This document shows positions 1 to 64,000 of a stretch of 64,000 bases of DNA, piece after piece; position 1 is the first letter of the stretch; each line of letters opens with the position of its first letter. This DNA comes from Coffea arabica (Eukaryota; Streptophyta; Magnoliopsida; Gentianales; Rubiaceae). Position numbers and translations under genes: made by a program. Location: positions 11,726,501 to 11,790,500 of the forward strand of contig NC_092323.1 in assembly GCF_036785885.1 (NCBI RefSeq), read 5' to 3'. Below the pieces are notes generated by a model, which saw only the letters and a list, made by a program, of their open reading frames with translations, was not told where the DNA came from and made no database searches.

Positions 1-1093
1 AGACCAACGGTCTCCCCTTAGCGATTCTTTCAAATACACTGCGGCGATCTCGAAATTAATTTGAAGGGCCGCTGGGGCCCTGATCACCTCGGTCGGACTC
101 TTTCTTCTTTCGGAGCTCCTGCCCCGCGCGGGCTGTTTGGGCTTCTCTCTTCATGCGGTTTAAATTCCCACTCTGGATTCCTCGGTCAACCCTTTCCCAG
201 AGTTCCCGAGGTGATCGTGGGTACTCCCGGTTTATCTCCGTGTTGAAGGTGCCCGCTATCAACCCGTTCGTGAAGACAGCTACGGTCACCTACTCATTCT
301 GGTCGGGTATCTGCATGTTCTCCTCATGGAACCTCTGCACGTACGAGCGCAGGGACTCCTCCGAGGTCTGCTATATGTTTAGCAGGTAGGCCGATGTCTT
401 CGTCACTGGCCGAGACGACACAAAGCGGTAGATACTCCTAGATTCTAAATTCCAGAACCATTTTAGGGCAGTCCCTTGCAGGAAGATGGGGAAAGCTCGA
501 CAGATTACGGCGTCGGGGATGCAATACAGACGAAATGCCGAGATGAAGGCTCGGAGGTGATCATCGGGATCACCTCGTCCGTCGTAAGGTGGCAGCACCG
601 GAAGCTTAAAGTTGGGGGAAACCCTCTCCCCATTTATGTCGTCAGTGAAGGGTGAAGCCCTCATGTAATCGGTTGCCAGCCCCTCAGGGCGCCGATGTGC
701 ATCCTCCGTCCATCTTCCCAGTAAGCCCCGGGAAAACACCCTGAAAATTGAGATAATCTTGGAGGTTGCCTTGGAGGAGGCTCGTTTTGAGGTGCTCCGG
801 GAAAGGTGCCCATCGTCGAAATCTTCTCCGGAAGGCATCTCGAGGGATTTTGCAGACCTTCTCTTAGAAGATTTGGCTTTTTCCTTGCCCTGCCTTTTGA
901 AATACGTTTCGAGTTCCTCAAAAATGTTGAGGTTGTTTGCTACAAACTCGGCCATCCGGGCGATGGCATCTTCGTTTGCGGGGTGGGCACTCGAGGACCC
1001 TTGCTCCTCTGAGATATGATTCTACTGAGCATTTGAGCTTGGCTCAGCTCCGGTTGAGGGAACCTTCCTACTCCTGGAGCGCGTAGGTCTCAT
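1..1093 (-). pseudogene. Gypsy gag, decayed by in-frame stops
   Basis: From an ATG at 1093 a single minus-strand frame runs to about 56 and carries a retrotransposon gag domain. Recognisable pieces are the YDGRGDPDDHLRAF block, the CRAFPIFLQGTALKWFWNL block and a later FTNGLIAGTFN block. Three in-frame TAG stops break it, at 1024-1022, 373-371 and 289-287, and a TAA follows near 55. The TAGs stand where glutamine (CAG) would be expected from the surrounding pattern, which suggests C-to-T decay in a CHG methylation context. The frame itself has not shifted. This copy cannot make full-length gag. Confidence 0.75.
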
Positions 1094-1130
1094 TTTGAGA
1101 GTAATCTCGATTCCCACAGACGGCGCCAAT

Positions 1131-1721
1131 TGAAGAGGTGATTTCTGGCTAGATAGCTGAGATTACCTAGGACAGTCACCTCTCGGATGAAGTGAAGTTT
1201 GGAGACAGGTTCGTTGGTCCGAAGTGAAAGGCGGGGCTCTGTCCCCTGGGATCACTCCGACGATCACGTCAGTTTAGTGAGAGAAAATGGAGAGTAATAA
1301 TCAATACCAATGTAACAGTGTGCTTACTTGCGTGGGAGAGCGAAGGGTATTTATAGGGCGAGTCTGGAGGGAAGGACAAGAGGTTTAAACACCGGGCCCC
1401 ACCACCTATGTATTACGGCGCTGCTCTGTTCCTGTAGTAACAACCTAGGCCTTTTCCCAGAAAGTATGGGGGCATTCCCGACAAAGTCTCTGCAGCTTTT
1501 CAGATAAAGCAGTGGCTCTCAATAGGGTGTCAGGCAGGTTGACATCATCCGCGTGCAGCCGAGATGAGCTGCCTAAAGGACATAGGTTGAGGTCATACGG
1601 GGTCTGAGATGAGGTCTATCCGAGGTCATTAGGGATCCTGGATTTCGGGCCTCATCTTGGTCTCATGACAGACGAGGTAATGTAACCTCGGGTTGGGAGA
1701 AACCCGAGATAACCATCCTCA
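1131..1721 (-). repeat. 5' LTR of the Gypsy element
   Basis: The right-hand border next to the primer-binding site is clear: on the minus strand the LTR ends ...CTCTTCA at 1131. The outer border is less certain. A TGAGGATGG start at 1721 fits both the point where Copia gag homology stops and the imperfect terminal inversion with TGAAGAGG. TG starts at 1715 and 1670 are also possible. A TATA box (CTATAAATA on the minus strand, 1356-1348) lies in the middle. An 8-bp-arm hairpin (CTCGGGTT/AACCCGAG) sits near the outer end. Confidence 0.65.
1348..1356 (-). promoter_or_regulatory. TATA box of the Gypsy LTR
   Basis: CTATAAATA on the minus strand lies in the GC-richer middle of the LTR, about 255 bp upstream of the gag ATG. 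This is the usual place for the U3/R border of a plant LTR promoter. Transcription would start near 1320. Whether it is still active is unknown. Confidence 0.5.
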
Positions 1722-2165
1722 GCTGCTATTGATCGAAGGATTTTCTCGACAATGGTGACGTCCTCCAAATTCTCTCCATGGATCCTCATCTTGTTAGCGA
1801 TTGCCATTGTTCTTGCGAAATAATTTGTGACCGACTCGCTTGACTTCATGCATAAAGTCTCAAATTCGGTTGAAGAGTTTGAAACTGTACCCGTTTTGCC
1901 TTCGTATTTTCTTGATATTTCTTCTTTATGGAGTCCCAAATCTGTTTGGAGGTATTTTTGCTAAGAATTGTCTCCAAGATGGCTTGATCAATAGCTTGAT
2001 AAAGATAATTCTTGACTTTAAGATCTTTCAATTTCAATGCTTCTAATTCCGTTTTCTGCACCTCTGACAATACTACTTTAACTATTAGCTCTATTACTCC
2101 AAATTCGATAATCTACCAATACTCCTTGGACCTCAAGAAGTTTTCCATTAGAATACTTCAATGAT
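1722..2165 (-). pseudogene. Copia gag (UBN2-like) fragment
   Basis: The minus strand encodes a Copia gag polyprotein fragment with motifs such as LEALKLKDLKVKNYLYQAID, QIWDSIKKKYQ, ESVTNYFARTMAIANKMRIHGE and VTIVEKILRS. It is not functional. A frameshift falls between about 1890 and 1860, where the pattern moves from one frame to another. Two tryptophan positions near 2135 and 2110 are stops. Homology ends abruptly after VEKILRS at about 1725, which marks the insertion point of the Gypsy LTR. Confidence 0.75.
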
Positions 2166-2288
2166 CATAGTGACTATCAAAACGAGGAATTGTTGGATAC
2201 ACAAAATTGTCGGTGACTATCGTGACTTACCAATACAATTTTCACAACTTACTTTTGTTTTAACTCACGAATCAAACTCTGATGTCAC

Positions 2289-2550
2289 TGTTACAATGAC
2301 TGAGAAAAATAATAAGGGAAGCAAAGGACAAGAGTTTATTTCTTTGTAAAGCTAATTCTCAACTCATAATATGAAATTGTTCTATTTATAAAATTCAAAA
2401 TAATTTCACTAACTATCCTACTAACTTCACTAGTTACTCTACTAATTTCACTAACTACTCCAATATCTCCACTAATTCTACTAATTCCACTAATTTGGTA
2501 GAACAAAACAAATAAACATGATTAACTAATAATAGTAAATATTTCTAACA
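2289..2550 (-). repeat. 5' LTR of the Copia element
   Basis: On the minus strand the LTR starts TGTTAGAAATA at 2550 and ends ...GTAACA at 2289, the TGTTA...TAACA ends typical of Copia. A TATA-like TATAAATAGA lies at about 2391-2381. The centre holds imperfect short repeats built on ACTAAT/CACTA. The flank at 2551-2573 is a small palindrome (GTGGGAAT ... ATTCCCAC). Confidence 0.75.
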
Positions 2551-5500
2551 GTGGGAATCTTCAGAATTCCCACTGCTTAGCTTTTAGTTCGCCTTTGACC
2601 ATAGAATGAAATGTGAATAACCTGTCCTCCTCTCTTTGAAAGAAAGGGCACGTCAGGTTTTGTCTGTGCGTATTATTATATTTTCATCATTCTATTAACT
2701 TGAAGTTTTGAACCGTGGAATGACCATAGCAAACATAGTATGGTAAAGTGAGATTTGAGATGCTGAATAAGACATGAGAAACAACGTAGTTGAATGGGGA
2801 TTCCTGGATGTAATGTCAAAATTGGTGGATCTGTGTTGGGCTATATTCATATGATCTGTGGTTAGACAAAAGCTGGACATATATTGAGCTTATGGTTTTT
2901 GCCATGAAGCTGAGCAAGGAATCTCTGCAGATGTATCAAGTTTCGGGTACCCAGCTGAAGCAAGATTGCTGTCCTATTTCTGATTTTCACGCATTCCTTC
3001 GGGTTTGGTGCATTTTGGTGGGATATTTTAGCATACAGTTTTCAATTAGTGACTTCTGAGAATACAATTTTTAAACGCTAAACTTCTAGAATTCTGAGAC
3101 TAAAAGTTATCTTAACTTTCCAGTACAAGAACACATGATAAGGACACCGATAATTTTTGTTGTAGGGGTATGAATGCTGTGAATTGAACTTAATCTTTCT
3201 TGTGGTAATTTACAATTTTGATGAGATCGGAAAAAGTTTCATAGAAAGGAATTCCATCATTAGAATATTTTGATTAGCAAAAGTCTGGATTTAGGAAAAA
3301 GGAGGACGCCACAGACTTTCTTTTAGAAACTGGAAGAGCTACGTTCATAGTTGGAGAGGGTCCGGATGTCAGTAAATGGTAATGAAGAGCTAAAACTAGA
3401 ACAGACAGAAACTCTTATCACATAAATCACCTAAACCTGTAGTTGATAAATAATTCTAAATTTTTCCTTTTTTTGGGTTATTAATGACCAGAATGTATAG
3501 ATGATTTTAGACTGCTTTTTTTTGTGTGTGTGTGTAAAGGTTCAAGAGCAACACCACCTATGATCAGAGTACTGTTTCTGGTATCGTTCAAAGATGCAGC
3601 AATCAACTGGATCTCAAGCAGCTAAATTTGGAGCAGGTAGAAGCCTGTTGAAAGGTCTTCAACTTTCAACATTGAGGATTAACAACTTGCTTTGCTTGCA
3701 CCAGCCAAGAGTACGCCACAGTTTATGGAGCGGTGCACTGTGCTGAAACAATGGGCAGAAGTGGTTATGAAGATTGGTTGACAGTGCCATATCCAGGGCT
3801 ATTTACCTGATACGGATGGAAGTGCTATTCATGTAGCCTCTTCTCTTAGGTACTCAGAGGACTCCTTTCTTCGGAGCAGGTAATAAATAGTAGTATGTGT
3901 TTTTACCCTAGATCTATGTCCTCAAGCATACATTATTGATTCAGCTAAGTTACCTGCATGTCGATTCGCTTCTTGTCTAAAATGTTTTCGTATTCCATAA
4001 AGACGCATGCCATTTAGTCGCACATTCTTGATAGGAACTTTTCCACTCTCAGCTTCTTGACAAACAATTGTTCTGATGAATAAATATCCTATTATTTGTA
4101 TTTTTTTTATTCTAACTAAATTGGTAATAATTTTGCTTCCCTATCTATCTTCTGGATGCAGACAATGAGCCGTCGTGAGATAAAAAGAAGCTTTGAGTTC
4201 TTCATCTTTCATGCATTCCTCCTCGATCTTTCCTAGATGATGCTTGACTACAAGTTAATTTATTTGCCTTAAAAGTTTGCCTGTAGTTGGTGAGAGTCTT
4301 CCAATTTTTTTTTTTTTATATTTGCGAGGAGGGAGGGATACGTAGCAGTGGAGGGTATGTCTATGTGGAGGTGCTGGCGTTCTTATATTATTAACCCTAG
4401 CTTTGTCTGTACATATCAGTTGCCCGCAACGTGAAATGCTCCTCATAAAGGCCTTTCAATGGTAATCACAAGATCATTGAAATATCGGCTATACTTTATA
4501 GCGTGGCTGCTGTTCAACCCTTTGAATTGTCACATGTAGAATAGCAATTGCAGCCTATTGTCGATTACCAGCGATTTGGAGCAGCACTTGTGCTGATCCA
4601 GTCTTGGCATGCAGTGGTCCAGAGGCTGAGTTGTTGTTTACAATTGAAAAACTTTCACAACAATTTGATTGATGGTATTTTGTTTTTTTCACAAATCGGT
4701 AGTCCAGCATATTGCCTTGCTAGACTGCCCCCCTGGTCCACTATGCTGCTGCTATAGAGTTTTAAAGATCCGCAACGAAAGATTTTTAAGTAGCAAAGAA
4801 AATAGACGTTATTTACATCGAAGTCATCATTCATTACCGGTCCTAGTGAGGAATGGATTTCTAAAATGGTTGCATGTACTACTAAACCAAAGTCACTTGT
4901 CCCACCACAATAAGAATCTGGTGGTTTAATATTCCAGGTCTTTGTCACACTTACCTCTCACTCGTTGTTCCACGTTAATAAACAACATGACCTGGTTTTA
5001 CGTTCCAAGTCGTCGTCGTCACAAGTCGTCTGGTTTACCGTGATTTGTGAGGGGTTCTGTCGTTGTGCTCGGATGAAAATGATTTGAGATAAAATAATTT
5101 ATTTTACAAGTTTTAATTATTTTTTTATCTCACATACATCACGTCATAAAGTGTTGTAGTATATACAGTATTTGTTTTACTTTCCACTAGCTTGTCATGT
5201 CTGGAATTACAAACAAGTTTTATGTCCATTTTCTGGGAGGTGAGGATTTGTTGAAGAAGTTGTGATCCACCACAGGACCACAACAACAAGACCCGGAGGA
5301 GGACATGCATATATATATATATATATATATGTTACTACTAATTTTTTTTTTAAAAAAATGAGCTTATTTTTACGGGACGAAGTGAAGTGAGTACCATATA
5401 ATTTTCTGTAAAAATTCTACTAAATGGTACAGGTGTTTCTATAAATTGTCTGGTAGGCAGTGCCGATGAAGCAAACGGACAATACGACGACGCTTGGAGC

Positions 5501-5772
5501 AATTTTAACCGGGGGACCAGAGTGAAAGGAGACAAAGATGATTGAGAGAGAGAATTGAATAGTAAGCATCTAGCGAACGGACGACGGGAAGACACGTGGG
5601 AGGGCAATACAAGCGGGGAGAGGACGTAAAGATAATTGAGAGAGAGATGAATGTGCGAATGTGAAGGTGTTAATGTGTTATTATAAGTAAAAGGGCTGCA
5701 GGGGTTGAATTAATTAATGAGGACAATTGAAATCTACAATTTGTTACATCAACCATGGGTAGATGATTAGAA
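2551..5772. other. Intergenic, no gene recognised
   Basis: AT-rich DNA without a convincing gene. Between about 3595 and 4245 there are a few short open stretches bordered by GT/AG-like sites (for example an ATG at about 3595 followed by some 50 open codons). I recognise no family and cannot build a consistent spliced frame, so no gene is called. A short (AT)n tract lies at about 5307-5331. The 4.3-5.3 kb part shows nothing else. Confidence 0.5.
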
Positions 5773-5785
5773 AATACTAGTGTAC

Positions 5786-5883
5786 TTTTTTTTTTTCTTT
5801 TTTTTTTTTTTTTGTCGACTGAGGGTATCCCAGGTAATTTTGCCCAGACTAATCCCCAGGCTGGGAGAGCCTGCCCCACGGAC
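5786..5883 (-). mobile_element. 5'-truncated SINE or short retroposed fragment
   Basis: Reading the minus strand, about 68 bp beginning GTCCGTGGGGCAGG and containing GGGGATTAGTC is followed by an A-rich tail (T-run 5786-5814 on the plus strand). The whole is flanked by a perfect 13-bp direct repeat AATACTAGTGTAC at 5773-5785 and 5884-5896. Tail plus target-site duplication show poly(A)-primed retroposition. The GGGGATTAGTC-type 3' end recalls plant tRNA-derived SINEs. The Pol III A and B boxes are missing, so the copy is 5'-truncated. Family assignment is an inference. Confidence 0.75.
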
Positions 5884-6358
5884 AATACTAGTGTACCCAC
5901 CCCGCAAATAAATATGCATCAATAACTGCTGAAAGATAAAGTATAGAGAAATTGACAAGTTGGAATTAGATAATCATTGTAAAGATGGTGCCAGATAATA
6001 AGTATTAGTAATTCGACACCGCCACGTCAGTCACACTTGAATGATTGAGTATCTGAAGAATATATAATAATTAATAATTAAACACTACTGATTCGTCATT
6101 CACATTTGAATGATTGAATATATAACTTGTAACTTGCAAGCATATGCTAAGGGTACGTGTATAATATGTGAATTTATGACTTGTAAGCATGTGCTAAAAG
6201 TACATATATAGTATGCTAATTTTGTCTAAGCATCGATGACTAAGACGACGCATATGAATTACACGTCAAAGTATTAGAATTGTATATTATTTTTTACTAT
6301 TGAAAGCAATCAAGTCATTTGCTGAGCGGCGCGGGGAGGAAATATAGGTTTGAGTGAT

Positions 6359-6468
6359 GTGGAGGTCAATTGTGGATTTGTCCACCTCGGTAACCCCGCA
6401 CCTTTGAGGATGGGCTTCCTCAAAGGTGCGGGATTGTCGAGGCGGACAAATCTACAATTGGCCTCCAC
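6359..6468. repeat. Compact inverted repeat (52-bp arms, 6-nt loop)
   Basis: Arms 6359-6410 and 6417-6468 are reverse complements at 46 of 52 positions, with a loop of only TGGGCT. All six differences are transitions, and in a plus-strand RNA four of them would be G:U pairs. The arms are GC-richer than the surroundings. It could be the core of a MITE, a young MIRNA-like foldback or a source of hairpin siRNA. I see no matching known plant miRNA. No clear target-site duplication flanks it. Confidence 0.85.
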
Positions 6469-9095
6469 AAGTGACTTCTTCCTAATCGATGTGCTCCAAT
6501 GGGCCGTCATTACGGATTTCTCATTTTATTTTTACTTCTTAAAAATTATTTCATTCTAGCATAATATCCTTGATAGTTTCACACTATTATGCACTCCGGC
6601 TATCAGGTCGTTTTCCTCAATACCCTCTGCAACAACGTAATTTATGAATTTTCTAACCATTCCTTTAAGTTCTGCCCACAATATACTAAAACAATCATGC
6701 AGCAGCAGCAGCATCATTATATTACCTCTGCTACAGAAATAGCATCCCACAAAATTAATTATTTTAAACTTTCACTATTAATAGCCTTTACCCAAATAAC
6801 ATATTAATGGCATATAGCCTTTGCCTATTAATAGGACATAATCTTTACATATATGATGTATAATTTGGTCAACGAATGTAGTAAAATGATATATAATATA
6901 TCGGATCCCATTTTACTGCACGCGAGTTTGAAATCGATTGTTTTTAAATTCAGAATCTCGTTACCTATTGAACATCATATTCGAATTCAATGAATTTGGT
7001 TCATAATAATTTCGCACCAAATCACGGTTTACCAGTTTCAAGTTAAACTTCATTTCAAAATCGATCAGTAAATCAGTTCGCACCCATTTATGCTCACCCC
7101 TAATAGACACAAGTGATTAGTAGATAATTAGCAATGGGTGTGTTTTTTTTGTTTTAAGTATACGATTAGTTGCGGACGAAAGTTAACCTCCACTATGGAA
7201 TTCTGAAATAGAGAATTGCTGCACCAACTCCCCTCCCCGCTGATTCTTTCCTTCCTCCTTCGTGCCTCTGTCGATACAGACGAGGATGGCTGCCTCAAAG
7301 TAACCACAATATCAAAAATTATTGCTATCCTCCCTTTTCCCAACGGGCCTTATCACGTGACTTCTTCGACTGGAATCCAGCCTGGTGTGGGTCTGGACGG
7401 TGAATTATTGGGATTTTTTTTAAAAAAAAATATTATAATATTTTTTAGTATGATATATACTATAAAATAAAAAAATAATTAATAATATAAGTAAATAGAT
7501 TTCTGAAAATAATACACAAATTACTTTTGGTGTCTCGGCACATGGGTTTCATATTCTCCAAGCATCTGACATGGTTCAGATATTATATATTTTCTGCACT
7601 GTCCATAATACACAATCCATAATTTCTGCTCATGGGTTTTTATATTTCCCAAGCAGACGATAAATTCATCTTACATGGTACGGATATTACGTTTCTATTC
7701 AAACTTGATAACCGCGTAGCTTTTGACCGAACTAAGCTTATTCATGATTTCCATCTTCGATGAAATTTCAAGTGGGCAACTTTTATAAGGACTATTATGT
7801 CTTTTTGCAGACTATTCCTGAATAAGAAGTGGTAATAAGTAAGTGCGACAGCTATTTTTCTTGTGTGAGAAGCATAATGTGGCTGCGAGCGATGTTGAAC
7901 GTTATTACGAGGCGAAAGGGTCCAAACTTTGACTAATTGTTAGAATAAATTTACTTTCAAATATAAGAAATATAACTTGATTTGTAGTATGCCAAAGTTT
8001 TCCATGATTGCCAACCCAACTCGTCAATTCTCTAATCTTCCGCTCGATGGAGGGATAAGAGTCGTGCCTTTCCACTCAAAAAAAATTTGTGATTCTAACA
8101 CTGGCAACTAAATCAGAATGAAATGACCATTTTTTTAAATTCAAATATTGAATGTTAAAATGGAATAAAATCTACATAAACTTGACTTAATTACCCTGAC
8201 ATGTATTACTGCTAAAGATAACAAGCTTTTATTTTTGTGTCACCTCTCTATGGTATGCCATTTGTGTACCAACAAGGAACTTTAACATTTTTTTTTTGTT
8301 TTAAGAATAAATTGTATTCTTATTGAAATGATGCAGTCATAATATTTAATTAATTCTACATTACGAATTTTTTAAGTTTTGAAATATTATATGCATTAGC
8401 AATATAATATTACAAAGAAATTCACATGAAGTCAAACTCTTTATGCTGTTTTCATTTTTTTGTATTAAGTTCAAAAATGATCTTACACATTTGCACAAAA
8501 GTTCTGGAAAAATATTGTCTAAGTTGATAACAGAGAGGAAAAAAATTATTTTAAACATAACTAGAGTTTTCTTTTATTGAAAAAAAAAAAGCTACAATCA
8601 AATATCACTCTAAAATTTAGTAATGGAGTAGAGAGATGTAAGGAAATAGACTTGATCTTATTATTTTGACCATTTAGGATAAAGTAGGAAAAAGCTTCTC
8701 CTAGGATTTTGTTGAGGAATGTGGTTTTCAAGGATGAGCAAGAATGGGCTTTCTAAGCCAAATTCATAATTTACCTAAAAATATAATAGATCAATTGAAA
8801 AGTATTTCCTTTTTTTTGGTCAAATTGAAAAGTATTTCCATTCTTGGTTATTCCTATACAGAATCAAATGAGAAGTAAGTCCAGACTTGACAACTTTGAC
8901 TAATTGATAAATAAATATACTATCAAAGACGAAATATAAATGCAACGAATTTTGAATTCGAAGTTTTAATTATTGACTCAATATTTAATACATTCAAATC
9001 TACGACTTTTCCAGGGAAATTGAGTGTCGTGTTTCGGACATTGAATCCCAGTTTCTCGTGCGCTGTCTCCGTCAAGGTTCTCTCATAGCCCTAAT
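6469..9095. other. Intergenic, no gene recognised
   Basis: AT-rich spacer. At about 8790-8840 a 19-20-bp segment (AATTGAAAAGTATTTCC) is repeated directly around a T-run. No coding exon, RNA gene or complete transposon was recognised here. Confidence 0.5.
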
Positions 9096-9525
9096 TAGGG
9101 TTGCAAACGATTCGAATCGAATCGAATTTTGAATTTATCGAGTCGGTTGGACTTGTTAATGTGCGAGTTTGAGTTCGAGTTCGAGTTCGAACTCGTCGAG
9201 CCAAAAAAAATGAAACTCAAGTTTGACTCGATTTAGGAAAATGAAAATTCAAGCTCTACTCGTTTCTGGCTCGCGAGCTTGGCTCGATTTCTGACTGGCA
9301 AGCAACTCGAGATATCAGCTTGATTTTAATTGATGTAAGGGTATTTTTATAATTTCACATCAACTCGAGTTTTTCAAGCAGTTCATCGAGCAATTAAACT
9401 TAACAAATGACTGCACGAGTTCGACTCGTATAAATTAACGCTCGGCTTGAACTTGGTGTTGATCAAACTCGAGTCGAATTCTGATTCGAACTACTCACGA
9501 GCAGCTCGAATCAATTGCAGCCCTA
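9096..9525. mobile_element. MITE-like element with GAGTTCGA/TCGAG repeats
   Basis: The ends are inverted: TAGGGTTGCAA at 9096 and TTGCAGCCCTA ending at 9525. The inside is rich in GAGTTCGAGTTCGAACTCG-like sequence, a pattern seen in a dispersed non-autonomous DNA-transposon family of dicots. A second copy of the same style lies at 35376-35980. No matching target-site duplication was seen, so the exact ends and the superfamily (hAT-like is one option) stay open. Confidence 0.6.
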
Positions 9526-10592
9526 GTGTCAACTATCAAATACTAAAACCATTTGGTGATCATTATGCAAGAGAGAAAGTATATTTTGAGCGGCTTAATT
9601 AGCAAGTACTAATATCATAAACCAGGCATATTACAAACACCTGCTTCATTTGATTCTTGTTGGCACCTCCGCCAGCATCCAAATTTACCTTGGCATATCT
9701 TTCTCATTCGAGATCAACGGAGTCTCGGCTTATTATTAAGTGATAATTAACATTTGACATGATTAATATGATAATCAGCCACTCTATGATTGAGGCCTGC
9801 TTATGACGAGGCCACGATACTCTATTCTATGAGTTCAGACTATGCTAATAGTCCTAGCATGTCGTCCCCTAGTTTCAGTAGTGTAAATACTGGTTATTTG
9901 TCAATTTGTGTGGTATGCAATCTTGCCCATCCAACCTTAGTTTAATCCAAATGGTGTCCAATTTAGGCATCGGAGTGATCTCGGGGACAAAGTCCTAGCG
10001 TCCTTTTTTCTTGTGTTGCAGGTGAGTGTTGATTGTGTTTGACCTAAGGTCGTTCAGCAGGATCTCGCTTGTACAATTCCCATCATGAAATTGACATTTA
10101 GCACATTTACTAACAACAAACTTTGAGTAGATTAATGTCTTGTGATTTTGTTCAAGACATTTCTCACAGCGTAAATAATAATATTTTGTCTTACCATTTG
10201 TTTGTGTCGTGTGATATTTAGCCAGGGGAGAATTTTTGAACGGATATTTATGCGCTTGTCCAAGCCGCATAAAAGGCCATATTTGGAGTTTAAAGAAAAA
10301 AGCTTTTAAATACTAGAAGTACTTTTAAATATTTTTTTTTTTGTAATATAAGCGAAATGTCTCAAATTCTGAATTTCTCATCAAGATCTTCAACTTATGC
10401 TCCCTCCTTTTGTACCACTCAACTCATGTCTCCCCCAACTTTCAAAGTGTTTAGTAATTAATTTCCTGTAATTTAAGAAGTCCAACGTTTAGTAACTTAA
10501 AAGTATTTGTGTCTGAAGTGCTTTTTTTATAAGTCATTGTAATTCCAAATGGGGCTTAAATGAAGTAGGATGAGCTTTTAGGAGTTTATTAA
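9526..10592. other. Intergenic, no gene recognised
   Basis: AT-rich spacer with no recognised gene. A minus-strand open stretch of about 90 codons near 10270-9995 contains several Cys residues but matches no family I know and has no supporting context. Confidence 0.45.
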
Positions 10593-10869
10593 GGCCTTAT
10601 TTGATAATTCAATTTAGCACTTAAATTTAATGAATTCAAATTTTAACGTGTTCAAATTGTTTGATAACAAAAAATTAAATATCTAAATTAATTAAGTGGT
10701 ATTGAATTTCTTAGACAAAACTTATTCTTAAAAAAAGTGATAAACTATTCACTTATTAATTAATGTGATACAGATTCAAATATATCATATTTAATACTTG
10801 ATAATTGAATAACTTAATGAATTCATATTTAGATTTCAATTTTTAAATTTCAATATTATCAAACGCACA
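10593..10869. mobile_element. Tourist-like MITE, decayed
   Basis: The segment begins GGCCTTATTTGATAAT after TAA and ends ATTATCAAACGCACA, giving an imperfect terminal inverted repeat around TTTGATAAT. The interior is composed of TTAAATT/AATTCA motifs. The same terminal style occurs in the clearer element at 48066-48709. Such short AT-rich elements with TTTGATAA ends are usually PIF/Harbinger (Tourist-like) MITEs. Confidence 0.45.
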
Positions 10870-11484
10870 TACGCCAAGAAGAAATGGTTATTTGGAAGTC
10901 TGTGAAGTAGAATCCATTGGCCAGGCTTTGGAATCAGCAAGAACTTGCCTCATCTTTCATGGGATTTGAAATCTAATTGCAATACCACACCCGTTTCAAA
11001 AAGTTGTTGATCCTGATATCATTGCATTTTGATACGAATTGTAACAAAGTCGATAATATAAAAAAATGGAAAGTATTAATTAATATTTGCATGGATTTGT
11101 TTGGCTGAATAAAATTTTTCTGTCGACTCTTGACAATCAGAATTCATCCATTTTTCTTATCGACTGTTCCACAGTTACGTTATTCTCTCATGTAAATCAA
11201 TACCCTCTGACAAGTCAATACGCAGAATCGTAGTTACCAGTGCTTGTCTGCAGTGGCGGAGGAAGGCCGTTACGAGTTTATTCAAGTCATCTTAGATTAG
11301 TTGCAAAATTACGTAATTGGATGGGCAAAAAGAAACTCTCCCTCTTATAAAAATTGGCGAATATGTGCTTGATTCTCTCTGCATGTGGAGACCATTGAAC
11401 TTTCACTACGAGACAAATGATGACCCCTCCAACGTTTGAAGGGAAGGATTGCAATCCTGATGGTATAGAAATATATGGCTGTCA
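10870..11484. other. Intergenic, no gene recognised
   Basis: AT-rich spacer between two MITEs. I see no exon, RNA gene or repeat that I can support. Confidence 0.5.
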
Positions 11485-11493
11485 ATTTATTGA

Positions 11494-13793
<2,300 letters not shown>

Positions 13794-14712
13794 TTCACAG
13801 TTGGTTCGTGGTTCAGTTGTAAATTACTTTACATCTCAATCTGTTGATTACTTGCATGAATCAGATTAGGTTTTGTTCTAGGGGTTGAATTGTCGAAGAA
13901 GGGATTTGGAGATTTCTTATTTGCCATTCTTTCAACCCACTTAACCCTGCAATGTTTCAAATAATGATATGGAGCACAGTTCTTAAATTCCATTATCGAC
14001 TTGTCGTGCTTTCTTTTTTTTTCTTTTTTTTTTTTTGTTGTGCTTTCTCAACGAAACACTTTTGTGTTTGGACAATGAGAGTTCTCATCTAAACTCACCC
14101 ACTACTTGGTAGTAGAACATTTGCTGAAAAGACAAGAATATGCAATAAAATTTTTTTTTTTTTGCACTACAAATAATGCCAATCTAAACCCACCTACTAC
14201 TATTCATCATTATTTTATTTTGCACGACATTTGTCCTGGATTGGTGGTCCATATGTCGTGGGGTAGAGTAGAGTTGGTAGGACATTTAGCACTACTGGTT
14301 AATAATGATAAAAAATTGCGCTTCATTAGTTGTATTAATTTGTCATTCACGGAAAAAAAAAATAATATGGCCAATCGTATTTCTTTTTACTCTGGCTCAA
14401 ATCTCCAGAAGTTAAAAAAGAAAAAAACCAAGAAGCTAATCTAACAGATGTTGTATCAAAGGTTGCAAAAGTGACGAATGATTCTTCCCATCTGAATTGA
14501 GTTATCATCAGTGGATCATCCTCCATAACATGATTGAGGCATTTTCACCTTCAAGCTCTGGGGCAGGATTTAATTTACCTTCAAGCCTTTTCACCGTACC
14601 ATCATGAGCTTGTCTTCCATGGTCCCTTCACAAATCACATCAATCCCAGATGCCTCCAGATCAATAAATACAGCTCCATCAAAGTTCGCTTTCATCAGAT
14701 ACTCAAATCCGG
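13794..14712. other. GGPPS 3' flank and spacer
   Basis: Contains the probable GGPPS 3' UTR (AT-rich, to about 13980) and spacer. A T-rich tract at 14016-14036 is flanked by a repeated GTGCTTTCT, perhaps a remnant of a poly(A) retroposition. Nothing else was recognised. Confidence 0.45.
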
Positions 14713-14909
14713 GCCACTGACCATTTGGTCCAATGGTCATCACCATATTTGGTGATGGTGATGCTGGAGGTCAAGGTTCAATTCCTGTCTCCTATAAATT
14801 TACCATAATATGTGGCTGGTCTTAGTTGACCATCTTCCTTTACCTCTTCCCCTATGTTAGGCTAGATTAGATTATAAGACATCTATCGTTGCAGGAAAAA
14901 AAAAATCAT
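14713..14909 (+). mobile_element. tRNA-derived SINE with target-site duplication
   Basis: A ~197-bp element between perfect 14-bp direct repeats ATACTCAAATCCGG (14699-14712 and 14910-14923). Near its 5' end is an A-box-like TGGTCCAATGGTC (about 14727), and about 50 bp later a canonical B box GGTTCAATTCC (about 14776), giving an internal Pol III promoter. It ends in a run of about ten A. Allowing one mismatch, the duplication may be about 17 bp. Perfect duplications suggest a fairly recent insertion. The family name is not assigned. Confidence 0.88.
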
Positions 14910-14923
14910 ATACTCAAATCCGG

Positions 14924-16435
14924 ACCGTATTAGTTTATTAATTTGCTGAGATCATTGCCGACACATTCCACCAGCTCCACTCCACTCCACTTGCTTAATT
15001 TCTTTAATTCTCCAAAGTAAATTAATTCCCAAAGGCAACAGTTGCAAAGGATCCTTAGCTTGACCATCAAAAAGCACAGCATTCATAATGGTTTTGATTT
15101 TGTCTGAAGTAAAATAGATGCAACTGAAAAGATAGCAATAGGGAAAATAACATAGCCAAGTAAAATTAAACGCGCATGGAACTTGTCTAAAAAGGAGACT
15201 TAAGAATCTATTCAATACTAACAGGCAGGGCTCACCCTTGTAGTTGTAGCAACACAATAATAAACACAAGTAATTTTCTACTTATTACATTTCACATTGG
15301 CTAATATTTACAGCCTTAAAACACGCTGGAAATCTTAAAGAAGTTAATTAAAAATTTTAAAATTCTTAATTCTTAAAATATTACGACGTTAATTTAAAAA
15401 AATTTAAAAATACCTCCAAAAATTTTAAATCATAAAAACCATTTGAAGCAAATATGTGCATTTTGTAAGGCAAAAATTCATAGCCCAGAAGTTCCTAAAT
15501 TTGTACTAGTATTCATTATCATTTATGTTTTGCACAGTATTCCTCCTGAATTGTCATTTATGTTTTTTGTCTGATATGCAGGAGAATCATGACAAAATTA
15601 TTCACCCATGACTTTGAGCCCCCAAAAACAAATATATATTTTTAATAAAGAAAAGTCTTGACAAATTATTTTAATGATGGAATTTGGACTTCAAAAGCAC
15701 AACACAGTTGCCTTCACAGACCAAGAGAGGATCATCGTGGAATATTCAGACAGCAAAGAAGTCTAGCAGAGAAAATTTTGAGGGCCCATTGAAGCCAACG
15801 ACAAGTATGCAACGGAGACTCCAGTAAATTTCCAAAGTGACAAAAGCAATTTGCGAAAATCAATTTTTGCACTCTATCTTAGCATAGACAGTACGCCACC
15901 ATAGACCAGCATGCCAACTCCCACCATTGCCAAAAAGAAATCTAAGGCCTCAAAGTGACAACGACCTGAAGAAAATTTCACGTCTTAGAGTCAAAACACA
16001 TTTACGACTCTGAACTCTGATGTCCTTCCCCGGACTCAATTAATTTTACGTGTGTATCTAAATAGGGTGAAAAATTATGACTAACAATTTTTGTTTGGAT
16101 TGCATTTTTTTGGACTTTTTGTAAAAAAATTACTGTAGCGGTTATATATATATGAGGTAAAAAAATGATTGAAAAATATGTCCACGAAAAGCCGTAGTAA
16201 TTTTCAAAGAAAAATTGCAATCCAAACACACCCTTCTGCAATCCAGCATCTCCACATACAGATGTGTTCTTCTCCCCTTAGATGTACATCTGAAAACTAG
16301 GCTGAGCTGGAAGAATGAAAACTAAAACAAACGTACACGAGTCTAGAAATGTAAGGATGCTGCATACTGTTATACTGCTTGTGAAGGAAACTACGCAAGC
16401 TGCTGAATCATGATAGGAGAAGATTCCAGGCTATT
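14924..16435. other. DHAR 3' flank and spacer
   Basis: The right end holds the DHAR 3' UTR on the minus strand. A minus-strand stretch at about 15968-15882 follows a good acceptor-like TTCAG and would encode a ~28-residue hydrophobic peptide; it is too short to call. The rest is AT-rich spacer. Confidence 0.45.
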
Positions 16436-18920
<2,485 letters not shown>

Positions 18921-19062
18921 TGGGGGCTGAAGAACGGTTGAATTGCGCCGATAAAGCGTCGAGGTTCTCAACCGCTCCAGTGGTGTCAGCTGTCAAGTCA
19001 GCTGGTTGTATTTTAGGCGGTCCATGGTGAGGCGACGTGTGGCATGGATTTATTTTATCCTG

Positions 19063-19071
19063 CTTTATATG
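19063..19071 (-). promoter_or_regulatory. Possible TATA box of DHAR
   Basis: On the minus strand CATATAAAGC lies about 145 bp upstream of the DHAR ATG at 18920, which would give a leader of roughly 110 nt. Supported only by position and sequence. Confidence 0.4.
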
Positions 19072-20308
19072 CTTCTCAAAACTTCTAGAATTCTTTTCCG
19101 GTTCAAAATGAAATTCGGGTAAAAATGGTGGCTTGATTTTCGAACCAGAATTTTTCATAACTACTTGGTTAATCTTGCTTACTTTTATTGTTTCACAATT
19201 CTGAGGTAATCGATGGCTTGGACAATGCCTCATTGACAAAAATGGACTTTTCAAATTTCAATTCTGATTGATTTCTTAATTTTGTCAATCAGCTTAATTA
19301 AGTTCAACAGATCTGCTTGCTAACTGGTTATAATTATCAGTATGATTGGGTTGCCAATTCGACTATTTATTTGGAAATTGTGCAATCCGTCTCTCAATTA
19401 GTGGTGATCAAATTTTGAATGTTCTCATATTTTAGCTACTATAATATCGAACTGAAGTACTTCACATTTGGCTTTATCTATTTTTCGGTTTTCTATCGGT
19501 TAAACAATCTTAGCAAGTAAACCGAAATGAAAAACCCAACGTTAGTCCTATTGGCCCGTTACATTAACAGCAGATAATTCCTCAGCTCCCATAAAAAAGG
19601 TTTTCTCCGACAGTATCCCGAAGAACTACTAAAATGAAATTGGCCCATTACCTATGTAACAAAAGGGCCGCCCAAAAAGGAGGTAAACTGCTGCCTAGGT
19701 CCAAAGCGTAACATGGTTGTCCAGACGAACTAAGGCCGAAAGCTAGTCCAACCCTTGGATTCAATCTCCCTGGATGTAATTAAACTGCTCACATCTGGAT
19801 CCCAAAGACAGGGCTTTTCCATCATTTTCAAATTTCACCATAGCACTTCCACTTACCATTTACCAACGGAGGCATCTGTTTTCTTGCTAATTTGTTAGAC
19901 AGAGTGACTGACAATTAAGAAAGTCGAAACTGAGAAGGAAATAAATGAGCAAATATATAAATAAAAGAATAATAGTCTGGGAACCAGAAGAAGACTGACT
20001 AACATTTGCACATGCACAGTTAGGGATGACAATGGAGCAAGTTTAGGATGGGGGACAGGATGCACAGTTAGGGATGACAATAGAGCAGGTTAGGACTGAC
20101 AATAGGATAAGGTTCCTCTGTCTCGTTGTTCAAAACCTCCCCCTATCACCCATCCCACTAACATTTTTATTTTTATGGATGTTTTACAATGGCAATAACG
20201 AATTGACTAATCCTTATTTTTTGTGAAATAAAGTTGAAAAGCTATTTTAATCTTGTGAATCTGTTTCCCTATATTTGATTATACATGAAATCTAAATCAA
20301 TTATCGTT

Positions 20309-20312
<4 letters not shown>

Positions 20313-20386
<74 letters not shown>
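20313..20386. repeat. (TA)n microsatellite, ~74 bp
   Basis: An uninterrupted run of about 37 TA units. A shorter AT-rich tract follows at about 20545-20566. Likely length-polymorphic. Confidence 0.95.
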
Positions 20387-20389
<3 letters not shown>

Positions 20390-20672
20390 AACACGTCATA
20401 TGTCAAAAAAAAAGTAAGCTAACATAACAAAATTATCGTTTAACCACAAGAAAATTTATATTATTCTATCATAAGAAAATATCATATTATTTATTTCATA
20501 TTACATATGTAATTATATATGATACTATAAATTTTTATTTTCATATATATATATATACATATATATAAGTATGAAATCCAAGAATCTAATAAAATGAAAT
20601 TGGAAAATTGATTGAAAAGTTATAGAGTAGGCTCTCTTTAGCTTAATTTATACGTTAGTTTTAAATAATATC

Positions 20673-20887
20673 AGGGAAAAATCGTCAATTTAGTCCCTAA
20701 ACTTTTTTTTCGTCGATTTAGTCCCTATACATTATTTAAAGCCAATTTAATCCCTAAACTTATATTTCAGTTCCAATCAAAGAGCTTAGCAACGACGCCA
20801 CCGCATAATTTCCATCAGCTGCCCAATTGAGAAACCCAGAAGGGGTATTTTAGGGACTTCCATTGTGGAGCCTTAACCAAAATTAAC
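20673..20887 (+). repeat. Left terminal inverted repeat
   Basis: About 215 bp, matching the right arm in inverse orientation along nearly its full length with scattered substitutions and small indels. It starts AGGGAAAAATCGTC and ends within CCAAAATTAACC. Confidence 0.85.
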
Positions 20888-20975
20888 CGAAACAAAAGTC
20901 TCATGAGAAATACCCACCCAAAACCCAAAATGAAAACAAAAAAAATTTCTTGGACAAAAATTTCTTGCTCAGCTC

Positions 20976-21650
20976 TCATAGAAGAGGGGTGGTGGCCTGC
21001 TTAGCCAACCAATGCAGCACCTTCAACCCATCCTCGAATGCAGCCGGATACCGATTCTCAGGGGCTAACCTGTAACCAACAGCCAACACAATGACATCAC
21101 ACGCCTTGGCAATCCGCCTGCAAAAGAAATCATTCACCACTGAAGCATTGCTCCCACTCACGAACCCTCTACCGTGAAACTGCAATATGACGGGCAATTT
21201 TTGACAATTTTTGTTTCTAGGATTATATCCTCCGTAAACCCCACTATCCGATTTCAAATTGACATTGTCACTATTACAGCCGTAGCTATTTCTCCGATGA
21301 TTCTGATTTCGGATGGTCACGGTCGGCGTTGTGGTAGTGACTCCATTGGCAGAGCCATAGCTGTTCCGCCGGAGAAGAAGTTGGTTCAAATCGGATCTGG
21401 GATCAGAATAATCGAATGGTCGAATATCCTTAGCCCTTGATTTGATGGATCGGGACTTGAAAGCGGAATCGTGGCAGGAGTCAGGAAGAAAGATTCGAAG
21501 GGCGAGAGAGGTCAAGGGGTCGATGTAGATGTCCTTGGTGGCAACTCCGTCGGTGAAGGAAGGATTGGCGGCGGAGATGGACTCCTCACGAGGACGAGAA
21601 GTGACTCCAAAGGATGAGCTGAGGCCATCATCGACTTGAGGGTTTTGCAT
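20976..21650 (-). pseudogene. Captured carboxylesterase (CXE11/16-type) exon fragment
   Basis: An open frame of 224 codons matches the N-terminal part of plant class-I carboxylesterases of the CXE11/16 group (alpha/beta hydrolase, HSL type): the FGVTSRP and FTDGVATKDIYIDPLTSLALRIF blocks, then KLPVILQFHG, SNASVVNDFFCRRIAK, DVIVLAVGYRLAPENRYPAAFEDGLKVLHWLAKQA. The match stops after LAKQA and four unrelated residues precede the stop, so the nucleophile Ser, Asp and His of the catalytic triad are absent. The N-terminal membrane-anchor-like part of the parent is also missing. The oxyanion motif HGGG reads HGRG (Arg at residue 161, codon 21170-21168). It lies between long inverted repeats, so it is a transposon-captured fragment. 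It may be transcribed but cannot be a working esterase. Confidence 0.85.
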
Positions 21651-22091
21651 TCGGTTCTACCGCATTGGTCCTTGCTTTTATAATTCACCGCATAATTCCA
21701 CTACATTGGGTTCTGCGGGAGATTTGGGTTTTGGGTAGGTATTTCTCGATTGAATTGGGTTTTGGGTCTTTCGGGAGATTTGCATTCGGAGATTTGAGTC
21801 TTTCGGGAGATTTGCAATCGGTTCTGCGACATAATTTCCATTGCCAATTCTTTCGGGAGATTATGCCGCATTTGAAAAGCAAGGACCAAATTCAGACTCA
21901 TTGGATTTTGAAAACTCAATTGAATTTGGTTTGAGCTCAATTCAGAATCTGATGGAAACTCAATTGGATTGAATTGAGCTCAATTCAATTGAATTGAGCT
22001 GACTAGATTTGAAAACTCTAATTCACAACATCCAAGTGAAGTCAAGAATTGAATCTCGGGTTCTAAGAAACGGCAAGATTGCACCTTTTTT

Positions 22092-22371
22092 TAATTTTGG
22101 TTAAGACTCCACAATGGGAGTCCCTAAAATACCCCTTCTGGGTTGCTCGATTGGGAAGCTGATGAAATTATGTGGTGGCGCCGCCGCTAAGCTCCTTGAT
22201 TGGAATCGAAATATAAGTTTAGAGATTAAATTGGATATAAATAATGTATAGGAAGCTAAGCTCCTTGATTGGAATCGAAATATAAGTTTAGAGATTAAAT
22301 TGGATATAAATAATGTATAGGAACTAAATCGAGAGAAAAAAAGTTTAGGGATTAAATTGACGATTTTCCCT
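22092..22371 (-). repeat. Right terminal inverted repeat with 69-bp duplication
   Basis: Inverse of the left arm. Positions 22186-22254 are repeated exactly at 22255-22323, so this arm is about 280 bp. The identity of the two 69-bp units shows that the duplication is more recent than the divergence between the two arms. Confidence 0.88.
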
Positions 22372-24180
22372 AACATGAGGGACGGATCGGATCCTATTTT
22401 GCACTCTTATAACCGTGACAGCCTATGAACAGAATTTTTACTTAGGAAGTACAACATTTACAATGATATGCAAGAACGCCAATGTAGCCTCAGATCTTCT
22501 AAAAATATCTGAGGGGCGCAACCAATAAACTTTTGACAAAAATTTTTTTTTATATATAAAGATTTTCACATTGTTATGGGGTTAAAGATGAATTTTTCGA
22601 ACCTCAAGAGAAAGGTATCGACCCTACACCCTCATCTACGCTAGGGTCACCTCCTCAGAGGAAAAATTCAAGGACAATTGGCAAAATCTCCATCTTGTCA
22701 GCATTTAAGTTAGTTTAGTAGTACCCATCGATTGATGCTTGTCTAATGCAATAAATGAACCACAATCTTAACTAAAAACTTTGAGAATAATGTGATGAAT
22801 GAAATGTAAAAGTTTTCCTTCATAAAGTGGCATTTAAAGTCTACATAATCGATTAGAGAGACAAAATCAATACTACGAGTTGGAGTGACATTGAAAGGTT
22901 TTACAGCTATGAAATGGAATAATCTTTACCCAACAACCAAAGTACCAATCAATAGTTGGAGGAAATATGGTTTGCAAGCACTAGGCACTCAAATGCAAAA
23001 ATCTAGGGTGGGTCCAAAATGGAAATCTTGGAACATAAAGTTGGGCATGGCAAAATTTACTTGTGTCCTCTTAAAAGGCCAAATTTATCACATCAATCTA
23101 ATTCTCTTGCTGGTACAACAATATCGATCATCGCTCAAATGCGAGATAGGGTCCCCAATGTCCCATATCACATGTAACTGACATGTGGGATTTGTACGGA
23201 GAAGCAAAATGACTGTGCTCTAATGCTGAAAATGGAGCCCTCGCCCTTTCCCCATCGCCCCACACCTGCACTCACCTGCCTGGGGCAATTTTTTGTGTCC
23301 TTTTTCTTTTCTTTTTCTTGTTTTGAGGTCCCTTAAAAATTTGTTGATGCAAGAAATGGGAAGAATGCTTTTCCATGTTCTTAAGTAGATGTTTCAGCAA
23401 TTATTGGCTATTGGGTAGCATGATGCACATGGGAAGGGAGAGCAAAAGGTTGAATGTGCGTCCTGGGATCCCACTAAGGGTCTCAATTCTTGAAGTTTCT
23501 GTTCTGTTTTCAATATGGGCTGGCAAAAAATTGGTACAGGATCCCCCCCTTTCTATTTTTTTTTGGAAAAAATTGATTGTAAGATCCAAGAGCTGGTTGC
23601 TTCCGTTTTTCTTTTTGGTTCAGCTAGTAAGTTGCTGAACTATTGATGATGCGAGGAGAAAACTAATCTGAAGAATTCTTTATCTCCTTACCAATTGCCA
23701 GCTTGCTATGAAGATTTTTTCATATAGTTTTATGAATAAAACTCCTGTACATGGTTGGTTACATGCCATCGAGTTTAAATGCGTGCTACATATTAAAAAC
23801 TTGAAGAGTTATAATAAAAATTTTACAGATGTATCATACATATATATATATACACAGATCAACTATTATTATACTCAAATGGGAGAGTTTCTTGAAGAAT
23901 CTTTGTGCAAGTTCATCAAACACAAATTTCCAAGTAAAAAAGGTAGGAAATGGAATAGCTAATGCTTTCCATTTTATTCTTTATTCTTTTTGGCGGTAAA
24001 GGTCATCGAATTTTGGTTGAAGGTCATCGAATGCCAATCGAGTCCAGCGGGGAAGGGAGTCGCCATCAACTTCAAAGTAGAAACTTTACGCAGCTTAACC
24101 ATCTGGGCAAAAGGCTTTATCGGTTTTCCTCAGTGGATAATGTGGATAAAGTTTGGTGGAAATGGTGACCCCTGACCAAC
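22372..24180. other. Intergenic, no gene recognised
   Basis: AT-rich spacer. Open stretches at 22.9-23.2 and 23.4-23.6 kb match no family known to me. No RNA gene or complete element was recognised. Confidence 0.45.
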
Positions 24181-24575
24181 TAATCACAATACTGTGAGGG
24201 TTTGTTTACTCAGGAGGTATCATTGCCAAATTTAGATCAGATTTAATCAAATTAGTCCATGCACCTTTTCTCCTGCTGTGGATGCCAAACCATGCAGTTA
24301 AAAAAAATAATAATAATGTGCTATAGGCGTGAAAAATGATAATATTGATTAATGAAATTAATTTTCTGTACGCTTGTAATCGCGATACTGTGAAGGGAGT
24401 GCCCAAGAGGCTAGAGAAGGGCCAATTAGCCATCATTGCCAAAGTTACACTAGATCTAATCAAATTAGTCCATGCACATAAAGTACTGCACCTTTCCTCG
24501 TGCCGTGGATGCCAAATCATGCACTTAAAAAAATCGTGCTGTAGCTGTGAAAAAGGATAGCATTGATTAATCATT
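24181..24575. repeat. Diverged ~200-bp tandem duplication
   Basis: Two neighbouring copies share AATCRCRATACTGTGARGG, CATTGCCAAA, TCTAATCAAATTAGTCCATGCAC, GTGGATGCCAAAYCATGCA and a final GATTAAT block, in the same order. The second copy starts near 24376. Indels of 10-20 bp separate them. Confidence 0.7.
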
Positions 24576-24810
24576 CTATTATGGATAAGTTTAGAGTCTT
24601 TGGGCAAGGAAAGAGTGTTAATTAATGCGTTATCTATGCTTGATGGATGCTTTCAACATGTTTGTATTAAAGTTGCATGATTGGACTCAATTCACTCGCT
24701 CCAGAAAGACCGGAATGGGATGATTGTGGATAAAGCATCATTACTAATCCCGAGTTTTCCTTAGCCTCCATCCCCAGCCCCCAAAATAAAAAGAGTATCA
24801 AGAACGGAAG

Positions 24811-24964
24811 GTTAATTTTATATAAACTGGCGCGGTGCATACATTATCATTGTTAAAAAATTAATAATTAATTTAAATTTTATATTAAGATTCAAAATTT
24901 ATATAGTCGTGAAACATCCAACCGTTATAAAAGTGTGTACACTTTTAGTGTATATAAAATTAAC
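24811..24964. mobile_element. Short MITE, TATAC-type palindrome ends
   Basis: 154-bp element with inverted ends GTTAATTTTATATA and TATATAAAATTAAC, each followed by GTGTAC/GCATAC-like sequence. The ends match a common AT-rich plant MITE style with GTGTATA cores. The similar but more diverged segment at about 42476-42628 looks related. No target-site duplication was seen. Confidence 0.6.
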
Positions 24965-26520
24965 TCAATAACCAAACGAGGGTAAAGAGATGAATAGATA
25001 AAAATCGAGGGTCAAAAGTTTCAGAAAAAAATTTCGCTAGTGAAAACGCCGTGTTACCGACGCCAAGAATTGGATGTAGAATGGCTGAAAACTACTCATG
25101 CAATTATACTTGGCGGTTTTGTGTGATACCTTATCCCGCAGTCTTGACTTATGTAGGCCCTAAAGCTCCCCAGTTTTTTGGTCGCTAACCAAAGAAGAAC
25201 CAGATCTTTACGGCATAGAAAGGAGGACCCGGACTTTAGTTTCAATTGTGAGTTTCCCAGCAACAAGAAGAATATTCATCACTAAAACAGAAGAAAAAAG
25301 AGTGAAAGATGTTGTGGTGTAATTTGGAAATCAGTATTCATATTTATGCATTTTCTTTTTGTATTTCAGGGCGTGTTCATGGCCCGAGACGAAGCAACTT
25401 GACAATAAAATCAGCCACTTGGAGCCATGATATAACATATCACAGAGTTTGATCGAGACTTTGATAATAGAAAATTAGGAACCTGTCCTCTAATATTTAT
25501 TTTCTCCCTTTTTTTTTTGTTGGCCCCCCTTGCTTTTGCTTTCAGGGTTTATCATAGAACTGCAACTAGCATTTCCTAGCAAATGCAATAAAAAAAAATA
25601 TGTTGATAGTATTGAAACATTGGCCGGTACATTCTGTCTAAAAGATAGTTGATGAGAAAGCCAAATTTTGAAAACTAACGAGAGACTTTTGTTTTGGGTT
25701 TGAGCCCTGGTAATTATTTTATTCAATTATTCGCAACACAAATTGCATTATTCAAATGAGTTGAAAAGGAGATGGACCGTGTCTATTATTTTCCAGTATA
25801 CAGATGTCAAGAAACCAAGAAGAATCATCATTTCATGATAACAACATTCCTGAGACATTCCCTCCTGCCCATTTCCCCTTGCCTCTTGAATTTGCCTTTT
25901 TTTTTTTTTTTTTCTGAATCTTGTAGCAATAACTTTATATGGATGCATTCTTGAGAGGGCGAACGGGAGATGGAAGATGTTTCTTGAGTTTCTTTACTCA
26001 CTAATCTACAAAATCTTGATACTGCAAGCAGCTCGAAAGTTCAATTATCTTGAAGATGTTGTATTGGTACGGCAGACTTATTCATCCAAAATCCATGTAG
26101 ATCTGCAAAACAAAGATGGGAGGGGAATAGAACAATTGTTGTTGAACACCTGTTTTCTTGTCTGGTTTTTTAGTGTATTTATTTGTGGTGGTCAGTGAAG
26201 AGTGAAGGGGTTGGGGAAATAATTTTCCTTTGATTACACGGTATTAACTTTGCAATCATCTACTTTGTCTCTTTGGAAACTAGTTTATCACTTCTATGTT
26301 GTTATAGGTTAAGGCTACTCTGATTTGGGATCTTTTCTATTTAGGGTATCCTAATGCATATGTATCTCTTGCATTGGTGCGTGCGCCCCCAAACACTAAC
26401 ATTGTCATACTACAACACAATATACAGATTAAAAAAAAAAAAAGATGAAGTAAATTGTTTTACACTAACAACCAGAAGAATTGCATATATTAGGTTAGAA
26501 TTTACTTACAAAAAGCAATT

Positions 26521-26830
26521 GAAAATCACGGCATTTATAAACGATGGATACAAATATGAAATCTCCAAACAAATGACTTAAAATCATGCTATTCATAAAC
26601 GATTGATACAAAATATGAAATCCCTAAAATCAAGAAGATGCACCATCTTTTAATTATCACGAACATCGTTTAGTATAGAATTTTTTTGTTATGCGGTCGT
26701 TATGTTGTCTGATGATCAACTCCCTTGTTGAAAGAGTTCAATCCTTTGATTTGCAATCAGAACCATACGGTTATTACGTTGCCTGGTGACCAACCCCTTC
26801 GGTGTTTGGTCCTTTGGATTCATTCATCAT
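26521..26830. repeat. Two local tandem duplications
   Basis: A ~60-bp unit (AAAATCAYGSYATTYATAAACGAT ... ATATGAAATC) is repeated at about 26521 and 26581. A ~72-bp unit (CGGTYRTTAYGTTGYCTGRTGA ... CCTTTG) is repeated at about 26694 and 26767. Both pairs are imperfect. Confidence 0.65.
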
Positions 26831-27659
26831 CTTAAAAGCGATGCTAGATGTACCCATAAGGTGTGGTAGTAGAACCATCTTTTGTCTGAATGATTCAAAT
26901 TCATGAATCCGATTGAATTAAAGCGCATTTCATATACAGTCAAGTCCTCGGTAAAATTTGACAAGGATGGCTGGTAGAAAATCTAATCCATATAATCATG
27001 TTTTTCTCTGAGTTGCGTAGAAAACAATAATGTAGTACCTATGAGGAATGGAATGATCAAGAAATAGGGTGCCTTCAGCGTTGAGGTGTTTACTTCCACA
27101 ATATTGACTGATTAAAAATGCAACCCAAAGTGGGGTAACTCTCACATTTTATTAACGTCAAATATAGATACACAGTGGCATCGGGTCATTGTCTCATTTG
27201 ACCACTCATCACATTGACGGAGAGGCAGAAAAAAAAAAAAAAAAGGGGCAATATCTAGCCAAGTACACGAACCCACAAAAAAAAAAGGAAAAAAAATTAA
27301 CACAGGGTAAAAATAAAATCCAACATTAAAGAAAAAGGGTTTAAAAAAACATTTAATAATTAAAAAAAGAAGAAGAAGAAGAAAAAGAAAAGGCTGACTT
27401 GTAGTTGTAGAGGTGAAAAAAAGTAAAAGACAGGACTTGACTCGTTTAGGTCAGTCTCTCTCAATGTCCCTCCCACCATCGCCCCCACACCACCACCCCC
27501 TCGCCAACTCAGCATACCGCACTCGTACTCCGTGGTGGGAGAGTCAGCGGATAGCTGCTGAGTTGGCCCGATTCAACAAGTTGACCACGACTCAGTCGTA
27601 CCCCACACCGAGTTGACTCAGTAGTAAAAAACCAAACCAAACCAAACCGCCGAGTTGAC

Positions 27660-29480
27660 TCACGACGACTCACTCCCGTCCCTGAGTTGCCACGCAGAGG
27701 TAGCAATCAGCGGACGAGTGTGCCAACCTAGCATCAAGCACCCATCGTTCTCCTCCACCCGGTACCCATCCCCACCGGCAAACAAGGCCAACAACATGCT
27801 CGCTTGCTTGAACGCGTTGGATCCCAGGTGAACCGGGTCAAACCCGGCCGAGTTCATCCTCCCCCGCCACTGAGTCAAGGTCTCGTGGCGCTCAACTCGG
27901 TCCACGCCTTCGCAGGCCACCACGTTGCAAATCTGCCGCCCCAGATACACTTCAGACATCACCAAGTCCTGGCTGTTGGACTGCTGAGTCAACCCGGAGC
28001 TCTCCAACGAGTCAAACATTGTTGAATAATAATGCAACGCCTCATTAAACCTGTCCATGAAAACATTCCCATTATGATTAGCTTCTTGTTCCACGACCGC
28101 CACGATTTTTGGCCTCATGGATTTGATCGAATTCAGCACTTTATCGATTGCCCCAGGCCTAGACAACAGCCTATGCAGCTCGAAAACAGAATTAACAGCT
28201 ACAGCTTCAACCTCACACGGCCTGATTTCCAACATGGAAGCATCAAGATCAGCTAAAGAATTGGCTACAAATCCCCGAAATTCGAACTCCACCCCGATTG
28301 TTTTTGCCAAGTGCGCCAACTTCCACCCCACTTGCTGCAATGCATCTGAGTTATCCGGCTGAGGCGGGCCAATCCCGGTTAGCCTAAAAGCCGGTGGCCC
28401 GCCTGGCCTTAGAGCCAGAGCTTGCATGAGAGCCGGCCATTGCATCCCCTGTTTCAGACTAAAATCAATAACATGGACCCTGCTCGCTCCACTGAATGCT
28501 TCAAGAATAGCCTGATTAGCAGTAAAATGCGCGAATTTCAGGTAAGGGCAGCTCTCGTAGAAATGCATCTGAAGGACATCTGAGTAGGATGATTCGAGGG
28601 AATCTTGTGGGTAGATTTTGTAAATCCTTCGAGCTAGGGCCTCGGCAAAATAAGTAGCAACTTTTCTCATGGCGCCTACTTGTGAGACTGCTAGAATTCC
28701 TATGTGTTTGACGAGTGCATCTGCAACCTTCATATTATCCTGCTGAATAGCTTCAGCACAAGCCATTAAAGTATGGACAAGTCTGATGCCTGTTTCTTGA
28801 GAGTCCACGAGAACTACAGGCCTAGCTGCGTCTGAAGATGGAGGATTGATTGAAGAAACCGATATCCCACCAAAATCAGATCCAGTACTTGAGGGGGAGG
28901 ATTTCATCCTCTTGTTGGACTCGCAAGAAGGCGACGATTCTTTGGCATTTTCTTTACTAGTAGCACTATTATTATTGTTATTGCTGTTACAGAAAATAGC
29001 ATCACCTGGAATAGCTCTCAAATCATCATCAAAAATCAAATCTCTATCATTAGTAGCACCGTCAGTACCGCCAATAGCAGGTGAAATTTCGTCATAGCTG
29101 ATAATACTCGTTGCAGAAGAAGGGGGCAAATTAACGTTGTTGAGTTCAGACAGCATGCTCTGGACCCATCCGGAAAGATCAGAAGGGTTGTAATGAACAG
29201 TATCAGAGAGACAGGAAATCCCATCTTCCATAGTCGTCCCCATGACCCTCTCCAATTGCTCCAGCTTCTGGGCAACCTCCGCCATGTCTGAGGACTTAAC
29301 CTTGTACCCCAACACCGCCAAAAGCTCGTCCATCCCCGCATCTGCAGCTTGTTGCTGCTCTTCTTCCCACATCTTAGTTTTGGTGGAGAAAGGGGGAGGT
29401 GGGGAGGGCGTTGGGAGGTGGATTTTGACCATGGATGAGGATGAAGCCTCCCCTTTGTCACGGTTGCGATCCCTTTTCAT
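27660..29480 (-). CDS. GAI: DELLA protein (GAI/RGA type GRAS repressor)
   Basis: Intronless gene for a ~606-residue nuclear transcriptional regulator that represses gibberellin responses and is degraded after GA-bound GID1 and the SCF-SLY1/GID2 ligase bind it. The N-terminal DELLA motif ([20 protein letters not shown] at about 51) and the TVHYNP motif (about 94-99) are intact, so GA sensitivity is expected. A Ser/Asn-rich linker follows. The GRAS domain runs from about 232: [36 protein letters not shown] (VHIID region, about 335), the [15 protein letters not shown] block (about 529) and a C-terminal SAW region ending ATSAWQL. The start MKRDRN at 29480 matches the family. In-frame ATGs at 29486 and 29564 are also open. 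The leader is pyrimidine-rich in the transcript. No lesions seen. Confidence 0.96.
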
Positions 29481-29734
29481 TTTCATCGGAAATTTTGGGC
29501 GTTCGGGATAAAATGGAAGGTTTTTTCGCTTTAATTTTTGGACCAGGAGCAGCAATTGGTTCAAGAAACCTGGATGATATCGAGTGGACGAGTTCGGAAG
29601 TCTCTCGTGGTTTGCTTGGTTTTTCGCATCACTACTTTACAATATTTGGGAAATTTTTCTCAGGGAAATCTTGAGAATAAAATAACCATAAAATAGTGGT
29701 GGGAATAGTAGCACTAGTACAGTACCAGTAGTAC

Positions 29735-29935
29735 TAGTGGAAATAATTAGTGGGAGAGAAAGAGAGGGAGAGGGAGGGGGGGTGGGGGAGATAAGAGGAT
29801 GTGCTCGTGAAGAGGGCGCGAGCTTCAAGAGAGGAACAGAAGGTGAAACTCTGGTGTGGTGTGGTGAGGGAAAGATAAGGAAGAGAAAGAAAGGCACGGG
29901 GAAGAGAGAGAGAGGGAGAGAGAGAAGGCTAGCCA
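29735..29935. promoter_or_regulatory. Purine-rich tract in DELLA 5' region
   Basis: About 200 bp is almost purely purine on the plus strand, built of GAGAGGGA-like units, so it is CT-rich in the DELLA transcript direction. It lies 250-450 bp upstream of the start codon. CT-rich leaders and Y-patch tracts are common in plant core promoters and 5' UTRs. A role for this one is an inference. Confidence 0.5.
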
Positions 29936-31768
29936 GCCAAAACAATAATGGTGTTTCCTTTTGTGATTTCTTTATTTTAAGCTAATTTTAAAATATATAT
30001 ATATATATATATATTGCTTTCATCTCTTTTCGGGTTAGACAGAAACCTATTTTCTTCGAAAGTTGGTTCTAGTTATTTTTTTCTTTGGACACTTTTTTCG
30101 ACTACATTACTATAGTATATTTTACTATAAAAATTTCAAAATTTGCAATCCAAAAGTACTCATGAACAAAAAGAAAAAAGTCACCATGGACAAAACAATA
30201 TTTAGAATGTTGAGTTTGAATAAAAAATCAAATATTTTAGCTTGGATAGTTTTAAACAATTGTGACAGTGTTTTTTTTTCATAATGTGATGTATGTGAAG
30301 TAGAAAGGTGATTAAAGAATTAAAAAAAATGAAAAACATGTTTGTGTTATATATATATATATATATATATTGCAAATTATGCCAATCCAAACGCAGTCAT
30401 TAATGTGAAACTGCCGGAGGATGCCCTAATTGATGAAATTCCTACGTATATAAATGCATGCACATAATCCCATCTTTGTTGTCACGTAGTACAATGGTGA
30501 AAACTGGTATGATACGCATACAAATGAAGCTTCATCTAAAAATTTTTCTTACGTACATATTTTTTCTGAATTTACCCAATACTACTTATGCTTTCTAGAA
30601 AACAAGAGTAAGCATAATAACCTTTTTCGCAACTTTATACTTTTGTGGGCATCATAATTTGTTTTGTCAAAATTCCAAAACTTCCACGACAGTATATTTT
30701 TTGTATATTATACGGTAGTAGTTCTCTTGGTAAGTTTTGGCTGATGCAAATGAGAACTAAATGATAAATATTTTACTCCCAGAGTTGTATTATGAAACTA
30801 GTGGAGTACTTCAAATTTCTACAACTTAACCGTTATTATAGAACAACAAAGAACATTAAATGATATCATCAAGTGATTGGAGTTCCATATCTGCAAACGT
30901 AACTAGGTAAGGAGTACTTTGAAGTTGAAATTTTCAATCATCATTCTAGTTATTCATACAATTCAAGAGTACACAATTATTTAAAAGTCTACCTAAAAGA
31001 GGAATATTTCAGAGGCATGTTCGCAAGTGCAAAATAAAAATTTCACGATATCAAAACTACTAATTTTTGACGAATAAGTTATCAAAAATATATAATTAGT
31101 ATTTCGTGACGATAAATTGCTTACGTTGTGAATGCTGATTATTATTATTATTCAAAATCTAAAAATGTCTTGAAATACGTATAGATTTGGAAAATTATTT
31201 GTCAATAATCCATAATAATTAACCAGCTAGGACATACAAATTACAAATTAGCGATTGTAACATAAGTTTTTTTTAATAAATTCTTTTTTTTTAAATACTA
31301 TAGTGTGACGTTGTTTGTATTTAAAATGGACATAACAAAAGTTGTATAGGTTACTTTTAGGGGAATGGCCCTGCAACTACTTAAAGCATCAAAGAGCCGT
31401 GGCAGCACCGCAATGCTGAAAAGATGCCACGGTGATAAGGTGCAGCTCGCCTATACCAGGGCTCATGCATGCACTTCGAGATCAGGTGGCCGTACACATT
31501 AACTGATTATGATATATTATATTAAGGGTAAGAATGAAACTGTGGGGTCCCTTGTGGGCTCCTTGATTCGTTCAGGACTTCCAGTTTATCAAACCACCAG
31601 CGACTACAGCGAGTTGCACGTACGCTCCAGGGCATTTGGGGACGGTATCAGGTAGTACCAGGTAAAAGCCTACGTCCAGGGAACAGGAAAACAAGAACTA
31701 GTTCATGGATCCCCGTCTTTTTAGTTACCAATTGCTTATGGAAATTACAAGTATGATTTAAAGTTAAA
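29936..31768. other. DELLA upstream region, no gene
   Basis: AT-rich, with (AT)n tracts near 29994-30014 and 30350-30370. A GC-richer patch at about 31380-31700 stands out; inside it CCGTGGCA and TGCCACGG form an inverted pair about 20 bp apart. I find no open frame of note in it, and it may be a conserved regulatory block. Confidence 0.4.
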
Positions 31769-32214
31769 AGGGAAAATACCAATTTCATTCCAAAACTTTT
31801 TTTAGGTACTTATCTAGTCCCTGACTTTTATTTATGGTCAATTTAATAATTGAACTTCTTTTTACAACTCCAATTAAGAGTCTCAATAGTGGCATCACTA
31901 TTTAAAATCGATCTGACTCTTAATTGACTAACTAAATAGGGATATTATTAGAATATCACTCACAAGACTATATTAAACTAAGTAAATCATGTAAAAAATT
32001 ATTAGACAAAATTTTTAAGTAGTGTAAAAAATCACCAGATAAAAACTTTTTTAAAGTTTAATCTTGATTTTTTTATACTATTTATTTGATTTATTAGGGC
32101 CCATGAGTGACGTTCCTAAAATATCTCTATTTAGTTGGTCAATTAAGAATAAAAGTTAATGACTAAATCGATGTTAGTTAAAAAAATTTAGAGACAAAAC
32201 TGACCGTTTTTCCT
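31769..32214. mobile_element. Mutator-like MITE with 9-bp duplication
   Basis: 446-bp element starting AGGGAAAATACC and ending GACCGTTTTTCCT, flanked on both sides by an exact 9-bp repeat AAAGTTAAA (31760-31768 and 32215-32223). The arms are partly inverted around TAGTCCCT/TTTAGTCATTAAC motifs. Termini and TAGTCCCT-type arms are like those of the CXE-carrying element at 20673-22371, so the two belong to one superfamily. No coding capacity. Confidence 0.85.
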
Positions 32215-32223
32215 AAAGTTAAA

Positions 32224-35200
32224 AACATCATGGGTTTGCTATTTTGGACTTTTAAAATTTATTCCAACAAGTAAACTAAACAAGGATTTAAAAAGTGATG
32301 AAGACAGCGAAAGAGCATTTTAAAATTTAAAATTGAAATCAAGTCTCTAGAGGAACATGCTTTAAATTAAGTGCTGGATACAAGTCCAAATTTGATTGAA
32401 ACTCAATTACTCATTAAACTCTCATCTATTCACTTTCACGAGATATTTTATACTTACCCAAACGTAAATGGTGCAACTATCTTAGCTAGACTGAAATTAT
32501 CTATTCGACTAAAATGCTGCATTTGAGTCGAAATGTCCATTGAACTTGTCTTCAGTCAAAGTTCAAGCTTTCAATTAAATTGAACTTTAAAGATCACAAA
32601 TTTATTAAACTTCAGTTTAACAAAAGAAGTCATATTCGAAGAAGAAGCTGACATGAGAAAAAAGAGTTATAAAGCAAGGATGCTATTTGAAAATAGAAAT
32701 GGGAAATGTTACCTTGCTTTTATAATTGGGGTTGGAGTGTGTCTACAAAAAAAAAGTGCTTTTAAGCACTAAAAGTACCTGTAAAGTGTTCGATAACTAA
32801 TTTATCATAACTTAAGTAGCTCAGTTTTTTGTAACTCAAAATACTTTTATAAATTACACTTGTATTAGAAGCACTTCTTTATAACTCACCATAATTTCAA
32901 ATGGAGCCTTTATATCAATGTTTTTAATTCCAAGATTATATATGTTTTTTTTAGTTTGAAATATCATTTTTTGCCATAGTGGATTGTTACACTATATTTG
33001 TTGATACTGATATCTAACTATTTTGGATACTAAGAAAACTATTAATAATTTCTCAAAAAATATTTTTCAACAGTAAATTCAAAAGATGCATAAAGCTCTG
33101 CCAGGCTAAAAAATACTCGAGCCTATCATCTAGCCTTGAGAAAATATTTGAGCCGCCAAATTAGTGAACTGCCTCAATTCATTAGCATACTAATTTGGGG
33201 CTGAATACAGTTAAAATAAATGAGCAAGGTGCGAAATGGCACTGGGGCAAAATTGAAGCGGCAAAATGCAAAGTGGTCTTACCCCAATCCTCTGCAGTTA
33301 TTCAGTCCTATGATTGCGTGCTCTGAACAGTCTACAAAGTAGAGTGAGGTTCTGAAAATCTGATATTTTTTTACAAATTTCTGTTCAGCAAAATAACCTT
33401 TTATTGGTCTATGTCCCACTCGAACTGCACGGGAGGGTCAACTTTCCTTTGCACGCTCATTCAGGCATGTCAACGACACGGCTCCATAGAGAAGCCTAAA
33501 GGGTTACAGAGTGCAATCCACGCTCGGAATATGACAACTGAGCCGTAAGGTCGGTGGGACCCATGCTAACGAGGTCGAGAGATTCAGACGTCAACGTCGA
33601 TTTTTGGACCTCCGGATGGAGCCCACCCATTGAAGGGAATTACAGGAAAGTTGTGATAGAGAGGTTTTAAAGTGCTTTCATCCGATAAAAATCAGCTTGA
33701 ATGAGTAATTAGGTGACTCATTGGATCGGTTTGGATAGGCAATTATTTAACACAAACCCCGCCCTCGCCTCCCCAGCCCAACCACCCTAAAAAAACTCAA
33801 AAAAAAAAAAGGCCATGATAAATACTTTGTTTTTTTTTTAATCTTATCAATCACTTTTTTATATTGCATACATACCACAACAAATGTATTATCAGTTGAA
33901 TTTTTTTCCAAATAATCTTATTGAAAGTGCTATAATATTGATTTTTTTAAATTTATAATAATATAAAATTTGACCTTTTTATTTTCCGAAAAAAGAAATT
34001 TTGAACCAATTAGAAAGGGTTATTGAGTTGATGGATGGAAAGAGACCGAAAATAGCAGCACATATGTTAATATATGAGGCAAAAAACCGTTTTCTTAGTT
34101 TATTAATTAGACAAAATATTCAAATACTTCAACTTTCATTCCACGAATCATAAGTGGTTAATCATTATTTGATCATATATATACAAATATATATATATAT
34201 ATATTGTAATATTTGCTAATATATTTAATATGCTACTGCAGTTAGTTAGTTAATATATTTTTCGTGTTTGTACGATCTATTAAAAAAAATGGCTTATATG
34301 AATTGCAAATCCATATTTATATAGTTTACTTTATATAGGATGACATTTATAAGTAGATGGGAGTCAATTGCAATTGGGCTTTTTGCCACTTGCTATGTTT
34401 TTTGCACGGATCATGATTTTGAGGCGAAATAATTATATGTTTTTACCCTACCTAGTGAATTGCGAATTACTAAAAACTTTTTCTCCTTCGAAAGCAGGCA
34501 CTCACCATTCAGTTTATGTAAGACTAATGACATGGGTTAGTTGAATCTTTGCTGTTTCCAATTTAAGTAGAACCACGCAATTTGTTGATACATAAATCTG
34601 TAAGAAGAAGAAGAAGAAGATTCAATGCACAAGAAAAGATTGAATGCTAAAAATTCTAATCTTAATTGGATTACCGATTGAGTTTAGTCAACAAAAAACG
34701 TCATATTATTAAAGTTGCAACTTGTGATGTCAAGGTCGAGGAATGCACCCACCTCTTTCGCTCATTCCGTTAATTCTAAAATTAGAAATCAAACAGAACA
34801 CCATCAGCGGAAGATAGACACTAGTAATGGAAGACGGCCGTAACATCCCATGCTTTCTTTTTTTAGTATCGAAGGAGGCGTGATAAGCTAATGGCTTGCC
34901 TCTGAGACTAAGCTAAGTTTCCTAATAATTGCTTCGCTATCAAAGACTCCATCTTAAAATTTCAATAAAATGCTTAAAGAAATAAAAGGGGGACACGTTA
35001 GAAAATAGAGGACAACATAGGTAATAATAGGAATGTAGGAATAGGTGCCCTTAAGCATTTTGAAATCATGACACTTTTTTTTTAAAATACTATTTTATAG
35101 TCCTTTCTAAATGCCATGCCCTCGAGTTGAATTGATCATTAGATGGTGAAACAAATATTTTTGACCCTTAAATTATATTAATTCTAAATATTTGATTTTT

Positions 35201-35375
35201 ACGCAACTATCATTATCTAGAGATACAATTTGAGGGAATGGTTCCCAAAAGTAACAATTGAATTTTCCCCTTTTTTTTATAGTGAAATTGTTCTTTCATT
35301 ATTTTTGTTTTCAAAAGCCAAGTTATCAAAATGTATTAGATACTTGTTGATTAAAGACTTCAAATGCGATTTTTA
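32224..35375. other. Intergenic, no gene recognised
   Basis: AT-rich spacer. A GC-richer patch at about 33410-33640 has no long open frame and no recognised RNA gene. Short (AT)n and (GAA)n tracts occur near 34185 and 34604. Nothing else can be supported. Confidence 0.4.
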
Positions 35376-35980
35376 TAGAGTTGTAAACGAGTCGAATTAA
35401 GCCAAGCATTTGGCTTTCAAGCTCGGCTCATTAAGTTATCAAGTTGAGTTCAACTCGACTCATTTATACAATAAACCAAAAAAAAAATTGTGTTTGAATT
35501 TGACTTCTTAAAATTATCTTGGGTTTGAACTCGAACTTGAGGTGGACTTATATGACATAAAAAATCCAAGTCCAAATGAGTCGAGTTCAAAAAATTCTCA
35601 AATGTGCTTAAATATCTTATACGATTTTGCGATTCAAAAAATATGACTAATTTAATTTACCTATTGAATGAGAAAATTTTCACCATATATAAGAAGATCC
35701 CCAATATTTAAATAAAATAAAATCATAAAAAATCAAAACAAGAAAAATTTGCATAATTACTAAGGAAAATTCATAATAGTAGATTGAACAAAAATACAAA
35801 TGAGTTTATGTGAGTTTAAATGAATTATTAACGAGTGGAACCATGCTCAGCTTATTTAGAAAAACGAGTTCAATTTGATATTTGAACTCGGATCATTTAA
35901 TTAAATGAATGAGTTGAACTTAAACTTATACAATCGAATTGAGCTGAACTCACAAGTCGATTATTAGTTTAAGAGCTCTA
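35376..35980. mobile_element. MITE-like element, second copy of GAGTCGA type
   Basis: About 605 bp between TAGAGTTGTAAACGAGTCGA and an inverted TCGATTATTAGTTTAAGAGCTCTA. The interior has repeated GAGTTCAACTCGA and GAACTCGGATCA style sequence. It resembles the element at 9096-9525 in ends and internal composition. No target-site duplication found. Confidence 0.5.
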
Positions 35981-37445
35981 ATATTCTAACAAAACTTTTT
36001 GGGTCGCTATTAATGCTACAATCATGATTTTATTTTTAGAGCAATAAGACCAAACATGCTCTTCTTAAGTCCAAATGCGATTTGGGCTTCAACAATGTGG
36101 TTTTATCATTTTAACGAAGTTGCTATAGCAAAAAAGTTGTTGGTTGTGCTGCTGTGACATATTATTTGCCTTTTTTTGCCTCATTTATTCTCGAAGTACC
36201 CAAAAATTTACAATTCATCTAAAACAGTCTTATGAATTTCTTTCTTTTTTTTTTTCTCCATTTGTGTTGCGTAAAGATGATTGAACGGAGGACAACCCAA
36301 AAACAAAAAACTCAAAATCCCCATCCTAGCATTAAACGTTAGCAATTTCTTGCTTCTCAAAACCAGCAAATGCCTCAATGCACTCGTCTAATCTGAAAAT
36401 AGTTTAGTTCCCTCCGAATTCATTGGATTGGTTGGATTTGTCCTCGTAGCATGGGGAGCAAGCGTAAGTGTAGGATATTAAACTCTGAGGAAAAAAAAGA
36501 AAATAAAAAAGCGTTGAGTGGGGGACTGGGGTGGACGTAGGGACCATCGGTGCTAACTGTGTAGCATTTCGAGAGGGATAGAGAGCCAGCCAGGCGTCGC
36601 CGCACTGGCACCTCCACCCACATATTGGACCCATTCGCCATGTGATTCTGCCACGTATCCCCGATTCCTTGGTCATGGTGGGCCCTATGCCACCCTGCTC
36701 TGATTCTTCTGTCCGCCTCACCACATTGTATTCTGTTCCCCTCTGTCACGCATCTGTATTTTTACCCTTTCTTTTACTAATAGGTGTATTTTATTTACCC
36801 CAAAATTTTTTTTAGTAAAAAGGTACTCCGTGGTACTCAGTAGTCAGTACTTGTGCTAGTCACCTATTTCTAGCGATTGAGTTTTAGAATTTCGGAACAG
36901 ATTGTTTTCCGGCTGCACCTCTGACTTCTGGTCGATGATTCAGTTTCCGGCCTACAAGTTTCAGTGATGTTGCTGTCTCTTTTTTGGGATCCCAAATTCC
37001 GACCGGACACTTTCTTAACAATGAAGCCTTCTGCTACCAAAAAAAAGAAAAAAAGCTAGAACTATAGAACTTGGGTAGGAATGAAAACAGGGATGTATTT
37101 GGATAAGAAATATAGAACTTATAATATGTTTTGTAATACGATGATAAGAAAGATGAAGTGATAATTAAAAAATGTGTTTGTGATATAAGTAGAATATTAT
37201 TTAGAAGTTCCTCTGCTGGTTTTGTATCAAATTATAGAGGCCCATGAACATCTTAAAGCTAATTATTTTGTAGGGGTAGTAAACTTATGAGTAGTGAAAT
37301 AAAATTAAGTTGCGGTTTTAGTTACTGACACTACAATTATTCTGTAATGTAGTAGTTGCATTTTATGTTTGGATTATGGTGAACACTAGTCCCTTTTAAT
37401 GAAAAACATTACAAGATTCATCTTAGGATAAACCGTTAATCCTAA
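35981..37445. other. Intergenic, GC-richer patch
   Basis: Mostly AT-rich. Positions 36520-36740 are clearly GC-richer; two overlapping minus-strand open stretches of about 105 codons are there, but neither resembles a known protein. A CACGT-containing segment suggests promoter-like rather than coding DNA. Confidence 0.4.
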
Positions 37446-37835
37446 ACTGTCAATCGGGTCATATGAGTCGGGTTTTCATAAGTTTAGACTCAACTCATTT
37501 AATTTGTAACACTTTTGGATTTCGACAGTGAGTTTTGGGTCAATAAATGTGATGATCATACTTAACTCACAAAATATTTGGGTTTTGAACCTTATTCGAA
37601 TTTAGCCCAATCTCACTTTTTGCTTTTCAATTTTTTTAATATAATTACTATAACTATTGAATTGTAAAACTAATTCAACATTTACAGGATTCAAATTTAG
37701 ATCAGTAAGACCCAAACTCGACTCATATTTAATTCGGGTTTAATTTTTAGATTCAAATTTAGACCGACTCACCAAAAGGTCATGCTTATCGGGTCGAACG
37801 AATCGAGTTCAGGCTAGCCCGACCCCATTAACAGT
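37446..37835. mobile_element. MITE-like element with ACTGTYAAT ends
   Basis: 390-bp segment with inverted ends ACTGTCAATCGGGTC and GACCCCATTAACAGT and an interior of GACTCAACTC/GGGTTTTGAACC-like sequence. The ends match each other at most positions of about 15 bp. No target-site duplication found, so borders are approximate. Confidence 0.55.
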
Positions 37836-40800
37836 CCAATATATATCCTACTATCAATTATTCCGTGTAAAAGTGCATCGTAGGATTAGAGAATTAAAAG
37901 TTTTTTAATTATTGAGTAACTGTTTGTCTACCTAATTGAATCTTTGCATTAAACGAACATTGAAAAAGTTCAAAATGTGTCTTGGGCGAAGGACACCTGA
38001 CTTGTACGAGTAACCAACAAGTGCGAAGGAAAGATGCGAATCGGCAAATGCCTTTTGGCCAAAAATGGCCATAAAGAAAAGAGATGGGCAGAGGGTTCTT
38101 TGTTTCAGTCGTCAACTCTTAAAAATAAGTAGCATGTCTGCTTATATTATAGCCCTTTGGAAACCGCAAACCTGCAATAGACGGGCGTAGTGCCTTATCC
38201 TGTTTTTCAACTGTGAAATGCCCATCCATTTCCTGAAGAAAAGTTTATGCGGCCTTTTGACAAACACATCATAGCTGCTTAAACAGTGATTGTAGATTTT
38301 AAGACCCTGTACAATCAGGACAAATAAGTGGTACATATACAACTAAGTACTTACTTTTGGGGTCCATCTCTTCTGGGTGTCAGAAATATGTTCGCTCACA
38401 TGCTAAAATTTGTAGTTTTGGCTTTTGCGTCCCAGGCGAATCAGATTATAGAAAATCACATTAATTTGCTAGCTAAAAACTTGTACTCGTATTGGTTAGT
38501 ATTGGCTTTAACAGAGAGTGTGAGATTCAAATTCTATGAGGGATTGATTAAGTAGGGTCATCAAAAAGTTCTCAGGACTCCTGCCACAACTAATGAAGCA
38601 AATATAATGAATTTCTAACGGGCTAAATAGAGTAGCCACTCCACCCACCCACCTTTAGAACTTCCACAACTTTCAATTTTTTTGTTCTTTTTTTTTTTGG
38701 AAATCGTATAATTGAGGGTAAATCATGTTGGTTTTCAAGATTATACTAAGAACAAATTGTAGAATCTGAAAATGGCTGTATCTTTACAGCATTTACAAGC
38801 AACTCTCGTGCATTTTTTTTTTTCTGGTTGAACGTATAGTATATAGATTGTTAGAACCAAGAAAGCAGCAATGAATACCGAGGATTAAGACTGAAACTGG
38901 CACTAAAAACCAGTGCAATACATTCTGAACTTGCTTGTATTAAAGGTCCGTCCATGCCAAAATTACTCCTCCCAAGTGATAATCCTCCATTATACTCCAC
39001 TATATATTCCTTTCTGTACATCTTTTTCACCCCCTCCTCCCTTATCTTTGGAGCCGTAAAAGGACTATGCACTGCATAACGTTGCCTACACAACCCATCC
39101 ATCCGTACCAACTAAGAATAAAATATACATAAAACTTGAAAGGAGTCATGTCAGGCCATTATCTAAAGCTCCAATGAAAGCGCAGGATGTTGCCATCGCA
39201 CATTGCTTAGCAGCTGGTACTAAACAATAATAGCATTTTCAATCACCATCGATCTCAAAGGACGACGCAGCTAAAGCTAGGCGTCAACAATCCTTTGACT
39301 AAAGCCTAACTATATTTAAATCATAGTCCCATCATTGATTTAAACATCCTGTAATCACGAGTCCTTAAATATTCATTAAGCCTGCATGGATGTGAAGAAA
39401 CCATACATTAATGCCGAACAGATGTAATAAGAGCCACAAATTAATTGAATTAGATAAAGGGTTTCCATCCATCAGTGAATAGATTAACATTATTGACACT
39501 ATCTTCTCATGTAGTACATCAAACTGAACTGATATTTTATCTACAGGGTGATGAGTGTGGTGATCAGGTAACTTTAAAGATATTGGAGAAACTGGCATAA
39601 AAAGGAATAATTAGGGCAAATAGGATAATACAGTGTCATAATATTAGTGGAAGACGAGAAGGGTCGCTAATCAAATTGATGTTTAGTGTCAATGACGCAT
39701 TAATGGCTTAGAGGGAAGATGCTTATCAATGGGATGTGAAAGTGACGACAGTTTGCTCTGTCAAATGCAAAAGAAGAAAGGCACCAGTTGTTAATTGAAA
39801 AAAAGAACATCAATGCTTCAATCGGTTGTGATAAATTTTAATTGTTCACCGATTTGATGGAATGTGCAGACAATGTTCTCATGGAGAATCCTATGTGGTT
39901 GTTACCCTCACGACCTAAGCAAAAGAATATGCGAAACAAAACAGCTGAATTTGAAGCTTTCCATGGCGAGACATCACATATATAAGACCCTAATAAACTT
40001 ACCAGATAGACCAAGTTATTTTTCTAGCAAATGTTGAAAATAAAAAGAAGTAAACTTCAGTAATTGCAATATATAAATTCTATTGCGAGGGTGCATCGAG
40101 TTAACCAGTAACAATTTTTGTTATTGTAAATGAGAGGTTTTAAAATCAGAACCTCTTACTTATAATATCTCTCATTTTACCGTCCAACATCTACCATTGA
40201 AAATAGTAACCTTTGTTTGTCTATTGTTAACAAAAACTTCATCACAAAAAAAGAATATTAGAAATTCATATAGCAAGTACTACTAGTACTTTTTATCTTT
40301 TATGACAATTTTAATCCTATCCATTAGACTTGTAAAACTACGACAAATATCAAATCCCAAAATTTGCGAACAATTTCAGAAAAGATTATACACAAAAAAA
40401 AAAAAAGAAGAAAAGATCTTGAATACAAATAATAGAATACTCACCGCTAAAGTTCCAGTCATTTCACAAAAATGGCTTCGAACCGCACAAGAGTGCTTGG
40501 GGTTGTCAAATCGATGTCTAAAATTATACATTCAAGGATTTATCATTTGGATGGCACTGTTTGGCCATTGGAGGAGGGTAGGGATAAAACGCAAGTATAT
40601 TGCATGGAGACCCCCATCAGCTGAGCCTTAACCACCGTCCATTGCTGTGACAGCGGGTTCCTATCATCATCAGCATGCATGTGACCAGTGCTCATGGTTT
40701 GCTCCTGCCCAGTGAAGTGTGCGAGGGTTATATGATACGACAATGCTGTTCGTCTGGTGCTCGTCAATTTTGGATCATGCATTTATACTTGCGTTATTGC

Positions 40801-42475
40801 TTCTTCTGCTACATAAAATGCCTGTATGGTGTATGCACGCGTCAAAAAGTAAGAGCCTGGTCAGATTGCTATCTTCCGAAGTTTTTTTGTTTTTAAAAAA
40901 AATATTCTGTAATGATTTAATGTATACGAGACAAAAAAATAATTAGTAAATGTGTTTAGAAAAGAAGGACAATTCAAACAAAGGCGGATAACAGATGAAG
41001 AAAAAAATGTCCAAAGAACAAAATCGGTGCATGTTAATGATAAATTACTTATGCTACAAGTTTCAATTGATTTTCTGCATTATCGAGTCGACCCCATAGT
41101 GTGAGAGTCAAATATGTATACTTTAGCTAATAAAAAGGGTGAAAAAGACATTTAACGCTTTCTAAGATTATTAATTTTATTGCAACTCATACAATCTCTA
41201 GCACTAATATATACCACGAAAGCAAGTATGCGTGCACTCAACATGCAGTATATTTGTTAAATTGGGCACAAACATCATGCAGGCTATTGGAGTATAAATT
41301 TTGACCAACAAGCGCCGACATATGTTTGATTTGGCATCTTCTTAATGGAAATTTTACTACAACTTAGCTTAATTAATTTAGGCTGAGAACGTTTGAAACA
41401 AAGAGATAGGTCGACGAGATTGATTATTGAAGTTTTCGAACAAAAGTTTCTTCTTGAGCTTTTCTTTCTTCATGAATATGCTTTCGCAGGAACCTGGTTG
41501 AATTTCCTGGCCACTCGATTTCATACTTGGCGTTTTCTGTGCCTTTCCATTTAAGTTGAAGCATGTTTTAAGCAAATTCTAGAAACAGAGGTCAGCTATT
41601 TCGTCTGCTGGGACAGAGGTAGAGCCTGGTTATCAACTAGCAAAGATGATGAGTCGATTCTCTTTTACTGGACGACCGCAGGACAGCACTCTGCAATCAG
41701 CATCATTTACAGCAAACTTGAGTGGTTGTTTTGTTCCTCTCATTGACATGTTATCTGAATCCTGGGACCCTATTCCCTGTTGGTATGTGTTGTTTGACAT
41801 TGTTGTTCTAGCCTGCTTTCAAATTTTCATTTGTGACCTGCCAGGAATATTATTAAACTATGAACTTTGGAAAAAACAACAACGTTTTCGGACAAGTAGC
41901 ACAGTACATTTTCACAAATTTGATTCTGCTTGAAAAAAAATAAAGTGTACTCTGAAGACAGATACTACTTCTAATTAAGAACAACACTGTGTCTAATTTG
42001 GAAAGATATACAATTGAAATAGGACATCTACTTTGAAATGGAGACAATTCTACCATTCTATGAGTATAGTCTAACTGCTGCTCAACAATTATTGATGGGA
42101 GAATTTAATAATTTGTTAATGTTTTTGAGTTAATTCCAATAAACCCCCTTCTAAAATGTCTCCTTCTCATATTATCCCCTTGAATGTCTAATTGAATCGA
42201 TTCACTTCCTATGTTATTATAAATTTCTCAATCAGGTATAATTAGGTTGGGGAGTCCAATTTCGAGCTGAATTTGGCACGTGCAACGTATATGGTTGTGT
42301 GAACTGAGAATATTACCTTCCCCATGTTATATAAAATTTCACAAAAAAGTTTTCAACTAAGTTTTGAACGATAAAATAAGTCAAGATGAACTTTCAAAAT
42401 TTCAATTTTTTTTAAAAGTTCTGAACTTATAAAATGTAAAAATACAATGTACTTAAGAATTATATTTTTATAAGG

Positions 42476-42628
42476 ATTTATATTTTATACGCTGATAGTG
42501 TATGCATATACTATTACCATTGGATGCATGACAACTCATCTGAATTGAAAATTAAAATCTAAATTTTACTTATGTGTTATGCATTAACCGTGATAGTGTA
42601 TGCACTATTGATGTATATAAGATTTGCT
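42476..42628. mobile_element. Decayed short MITE
   Basis: Inverted ends around TATTTTATACGCTGATAGTGTATGCA and its imperfect inverse near 42600-42628, with GATAGTGTATGCA repeated in both halves. Same general style as the element at 24811-24964. Confidence 0.45.
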
Positions 42629-42930
42629 TTTTTTATAATACATTTTACAATTTTAACACAGAAAAGTAACAAAACTACTGGGTCAGACTTTATTGTATCC
42701 TTTCTGGCCCGTTAGTGATAAGCAGGGTCCTATTTATTAGTCCTAAAAGAAAAGTTTCCCTGCGGGCTTTTTCAAGTTGGACCACTGAGCTTCCACTCTG
42801 ATCACAGGAACAAAAGGCGTTGGGTCATTGGTTGTGACTTGAGTCAAGCCTTTTATCTTCATTGTGGACATTTGAATCATGACATGCAATGTGTCTTAAT
42901 CCCCATGTTAAATATATTCATTTGATCGAA

Positions 42931-43142
42931 GGAGTGTTTATTGGACACTCATTAAGATATATTTTAAGTGCTATATTTTTAAAAATATAACATTAATTAT
43001 GAAAAGTGAATAAATATAAGAGAGGATAAGGAAGATTAAATAGAGAAAGTATACAAATGTACGAGAGAATAATAATTGTTAGTGTGTTATATACATAGGT
43101 TAAGTGAATTTTAGGTGTGTTAACGAGTATCCAATGAGTGCC
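42931..43142. mobile_element. MITE-like element, ATTGGAYACTC ends
   Basis: About 212 bp with inverted ends ATTGGACACTCATTAA and TTAACGAGTATCCAAT. A related, more decayed segment seems present in intron 6 of the lyase gene (about 46610-46750). Borders are approximate. Confidence 0.45.
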
Positions 43143-44869
43143 TGTTAGAAAAATCCATATTTCATCTGGTTATTTTACAAGTTCAATTGATACACTTTTT
43201 TTTGGGGGTTGTTTGAATGGAATTCTATTTAAAAAGTGCTACAATCTTAGCTACTAAATATTGATCAAGTCTAACCCTTGCTGAGCGATGCACGGGACGC
43301 AATTCCAATTGAATTCGAGCTTTTAGTCAATAGGAAGTGATCTAAAATGGCTAAGAATGCTCATTGGCTCTTAAATTGATAAGAGGCACTAGAGGTATAT
43401 TGTACTTGAGGTGTCAAACCTTTTTCCTTTTTTTTTTTTCCTCCATTCAAGGCATTTTTCTGATGTTTGTTTACTCCCAAGGAAGGCGTGGTTGTATTGC
43501 TTCAGACAAAGGCAACACTTTATTTGAGAAAATCCAGCTGTGATAAAGTTCTAGTGTGAATACTTTTATGTGAGGATATAATTTATGTTACGTGCATAGA
43601 CAAACTACTTGTTATACTGGATACAATTTCCACATTCGTTCTAATTTGTGCACATTGGCCCTCATTTTGTTAGCATCGATAAGCAAATTTTTTCTTGCAA
43701 ATGTTACATCTATTGAGTTGAACAATGATTGAAAGACCTAAGATATGCATGTGTGTTACTCTTATTGAGCTGGACAAATATTAGATGTTTTGTGCATCAC
43801 TGGTACTAATAATCTATTATCCAGTAATGATGGTAGATCATACTTTGTATGGTAGGCAACAGACAATATTTAATCCATCACTACTGTTTGATGATCAATG
43901 ATTGATACTAATGTATGACGTATGTGGTGCATATGAGGCATGGAATATCTTGTGGTATGGTGTTAATTTCTTAAAGTTTTCTATTTGAATTTAAAAAAAA
44001 AATTTCTTGGGAAGTCACTAGAAAAGGAAAAATATCATGTGCACTAATTGATATTTACGAATTGATCTTAATGCAATTTTTTGTTTCAAATTGACCTTAA
44101 TGCATTTTTTTTCAACATCACCTTAATACCTTAACTAAAAATTAAAAAACAAGATTTAGAAATTTGATATTTTCATAAATAAGGCGTAAATAGAAGCAAG
44201 CAGAACATAAATTGGCTATTTATGATTGATTGAGTTTTAAAAATCCAGAATAGGAGAATGTACAGAGCCATGTTGATTTCTGACTAATGAAAATATTCAA
44301 AATGGCGTGGTTATAAACTTATAATACAAGTTTTAATTAAGTGAAGCGATTGTTAATTAACTTGGGAGATCAAAAGAAAAGAGACATTCACATTGAGACA
44401 AAGGAAGTCTTACGAGATCTCCAAAAAAAAAATTTTCTATTCACTTGGAAATGTTGATCCATACCTAGAGAAAATACCCCGCATCCTCAAATTTTTCCCC
44501 CAGGTCAAGGAATTTATGCACATTTTACATACTTTTAAATGGACTTAGATTTTACAAAAACTGGACGAAGATGAAGAAATTCATAGCTACATATGCGCTG
44601 CACCAAGTCTAAACAGAGATGACCATGGTCTCCGTGAATTGCATTTGAACAGCAGTCTACTGTTTAATAACCTCACTTGTACCTATTCTTTTGTGACATT
44701 GGTTATTTCTATATGTCTTGTAATAACCATAACTATTGCCCAAAAGGCCTAATCCTAGCCCTAGGCAACATATTATGTTATCTTAAGGAAATTGTATCGG
44801 TTTTCTCGGGTTCCCCTCGATCAATTATACATTCTCCTCCATTAAGTAGTTGTTCTTCATGATTCTGTC

Positions 44870-44879
44870 TATAAATATA
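44870..44879 (+). promoter_or_regulatory. Possible TATA box of the first lyase
   Basis: TATAAATATA lies 216 bp upstream of the lyase start codon, which would give a leader of about 180 nt. It is the best TATA match in the 300 bp upstream. Confidence 0.45.
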
Positions 44880-45085
44880 CAGCTAAATCATCTCATAGAA
44901 CTTGGTGCTTAATGCACTTTTTATCCCTCAACATTTTTATGTCGTTGATACCTTGAAACTGCAAGTTTCGCATCATGAATGATAATTGATTATCATATAT
45001 CCCTCAACTTTTTATCATATATGCATGAATGATTATTATACATAGTGACTAGAATTTGCTAAAATCTCCAAAGAAAACTAAAAGG

Positions 45086-48000
45086 ATGGGCTGTGGGAGG
45101 CAGTGGAGCTCTAAAATCTGGTGGCTGACGGTGGTTGCCAACATAATGTTCTTCCTTAATGGGTGAGTTTAGAGGTTTTCTACTTCCTTCCTCCTTGTGC
45201 TTTAGTTTTTCAATCTTTCCTTCTGGCAGGCAGTTTTGTAACCGAATATTATCTTATTAATTCTTGTCTACTACATCACTAGCCAATGTATATCAGTTTT
45301 AATATGATGCATATTGCTTCTTTAATTCATGAATGCAGGAACGCAAAGGGGACAGTTATGGGAACAAATTTGCCTTCAGCTCCGGGGGTGAAGTTGTCGG
45401 TTGAGGATCATCAAGTAATTTGCACTCAAAACACACTTCTTTTTTCACACATACACACACCCTTCAATGCATTGAAAACATGTATCCTTAATTTTAAGAC
45501 TTGTCAAAAGTGTTCATCTTAATTGGGAGAAATGTAAAGCCCACAATAAATAGCTATTCTCAATAGCAATACAAGAAACGGAGGAAGATTAAAGTTCAAA
45601 TGGACAAAAGGAGGTTTATGGTTGTATTCATGATTCAATATTGCACTCTCTATTCTCTAAGATGGCCATTAATATTAATTTTTGTGCATTCAATGCATGG
45701 TGTTAATTGACTTATATACGCATCTATCAGGTGGTATTGCAAAATGGCATCGTCAACGTTACATTGTCAGCTCCGGACGGCCTGGTCACAAAAATCAGCT
45801 ATAACGGGCTGGATAATTTACTAGAAGTTGGAAACGAAGACGATGATCGAGGGTAAGCACAATCGTCGTGAACAATTTTTTTTTTTGTTTGCATATATTG
45901 TAAACTTCTGGGATGAAATTGTCGGATTACAGGTATTGGGATGTCGTTTGGACCAAAAGTAAGACACTGGACTAGTAAGTGTTGTTTACAGTTTACCTTT
46001 TTCATAGTCATATTTGATTAGTTTTTTAAGAAAAAATTTGGTTAAGGAATGAATGATTTTGCAGCTTGAAAGGAGCGAGTTATAAGGTGGAAGTGGAAAA
46101 TGAGAATCAGGTCGAGATCTCATTTACCAAAAAATGGGACGCTTCCCTCAATGGCAAGGTCGTTCCCTTGAATGTAGACAAAAGGTAAATCTATAAACGG
46201 ATTGATTTCCTTTTTGCATTGTTTTGGTTCAGGAATAAACTTCTGGAAGCGCACGTATATACAACGTCAAGAAGAAGAGAAAACAGTGAAACAAATAGAA
46301 CTTGATCTTTAATTCTTCTTGAATTGTTGAGCAGGTTCGTTATGCTGCGGGGATCGGCAGGATTTTACACCTATGCCGTGCTTGAACATGCACCTGGAAT
46401 GCCTGATCTGGACATCCCAGAAGCAAGAGTTGTATTTAAGCTTCAGCATGACAAGTACTCCCCTTGAAACTTCCTGTTATCATCATCTTCTTGTTTACAA
46501 TTTTAGCAATTTTCACATGAAATTGGTGATTGATTTAGTCATGTTCTGGGAACTTAGGCATTATTAGCTAATGGAGGGAAGTTATATTAACACATGGATT
46601 CTTTTAACGGGTGCCCATTACATACTCGCTACAACACGTAAATCACATTTGAATTACCATATAAATACACACTCACAATTATTGCACCTCAAATTAAAAA
46701 TCTAACACTTAAAACTCCTCTCATTGAGTGTGCAGTAAACACCAATTAGCCAAACTGTTGACACATTGTATAACCAAACCAAGAGAACTATTTGACACAG
46801 ACCAGCAAAAGTCTGTCAAAAAAAGAAAAAAAGTGGCATTATTTACTTTCTTAATCTTCTCGTCTATTCCTATTCACCTGTGAAGGCCAGTTAACAATCT
46901 AATTCGTTCTATAACCCTTTGTAATAAATAATCAGTCGGTAATAATAATAATTTATTTTTGCAGATTTATTAGGAGTTAACTAGGAAAGATCCATTCAGC
47001 AAATCCTTGACAGTATCTAAAACTAGACTCAAATACTGGTGGGTTTTAAAACAACAAAGATATCAATCTATTTTCTGAAGTAAATTTATCTTTTTCTGAA
47101 GAAAGATATAAAGGATCTCGTCTTCACCAACATTTTGGCTCTCCTATATCTTCATGTATATATCAAGAAATCACATCTTTGAATTGGCTGTGAATACCAT
47201 CCAGATGACTTCCTCATTGTATATATATATATATATATTGTTGTGAATCAATACACATATTTCTTACTTGAAAACTCGTACTAATACTTGGACCCGGATG
47301 CATAGGTTTCACTACATGGCTGTATCCGATGTCAAGCAAAGATTGATGCCACAGCCTGTGGACCGTCAGACAGGTCAGGTGCTTGATTTTCCTGAAGCCG
47401 TTCTGTTAACAAAACCAGTTGATCCCATATTCAAAGGAGAGGTAATTACTTAACCATCTTTCTCCTTGCTCAAATCCACTGATCCAAAAATTCTTTTTCT
47501 TTCTTAATTTTTGAGTCCATTAATCTATTCATATTTGCACAAAATGAATTTAAAATTTTTACGAGTTGATTTCTTTTAATGTCTTCATTGGCTTTGGGAA
47601 ATGGAGATTTTTTCTGATTTAATTTGGTTACGAATTATTGCCACATGCAATGCTGGAACGTGAACAAAGGTTGATGACAAGTACTTCTATGCGGGTGACA
47701 ACTTTGACAACCGAGTTTACGGGTGGGTATGCAGTGACCCAACCATTGGGTTTTGGATGATTACACCTAGTAACGAGTTCCGTAATGGCGGGCCCTTCAA
47801 GCAAGATCTTACAACCCATGTTGGTCCCACCGTCCTCAATGTAAGCAATTATTGCCTTTTTTTTTTTTTTTTTAAATGATCACTAAATTTCTAATTAAAC
47901 ATATTCTCCGACCAATAAACATAATCTTCATTTTGTGTAACTATTTGTCCCACAAATTGTGGGGATCAGTTGAGTTTGAATTATTTATAATTTCTTGTAT

Positions 48001-51000
48001 TAGTCTCACAGTTGTGGATTATAGGTAATCTTATAAGAAAAAAAAATGATTACACGAGAGCATAAGGGTCTGTTTGATAACATAAAAAAGTGCTGAATCT
48101 AAATTGTTTCAGACATTCAGATGTTTTGAGTGTTTAATAAATGAAAATCTATTTGCTGAACTTGTTAAGCAGTGCTGAACCTGTGTGTATTTTTTCAGCA
48201 CAAGAATCCTAACTGAATGCTTAATTCTGATAAGAATCAATAGAATTACTTCAACTACCTTATCTTATCTACTAAATTTATCCTTGTTTGTTAATTATGT
48301 TCAAAATTCTTATCTAATTAAACAACCTAATATTCTCTATCTAACGATTTTTAGTTTCTCTTTTCTCCATTTTTAATGACTTTTACATCTTCTCCATACT
48401 CCTCATATAATATATTTCATCTTTTATATTAATTTGATTTAAAAATAAATATTGTCATTTTCATACCAAACAAATTTAAACTAATTAAATCATAGATTCT
48501 ATTTCTTTTTTGAATGAAAGGATATAAGAGCAAAATTGCCAAATTAAACTTATTAAGCATTCAACTATAAATATTTATCAAACAGTATAAATAGGTTTAG
48601 CATTAAAATTCAGACATTCATATATTTTTTTCAGTGCTTAAAATTCAGCAAATTAATTGTTTCAGTATTCAGATTTCAGAATTCAGATTCAGTTTTATCA
48701 AACGGAACCTAAGATTTTGTTCATAGAAGAGTGAGGATATGTAAAAAGAAATATATAGTAGCATTTGTGGTACAAAAATAAAAAAAATAGATAAATAACC
48801 TCTCTCTCTTCTTTCTCTGTTTTTTTTCTTTAAGGAAATCACTCGAGAGAAATGGTGGGAATTAGACATACATTCCGACCTGTTTATTAAAAAATTTCAA
48901 AGAGTACATGATAGGAAGGCTACACATCTTAATTTAGAGTAATTGACAAACTTTTAAATGAAATTAACACGCTCCGCATTTATAGTATTTATAGTATCAG
49001 GCTGGTGTTTGAGTTTTCATCTCGTAATTAATGAAATTATGTAGATTAGTTTTTCCAATTTCTGTATTTCTAATGAATGAAAGCCATTTGCAGATGTTTG
49101 TAAGTACCCACTACGCGGGAGATGAGCTCGCGTTGCAATTCGCAAGCGGAGAGACCTGGAAAAAGGTATTCGGGCCGGTTTTTGTGTATCTTAACTCAGA
49201 CGTTAAAGCCAAGGAAAATCCTTCCCTACTTTGGCAAGATGCAAAGCAACGGGTAATGATCTTTTTGGCTCACATTCAATTTGATTATATCTATATTTCT
49301 ACATTTAATTCAATTATTTTGGCTGTAATATTATCCTTTCTTGCCTCGAATTAATTTATAGATGTTAAAAGAAGTTGAAGCATGGCCATACACATTTCCA
49401 AGTTCCAAGGATTTCTTTAAACCCAATCAAAGAGGAACAGTTGGAGGTCAATTGCAAGTTCTTGACAAGTATGTCATACGCCTCCCATTTTAATTACTCT
49501 TCTGTAGGATTCATAAGTTCGCTCGTTGGCAATTTATTAACTATTTGATGAACTAATTTAGGTTCACGAATAAGGCCCCTGTCCCAGGCATAAACGCCTA
49601 TGTAGGATTAGCAGCACCAGGAGCAGAAGGATCATGGCAAAGAGAAAGCAAGGTTATATACACAACAGATACCTAGCTATAAATTTCTATATACCATACT
49701 AATATATATATATATATAATTTCACTAACCTCCATTTTTCTTTTAGATTTCATATCTTACCATTGCAGTTTAAAAATTGTCCAGCCATTTTGAGTCTCCC
49801 AAATTGTTCATGCTACAGCAGACGTGTGTTGTAGATATATTTTAGGACATAAATAGTCCAAATTAAAAAAGGTTGCAAGTAATTAAGAAACCGGAAATTA
49901 GTTAAAACATCAGAGGGCAAAATTGGTATAAGGTCATGTCTCCCTTTCATGTTTCTTCTTGATCATAAGCCACACCTCTTCATCTTGTTATATTTTCAGG
50001 GCTATCAGTTTTGGACCAAAACTGATGCTAAAGGGAACTTCGTAATCAAGGGAATCATACCAGGGAAATATAGCTTGTATGCATCGGTACCAGGATTTAT
50101 AGGGGATTTCAAACATAGCCAAGATGTCACCATAACCCCAGGTAAATTTCTTCCTAGTTTCTAATACCAACATAATTAACAACTAATGTACCCTCACATG
50201 ATAATTAGAGATTTAATGGATACTCGTTAATATAATGGATACTCAAAGATTTTAGTCTTCGCCCCCTTGACAATCCTTGCTTCCCCTGCAACTGAAATCA
50301 CACTTAACCTATCATGTAAATGTACGTAATAATAATTATTATCCTCTTTCACATTTATTATGTGCTTATTTTTTTTAAAATTTAACACTTGTACAATGGT
50401 GAAGATTGGTACTCGTTATACTGACCTATGATAATTATTACTTATTAGTTAGTGAATGGTTAATACAGGATCCAACGTTAATTTGGGTAATTTGGTCTAC
50501 AAGCCTCCGAGAAATGGACCTACACTATGGGAGATAGGTGTGCCAGACCGCACAACCGGTGAATTCTTTGTTCCCGAGCCGGAACCAACTTTAAAGGTCC
50601 ACGTATTTACGACCGGCGATGGTGAAAGGTTAGATATAATTACTATAATTAATTTGTAATATTTACTAAACAAGGTTTTTATTTTTTTTTAATTTCAACT
50701 TGGCATGTAAATATTTCGTCTATTGGTTCCCCCCCCCCCCCCCCCCCCCCCCACACAACAGCGGAACATACGATGACAAATTTAGACAGTACGGATTGTG
50801 GAAGCGTTACAATGACTTGTACCCTACAAGTGATTTGGTGTACACCGTCGGAGTCAGCAATCATACGAAAGATTGGTTCTATGCTCAAGTTCAAAGGTAT
50901 ACTCCCACTTAATTATCATGCCTGCTTACTAATTTCATCCCACTAATTACCCAGAATCGTACTTAATCTGTAATTATTAATTTTAGGTGCAAGGACAAAC

Positions 51001-52107
51001 AGACTTGCATCGGAACCACCTGGCAAATTGTGTTTAACCTCCAAAATTTGATTACCTCTGGAAATTACACTCTCCAATTAGCACTGGCATCCGCAAGTTT
51101 TGCCGAGCTTCAAGTATGGACTTTTATCCTTCATTCTTTTCCCTTACCATTTCTCAGTGCCATGATTAGTTTTCCAATAAGATCAAAGTATAACGAAAAT
51201 AAATTGCTTTTGTGTGAGCTTAAAGGGAAAAAATGGAAATAGAGAAAACAACCCTAAGCTTCAAAATTTTCGAGCACAATTTGAGCATCAATTGAAATCG
51301 AGCATGATCAAATAATTATACTAGCCTTTCACCCGAATTTCATTTTCCCAGGTCACGGAATTTTTTTTTTCAAATTCAAACTCATCCTATTAAAATTTTT
51401 CTCGTTTCAATTAGCCCACTAAATTTCTATTAGCTCTAGGCTCCTACAATGCTCTCTCTCTCTCAGTATTTGTTTCTGTTTAGAGGGAGAAAAAGAGATA
51501 GAGGAGGATGGTTTTGGTGACATGATAAAATTGTCCCTATTTAAGTCGTATACATCTCGTAGTGTTAGTGAAAATTCATAGAATCGTCAAATTAGAGAAT
51601 TATCGAGATTTCGGTAGGTTGATTAAATATTGACACGAAAAAAGAAAAATTATAATGGGTTAGATGAGATTTTCTAAATACAATTTGGTAATCTATGGTG
51701 CACTTAATTTATTGATATAATTTTTTAGTTTCCTTGAAAACTATTTTAGGGTATTCGCTCGTACATTTACCAAAATTTAATTTGACACCGCAAAAGCTTA
51801 AATGAGTTCTATTGTGTTTTGCAATTAAAATTGGTGCTGATTCTTTTGCGTGATTGCTGTTGATAATTAGGTCCGATTCAACGACAGAAATGCAGCTCCT
51901 CTCTTTACGGGAGGTCTAATTGGGAGGGATAATGCCGTGGCCAGACATGGGACTCATGGCCTGTATTGGCTCTTTAGCATTGGTGTACCTAGCAATTTGC
52001 TTGTCAAAGGGAAAAACACAATATTTCTAACGCAAGCAAGAAACTCCGACCAGTTTAGAGGATTCATGTACGACTACATCCGATTTGAAGCTCCCGCAGC
52101 CCCATGA
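45086..52107 (+). CDS. Rhamnogalacturonate lyase (polysaccharide lyase family 4)
   Basis: Complete gene of 16 exons, total 2022 nt (673 residues): 45086-45162, 45339-45414, 45731-45852, 45933-45974, 46065-46184, 46335-46454, 47306-47441, 47670-47840, 49094-49252, 49362-49468, 49562-49652, 50000-50141, 50469-50628, 50762-50896, 50987-51113 and 51871-52107. All introns are GT-AG and every junction keeps frame. The enzyme cuts rhamnogalacturonan I by beta-elimination in the wall. A short hydrophobic N-terminus (WWLTVVANIMFFLNG) suggests secretion. The catalytic PL4 domain spans about 38-330 (YNGLDNLLE, GYWDVVW, RGSAGFYTYAV, FHYMAVSD). A fibronectin-III-like domain follows at about 367-452 and a CBM-like jelly roll to the end (DKFRQYGLWKRYNDLYP, GFMYDYIRFE). 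I did not map the catalytic Lys and His. A second copy follows in tandem. Confidence 0.94.
48066..48709. mobile_element. Tourist-like MITE in lyase intron 8
   Basis: 644-bp element in the intron between 47840 and 49094. Its ends are GGGTCTGTTTGATAA and TTTATCAAACGGAACC in inverted orientation, flanked on both sides by TAA (48063-48065 and 48710-48712), the duplication typical of PIF/Harbinger MITEs. It accounts for about half of this intron. No splice site of the host gene is touched. Confidence 0.8.
50729..50752 (+). repeat. Poly(C) run of 24 next to a splice acceptor
   Basis: Twenty-four consecutive C lie 9-10 bp upstream of the exon-14 border (AACAG/C at 50761-50762). They form the pyrimidine tract of that acceptor. 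The minus strand is a G24 run, able to form quadruplex structure and hard to sequence exactly. Confidence 0.9.
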
Positions 52108-52710
52108 TCATGATCAGCTGAAAGATGTTTCCACTTTTGAGGTGGATGGATTTTCGTCCTAATCAGAAACGACGCTCTACACTTTGGAGAAATTGTAATG
52201 TCACTTCAATATTTTGTATTCACTGCCATTTTATGATGAAAAGTCATTATTCATTTTTCCTCTCAATATTTTGGACACGGACTTTTATGGGTATCAACCC
52301 ACCAAAATTAAAATTTCTACTCTAAAAACTTAAATTTGAGTGTAGCGGTGAGTAGGTTTGTCTCCTCATAGACGGGATGATTTATGTTCTTCCAAACAAG
52401 AATTAAATGGGGGGTTTCAGAAAAAATTGTAATTAAAAAAAATAATTACCATAAATAAAAATAATTAAACTGAAACAAATTAATTTCAAATTAATAACAA
52501 ACAAGCTCTAGTCAAGGATATAATTTCGGAAGTGGTTCATACGGTTGCTCATTGATTGCAATAATTATTTCATATATTCGTTAATATACAGGTTATAGTT
52601 GACAAACACGCGATGACAACCAATTTTTCTTTATCGTCTTAATAGTTAAGGTACACCTGTTAACTATTTTCCTAACCAAAAAACAACTTCAGATACACTC
52701 GTAGAATTTA
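52108..52710. other. 3' flank of the first lyase
   Basis: Lyase 3' UTR and AT-rich spacer. No other feature was recognised. Confidence 0.5.
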
Positions 52711-53222
52711 ATTTCTTGATCGTATTAGAAACTAGAAAAATTCTGTTTTAATCAATAAACACATTATCAAGATTTATTTAAATTAGATCATATGTTTCTC
52801 TAACATGAAACCAATCATGTTGGTTACCACAAATTTAAGATAATTTAACAATTACGGATTTATCTGTCTTAATTGACAATAGATTGTTAAGTTGGATTAA
52901 ATATTGGGTGCCCATGATATTCAAGTAACAAAACAACAATGAGAAATTAAATTAGAAATTAGAAAAACCCTATTCTAATTTCTTGATTGCATTAGAAACT
53001 AGAAAAACCCCAATCTAATCAATAAACACGTTACCAAGATTTATTTAAATTGGATCATATATTTCCCTAACATGAAACCAATCATGCTAGTTATCACTAT
53101 TTTAATATAATTTAACAATTACGGATTTAACTATCGTAATTGACAATAGATTGTTAACTTGGATTAAATATCGGATGCTCATGATATTCAAACAATAAAA
53201 TAACAATGAGAAATTAAATCAG
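52711..53222. repeat. 267-bp-period tandem duplication
   Basis: Two copies, about 52711-52950 and 52978-53222, share a collinear series of blocks: TTAGAAACTAGAAAAA, CAAGATTTATTTAAATT, AACATGAAACCAATCATG, TTTAACAATTACGGATTTA, TTGACAATAGATTGTTAA and AACAATGAGAAATTAAAT. Identity is high but not perfect, so the event is not very recent. It lies between the lyase gene and the LINE. Confidence 0.85.
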
Positions 53223-53368
53223 AAAACATACGAATATTAACGAATAAAAGAAATAGATAAAAATAATTAGATCTCACAGTTGTAATTGAACCAAATCCCT
53301 TATTACCCCTTAACTAAAAAGAGAAAATTAATTGTTCGTCGTTGAGAATAACTCAGACAATTTCATTA

Positions 53369-53381
53369 ACGAACGTCGCAT
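53369..53381. repeat. LINE target-site duplication, left copy
   Basis: ACGAACGTCGCAT, identical to the right copy at 59904-59916. It defines the 5' end of the LINE at 53382 and shows that the element is not 5'-truncated beyond its leader. Confidence 0.95.
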
Positions 53382-53457
53382 ATAATGAGGCCAAGTATTT
53401 TATTTTTCTATTTACAGGTGACTTGAAATGATGTGAAAAAAGCCACCGCCGGCCAAC

Positions 53458-55713
53458 ATGCAAACCCATTCACCGCCGGCATGTATCCCAGTCTCCATTT
53501 TTCAAAGCTCCAGACCTTCCACTTCCCCTACTCTTAAAAAAACCTCCAGTGACTGCTTACCCTCAACCCCCCCACAGGAAAACATTTCAAAAACATTGTG
53601 TGAGGCTGCTGAAATCCCTCGTGCTTCTCCATGTAGGCCTGGCCTCTCTTACAAAGACGCACTAAATCAAGATTCCAGACCTCTACCTGAAAATTTGAGA
53701 ATTGAATTCTCCCCTAACTTCAATGGGCAGGCTACCTCTGCAGTTCATTCTTCAAATTCTCTTACGGAGGCAGATTTCCAAAGAATCAGAGATCCTTGGA
53801 AACAGGCTTTGATTGTAAAAACTTTTGGCAGATCTCTTGGTTTCAAATTTTTTAATCAGAAAATCCGTGAAATTTGGAAGCCCCAGGGACATCTAGAGAT
53901 CATTGACTTGGGTAGGGATTTTTTCATCACCAGATTTTCAGACCACTCTGACTTTAGCAGAGTTCTAACGGGAGGTCCTTGGTTTATCAATAGCTTCTTT
54001 CTCACCATCCGCCTCTGGGAACCAAACTTTAACCCAGAAGAAGCTAAAACCTCTTCTGCAGCAGTCTGGGTTAGGCTCTCCCACCTCCCCATCGAATACT
54101 ATGATCTGCAGATACTCATGAAAATTGGCAACCAGATTGGCAAACTGCTAAAGGTGGATGCCAAAACTGCTTCTACAGAGAGAGGACGATTTGCTAGAAT
54201 TTGTGTCCAAATGGACATAAGCAAACCCGTAGCTCAATTCATCTCTTTGGGGTCCTTCAACCAACCTGTACAATATGAAGGGATCACCTTTTGCTTTGGA
54301 TGTGGTTTGGTTGGGCATACAATTGATCGGTGCGTCAACACTATGAAGCAGCAATCCTCCGATGAGGACCTTGCTAAGAATATTCCTAGTGAATATCCCC
54401 TACAAAATCATCAAAATTCCACGGATGAAGGCTCCAAGCTCGAGACGGATTCGGAGTACGGCCCCTGGATGCAAGTTCACCTGAGGAGGCCAAAGTACAA
54501 AAAATTTTCAAACCTGGGCCGTACGTTTGGGGTTAAAAATTCAAATGGCCAACCTAACGGTTTAGCCAAAAGAGAGTGGGTCCTGCGTACCAAGCTTTCT
54601 GGCTCACTTGGTTCACCCCTGCCTCCCCTGTCTCCAAAGAGCCCAGCAAAAGAACTCACTCTGCATACTAACCGCAGGACCACCCAACCTCCCCCTTTGA
54701 CTTCAGCCTTACCAAACCAATCTACCATTGTTTCTAGGGCCTCCACCACTGCTAATCCAAAGACTACTTCGTTCCAGACTAGTAACCATCAACCCCAACG
54801 ACCAAATGTCAACCTCCCACCATTTCCATCCGTACCTTCTCTCGTACGGTCTGAGGGGGAGACCTCCAAGGGAGAGACCTCCCAACCAACACTCAGCCCC
54901 AACACCACCCTGCAACCGACCCACAACAGCACCACAAGCACCCCAAAATTGCCCTTCATCCCCCAACAATCAACCTGCCTTTCGCCGTACAAGAAGAAAT
55001 CCCCGACAAATGCTTCCTCAAAGGCCACATCAACAACCCCAGCCCCAGAACCCAGCTCAGCTGCCTCACCTTTCTCCTCCTCGAGGGAACTTTGCTCAAC
55101 CTCTCTGTCAAGAGGAAAATTGGACCCTCCAGAGCTCCTTTCCTATGATGGAGCCCAAAGTCCCGGAGTTCCTTCTGAAAAGCAAACAAAACTCAGAGAT
55201 CACGCTGGGATTGGTCCACTTTTGGACTGCAGGGCCAAACATAGCGGTAACCATGACTGCAGATCCGTACCAACAAGTTCGCGGCTTGAGGAGGGAGAAT
55301 TACATGAGAGCAGTCAAACACATCTCGCAGGAAACCTATTCCTTCTGGAAGGATATGAAAGTGATGACCACATCCAACAATCATGCAGGGGAAGCCCTGG
55401 GCTCAAACCCAAAACCAGATTCAAAGGCCCTTGGAAACATGGTTTGGAGGATAGAAACTCTGACTTTGAACCCCTTAAGCTTAAGGTTGGGTACTCTAGA
55501 AGAAGAAGGGGTCATCTTTCTACCCATCCCAGATATTCTGGGAGTAAAACTAGCTCTTTTAGCCTTCGACATCCCAGGGGCAGACTGCAAAGAGTTTCTA
55601 GTAGAACTTTATCCAAAACAAGTAAAATCTCAGGGTTGGAAGAATGGTCTAAACATAGACCAGGAAAGGCCACGGTGGTTGGCCCAGTGCAGTTATCAAA
55701 ACAACTCCTATAA
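53458..55713 (+). CDS. LINE ORF1 protein (DUF4283, CCHC zinc knuckle)
   Basis: A 751-residue open frame starting 76 bp after the LINE 5' end. Residues ~105-250 form the DUF4283 domain of plant L1 ORF1 proteins (WKQALIVKTFGRSLGFKF, GGPWFINSFFLTIRLWEP, AVWVRLSHLPIEYYD). A CCHC zinc knuckle follows at C279, C282, H287, C292. The long C-terminal part is Pro/Ser/Thr-rich, low-complexity and probably disordered. It acts as the nucleic-acid-binding chaperone of the retrotransposition complex. The stop at 55711-55713 lies 4 bp before the first ORF2 ATG. No lesions seen. Confidence 0.9.
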   Translation: MQTHSPPACIPVSIFQSSRPSTSPTLKKTSSDCLPSTPPQENISKTLCEAAEIPRASPCRPGLSYKDALNQDSRPLPENLRIEFSPNFNGQATSAVHSSNSLTEADFQRIRDPWKQALIVKTFGRSLGFKFFNQKIREIWKPQGHLEIIDLGRDFFITRFSDHSDFSRVLTGGPWFINSFFLTIRLWEPNFNPEEAKTSSAAVWVRLSHLPIEYYDLQILMKIGNQIGKLLKVDAKTASTERGRFARICVQMDISKPVAQFISLGSFNQPVQYEGITFCFGCGLVGHTIDRCVNTMKQQSSDEDLAKNIPSEYPLQNHQNSTDEGSKLETDSEYGPWMQVHLRRPKYKKFSNLGRTFGVKNSNGQPNGLAKREWVLRTKLSGSLGSPLPPLSPKSPAKELTLHTNRRTTQPPPLTSALPNQSTIVSRASTTANPKTTSFQTSNHQPQRPNVNLPPFPSVPSLVRSEGETSKGETSQPTLSPNTTLQPTHNSTTSTPKLPFIPQQSTCLSPYKKKSPTNASSKATSTTPAPEPSSAASPFSSSRELCSTSLSRGKLDPPELLSYDGAQSPGVPSEKQTKLRDHAGIGPLLDCRAKHSGNHDCRSVPTSSRLEEGELHESSQTHLAGNLFLLEGYESDDHIQQSCRGSPGLKPKTRFKGPWKHGLEDRNSDFEPLKLKVGYSRRRRGHLSTHPRYSGSKTSSFSLRHPRGRLQRVSSRTLSKTSKISGLEEWSKHRPGKATVVGPVQLSKQLL

Positions 55714-55717
55714 TCCC

Positions 55718-58700
55718 ATGAAGATTCTCATGTGGAATGTAAGGGGGGCGAGTAGCTCCGCCTTTAGGAGTCATCTTATGCAACAACTAGACATTCACAA
55801 ACCCAGCATAGTGATTATCACGGAGACAAAAGTTTCTGGTGACGTTGCCACCAACATGTGTAAAAGCCTTCCCTACACCAGATTTTCCATCATGGACGCT
55901 ATAGGTTTTAAGGGCGGAATATGGATCTTGTGGGATGACCATGAAGTGCACTTGGATATCCTTCAAAAGACTGAGCAGGAAATCCATGCTCTAGTCAAGG
56001 TACTGCCCTCTTCCCCCTCCTGGCTTTTAAGTGCAATATACGCTAGTCCTAATCTTGAATGTAGAAAAATATTATGGAACAACCTATGCTCTGTTGCTAG
56101 TACTTTTTCCTTTCCTTGGCTCTGTATTGGGGACTTCAACGAAGTCCTAAACTCTTCTGAAAAATTTGGGGGGAAAGGGGTTAATTCAAAAAGAATCTCT
56201 CTGTTTAGAGACTGCATCAACAGCCGTGGCCTCATGGACTTGGGCTTTGTTGGGGCTAAGTTCACTTGGCTTAACAAAAGATATGATGGGGGATTAATTT
56301 ATGAAAGAATTGATAGGGCCATTTGTAACATGGAGTGGAGAACCCTTTACCCTGAAGCCTCTGTTTACCATCTGGTTAGAACACGTTCTGACCACTGTCC
56401 TATCCTTGTTAAACTGCACAATGCTACCCCTCCTCGAAATCTGAGACCTTTTAGATTTGAAAAATTCTGGTTTTCTAACCCCACCTTGGAGGACATTGTT
56501 CTCTCTTTCTGGACAAACTCAACTGACTTTCTTCATGCCATTATTCCCCCTTTCCAAGAGAAATTAAAAGTTTGGAGCAAAGTGTCATTCCCCAACATTT
56601 TCAAAGAGAAAAAAAGGCTTCTAGCCAGAATTTCAGGAATCCAAAAAGCTCTCCAAATTAGACATTCTAACTTTCTGCTTTGCCTGGAAAATGAGCTTCA
56701 AGCCCAATTTAAATCCATTTTAAGCCAGGAAAAAGACTTGTGGGCTTTAAAGTCTCGAACCGATGCTGCCCTTTGGGATGATTTGAACTCTAAGTTTCTA
56801 CAAACTACCACCATTTTTGTAGGAGAAGAGCTAATAAAATCTTGGGGTTGAAAAATACTGTTGGCGATTGGACCTCTGATGATCGCAGCCTTAAGATGCT
56901 TATCACAAACCACTTCAACAATGTCTACACCACAGATTTTTCCTATTCCTATTTGTCTCCTCAATCCTCCCCCAGTAGCACCCCAAAAGTTCCAGCAGAT
57001 GCCTTACCCACTCTTCTAGCTCTTCCTTCTGAAAGGGAAATAAAAAAAGCTGTCTTTAGTTTCAAGCCTTTCAAAAGCCCAGGTCCGGATGGGCTCCACC
57101 CTTTCTTTTATCAAAAATTCTGGTCCGAAGCCAAGAACCCCATCCAAAAATTCATTCTTGACTCCTTCCAGGGACACCACTTTCCTGTTGGAATTAATGA
57201 TACTTTCATCTGCCTCATTCCTAAATGTGATTTCCCTGTAAGCATCAACCAATACAGGCCTATTAGCCTCTGTAACTCCTCTTTCAAGATTTTAACAAAA
57301 ATTCTAGTGAACATGATTAGACCTCTAATGAACTCCCTTATTTCCCCCTACCAAGCCAGCTTCATTCCTGGTAGAAGAGCTTCAGATAACGTCATTATTG
57401 TTCAAGAGGCTATCCATAAGCTCAGGATAAAAAGAAAAGGCAAAAAAAGCTTCTGTGCTTTAAAGCTGGATCTTGAAAAAGCCTTTGATAAACTTGAATG
57501 GAGCTTCATTAAAGAAGTCCTTACCCTCTTTGGTTTCCCTCATGATTTAATAAACCTGATCATGAACTGCATTACCACTTCTAGATTGGCAATTTTGCAT
57601 AATGGGGTGCCAACTGATTGGATCTTGCCTTCTAGAGGAATTAGACAGGGGGACCCCTTGTCCCCCTATATTTTCTTACTCTGCATGGAGTACCTTTCTA
57701 TCTTCATCACAGAAAAATGCAATCAAGGGAGTTGGGTACCTATAAAATTTGGAAGGGAAGGGCCCGAAATGACGCACTGTCTCTTCGCAGATGATGTCAT
57801 CTTGTTCAGTAGCTGTGATTTGAGCTCCATCACCACCATAAAAGAGGTCTTAGACCATTTTAGTGTAAAATCAGGTCTTAAGATAAATCCCCTCAAATCT
57901 CATATCTTTTTTCTCTTCCAATACCCCCTCTGATACTAGAGATGAAATTTCTGCCACCCTCAACATTTTTGAAACTGATGATTTTGGCAAATACTTGGGG
58001 TTTCCCATTCCACATAGTAGAATCTCGAAAAACTCCTACAAATTCATTTTGGAAAAGATGCAGAAAAAGTTGGCTGGTTGGAAGGCAAATTTAATTTCTT
58101 TTGCTGGAAGAAAAACTATTATCCAACAAGTTGCAGCAGCCTTGCCTATATATTATAGTCAAGCAGCTCCCTTACCTGCCTCATTGTGTAATGAGCTTGA
58201 TAGAATCCAAAGAAATTTCCTCTGGGGCACCACTGATGAGAAGAAAAAACTTCATTTAGTAAATTGGGATTCTGTGTGCAAACCTAAAACTTTGGGTGGC
58301 CTAGGACTCAGAAAGGCTTCTGATAACAACACTGTGCTCCTTGCTAGACTCTGTTGGAGACTAGTCAAGGAACCTAAAAGCCTTTGGTCTCAGATTTTAC
58401 AACATTGTTACATTGACAACAATAGTACTACCTCCAGCCATAACCTCACTTTGAAAAGAGGAAATGGATCCATCAATAAAAAATCCTTGCAGAAGGGATT
58501 AGAGTTGTTTAACCAAGGCATCATGTGGAATGTCAGAAATGGGGAGGAAATTCTTCTATGGTGGGATGACTGGACCGGTAGAGGCCCCCTTAGATCAATG
58601 ATCTCTGGGCCACTCACCCAAGCAGAAACCAAAATGAAAATCAAGCAAATTTTTGGAGACTTTGATGCTTGGGATTTTTCTTCTCTCTCTTTTGAACTCC

Positions 58701-59857
58701 CGGACAATATTTGCAGATTCATTCAAAGCATCCCAAGGCAGTTAATAGGTAATCAATCTGATACTCTAAGATGGAAAACCAACCCAAATGGATCTTTCTC
58801 TGCCAAATCTGCCCTTCTTATTTTGGAGCAGGATCTAAAGAAAAAGCCCCCTCAAGGGGATTTTGAACTATGGTCTTGGGTTTGGAAGGTCAAAACAAAG
58901 TCCAAGGTTAAACATTTCCTTTGGCTAGCTTGCCAAAATAGACTGCCTTCTAAGGCACTTCTCCTTAAGAGAAATATCATTTCTGACTCTTTTTGCCCTC
59001 GCTGCAACCATTCCTGTGAAGACTCAGCTCATGTTCTTAGATATTGCCCACATGCTTCCTCCTTTTGGCAAAGCCTCAACATTCCCACTTCCTTTGATCT
59101 GGATTTTACAGTTTGGCTTAAAAATGGTTGTCTGTCCAAGCATATTTCTCCATTTTATGGAATCCCCTGGGGTACTGTTATCTCTTTTGCCTGCTGGAAT
59201 CTTTGGATTGCCAGAAACAAAGCTATTTTTGAACCATCTAACCTCTTCTCCATTCTGCACAATACTCTAGCAATGGTGGCTGAATACTCCTTTTTAGGAC
59301 CTATTCAGAACATAGTACATCCTAGAACAGAAGTGCTCATTAACTGGATTCCCCCTGAACCTTCCTGTTTCAAAATCAACACTGATGGATCTTCCATAGG
59401 GAATTCGGGTCCAGCTGGATCAGGTGGCTTGATCAGAAATCACCTAGGACACTGGATAGCTGGGTTTAGCAGAAAATTGGGACATGCTACCAATATTATT
59501 GCTGAGTTGTGGGGGATAAGGGATGGACTATCCTTAGCTTCCTCTCTAAACTTGCAAAATGTTGAATTAGAAGTTGATGCTAAAACTGCTCTAGACTTGC
59601 TTAAATCGGCAGATACCTCAACTCATGAGTATGCTTCAATTATCTTTGATTGCAGGTTCCTGATCTCTGCCCTGCCGAAAGTCATACTTAGACATGCTTA
59701 TCGAGAAGCAAACCAGTGTGCTGACAGATTGGCAAAACTGGGTGCTCAACAAGACGTGAATTTTCTATGCTATGAAAGTATTCCTTATGCTTTGAGAAGT
59801 CTAGTAGATGCAGATTTTAAGGGAATTTGTTTCCCTCGTTTTATACCTATAACTTAA
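55718..59857 (+). pseudogene. LINE ORF2 (endonuclease, reverse transcriptase, RNase H), two frameshifts
   Basis: ORF2 starts at the ATG at 55718, 4 bp after the ORF1 stop. Domains in order: AP-type endonuclease (WNVRG, ETK, GDFNEV, SDHCPI) at about 55.72-56.42 kb; reverse transcriptase (KSPGPDG, YRPISLCN, KLDLEKAFDKLEW, RQGDPLSP, FADD) at 57.0-57.9 kb; a zf-RVT region (FLWLACQNRLPSKALL, CPRC) near 58.9-59.0 kb; and a plant-type RNase H (NTDGSS, AELWGIRDG, EVDAKTAL, HAYREANQCADRLAK) to the end. The reading frame moves at two places, in the T-run near 56814-56820 (net loss of one base) and in the T-run near 57906-57912 (net gain of one base), so the endonuclease and RNase H share a frame while the RT lies in another. 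Key catalytic residues appear intact. Assembly error in homopolymers is a real alternative. Confidence 0.88.
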
Positions 59858-59903
59858 GTTTGTTTTAATATATAGTCCCTTTTATTACCAAAAAAAAAAA
59901 AAA

Positions 59904-59916
59904 ACGAACGTCGCAT
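59904..59916. repeat. LINE target-site duplication, right copy
   Basis: ACGAACGTCGCAT directly after the poly(A) tail. One or two A could belong to either the tail or the duplication. Confidence 0.95.
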
Positions 59917-62177
59917 TAGCGTTTGACAACGAACAAACAAAAGAAAAAGAAAAGACGAAGGGAAAAGCTCTGTGATTCTCGTCTGGTGTTGAGACTAGTA
60001 GATTGATTCTTTTCCAAACATAGGCAGACTCTTAAAAGTTACGAAAGGAAAAATCCCTACTCCTCACGTTACTCCTTTCCTAATCTATTAGGACTACTAC
60101 TGCTAATACTTCTAATTTCCTACGAAAGAAATATTCCTAAATTAACAAAAGATACTCTAAGTCGTTTTCCAATACAATTTGAATACATGCTTCTTAGGTC
60201 TTCAACTTGAACTGAAAAACTATCATGTGCATAAATCTCGACTTCTCCGGACTCGCAGGCTAGTTTTAGGTGCGGCCACATGGAACGGGTTAAGAATCTT
60301 CATTAATCCTATTTTTAACCCTTTTCCATGCCATATTCCTGAAATTAGCATTAGTTACCAAATATAAGTAGAATCCATCAATTATATAATATTTGGCCAA
60401 AATCAAAGAAAAATATTCATAAATTTAATAGCAATTAGACACCCTACCAGACTTTGTGCAATTGTGTTTTGTACGGTTCTATTCAATCATTATACATGTT
60501 TAAATTTTTTATGTATAAATACATCATAATATTATACTGAATATATGTCAAATATTTTATTCATGTATATCACTTTTATCCCAAATATAATAATATAATG
60601 TAATTGAACACCAAATAAGGTAAAAAGTACAATAACCGGACGGAATCACACTAAATTTCAACTGCACTGGCCCCTCTCCCCAAGATTTTGATCAGAGTGG
60701 TTGCTTATGTTGCAAATTGCAGTTTTATGGAAGTTTTGACTATTTTATGTTATTATAATTCAAGTAGCAGAAGTAGATCGAGTGTTAAACGAGTAACCTC
60801 CAACAAATATTTAACATGGTCTACCTTTTCTGACAAAAATTTGTTATCAAGTTTAATAGTCCAGTATTCGAGACACATCAGATTGCACATTAGATTTTTT
60901 ATGCAAGTCTATAGTAACTACGAGTAAATTGAAACTTCATGCTTAAGCACATAATTAATTTTTCCTTTAATTGGTCTAAGTAGAAAGAAAAAAAGAGGAA
61001 GCAACGAGTAATTTAGTCATGGAGTTGGCTGTTGGTCCGAATTTTACTGAGTTTGCTCTTAAAATTACAAATGAACATCATTAGTTATGTCTACCATCTC
61101 GAGATCAAGCGAATACAACATGGGAGTTTCTGAAATTAATTCTGGATTTGGTTTTAACCTTGAATGCTGAAAATTGTTACTGGGGTTGGCTTGGTTTATG
61201 CTTATGCAGAGTTTTCCTCTTTTTTTTTTTTTTTTTTTTGCCCCTTGAAAAAACATTGCGCAAGTAGAAATTTCTCAAAAGTAATAGTTGGATTAAAACA
61301 TTTCAGCAATGGAAAATGGTAAAGAAAAAACATTTGTCTACACAGGTACTTTGATAACATGTTATGTCAGACTAGTACTACTATTTATTTCTACTTCACA
61401 ATAGGAAATAAGGACTCATCCACAATTTGAAGGCCCAGTTAACTGGAAAAAAGTAAATAAAATGTCGGTGCCAAGCAATTCTCTTGTTAGAGGCTAAAGT
61501 TGATAAGTGAATAAAATCAGCAAATCTTGAGACATGTTTCCACTAGAAATCTAAATTAACCAAACCACCGAAAGACAGTTGTACCACATAAACTAGAAAT
61601 CTAAATTGGCCAAACCACCGAAAAATAGAGGATGAGGAAATAAATTCTTGAAGTTAAGTACAAAACCTCGTTTCGGTGTACTTACTTCGTAGCAGAAGAA
61701 ATGACGAACGAGCAGAAGAAATCATCGGCAACAATAAGAAGACATTTCTGTCGATGAATCCTTTCACGAGTATGTTGCTACCCTAATTCCTATAATGCGG
61801 TTTGGATTAACTGTTTTTGGGGGTACTTTTAAAAAATTTTACTATAGCAATATATGAAAAACTTTTACTAGAAATATTTTTTGAAATATTTAATATATTG
61901 TATAGATGATATGTTTTTTAAGTTGTTTTTATTTGTGTATTACTGTGACGTTGTATTTAAAAAATTTGTTTTTGAAAAAATGGCCATCCAAGACAAGTAC
62001 TATCAGTTCATAAATTCACAAGTGTGTTGGGCGGTATTACTGGAGATTATGATTCCTATATATTCATGCACATATAACGTTCTGTATTTCTAAATTTACT
62101 AGGAATATTATGTTAGTTCCATTAGTGCTATTATGAAAGAAGAATCTAAGAGTTCTTTCGTGTCACCGGACCAATCA
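59917..62177. other. Spacer between LINE and second lyase
   Basis: AT-rich DNA without a recognised gene. At 61543-61625 a ~36-bp block (ACTAGAAATCTAAATT ... CCAAACCACCGAAA) occurs twice, 48 bp apart. A segment at about 61705-61775 resembles the leader-exon candidate of the second lyase. Confidence 0.45.
61543..61625. repeat. Short tandem duplication, 48-bp period
   Basis: ACTAGAAATCTAAATT followed by RRCCAAACCACCGAAA is present twice, at about 61543 and 61591, with few differences. Confidence 0.8.
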
Positions 62178-62186
62178 TTATAAATT
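62178..62186 (+). promoter_or_regulatory. Possible TATA box of the second lyase
   Basis: TTATAAATT directly after a CCAATCA motif, about 270 bp upstream of the proposed leader-intron donor. Weak evidence on its own. Confidence 0.3.
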
Positions 62187-62384
62187 CTCTCACATGTATA
62201 TTCATTTGCTCAATTATGTTTTATTACTACTTAAATCACTTTTTTTTTGAAATAGTTAGCAGAAAGAGTTTCAGCACGCGTTGCCGTTTAAATTTCTCAC
62301 GCACACAGATAAAGCCCTACGAATCGAAAGCTTGCTGCTAAGCATAAAAATCTCATCACGGTCTCATTTATTGCGGTGATCCGC

Positions 62385-62448
62385 AAGAAGGAAGGACATT
62401 TTATCAGCAACAAATTAGAAGACGCTTCTGTCGTTGCATTTCTCACAA
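62385..62448 (+). other. Possible 5' UTR exon of the second lyase (3' part)
   Basis: A plausible donor (CACAA/GTATGTTG at 62449) pairs with a strong acceptor (TTCCATTACAG at 62750-62760) directly upstream of the start codon at 62789, suggesting a leader intron of about 310 bp. A CCAAT and TATAAATT pair at 62171-62186 could be the promoter. The same ~60-bp block with a GTATGTTG donor is present 679 bp upstream (donor at 61770). Only a transcript would prove it. Confidence 0.35.
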
Positions 62449-62788
62449 GTATGTTGCTATCGTCTTGCTAGAGTTTCAGGCCGAACATAACATTTGTTTG
62501 TTTATACACACGTCATTACCATCATTTCATTTCTTCACAAGAAAGTTAAAAAACTTATATTGTCCAATCTCAACAATTACCGGTATCTTGACACCAAAAA
62601 TTCAACTAACTTGAGTATGAATTGTATTTTCAAGTCCTTGAGTTTTATTTTTCTTGGTTCAATTATGATTAACTTGGTTATATTTTGTAATGAAAGAGTT
62701 GGCAGGCAAGGTGTAGAGTTTTGGTTCCTAATATAATGTATATTACATCTTCCATTACAGGTTTAAGAGTATAAGAGGGACGTGGAAG

Positions 62789-64000
62789 ATGAGCGAGAGG
62801 AGACAACTGAATAATGTGGTTGGGTGGCTTGGAATATTTCTTCAGATATTGTTGCTTACTGAATGTGCAGTGACAAAAAAGTAAGTTTGTTGCTCAAAAT
62901 CATTTTTCTTGGCTTCTTGATCTTGCGTCTTCTTCGCTGCGGCAGCCATTTTGTATGGGAACCCAAATTGGGAATTTTGCAAAATTTCTATAGTTTGGAG
63001 ACTTCTATGTCGGATCACTTTCTATTTTCATGACCTACTATTTCATGAACTAATTTTATGCAGAAGATTTACAGTTAAAGATAGCAAAGACCTGAAGAAA
63101 TTTCCTCCAGTTCAATTGCATAGGCAAAAAGATCACGTAAAGAAGAAGTACCTATTGACTATTTGTTCAATTCTATTTCAAAATTTTCCAATTCTTGAGA
63201 AATGTATGCCCTCTTCTTTTTTTGGTAGGTTGTGATGGATAATGGCCTGGTCAAGGTTACAGTGTCCGTTCCTGGGGGCACGGTTGCAGGGATAGAGTAC
63301 AATGGCATTCCAAATTTACTCGAAACAAGAAATAAAGAAACTAATAGAGGGTATACAACAATTTCCTTCTCAACGATGTTATGTTGTTTATTCTCCCCTT
63401 TCTCTTCACCACCCCCCACTCAAAAAAAAAAAAAAACATTGGGAATTTCTTTTTTTTTTTTTGGCAAATTTGACTTAAATTGAGTGAATGCAGATATTGG
63501 GACGTTGTTTGGAAATTCCCAGGTCATTCTGCTTTCGTTGAGGAGTAAGCCTTAATTCTAGTTTTGATGGTTGATTCGAATTTTTACGGCCTCTCCAACC
63601 AATTCATCAACTATTTCTTGCCAACATTAAGATTAATCCTTGGATCTTGGGCAAATTTTGCAGGCTGGAAGGTACCAGCTTTGATGTGATTACGGACGAA
63701 GAGAGTGGAGTAGAGCTTTCTTTCACAATAACATATGATGATTCGATCAATAGCCCACAACTGCCACTAAATATTGATAAAAGGTGCAGCCTAGCGAAGT
63801 CAATAATAAGTATCAAAATAGTTTCAAGTGCATGGTGAAGCATGTTTAGAAGTTTTTATTCACTACAAAATTCATTCATGGAGCAGTGACAAAATTGAAA
63901 CTCTTACACAGGTTCATATTGTTACGTGGCCACAATGGATTTTACACATATGCCATATTTGAACGTTTGGAAGGATGGCCTGCTCTTGATGTATCTCAGA
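62789..64000 (+). CDS. Rhamnogalacturonate lyase, second copy (partial)
   Basis: First six coding exons of a paralogue of the upstream gene, cut by the window end: 62789-62880, 63064-63136, 63229-63350, 63494-63544, 63664-63783 and 63912 onward. A hydrophobic N-terminus (WLGIFLQILLLTECAV) looks like a signal peptide. Exons 3 and 5 are 122 and 120 nt, exactly as in the upstream gene, and exon 4 is 9 nt longer. The encoded PL4 start includes VVMDNGLVKVTVSVPGG, YNGIPNLLETRN, GYWDVVWKF, INSPQLPLNIDKRFILLRG and NGFYTYAIFERLEG. The two N-termini are much more diverged than the catalytic part, so the duplication is not recent. Same role: cleavage of pectic rhamnogalacturonan I. Whether the rest is intact cannot be seen. 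Confidence 0.9.

Follow-up and report, generated by a model that had tools for sequence, protein, structure and literature searches.

Pack-MULEs are a known and abundant kind of plant element, and the excerpts of PMC3310237 count 2853 of them in rice and 220 in tomato. The same excerpts recognise multi-TIR Mutator-like elements (MULEs) by terminal inverted repeats (TIRs) of at least 50 bp and a target-site duplication (TSD) of 9-11 bp with at most 2 mismatches. For the plant carboxylesterase CXE15, the accessible text of PMC11294565 places HGGG at residues 83-86, with G85-G86 as the oxyanion hole, GXSXG at 167-171 and the catalytic triad at S169/E271/H302.

We analysed a stretch of 64,000 nucleotides of Coffea arabica (the window), in which positions 20674-22370 hold an element of ~1.7 kb with long inverted ends and an esterase-like open frame between them (Table 1). 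This anatomy makes it very likely that we are dealing with a Pack-MULE, a Mutator-like element that is non-autonomous and has captured part of a CXE-type carboxylesterase gene. The captured segment would amount to ~0.6 kb or more of coding sequence from the 5′ part of such a plant gene, and the placing in the MULE superfamily is drawn from structure.

Table 1. Positions of the parts of the element, its candidate duplications and a second element in the window.
Feature	Position	Strand	Remarks
Candidate left TSD, TAATATCAG	20666-20674	+	One-base overlap with the first G of the left arm
Left terminal inverted repeat	20674-20886	+	Begins GGGAAAAATCGTCAATTTAGTCCCTAAACT
Three degenerate 28-bp tandem units	20682-20768		Inside the left arm
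Probable inner continuation of the left arm	20887-20929	+	Inverted match to 21723-21774
224-codon open frame, carboxylesterase (Abhydrolase_3) N-terminal fragment	20976-21650	-	
Counterpart of the left-arm inner continuation	21723-21774	-	
316-bp stretch between two right-arm pieces	21775-22090	.	Largely tandem and palindromic repeats
Right terminal inverted repeat	22091-22370	-	
Two identical 69-bp tandem copies	22186-22254 and 22255-22323	-	Inside the right arm
Candidate right TSD, TAACATGAG	22371-22379	+	
Exact 10-bp duplication, AAAGTTAAAA	31760-31769 and 32215-32224		Flanks element B; found by eye
Element B, second short divergent MULE-like element, 445 bp	31770-32214	+	Ends resemble the arms of the element

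An earlier note on this DNA had described inverted repeats of ~215-280 bp around the frame, and the arms, of 213 and 280 bp, bear this out. When the left arm was aligned with gaps to the reverse complement of the right arm, one of the two 69-bp copies being left out, 192 of 210 aligned positions were identical, with 3 further gap positions. The difference in length comes from a perfect 69-bp tandem duplication in the right arm, on account of which Blast returns two overlapping registers, one with 83.6% identity across 213 columns and one with 89.7% across 116. Scored locally, the two 300-nt ends reached 254, with no value above 32 among 300 Markov shuffles, and the two halves of the whole element likewise scored 254, with a maximum of 34 in 500 shuffles. 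The arms, at about 212 bp and with a left start at 20674/20675, are long TIRs of the MULE kind, and both ends carry a terminal GGGAAAA followed by subterminal TTTARTCCCTAAACTT units. That the two 69-bp copies are identical suggests that most of the arm divergence is older than this duplication. The arms may already have been different when the element inserted, and for this reason their Jukes-Cantor (JC) distance of 0.091 was not converted to years. According to the excerpts of PMC3310237, TIRs are often near-identical in young elements, which would argue against a very recent element here, but Pack-MULE copies tabulated in that paper themselves have outer TIRs at 87-94%.

The inverted homology probably runs inward past 20886. 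In a self-comparison of 20880-22100, 20887-20929 matched 21723-21765 without gaps over 43 nt (79%, E 4e-6), most of the signal lying within about 25 nt, and a gapped alignment takes this pairing out to 21774. The repeats in the adjoining 316-bp stretch include those at 21915-22000 and a perfect 24-bp palindrome at 21977-22000. This stretch shares short matches with 21644-21696, and at E up to 0.01 it has no match outside itself within the window. On the simplest reading, the TIR would be ~255 bp long, with its right side interrupted by later filler, and would enclose a core of ~793 bp (20930-21722) that contains the captured segment. When gaps were made cheap, the alignment went a different way beyond 20886 and did not by itself reveal an interruption of 316 bp, a reading that comes from the self-comparison and the other gapped alignment.

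The two candidate TSD copies agree at 7/9, 8/10 or 9/11 positions depending on the length chosen, with 2 mismatches, which places the element at the edge of the rule excerpted from PMC3310237. Because agreement of at least 7/9 has a chance of 0.045 at random window positions over the 30 offset pairs searched (0.0056 for two offsets), the candidate TSD alone is modest support. Element B begins with GGGAAAAT... and ends in aGGAAAAA..., and exact identity of a 10-mer, as in its flanking duplication, occurs in 1/50,000 random position pairs. The left arm of the larger element aligned to the left end of element B with a score of 57 and to its right end with a score of 45, neither of which was reached in any of 500 shuffles. 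Element B, with its similar ends and an exact 10-bp TSD, strengthens the case for the MULE superfamily.

No transposase was among the Pfam matches in the six frames of the element including its arms, as expected for a non-autonomous element. An Rfam search of the window, run at gathering thresholds, yielded 0 matches. Elements of the hAT group have 8-bp TSDs and short TIRs; membership in that group is disfavoured by the length of the arms and by the exact 10-bp duplication around element B.

The 224-codon frame that the earlier note had picked out is indeed open, compared with 5, 8, 11, 13 and 17 stops in the remaining five frames across these positions. Its residues 155-219 match positions 1-63 of the 210 in the Pfam profile Abhydrolase_3 (E 1.8e-20), which puts a host-gene fragment inside the element, as in a Pack-MULE; in a six-frame Pfam scan of the element, a single frame had any match, and this was the esterase. 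The best PDB match is 2o7r, a CXE carboxylesterase (E 2.9e-17), over residues 19-57 (weak, 10 bits) and 148-216, and CXE15 (8vca) is matched over its residues 65-144. Demonstrable protein homology covers residues of about 19-57 (weakly) and 142-220.

The best-matching stretch ends mostly at residues 214-222 (best 60 of 111 PDB matches), and a match end at residue 196 is found for Pfam COesterase only. Of the breakpoints earlier placed inside the conserved region, the C-terminal one is confirmed, with matches stopping at ~214-222; on the N-terminal side, homology begins by about residue 19. As for the identity of the fragment, the N-terminal part and the match to plant CXE proteins (2o7r, CXE15) stand, and the narrower labels 'CXE11/16-type' and 'N-terminal exon only' are kept here as assumptions of our own. 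Residues 58-141 (about 85) are without a counterpart in the three PDB alignments listed, an insert that is presumably a feature of the CXE11/16 branch. The structure of the CXE16 gene was not found in the accessible text of PMC9004025.

The frame reads HGRG where the family has HGGG, an Arg occupying the place of one oxyanion-hole glycine. It contains no GXSXG, and the Ser, Asp/Glu and His of the triad are all missing. Similarity to CXE15 extends no further than residue 144 of that protein, whose GXSXG lies at 167-171, and the fragment therefore stops short of the nucleophile. An active esterase, with HGGG and a Ser-His-Asp/Glu triad, is ruled out by these missing catalytic residues, and the captured frame, as its residues indicate, is catalytically dead.

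The GC content is 49.5% in the frame and 36.6% in the window, which would be in line with the GC-rich captures described for Oryza in the excerpts of PMC4858842, yet any coding exon would lean likewise. Searches for relatives of the frame gave 8 pattern-matched stretches in a viral contig collection and 26 in a prokaryotic one, with 0 confirmed in either, and the TIR pattern had 0 matches in the viral collection; absence from such DNA says little.

The earlier note had itself named an arrangement that would speak against a capture, namely two independent MITE insertions on either side of a decayed resident CXE gene. A related short element, element B, does exist nearby, and tblastn detects no second copy of the frame in the window (no other match at E up to 1), but we consider this arrangement very unlikely. 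A complete MITE consists of two mirrored halves. When folded on itself, the left arm scored 20, a value reached by 24 of 500 shuffles, and the right arm 16, reached by 266 of 500 (141 of 500 without one 69-bp copy), whereas the control, element B, scored 58 and the whole element, mirrored in the same way, 254, both unmatched in 500 shuffles. Lenient scoring left this pattern unchanged for the arms, element B and the whole element; the test bears on complete MITEs, truncated ones lying beyond its reach. When the ends alone were folded (80-100 nt), the scores were 20 and 16 compared with null maxima of 25. Because the 80-nt ends of element B themselves score only 26 (reached by 11 of 500 shuffles), this short-end test is less telling. 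The inverted homology, moreover, probably extends past the arms into the interior.

A resident CXE gene at the locus is itself unlikely. Six-frame scans of the 4.6 kb to the left and to the right gave no further Abhydrolase_3 match at E up to 0.1, although remnants could be hidden by long introns, by strong decay or in an N-terminus outside the Pfam model. Matches were found in 0 of 6 frames on the right and in 2 of 6 on the left, both to the GST N-terminal domain. These two GST pieces, in two frames at 18031-18364 (-) about 2.3 kb from the element, are probably two exons of one GST gene. With neither arm folding on itself and the flanks free of esterase matches, the two-MITE arrangement is unsupported, and the arm anatomy, the candidate 9-11-bp TSD and element B with its exact 10-bp TSD all agree with a Pack-MULE capture, so that the main interpretation of the earlier note is very probably right.

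Within a Pack-MULE, the frame could by now be a functional gene, coding for a selected small protein or acting in trans as a regulator of its parent, which we regard as very improbable. Such a role would fit the 224 open codons, set against 5-17 stops in the other frames, and the intactness of the frame, which has a probability of 0.008 if all of the neutral arm divergence follows the capture. However, this value, from a rough simulation with assumed indel rules, a JC distance of 0.091 and 3 arm gaps, hinges on an indel rate taken from those 3 gaps, and stops alone give 0.40. The probability that the frame gains neither a stop nor a frameshift is 0.008 at full divergence, 0.099 at half, 0.29 if a quarter of the arm divergence followed the capture and 0.63 at a tenth. 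TIR identity is also a loose clock: in the excerpts of PMC3310237, the outer TIRs of PM-ZIBP range over 87-94% in four rows of this 14-copy tomato family. In addition, protein-coding Pack-MULEs are called rare in the accessible text of PMC8277862.

The intact frame suggests a later capture, arms that already differed or selection, and late capture or arms already different would be the economical answer; we take the open frame as a hint, not as evidence of function. It is speculative and highly improbable that selection has kept the frame open for an action on the parent gene, be it as an N-terminal decoy protein or as a hairpin that serves as a source of siRNAs. A foldback or inverted duplication of another, non-transposon kind that encloses the esterase fragment by chance would suit the rearranged right side with its tandem and palindromic repeats, but similar ends recur on the separate element B with its exact 10-bp TSD, and we give this origin hardly any credence.

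As a Pack-MULE, the element would depend for its movement on a MULE transposase that acts in trans and binds its arms, none being encoded between them. The esterase fragment was probably picked up through template switching while a break within the element was being repaired, along the lines of published models. According to the accessible text of PMC8277862, the proof of the gap-filling model comes from the Drosophila P element, and how far it applies to plant Pack-MULEs is still to be explored. The most likely fate of the captured frame would be that of a neutral passenger, decaying eventually. Transcribed together, the arms would form a stable duplex (-289 kcal/mol), and read-through might, speculatively, give a long arm hairpin and siRNAs directed at the element and possibly at the parent gene. 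Production of siRNAs from the arms is plausible, and equally so for any element with such arms; for maize, the excerpts of PMC13317346 describe captured sequences as siRNA reservoirs. Any function of the element is speculative.

Other features were observed in the window, among which a DELLA/GRAS gene, a polyprenyl synthetase frame and a reverse transcriptase frame point to plant nuclear DNA. A MITE-like inverted repeat at 11640-12295 (arms 11659-11742 and 12172-12255, 88%; outer ends by eye TTAAGGAGAGAGATAAAACTTTTAT / ATAAAAGTTTCATCTCTCTCCTTAA) lies directly upstream of a polyprenyl synthetase frame at 12414-13793. A single open frame at 27660-29636 (-) covers positions 1-374 of 374 of the GRAS profile (E 3.8e-137) and 1-66 of 69 of the DELLA profile (E 6.4e-34), and its nearest solved chains are DELLA proteins. 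Four overlapping long frames at 53437-59857 (+) have the appearance of a LINE-type retrotransposon, with a reverse transcriptase at 56794-57933 (RVT_1, E 6.9e-37); directly upstream, at 52709-53225, is a tandem 267-bp unit in 1.9 copies with 87% matches.

In the open-licence literature, searched by the arm sequences and by CXE or carboxylesterase together with Pack-MULE, we found no prior report of this esterase capture. The element very probably adds one Pack-MULE to those already described, which is routine where rice has thousands and tomato hundreds. Its main weight lies in annotation: the 224-codon frame could be mistaken for a gene or for a member of the CXE family, and, judged by sequence, it is not a working member of that family. 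Greater importance would follow only if transcripts, small RNAs or Ka/Ks revealed an action of the fragment on its parent.

As in the Pack-MULEs of rice, tomato and Arabidopsis, for example tomato PM-ZIBP in the excerpts of PMC3310237, TIRs of about 210, perhaps 255, bp and a candidate 9-11-bp TSD delimit an element of ~1.7 kb with part of a host gene inside. Unlike in those elements, the right arm here carries a partial 69-bp tandem duplication and adjoins a 316-bp repeat-rich stretch, and the TSD is imperfect. The captured frame resembles the plant CXE carboxylesterases (2o7r; CXE15, 8vca) in the N-terminal strand region, weakly, and in the oxyanion-hole region, but differs from these enzymes in that its match stops at CXE15 residue 144 and in that it has HGRG for HGGG.
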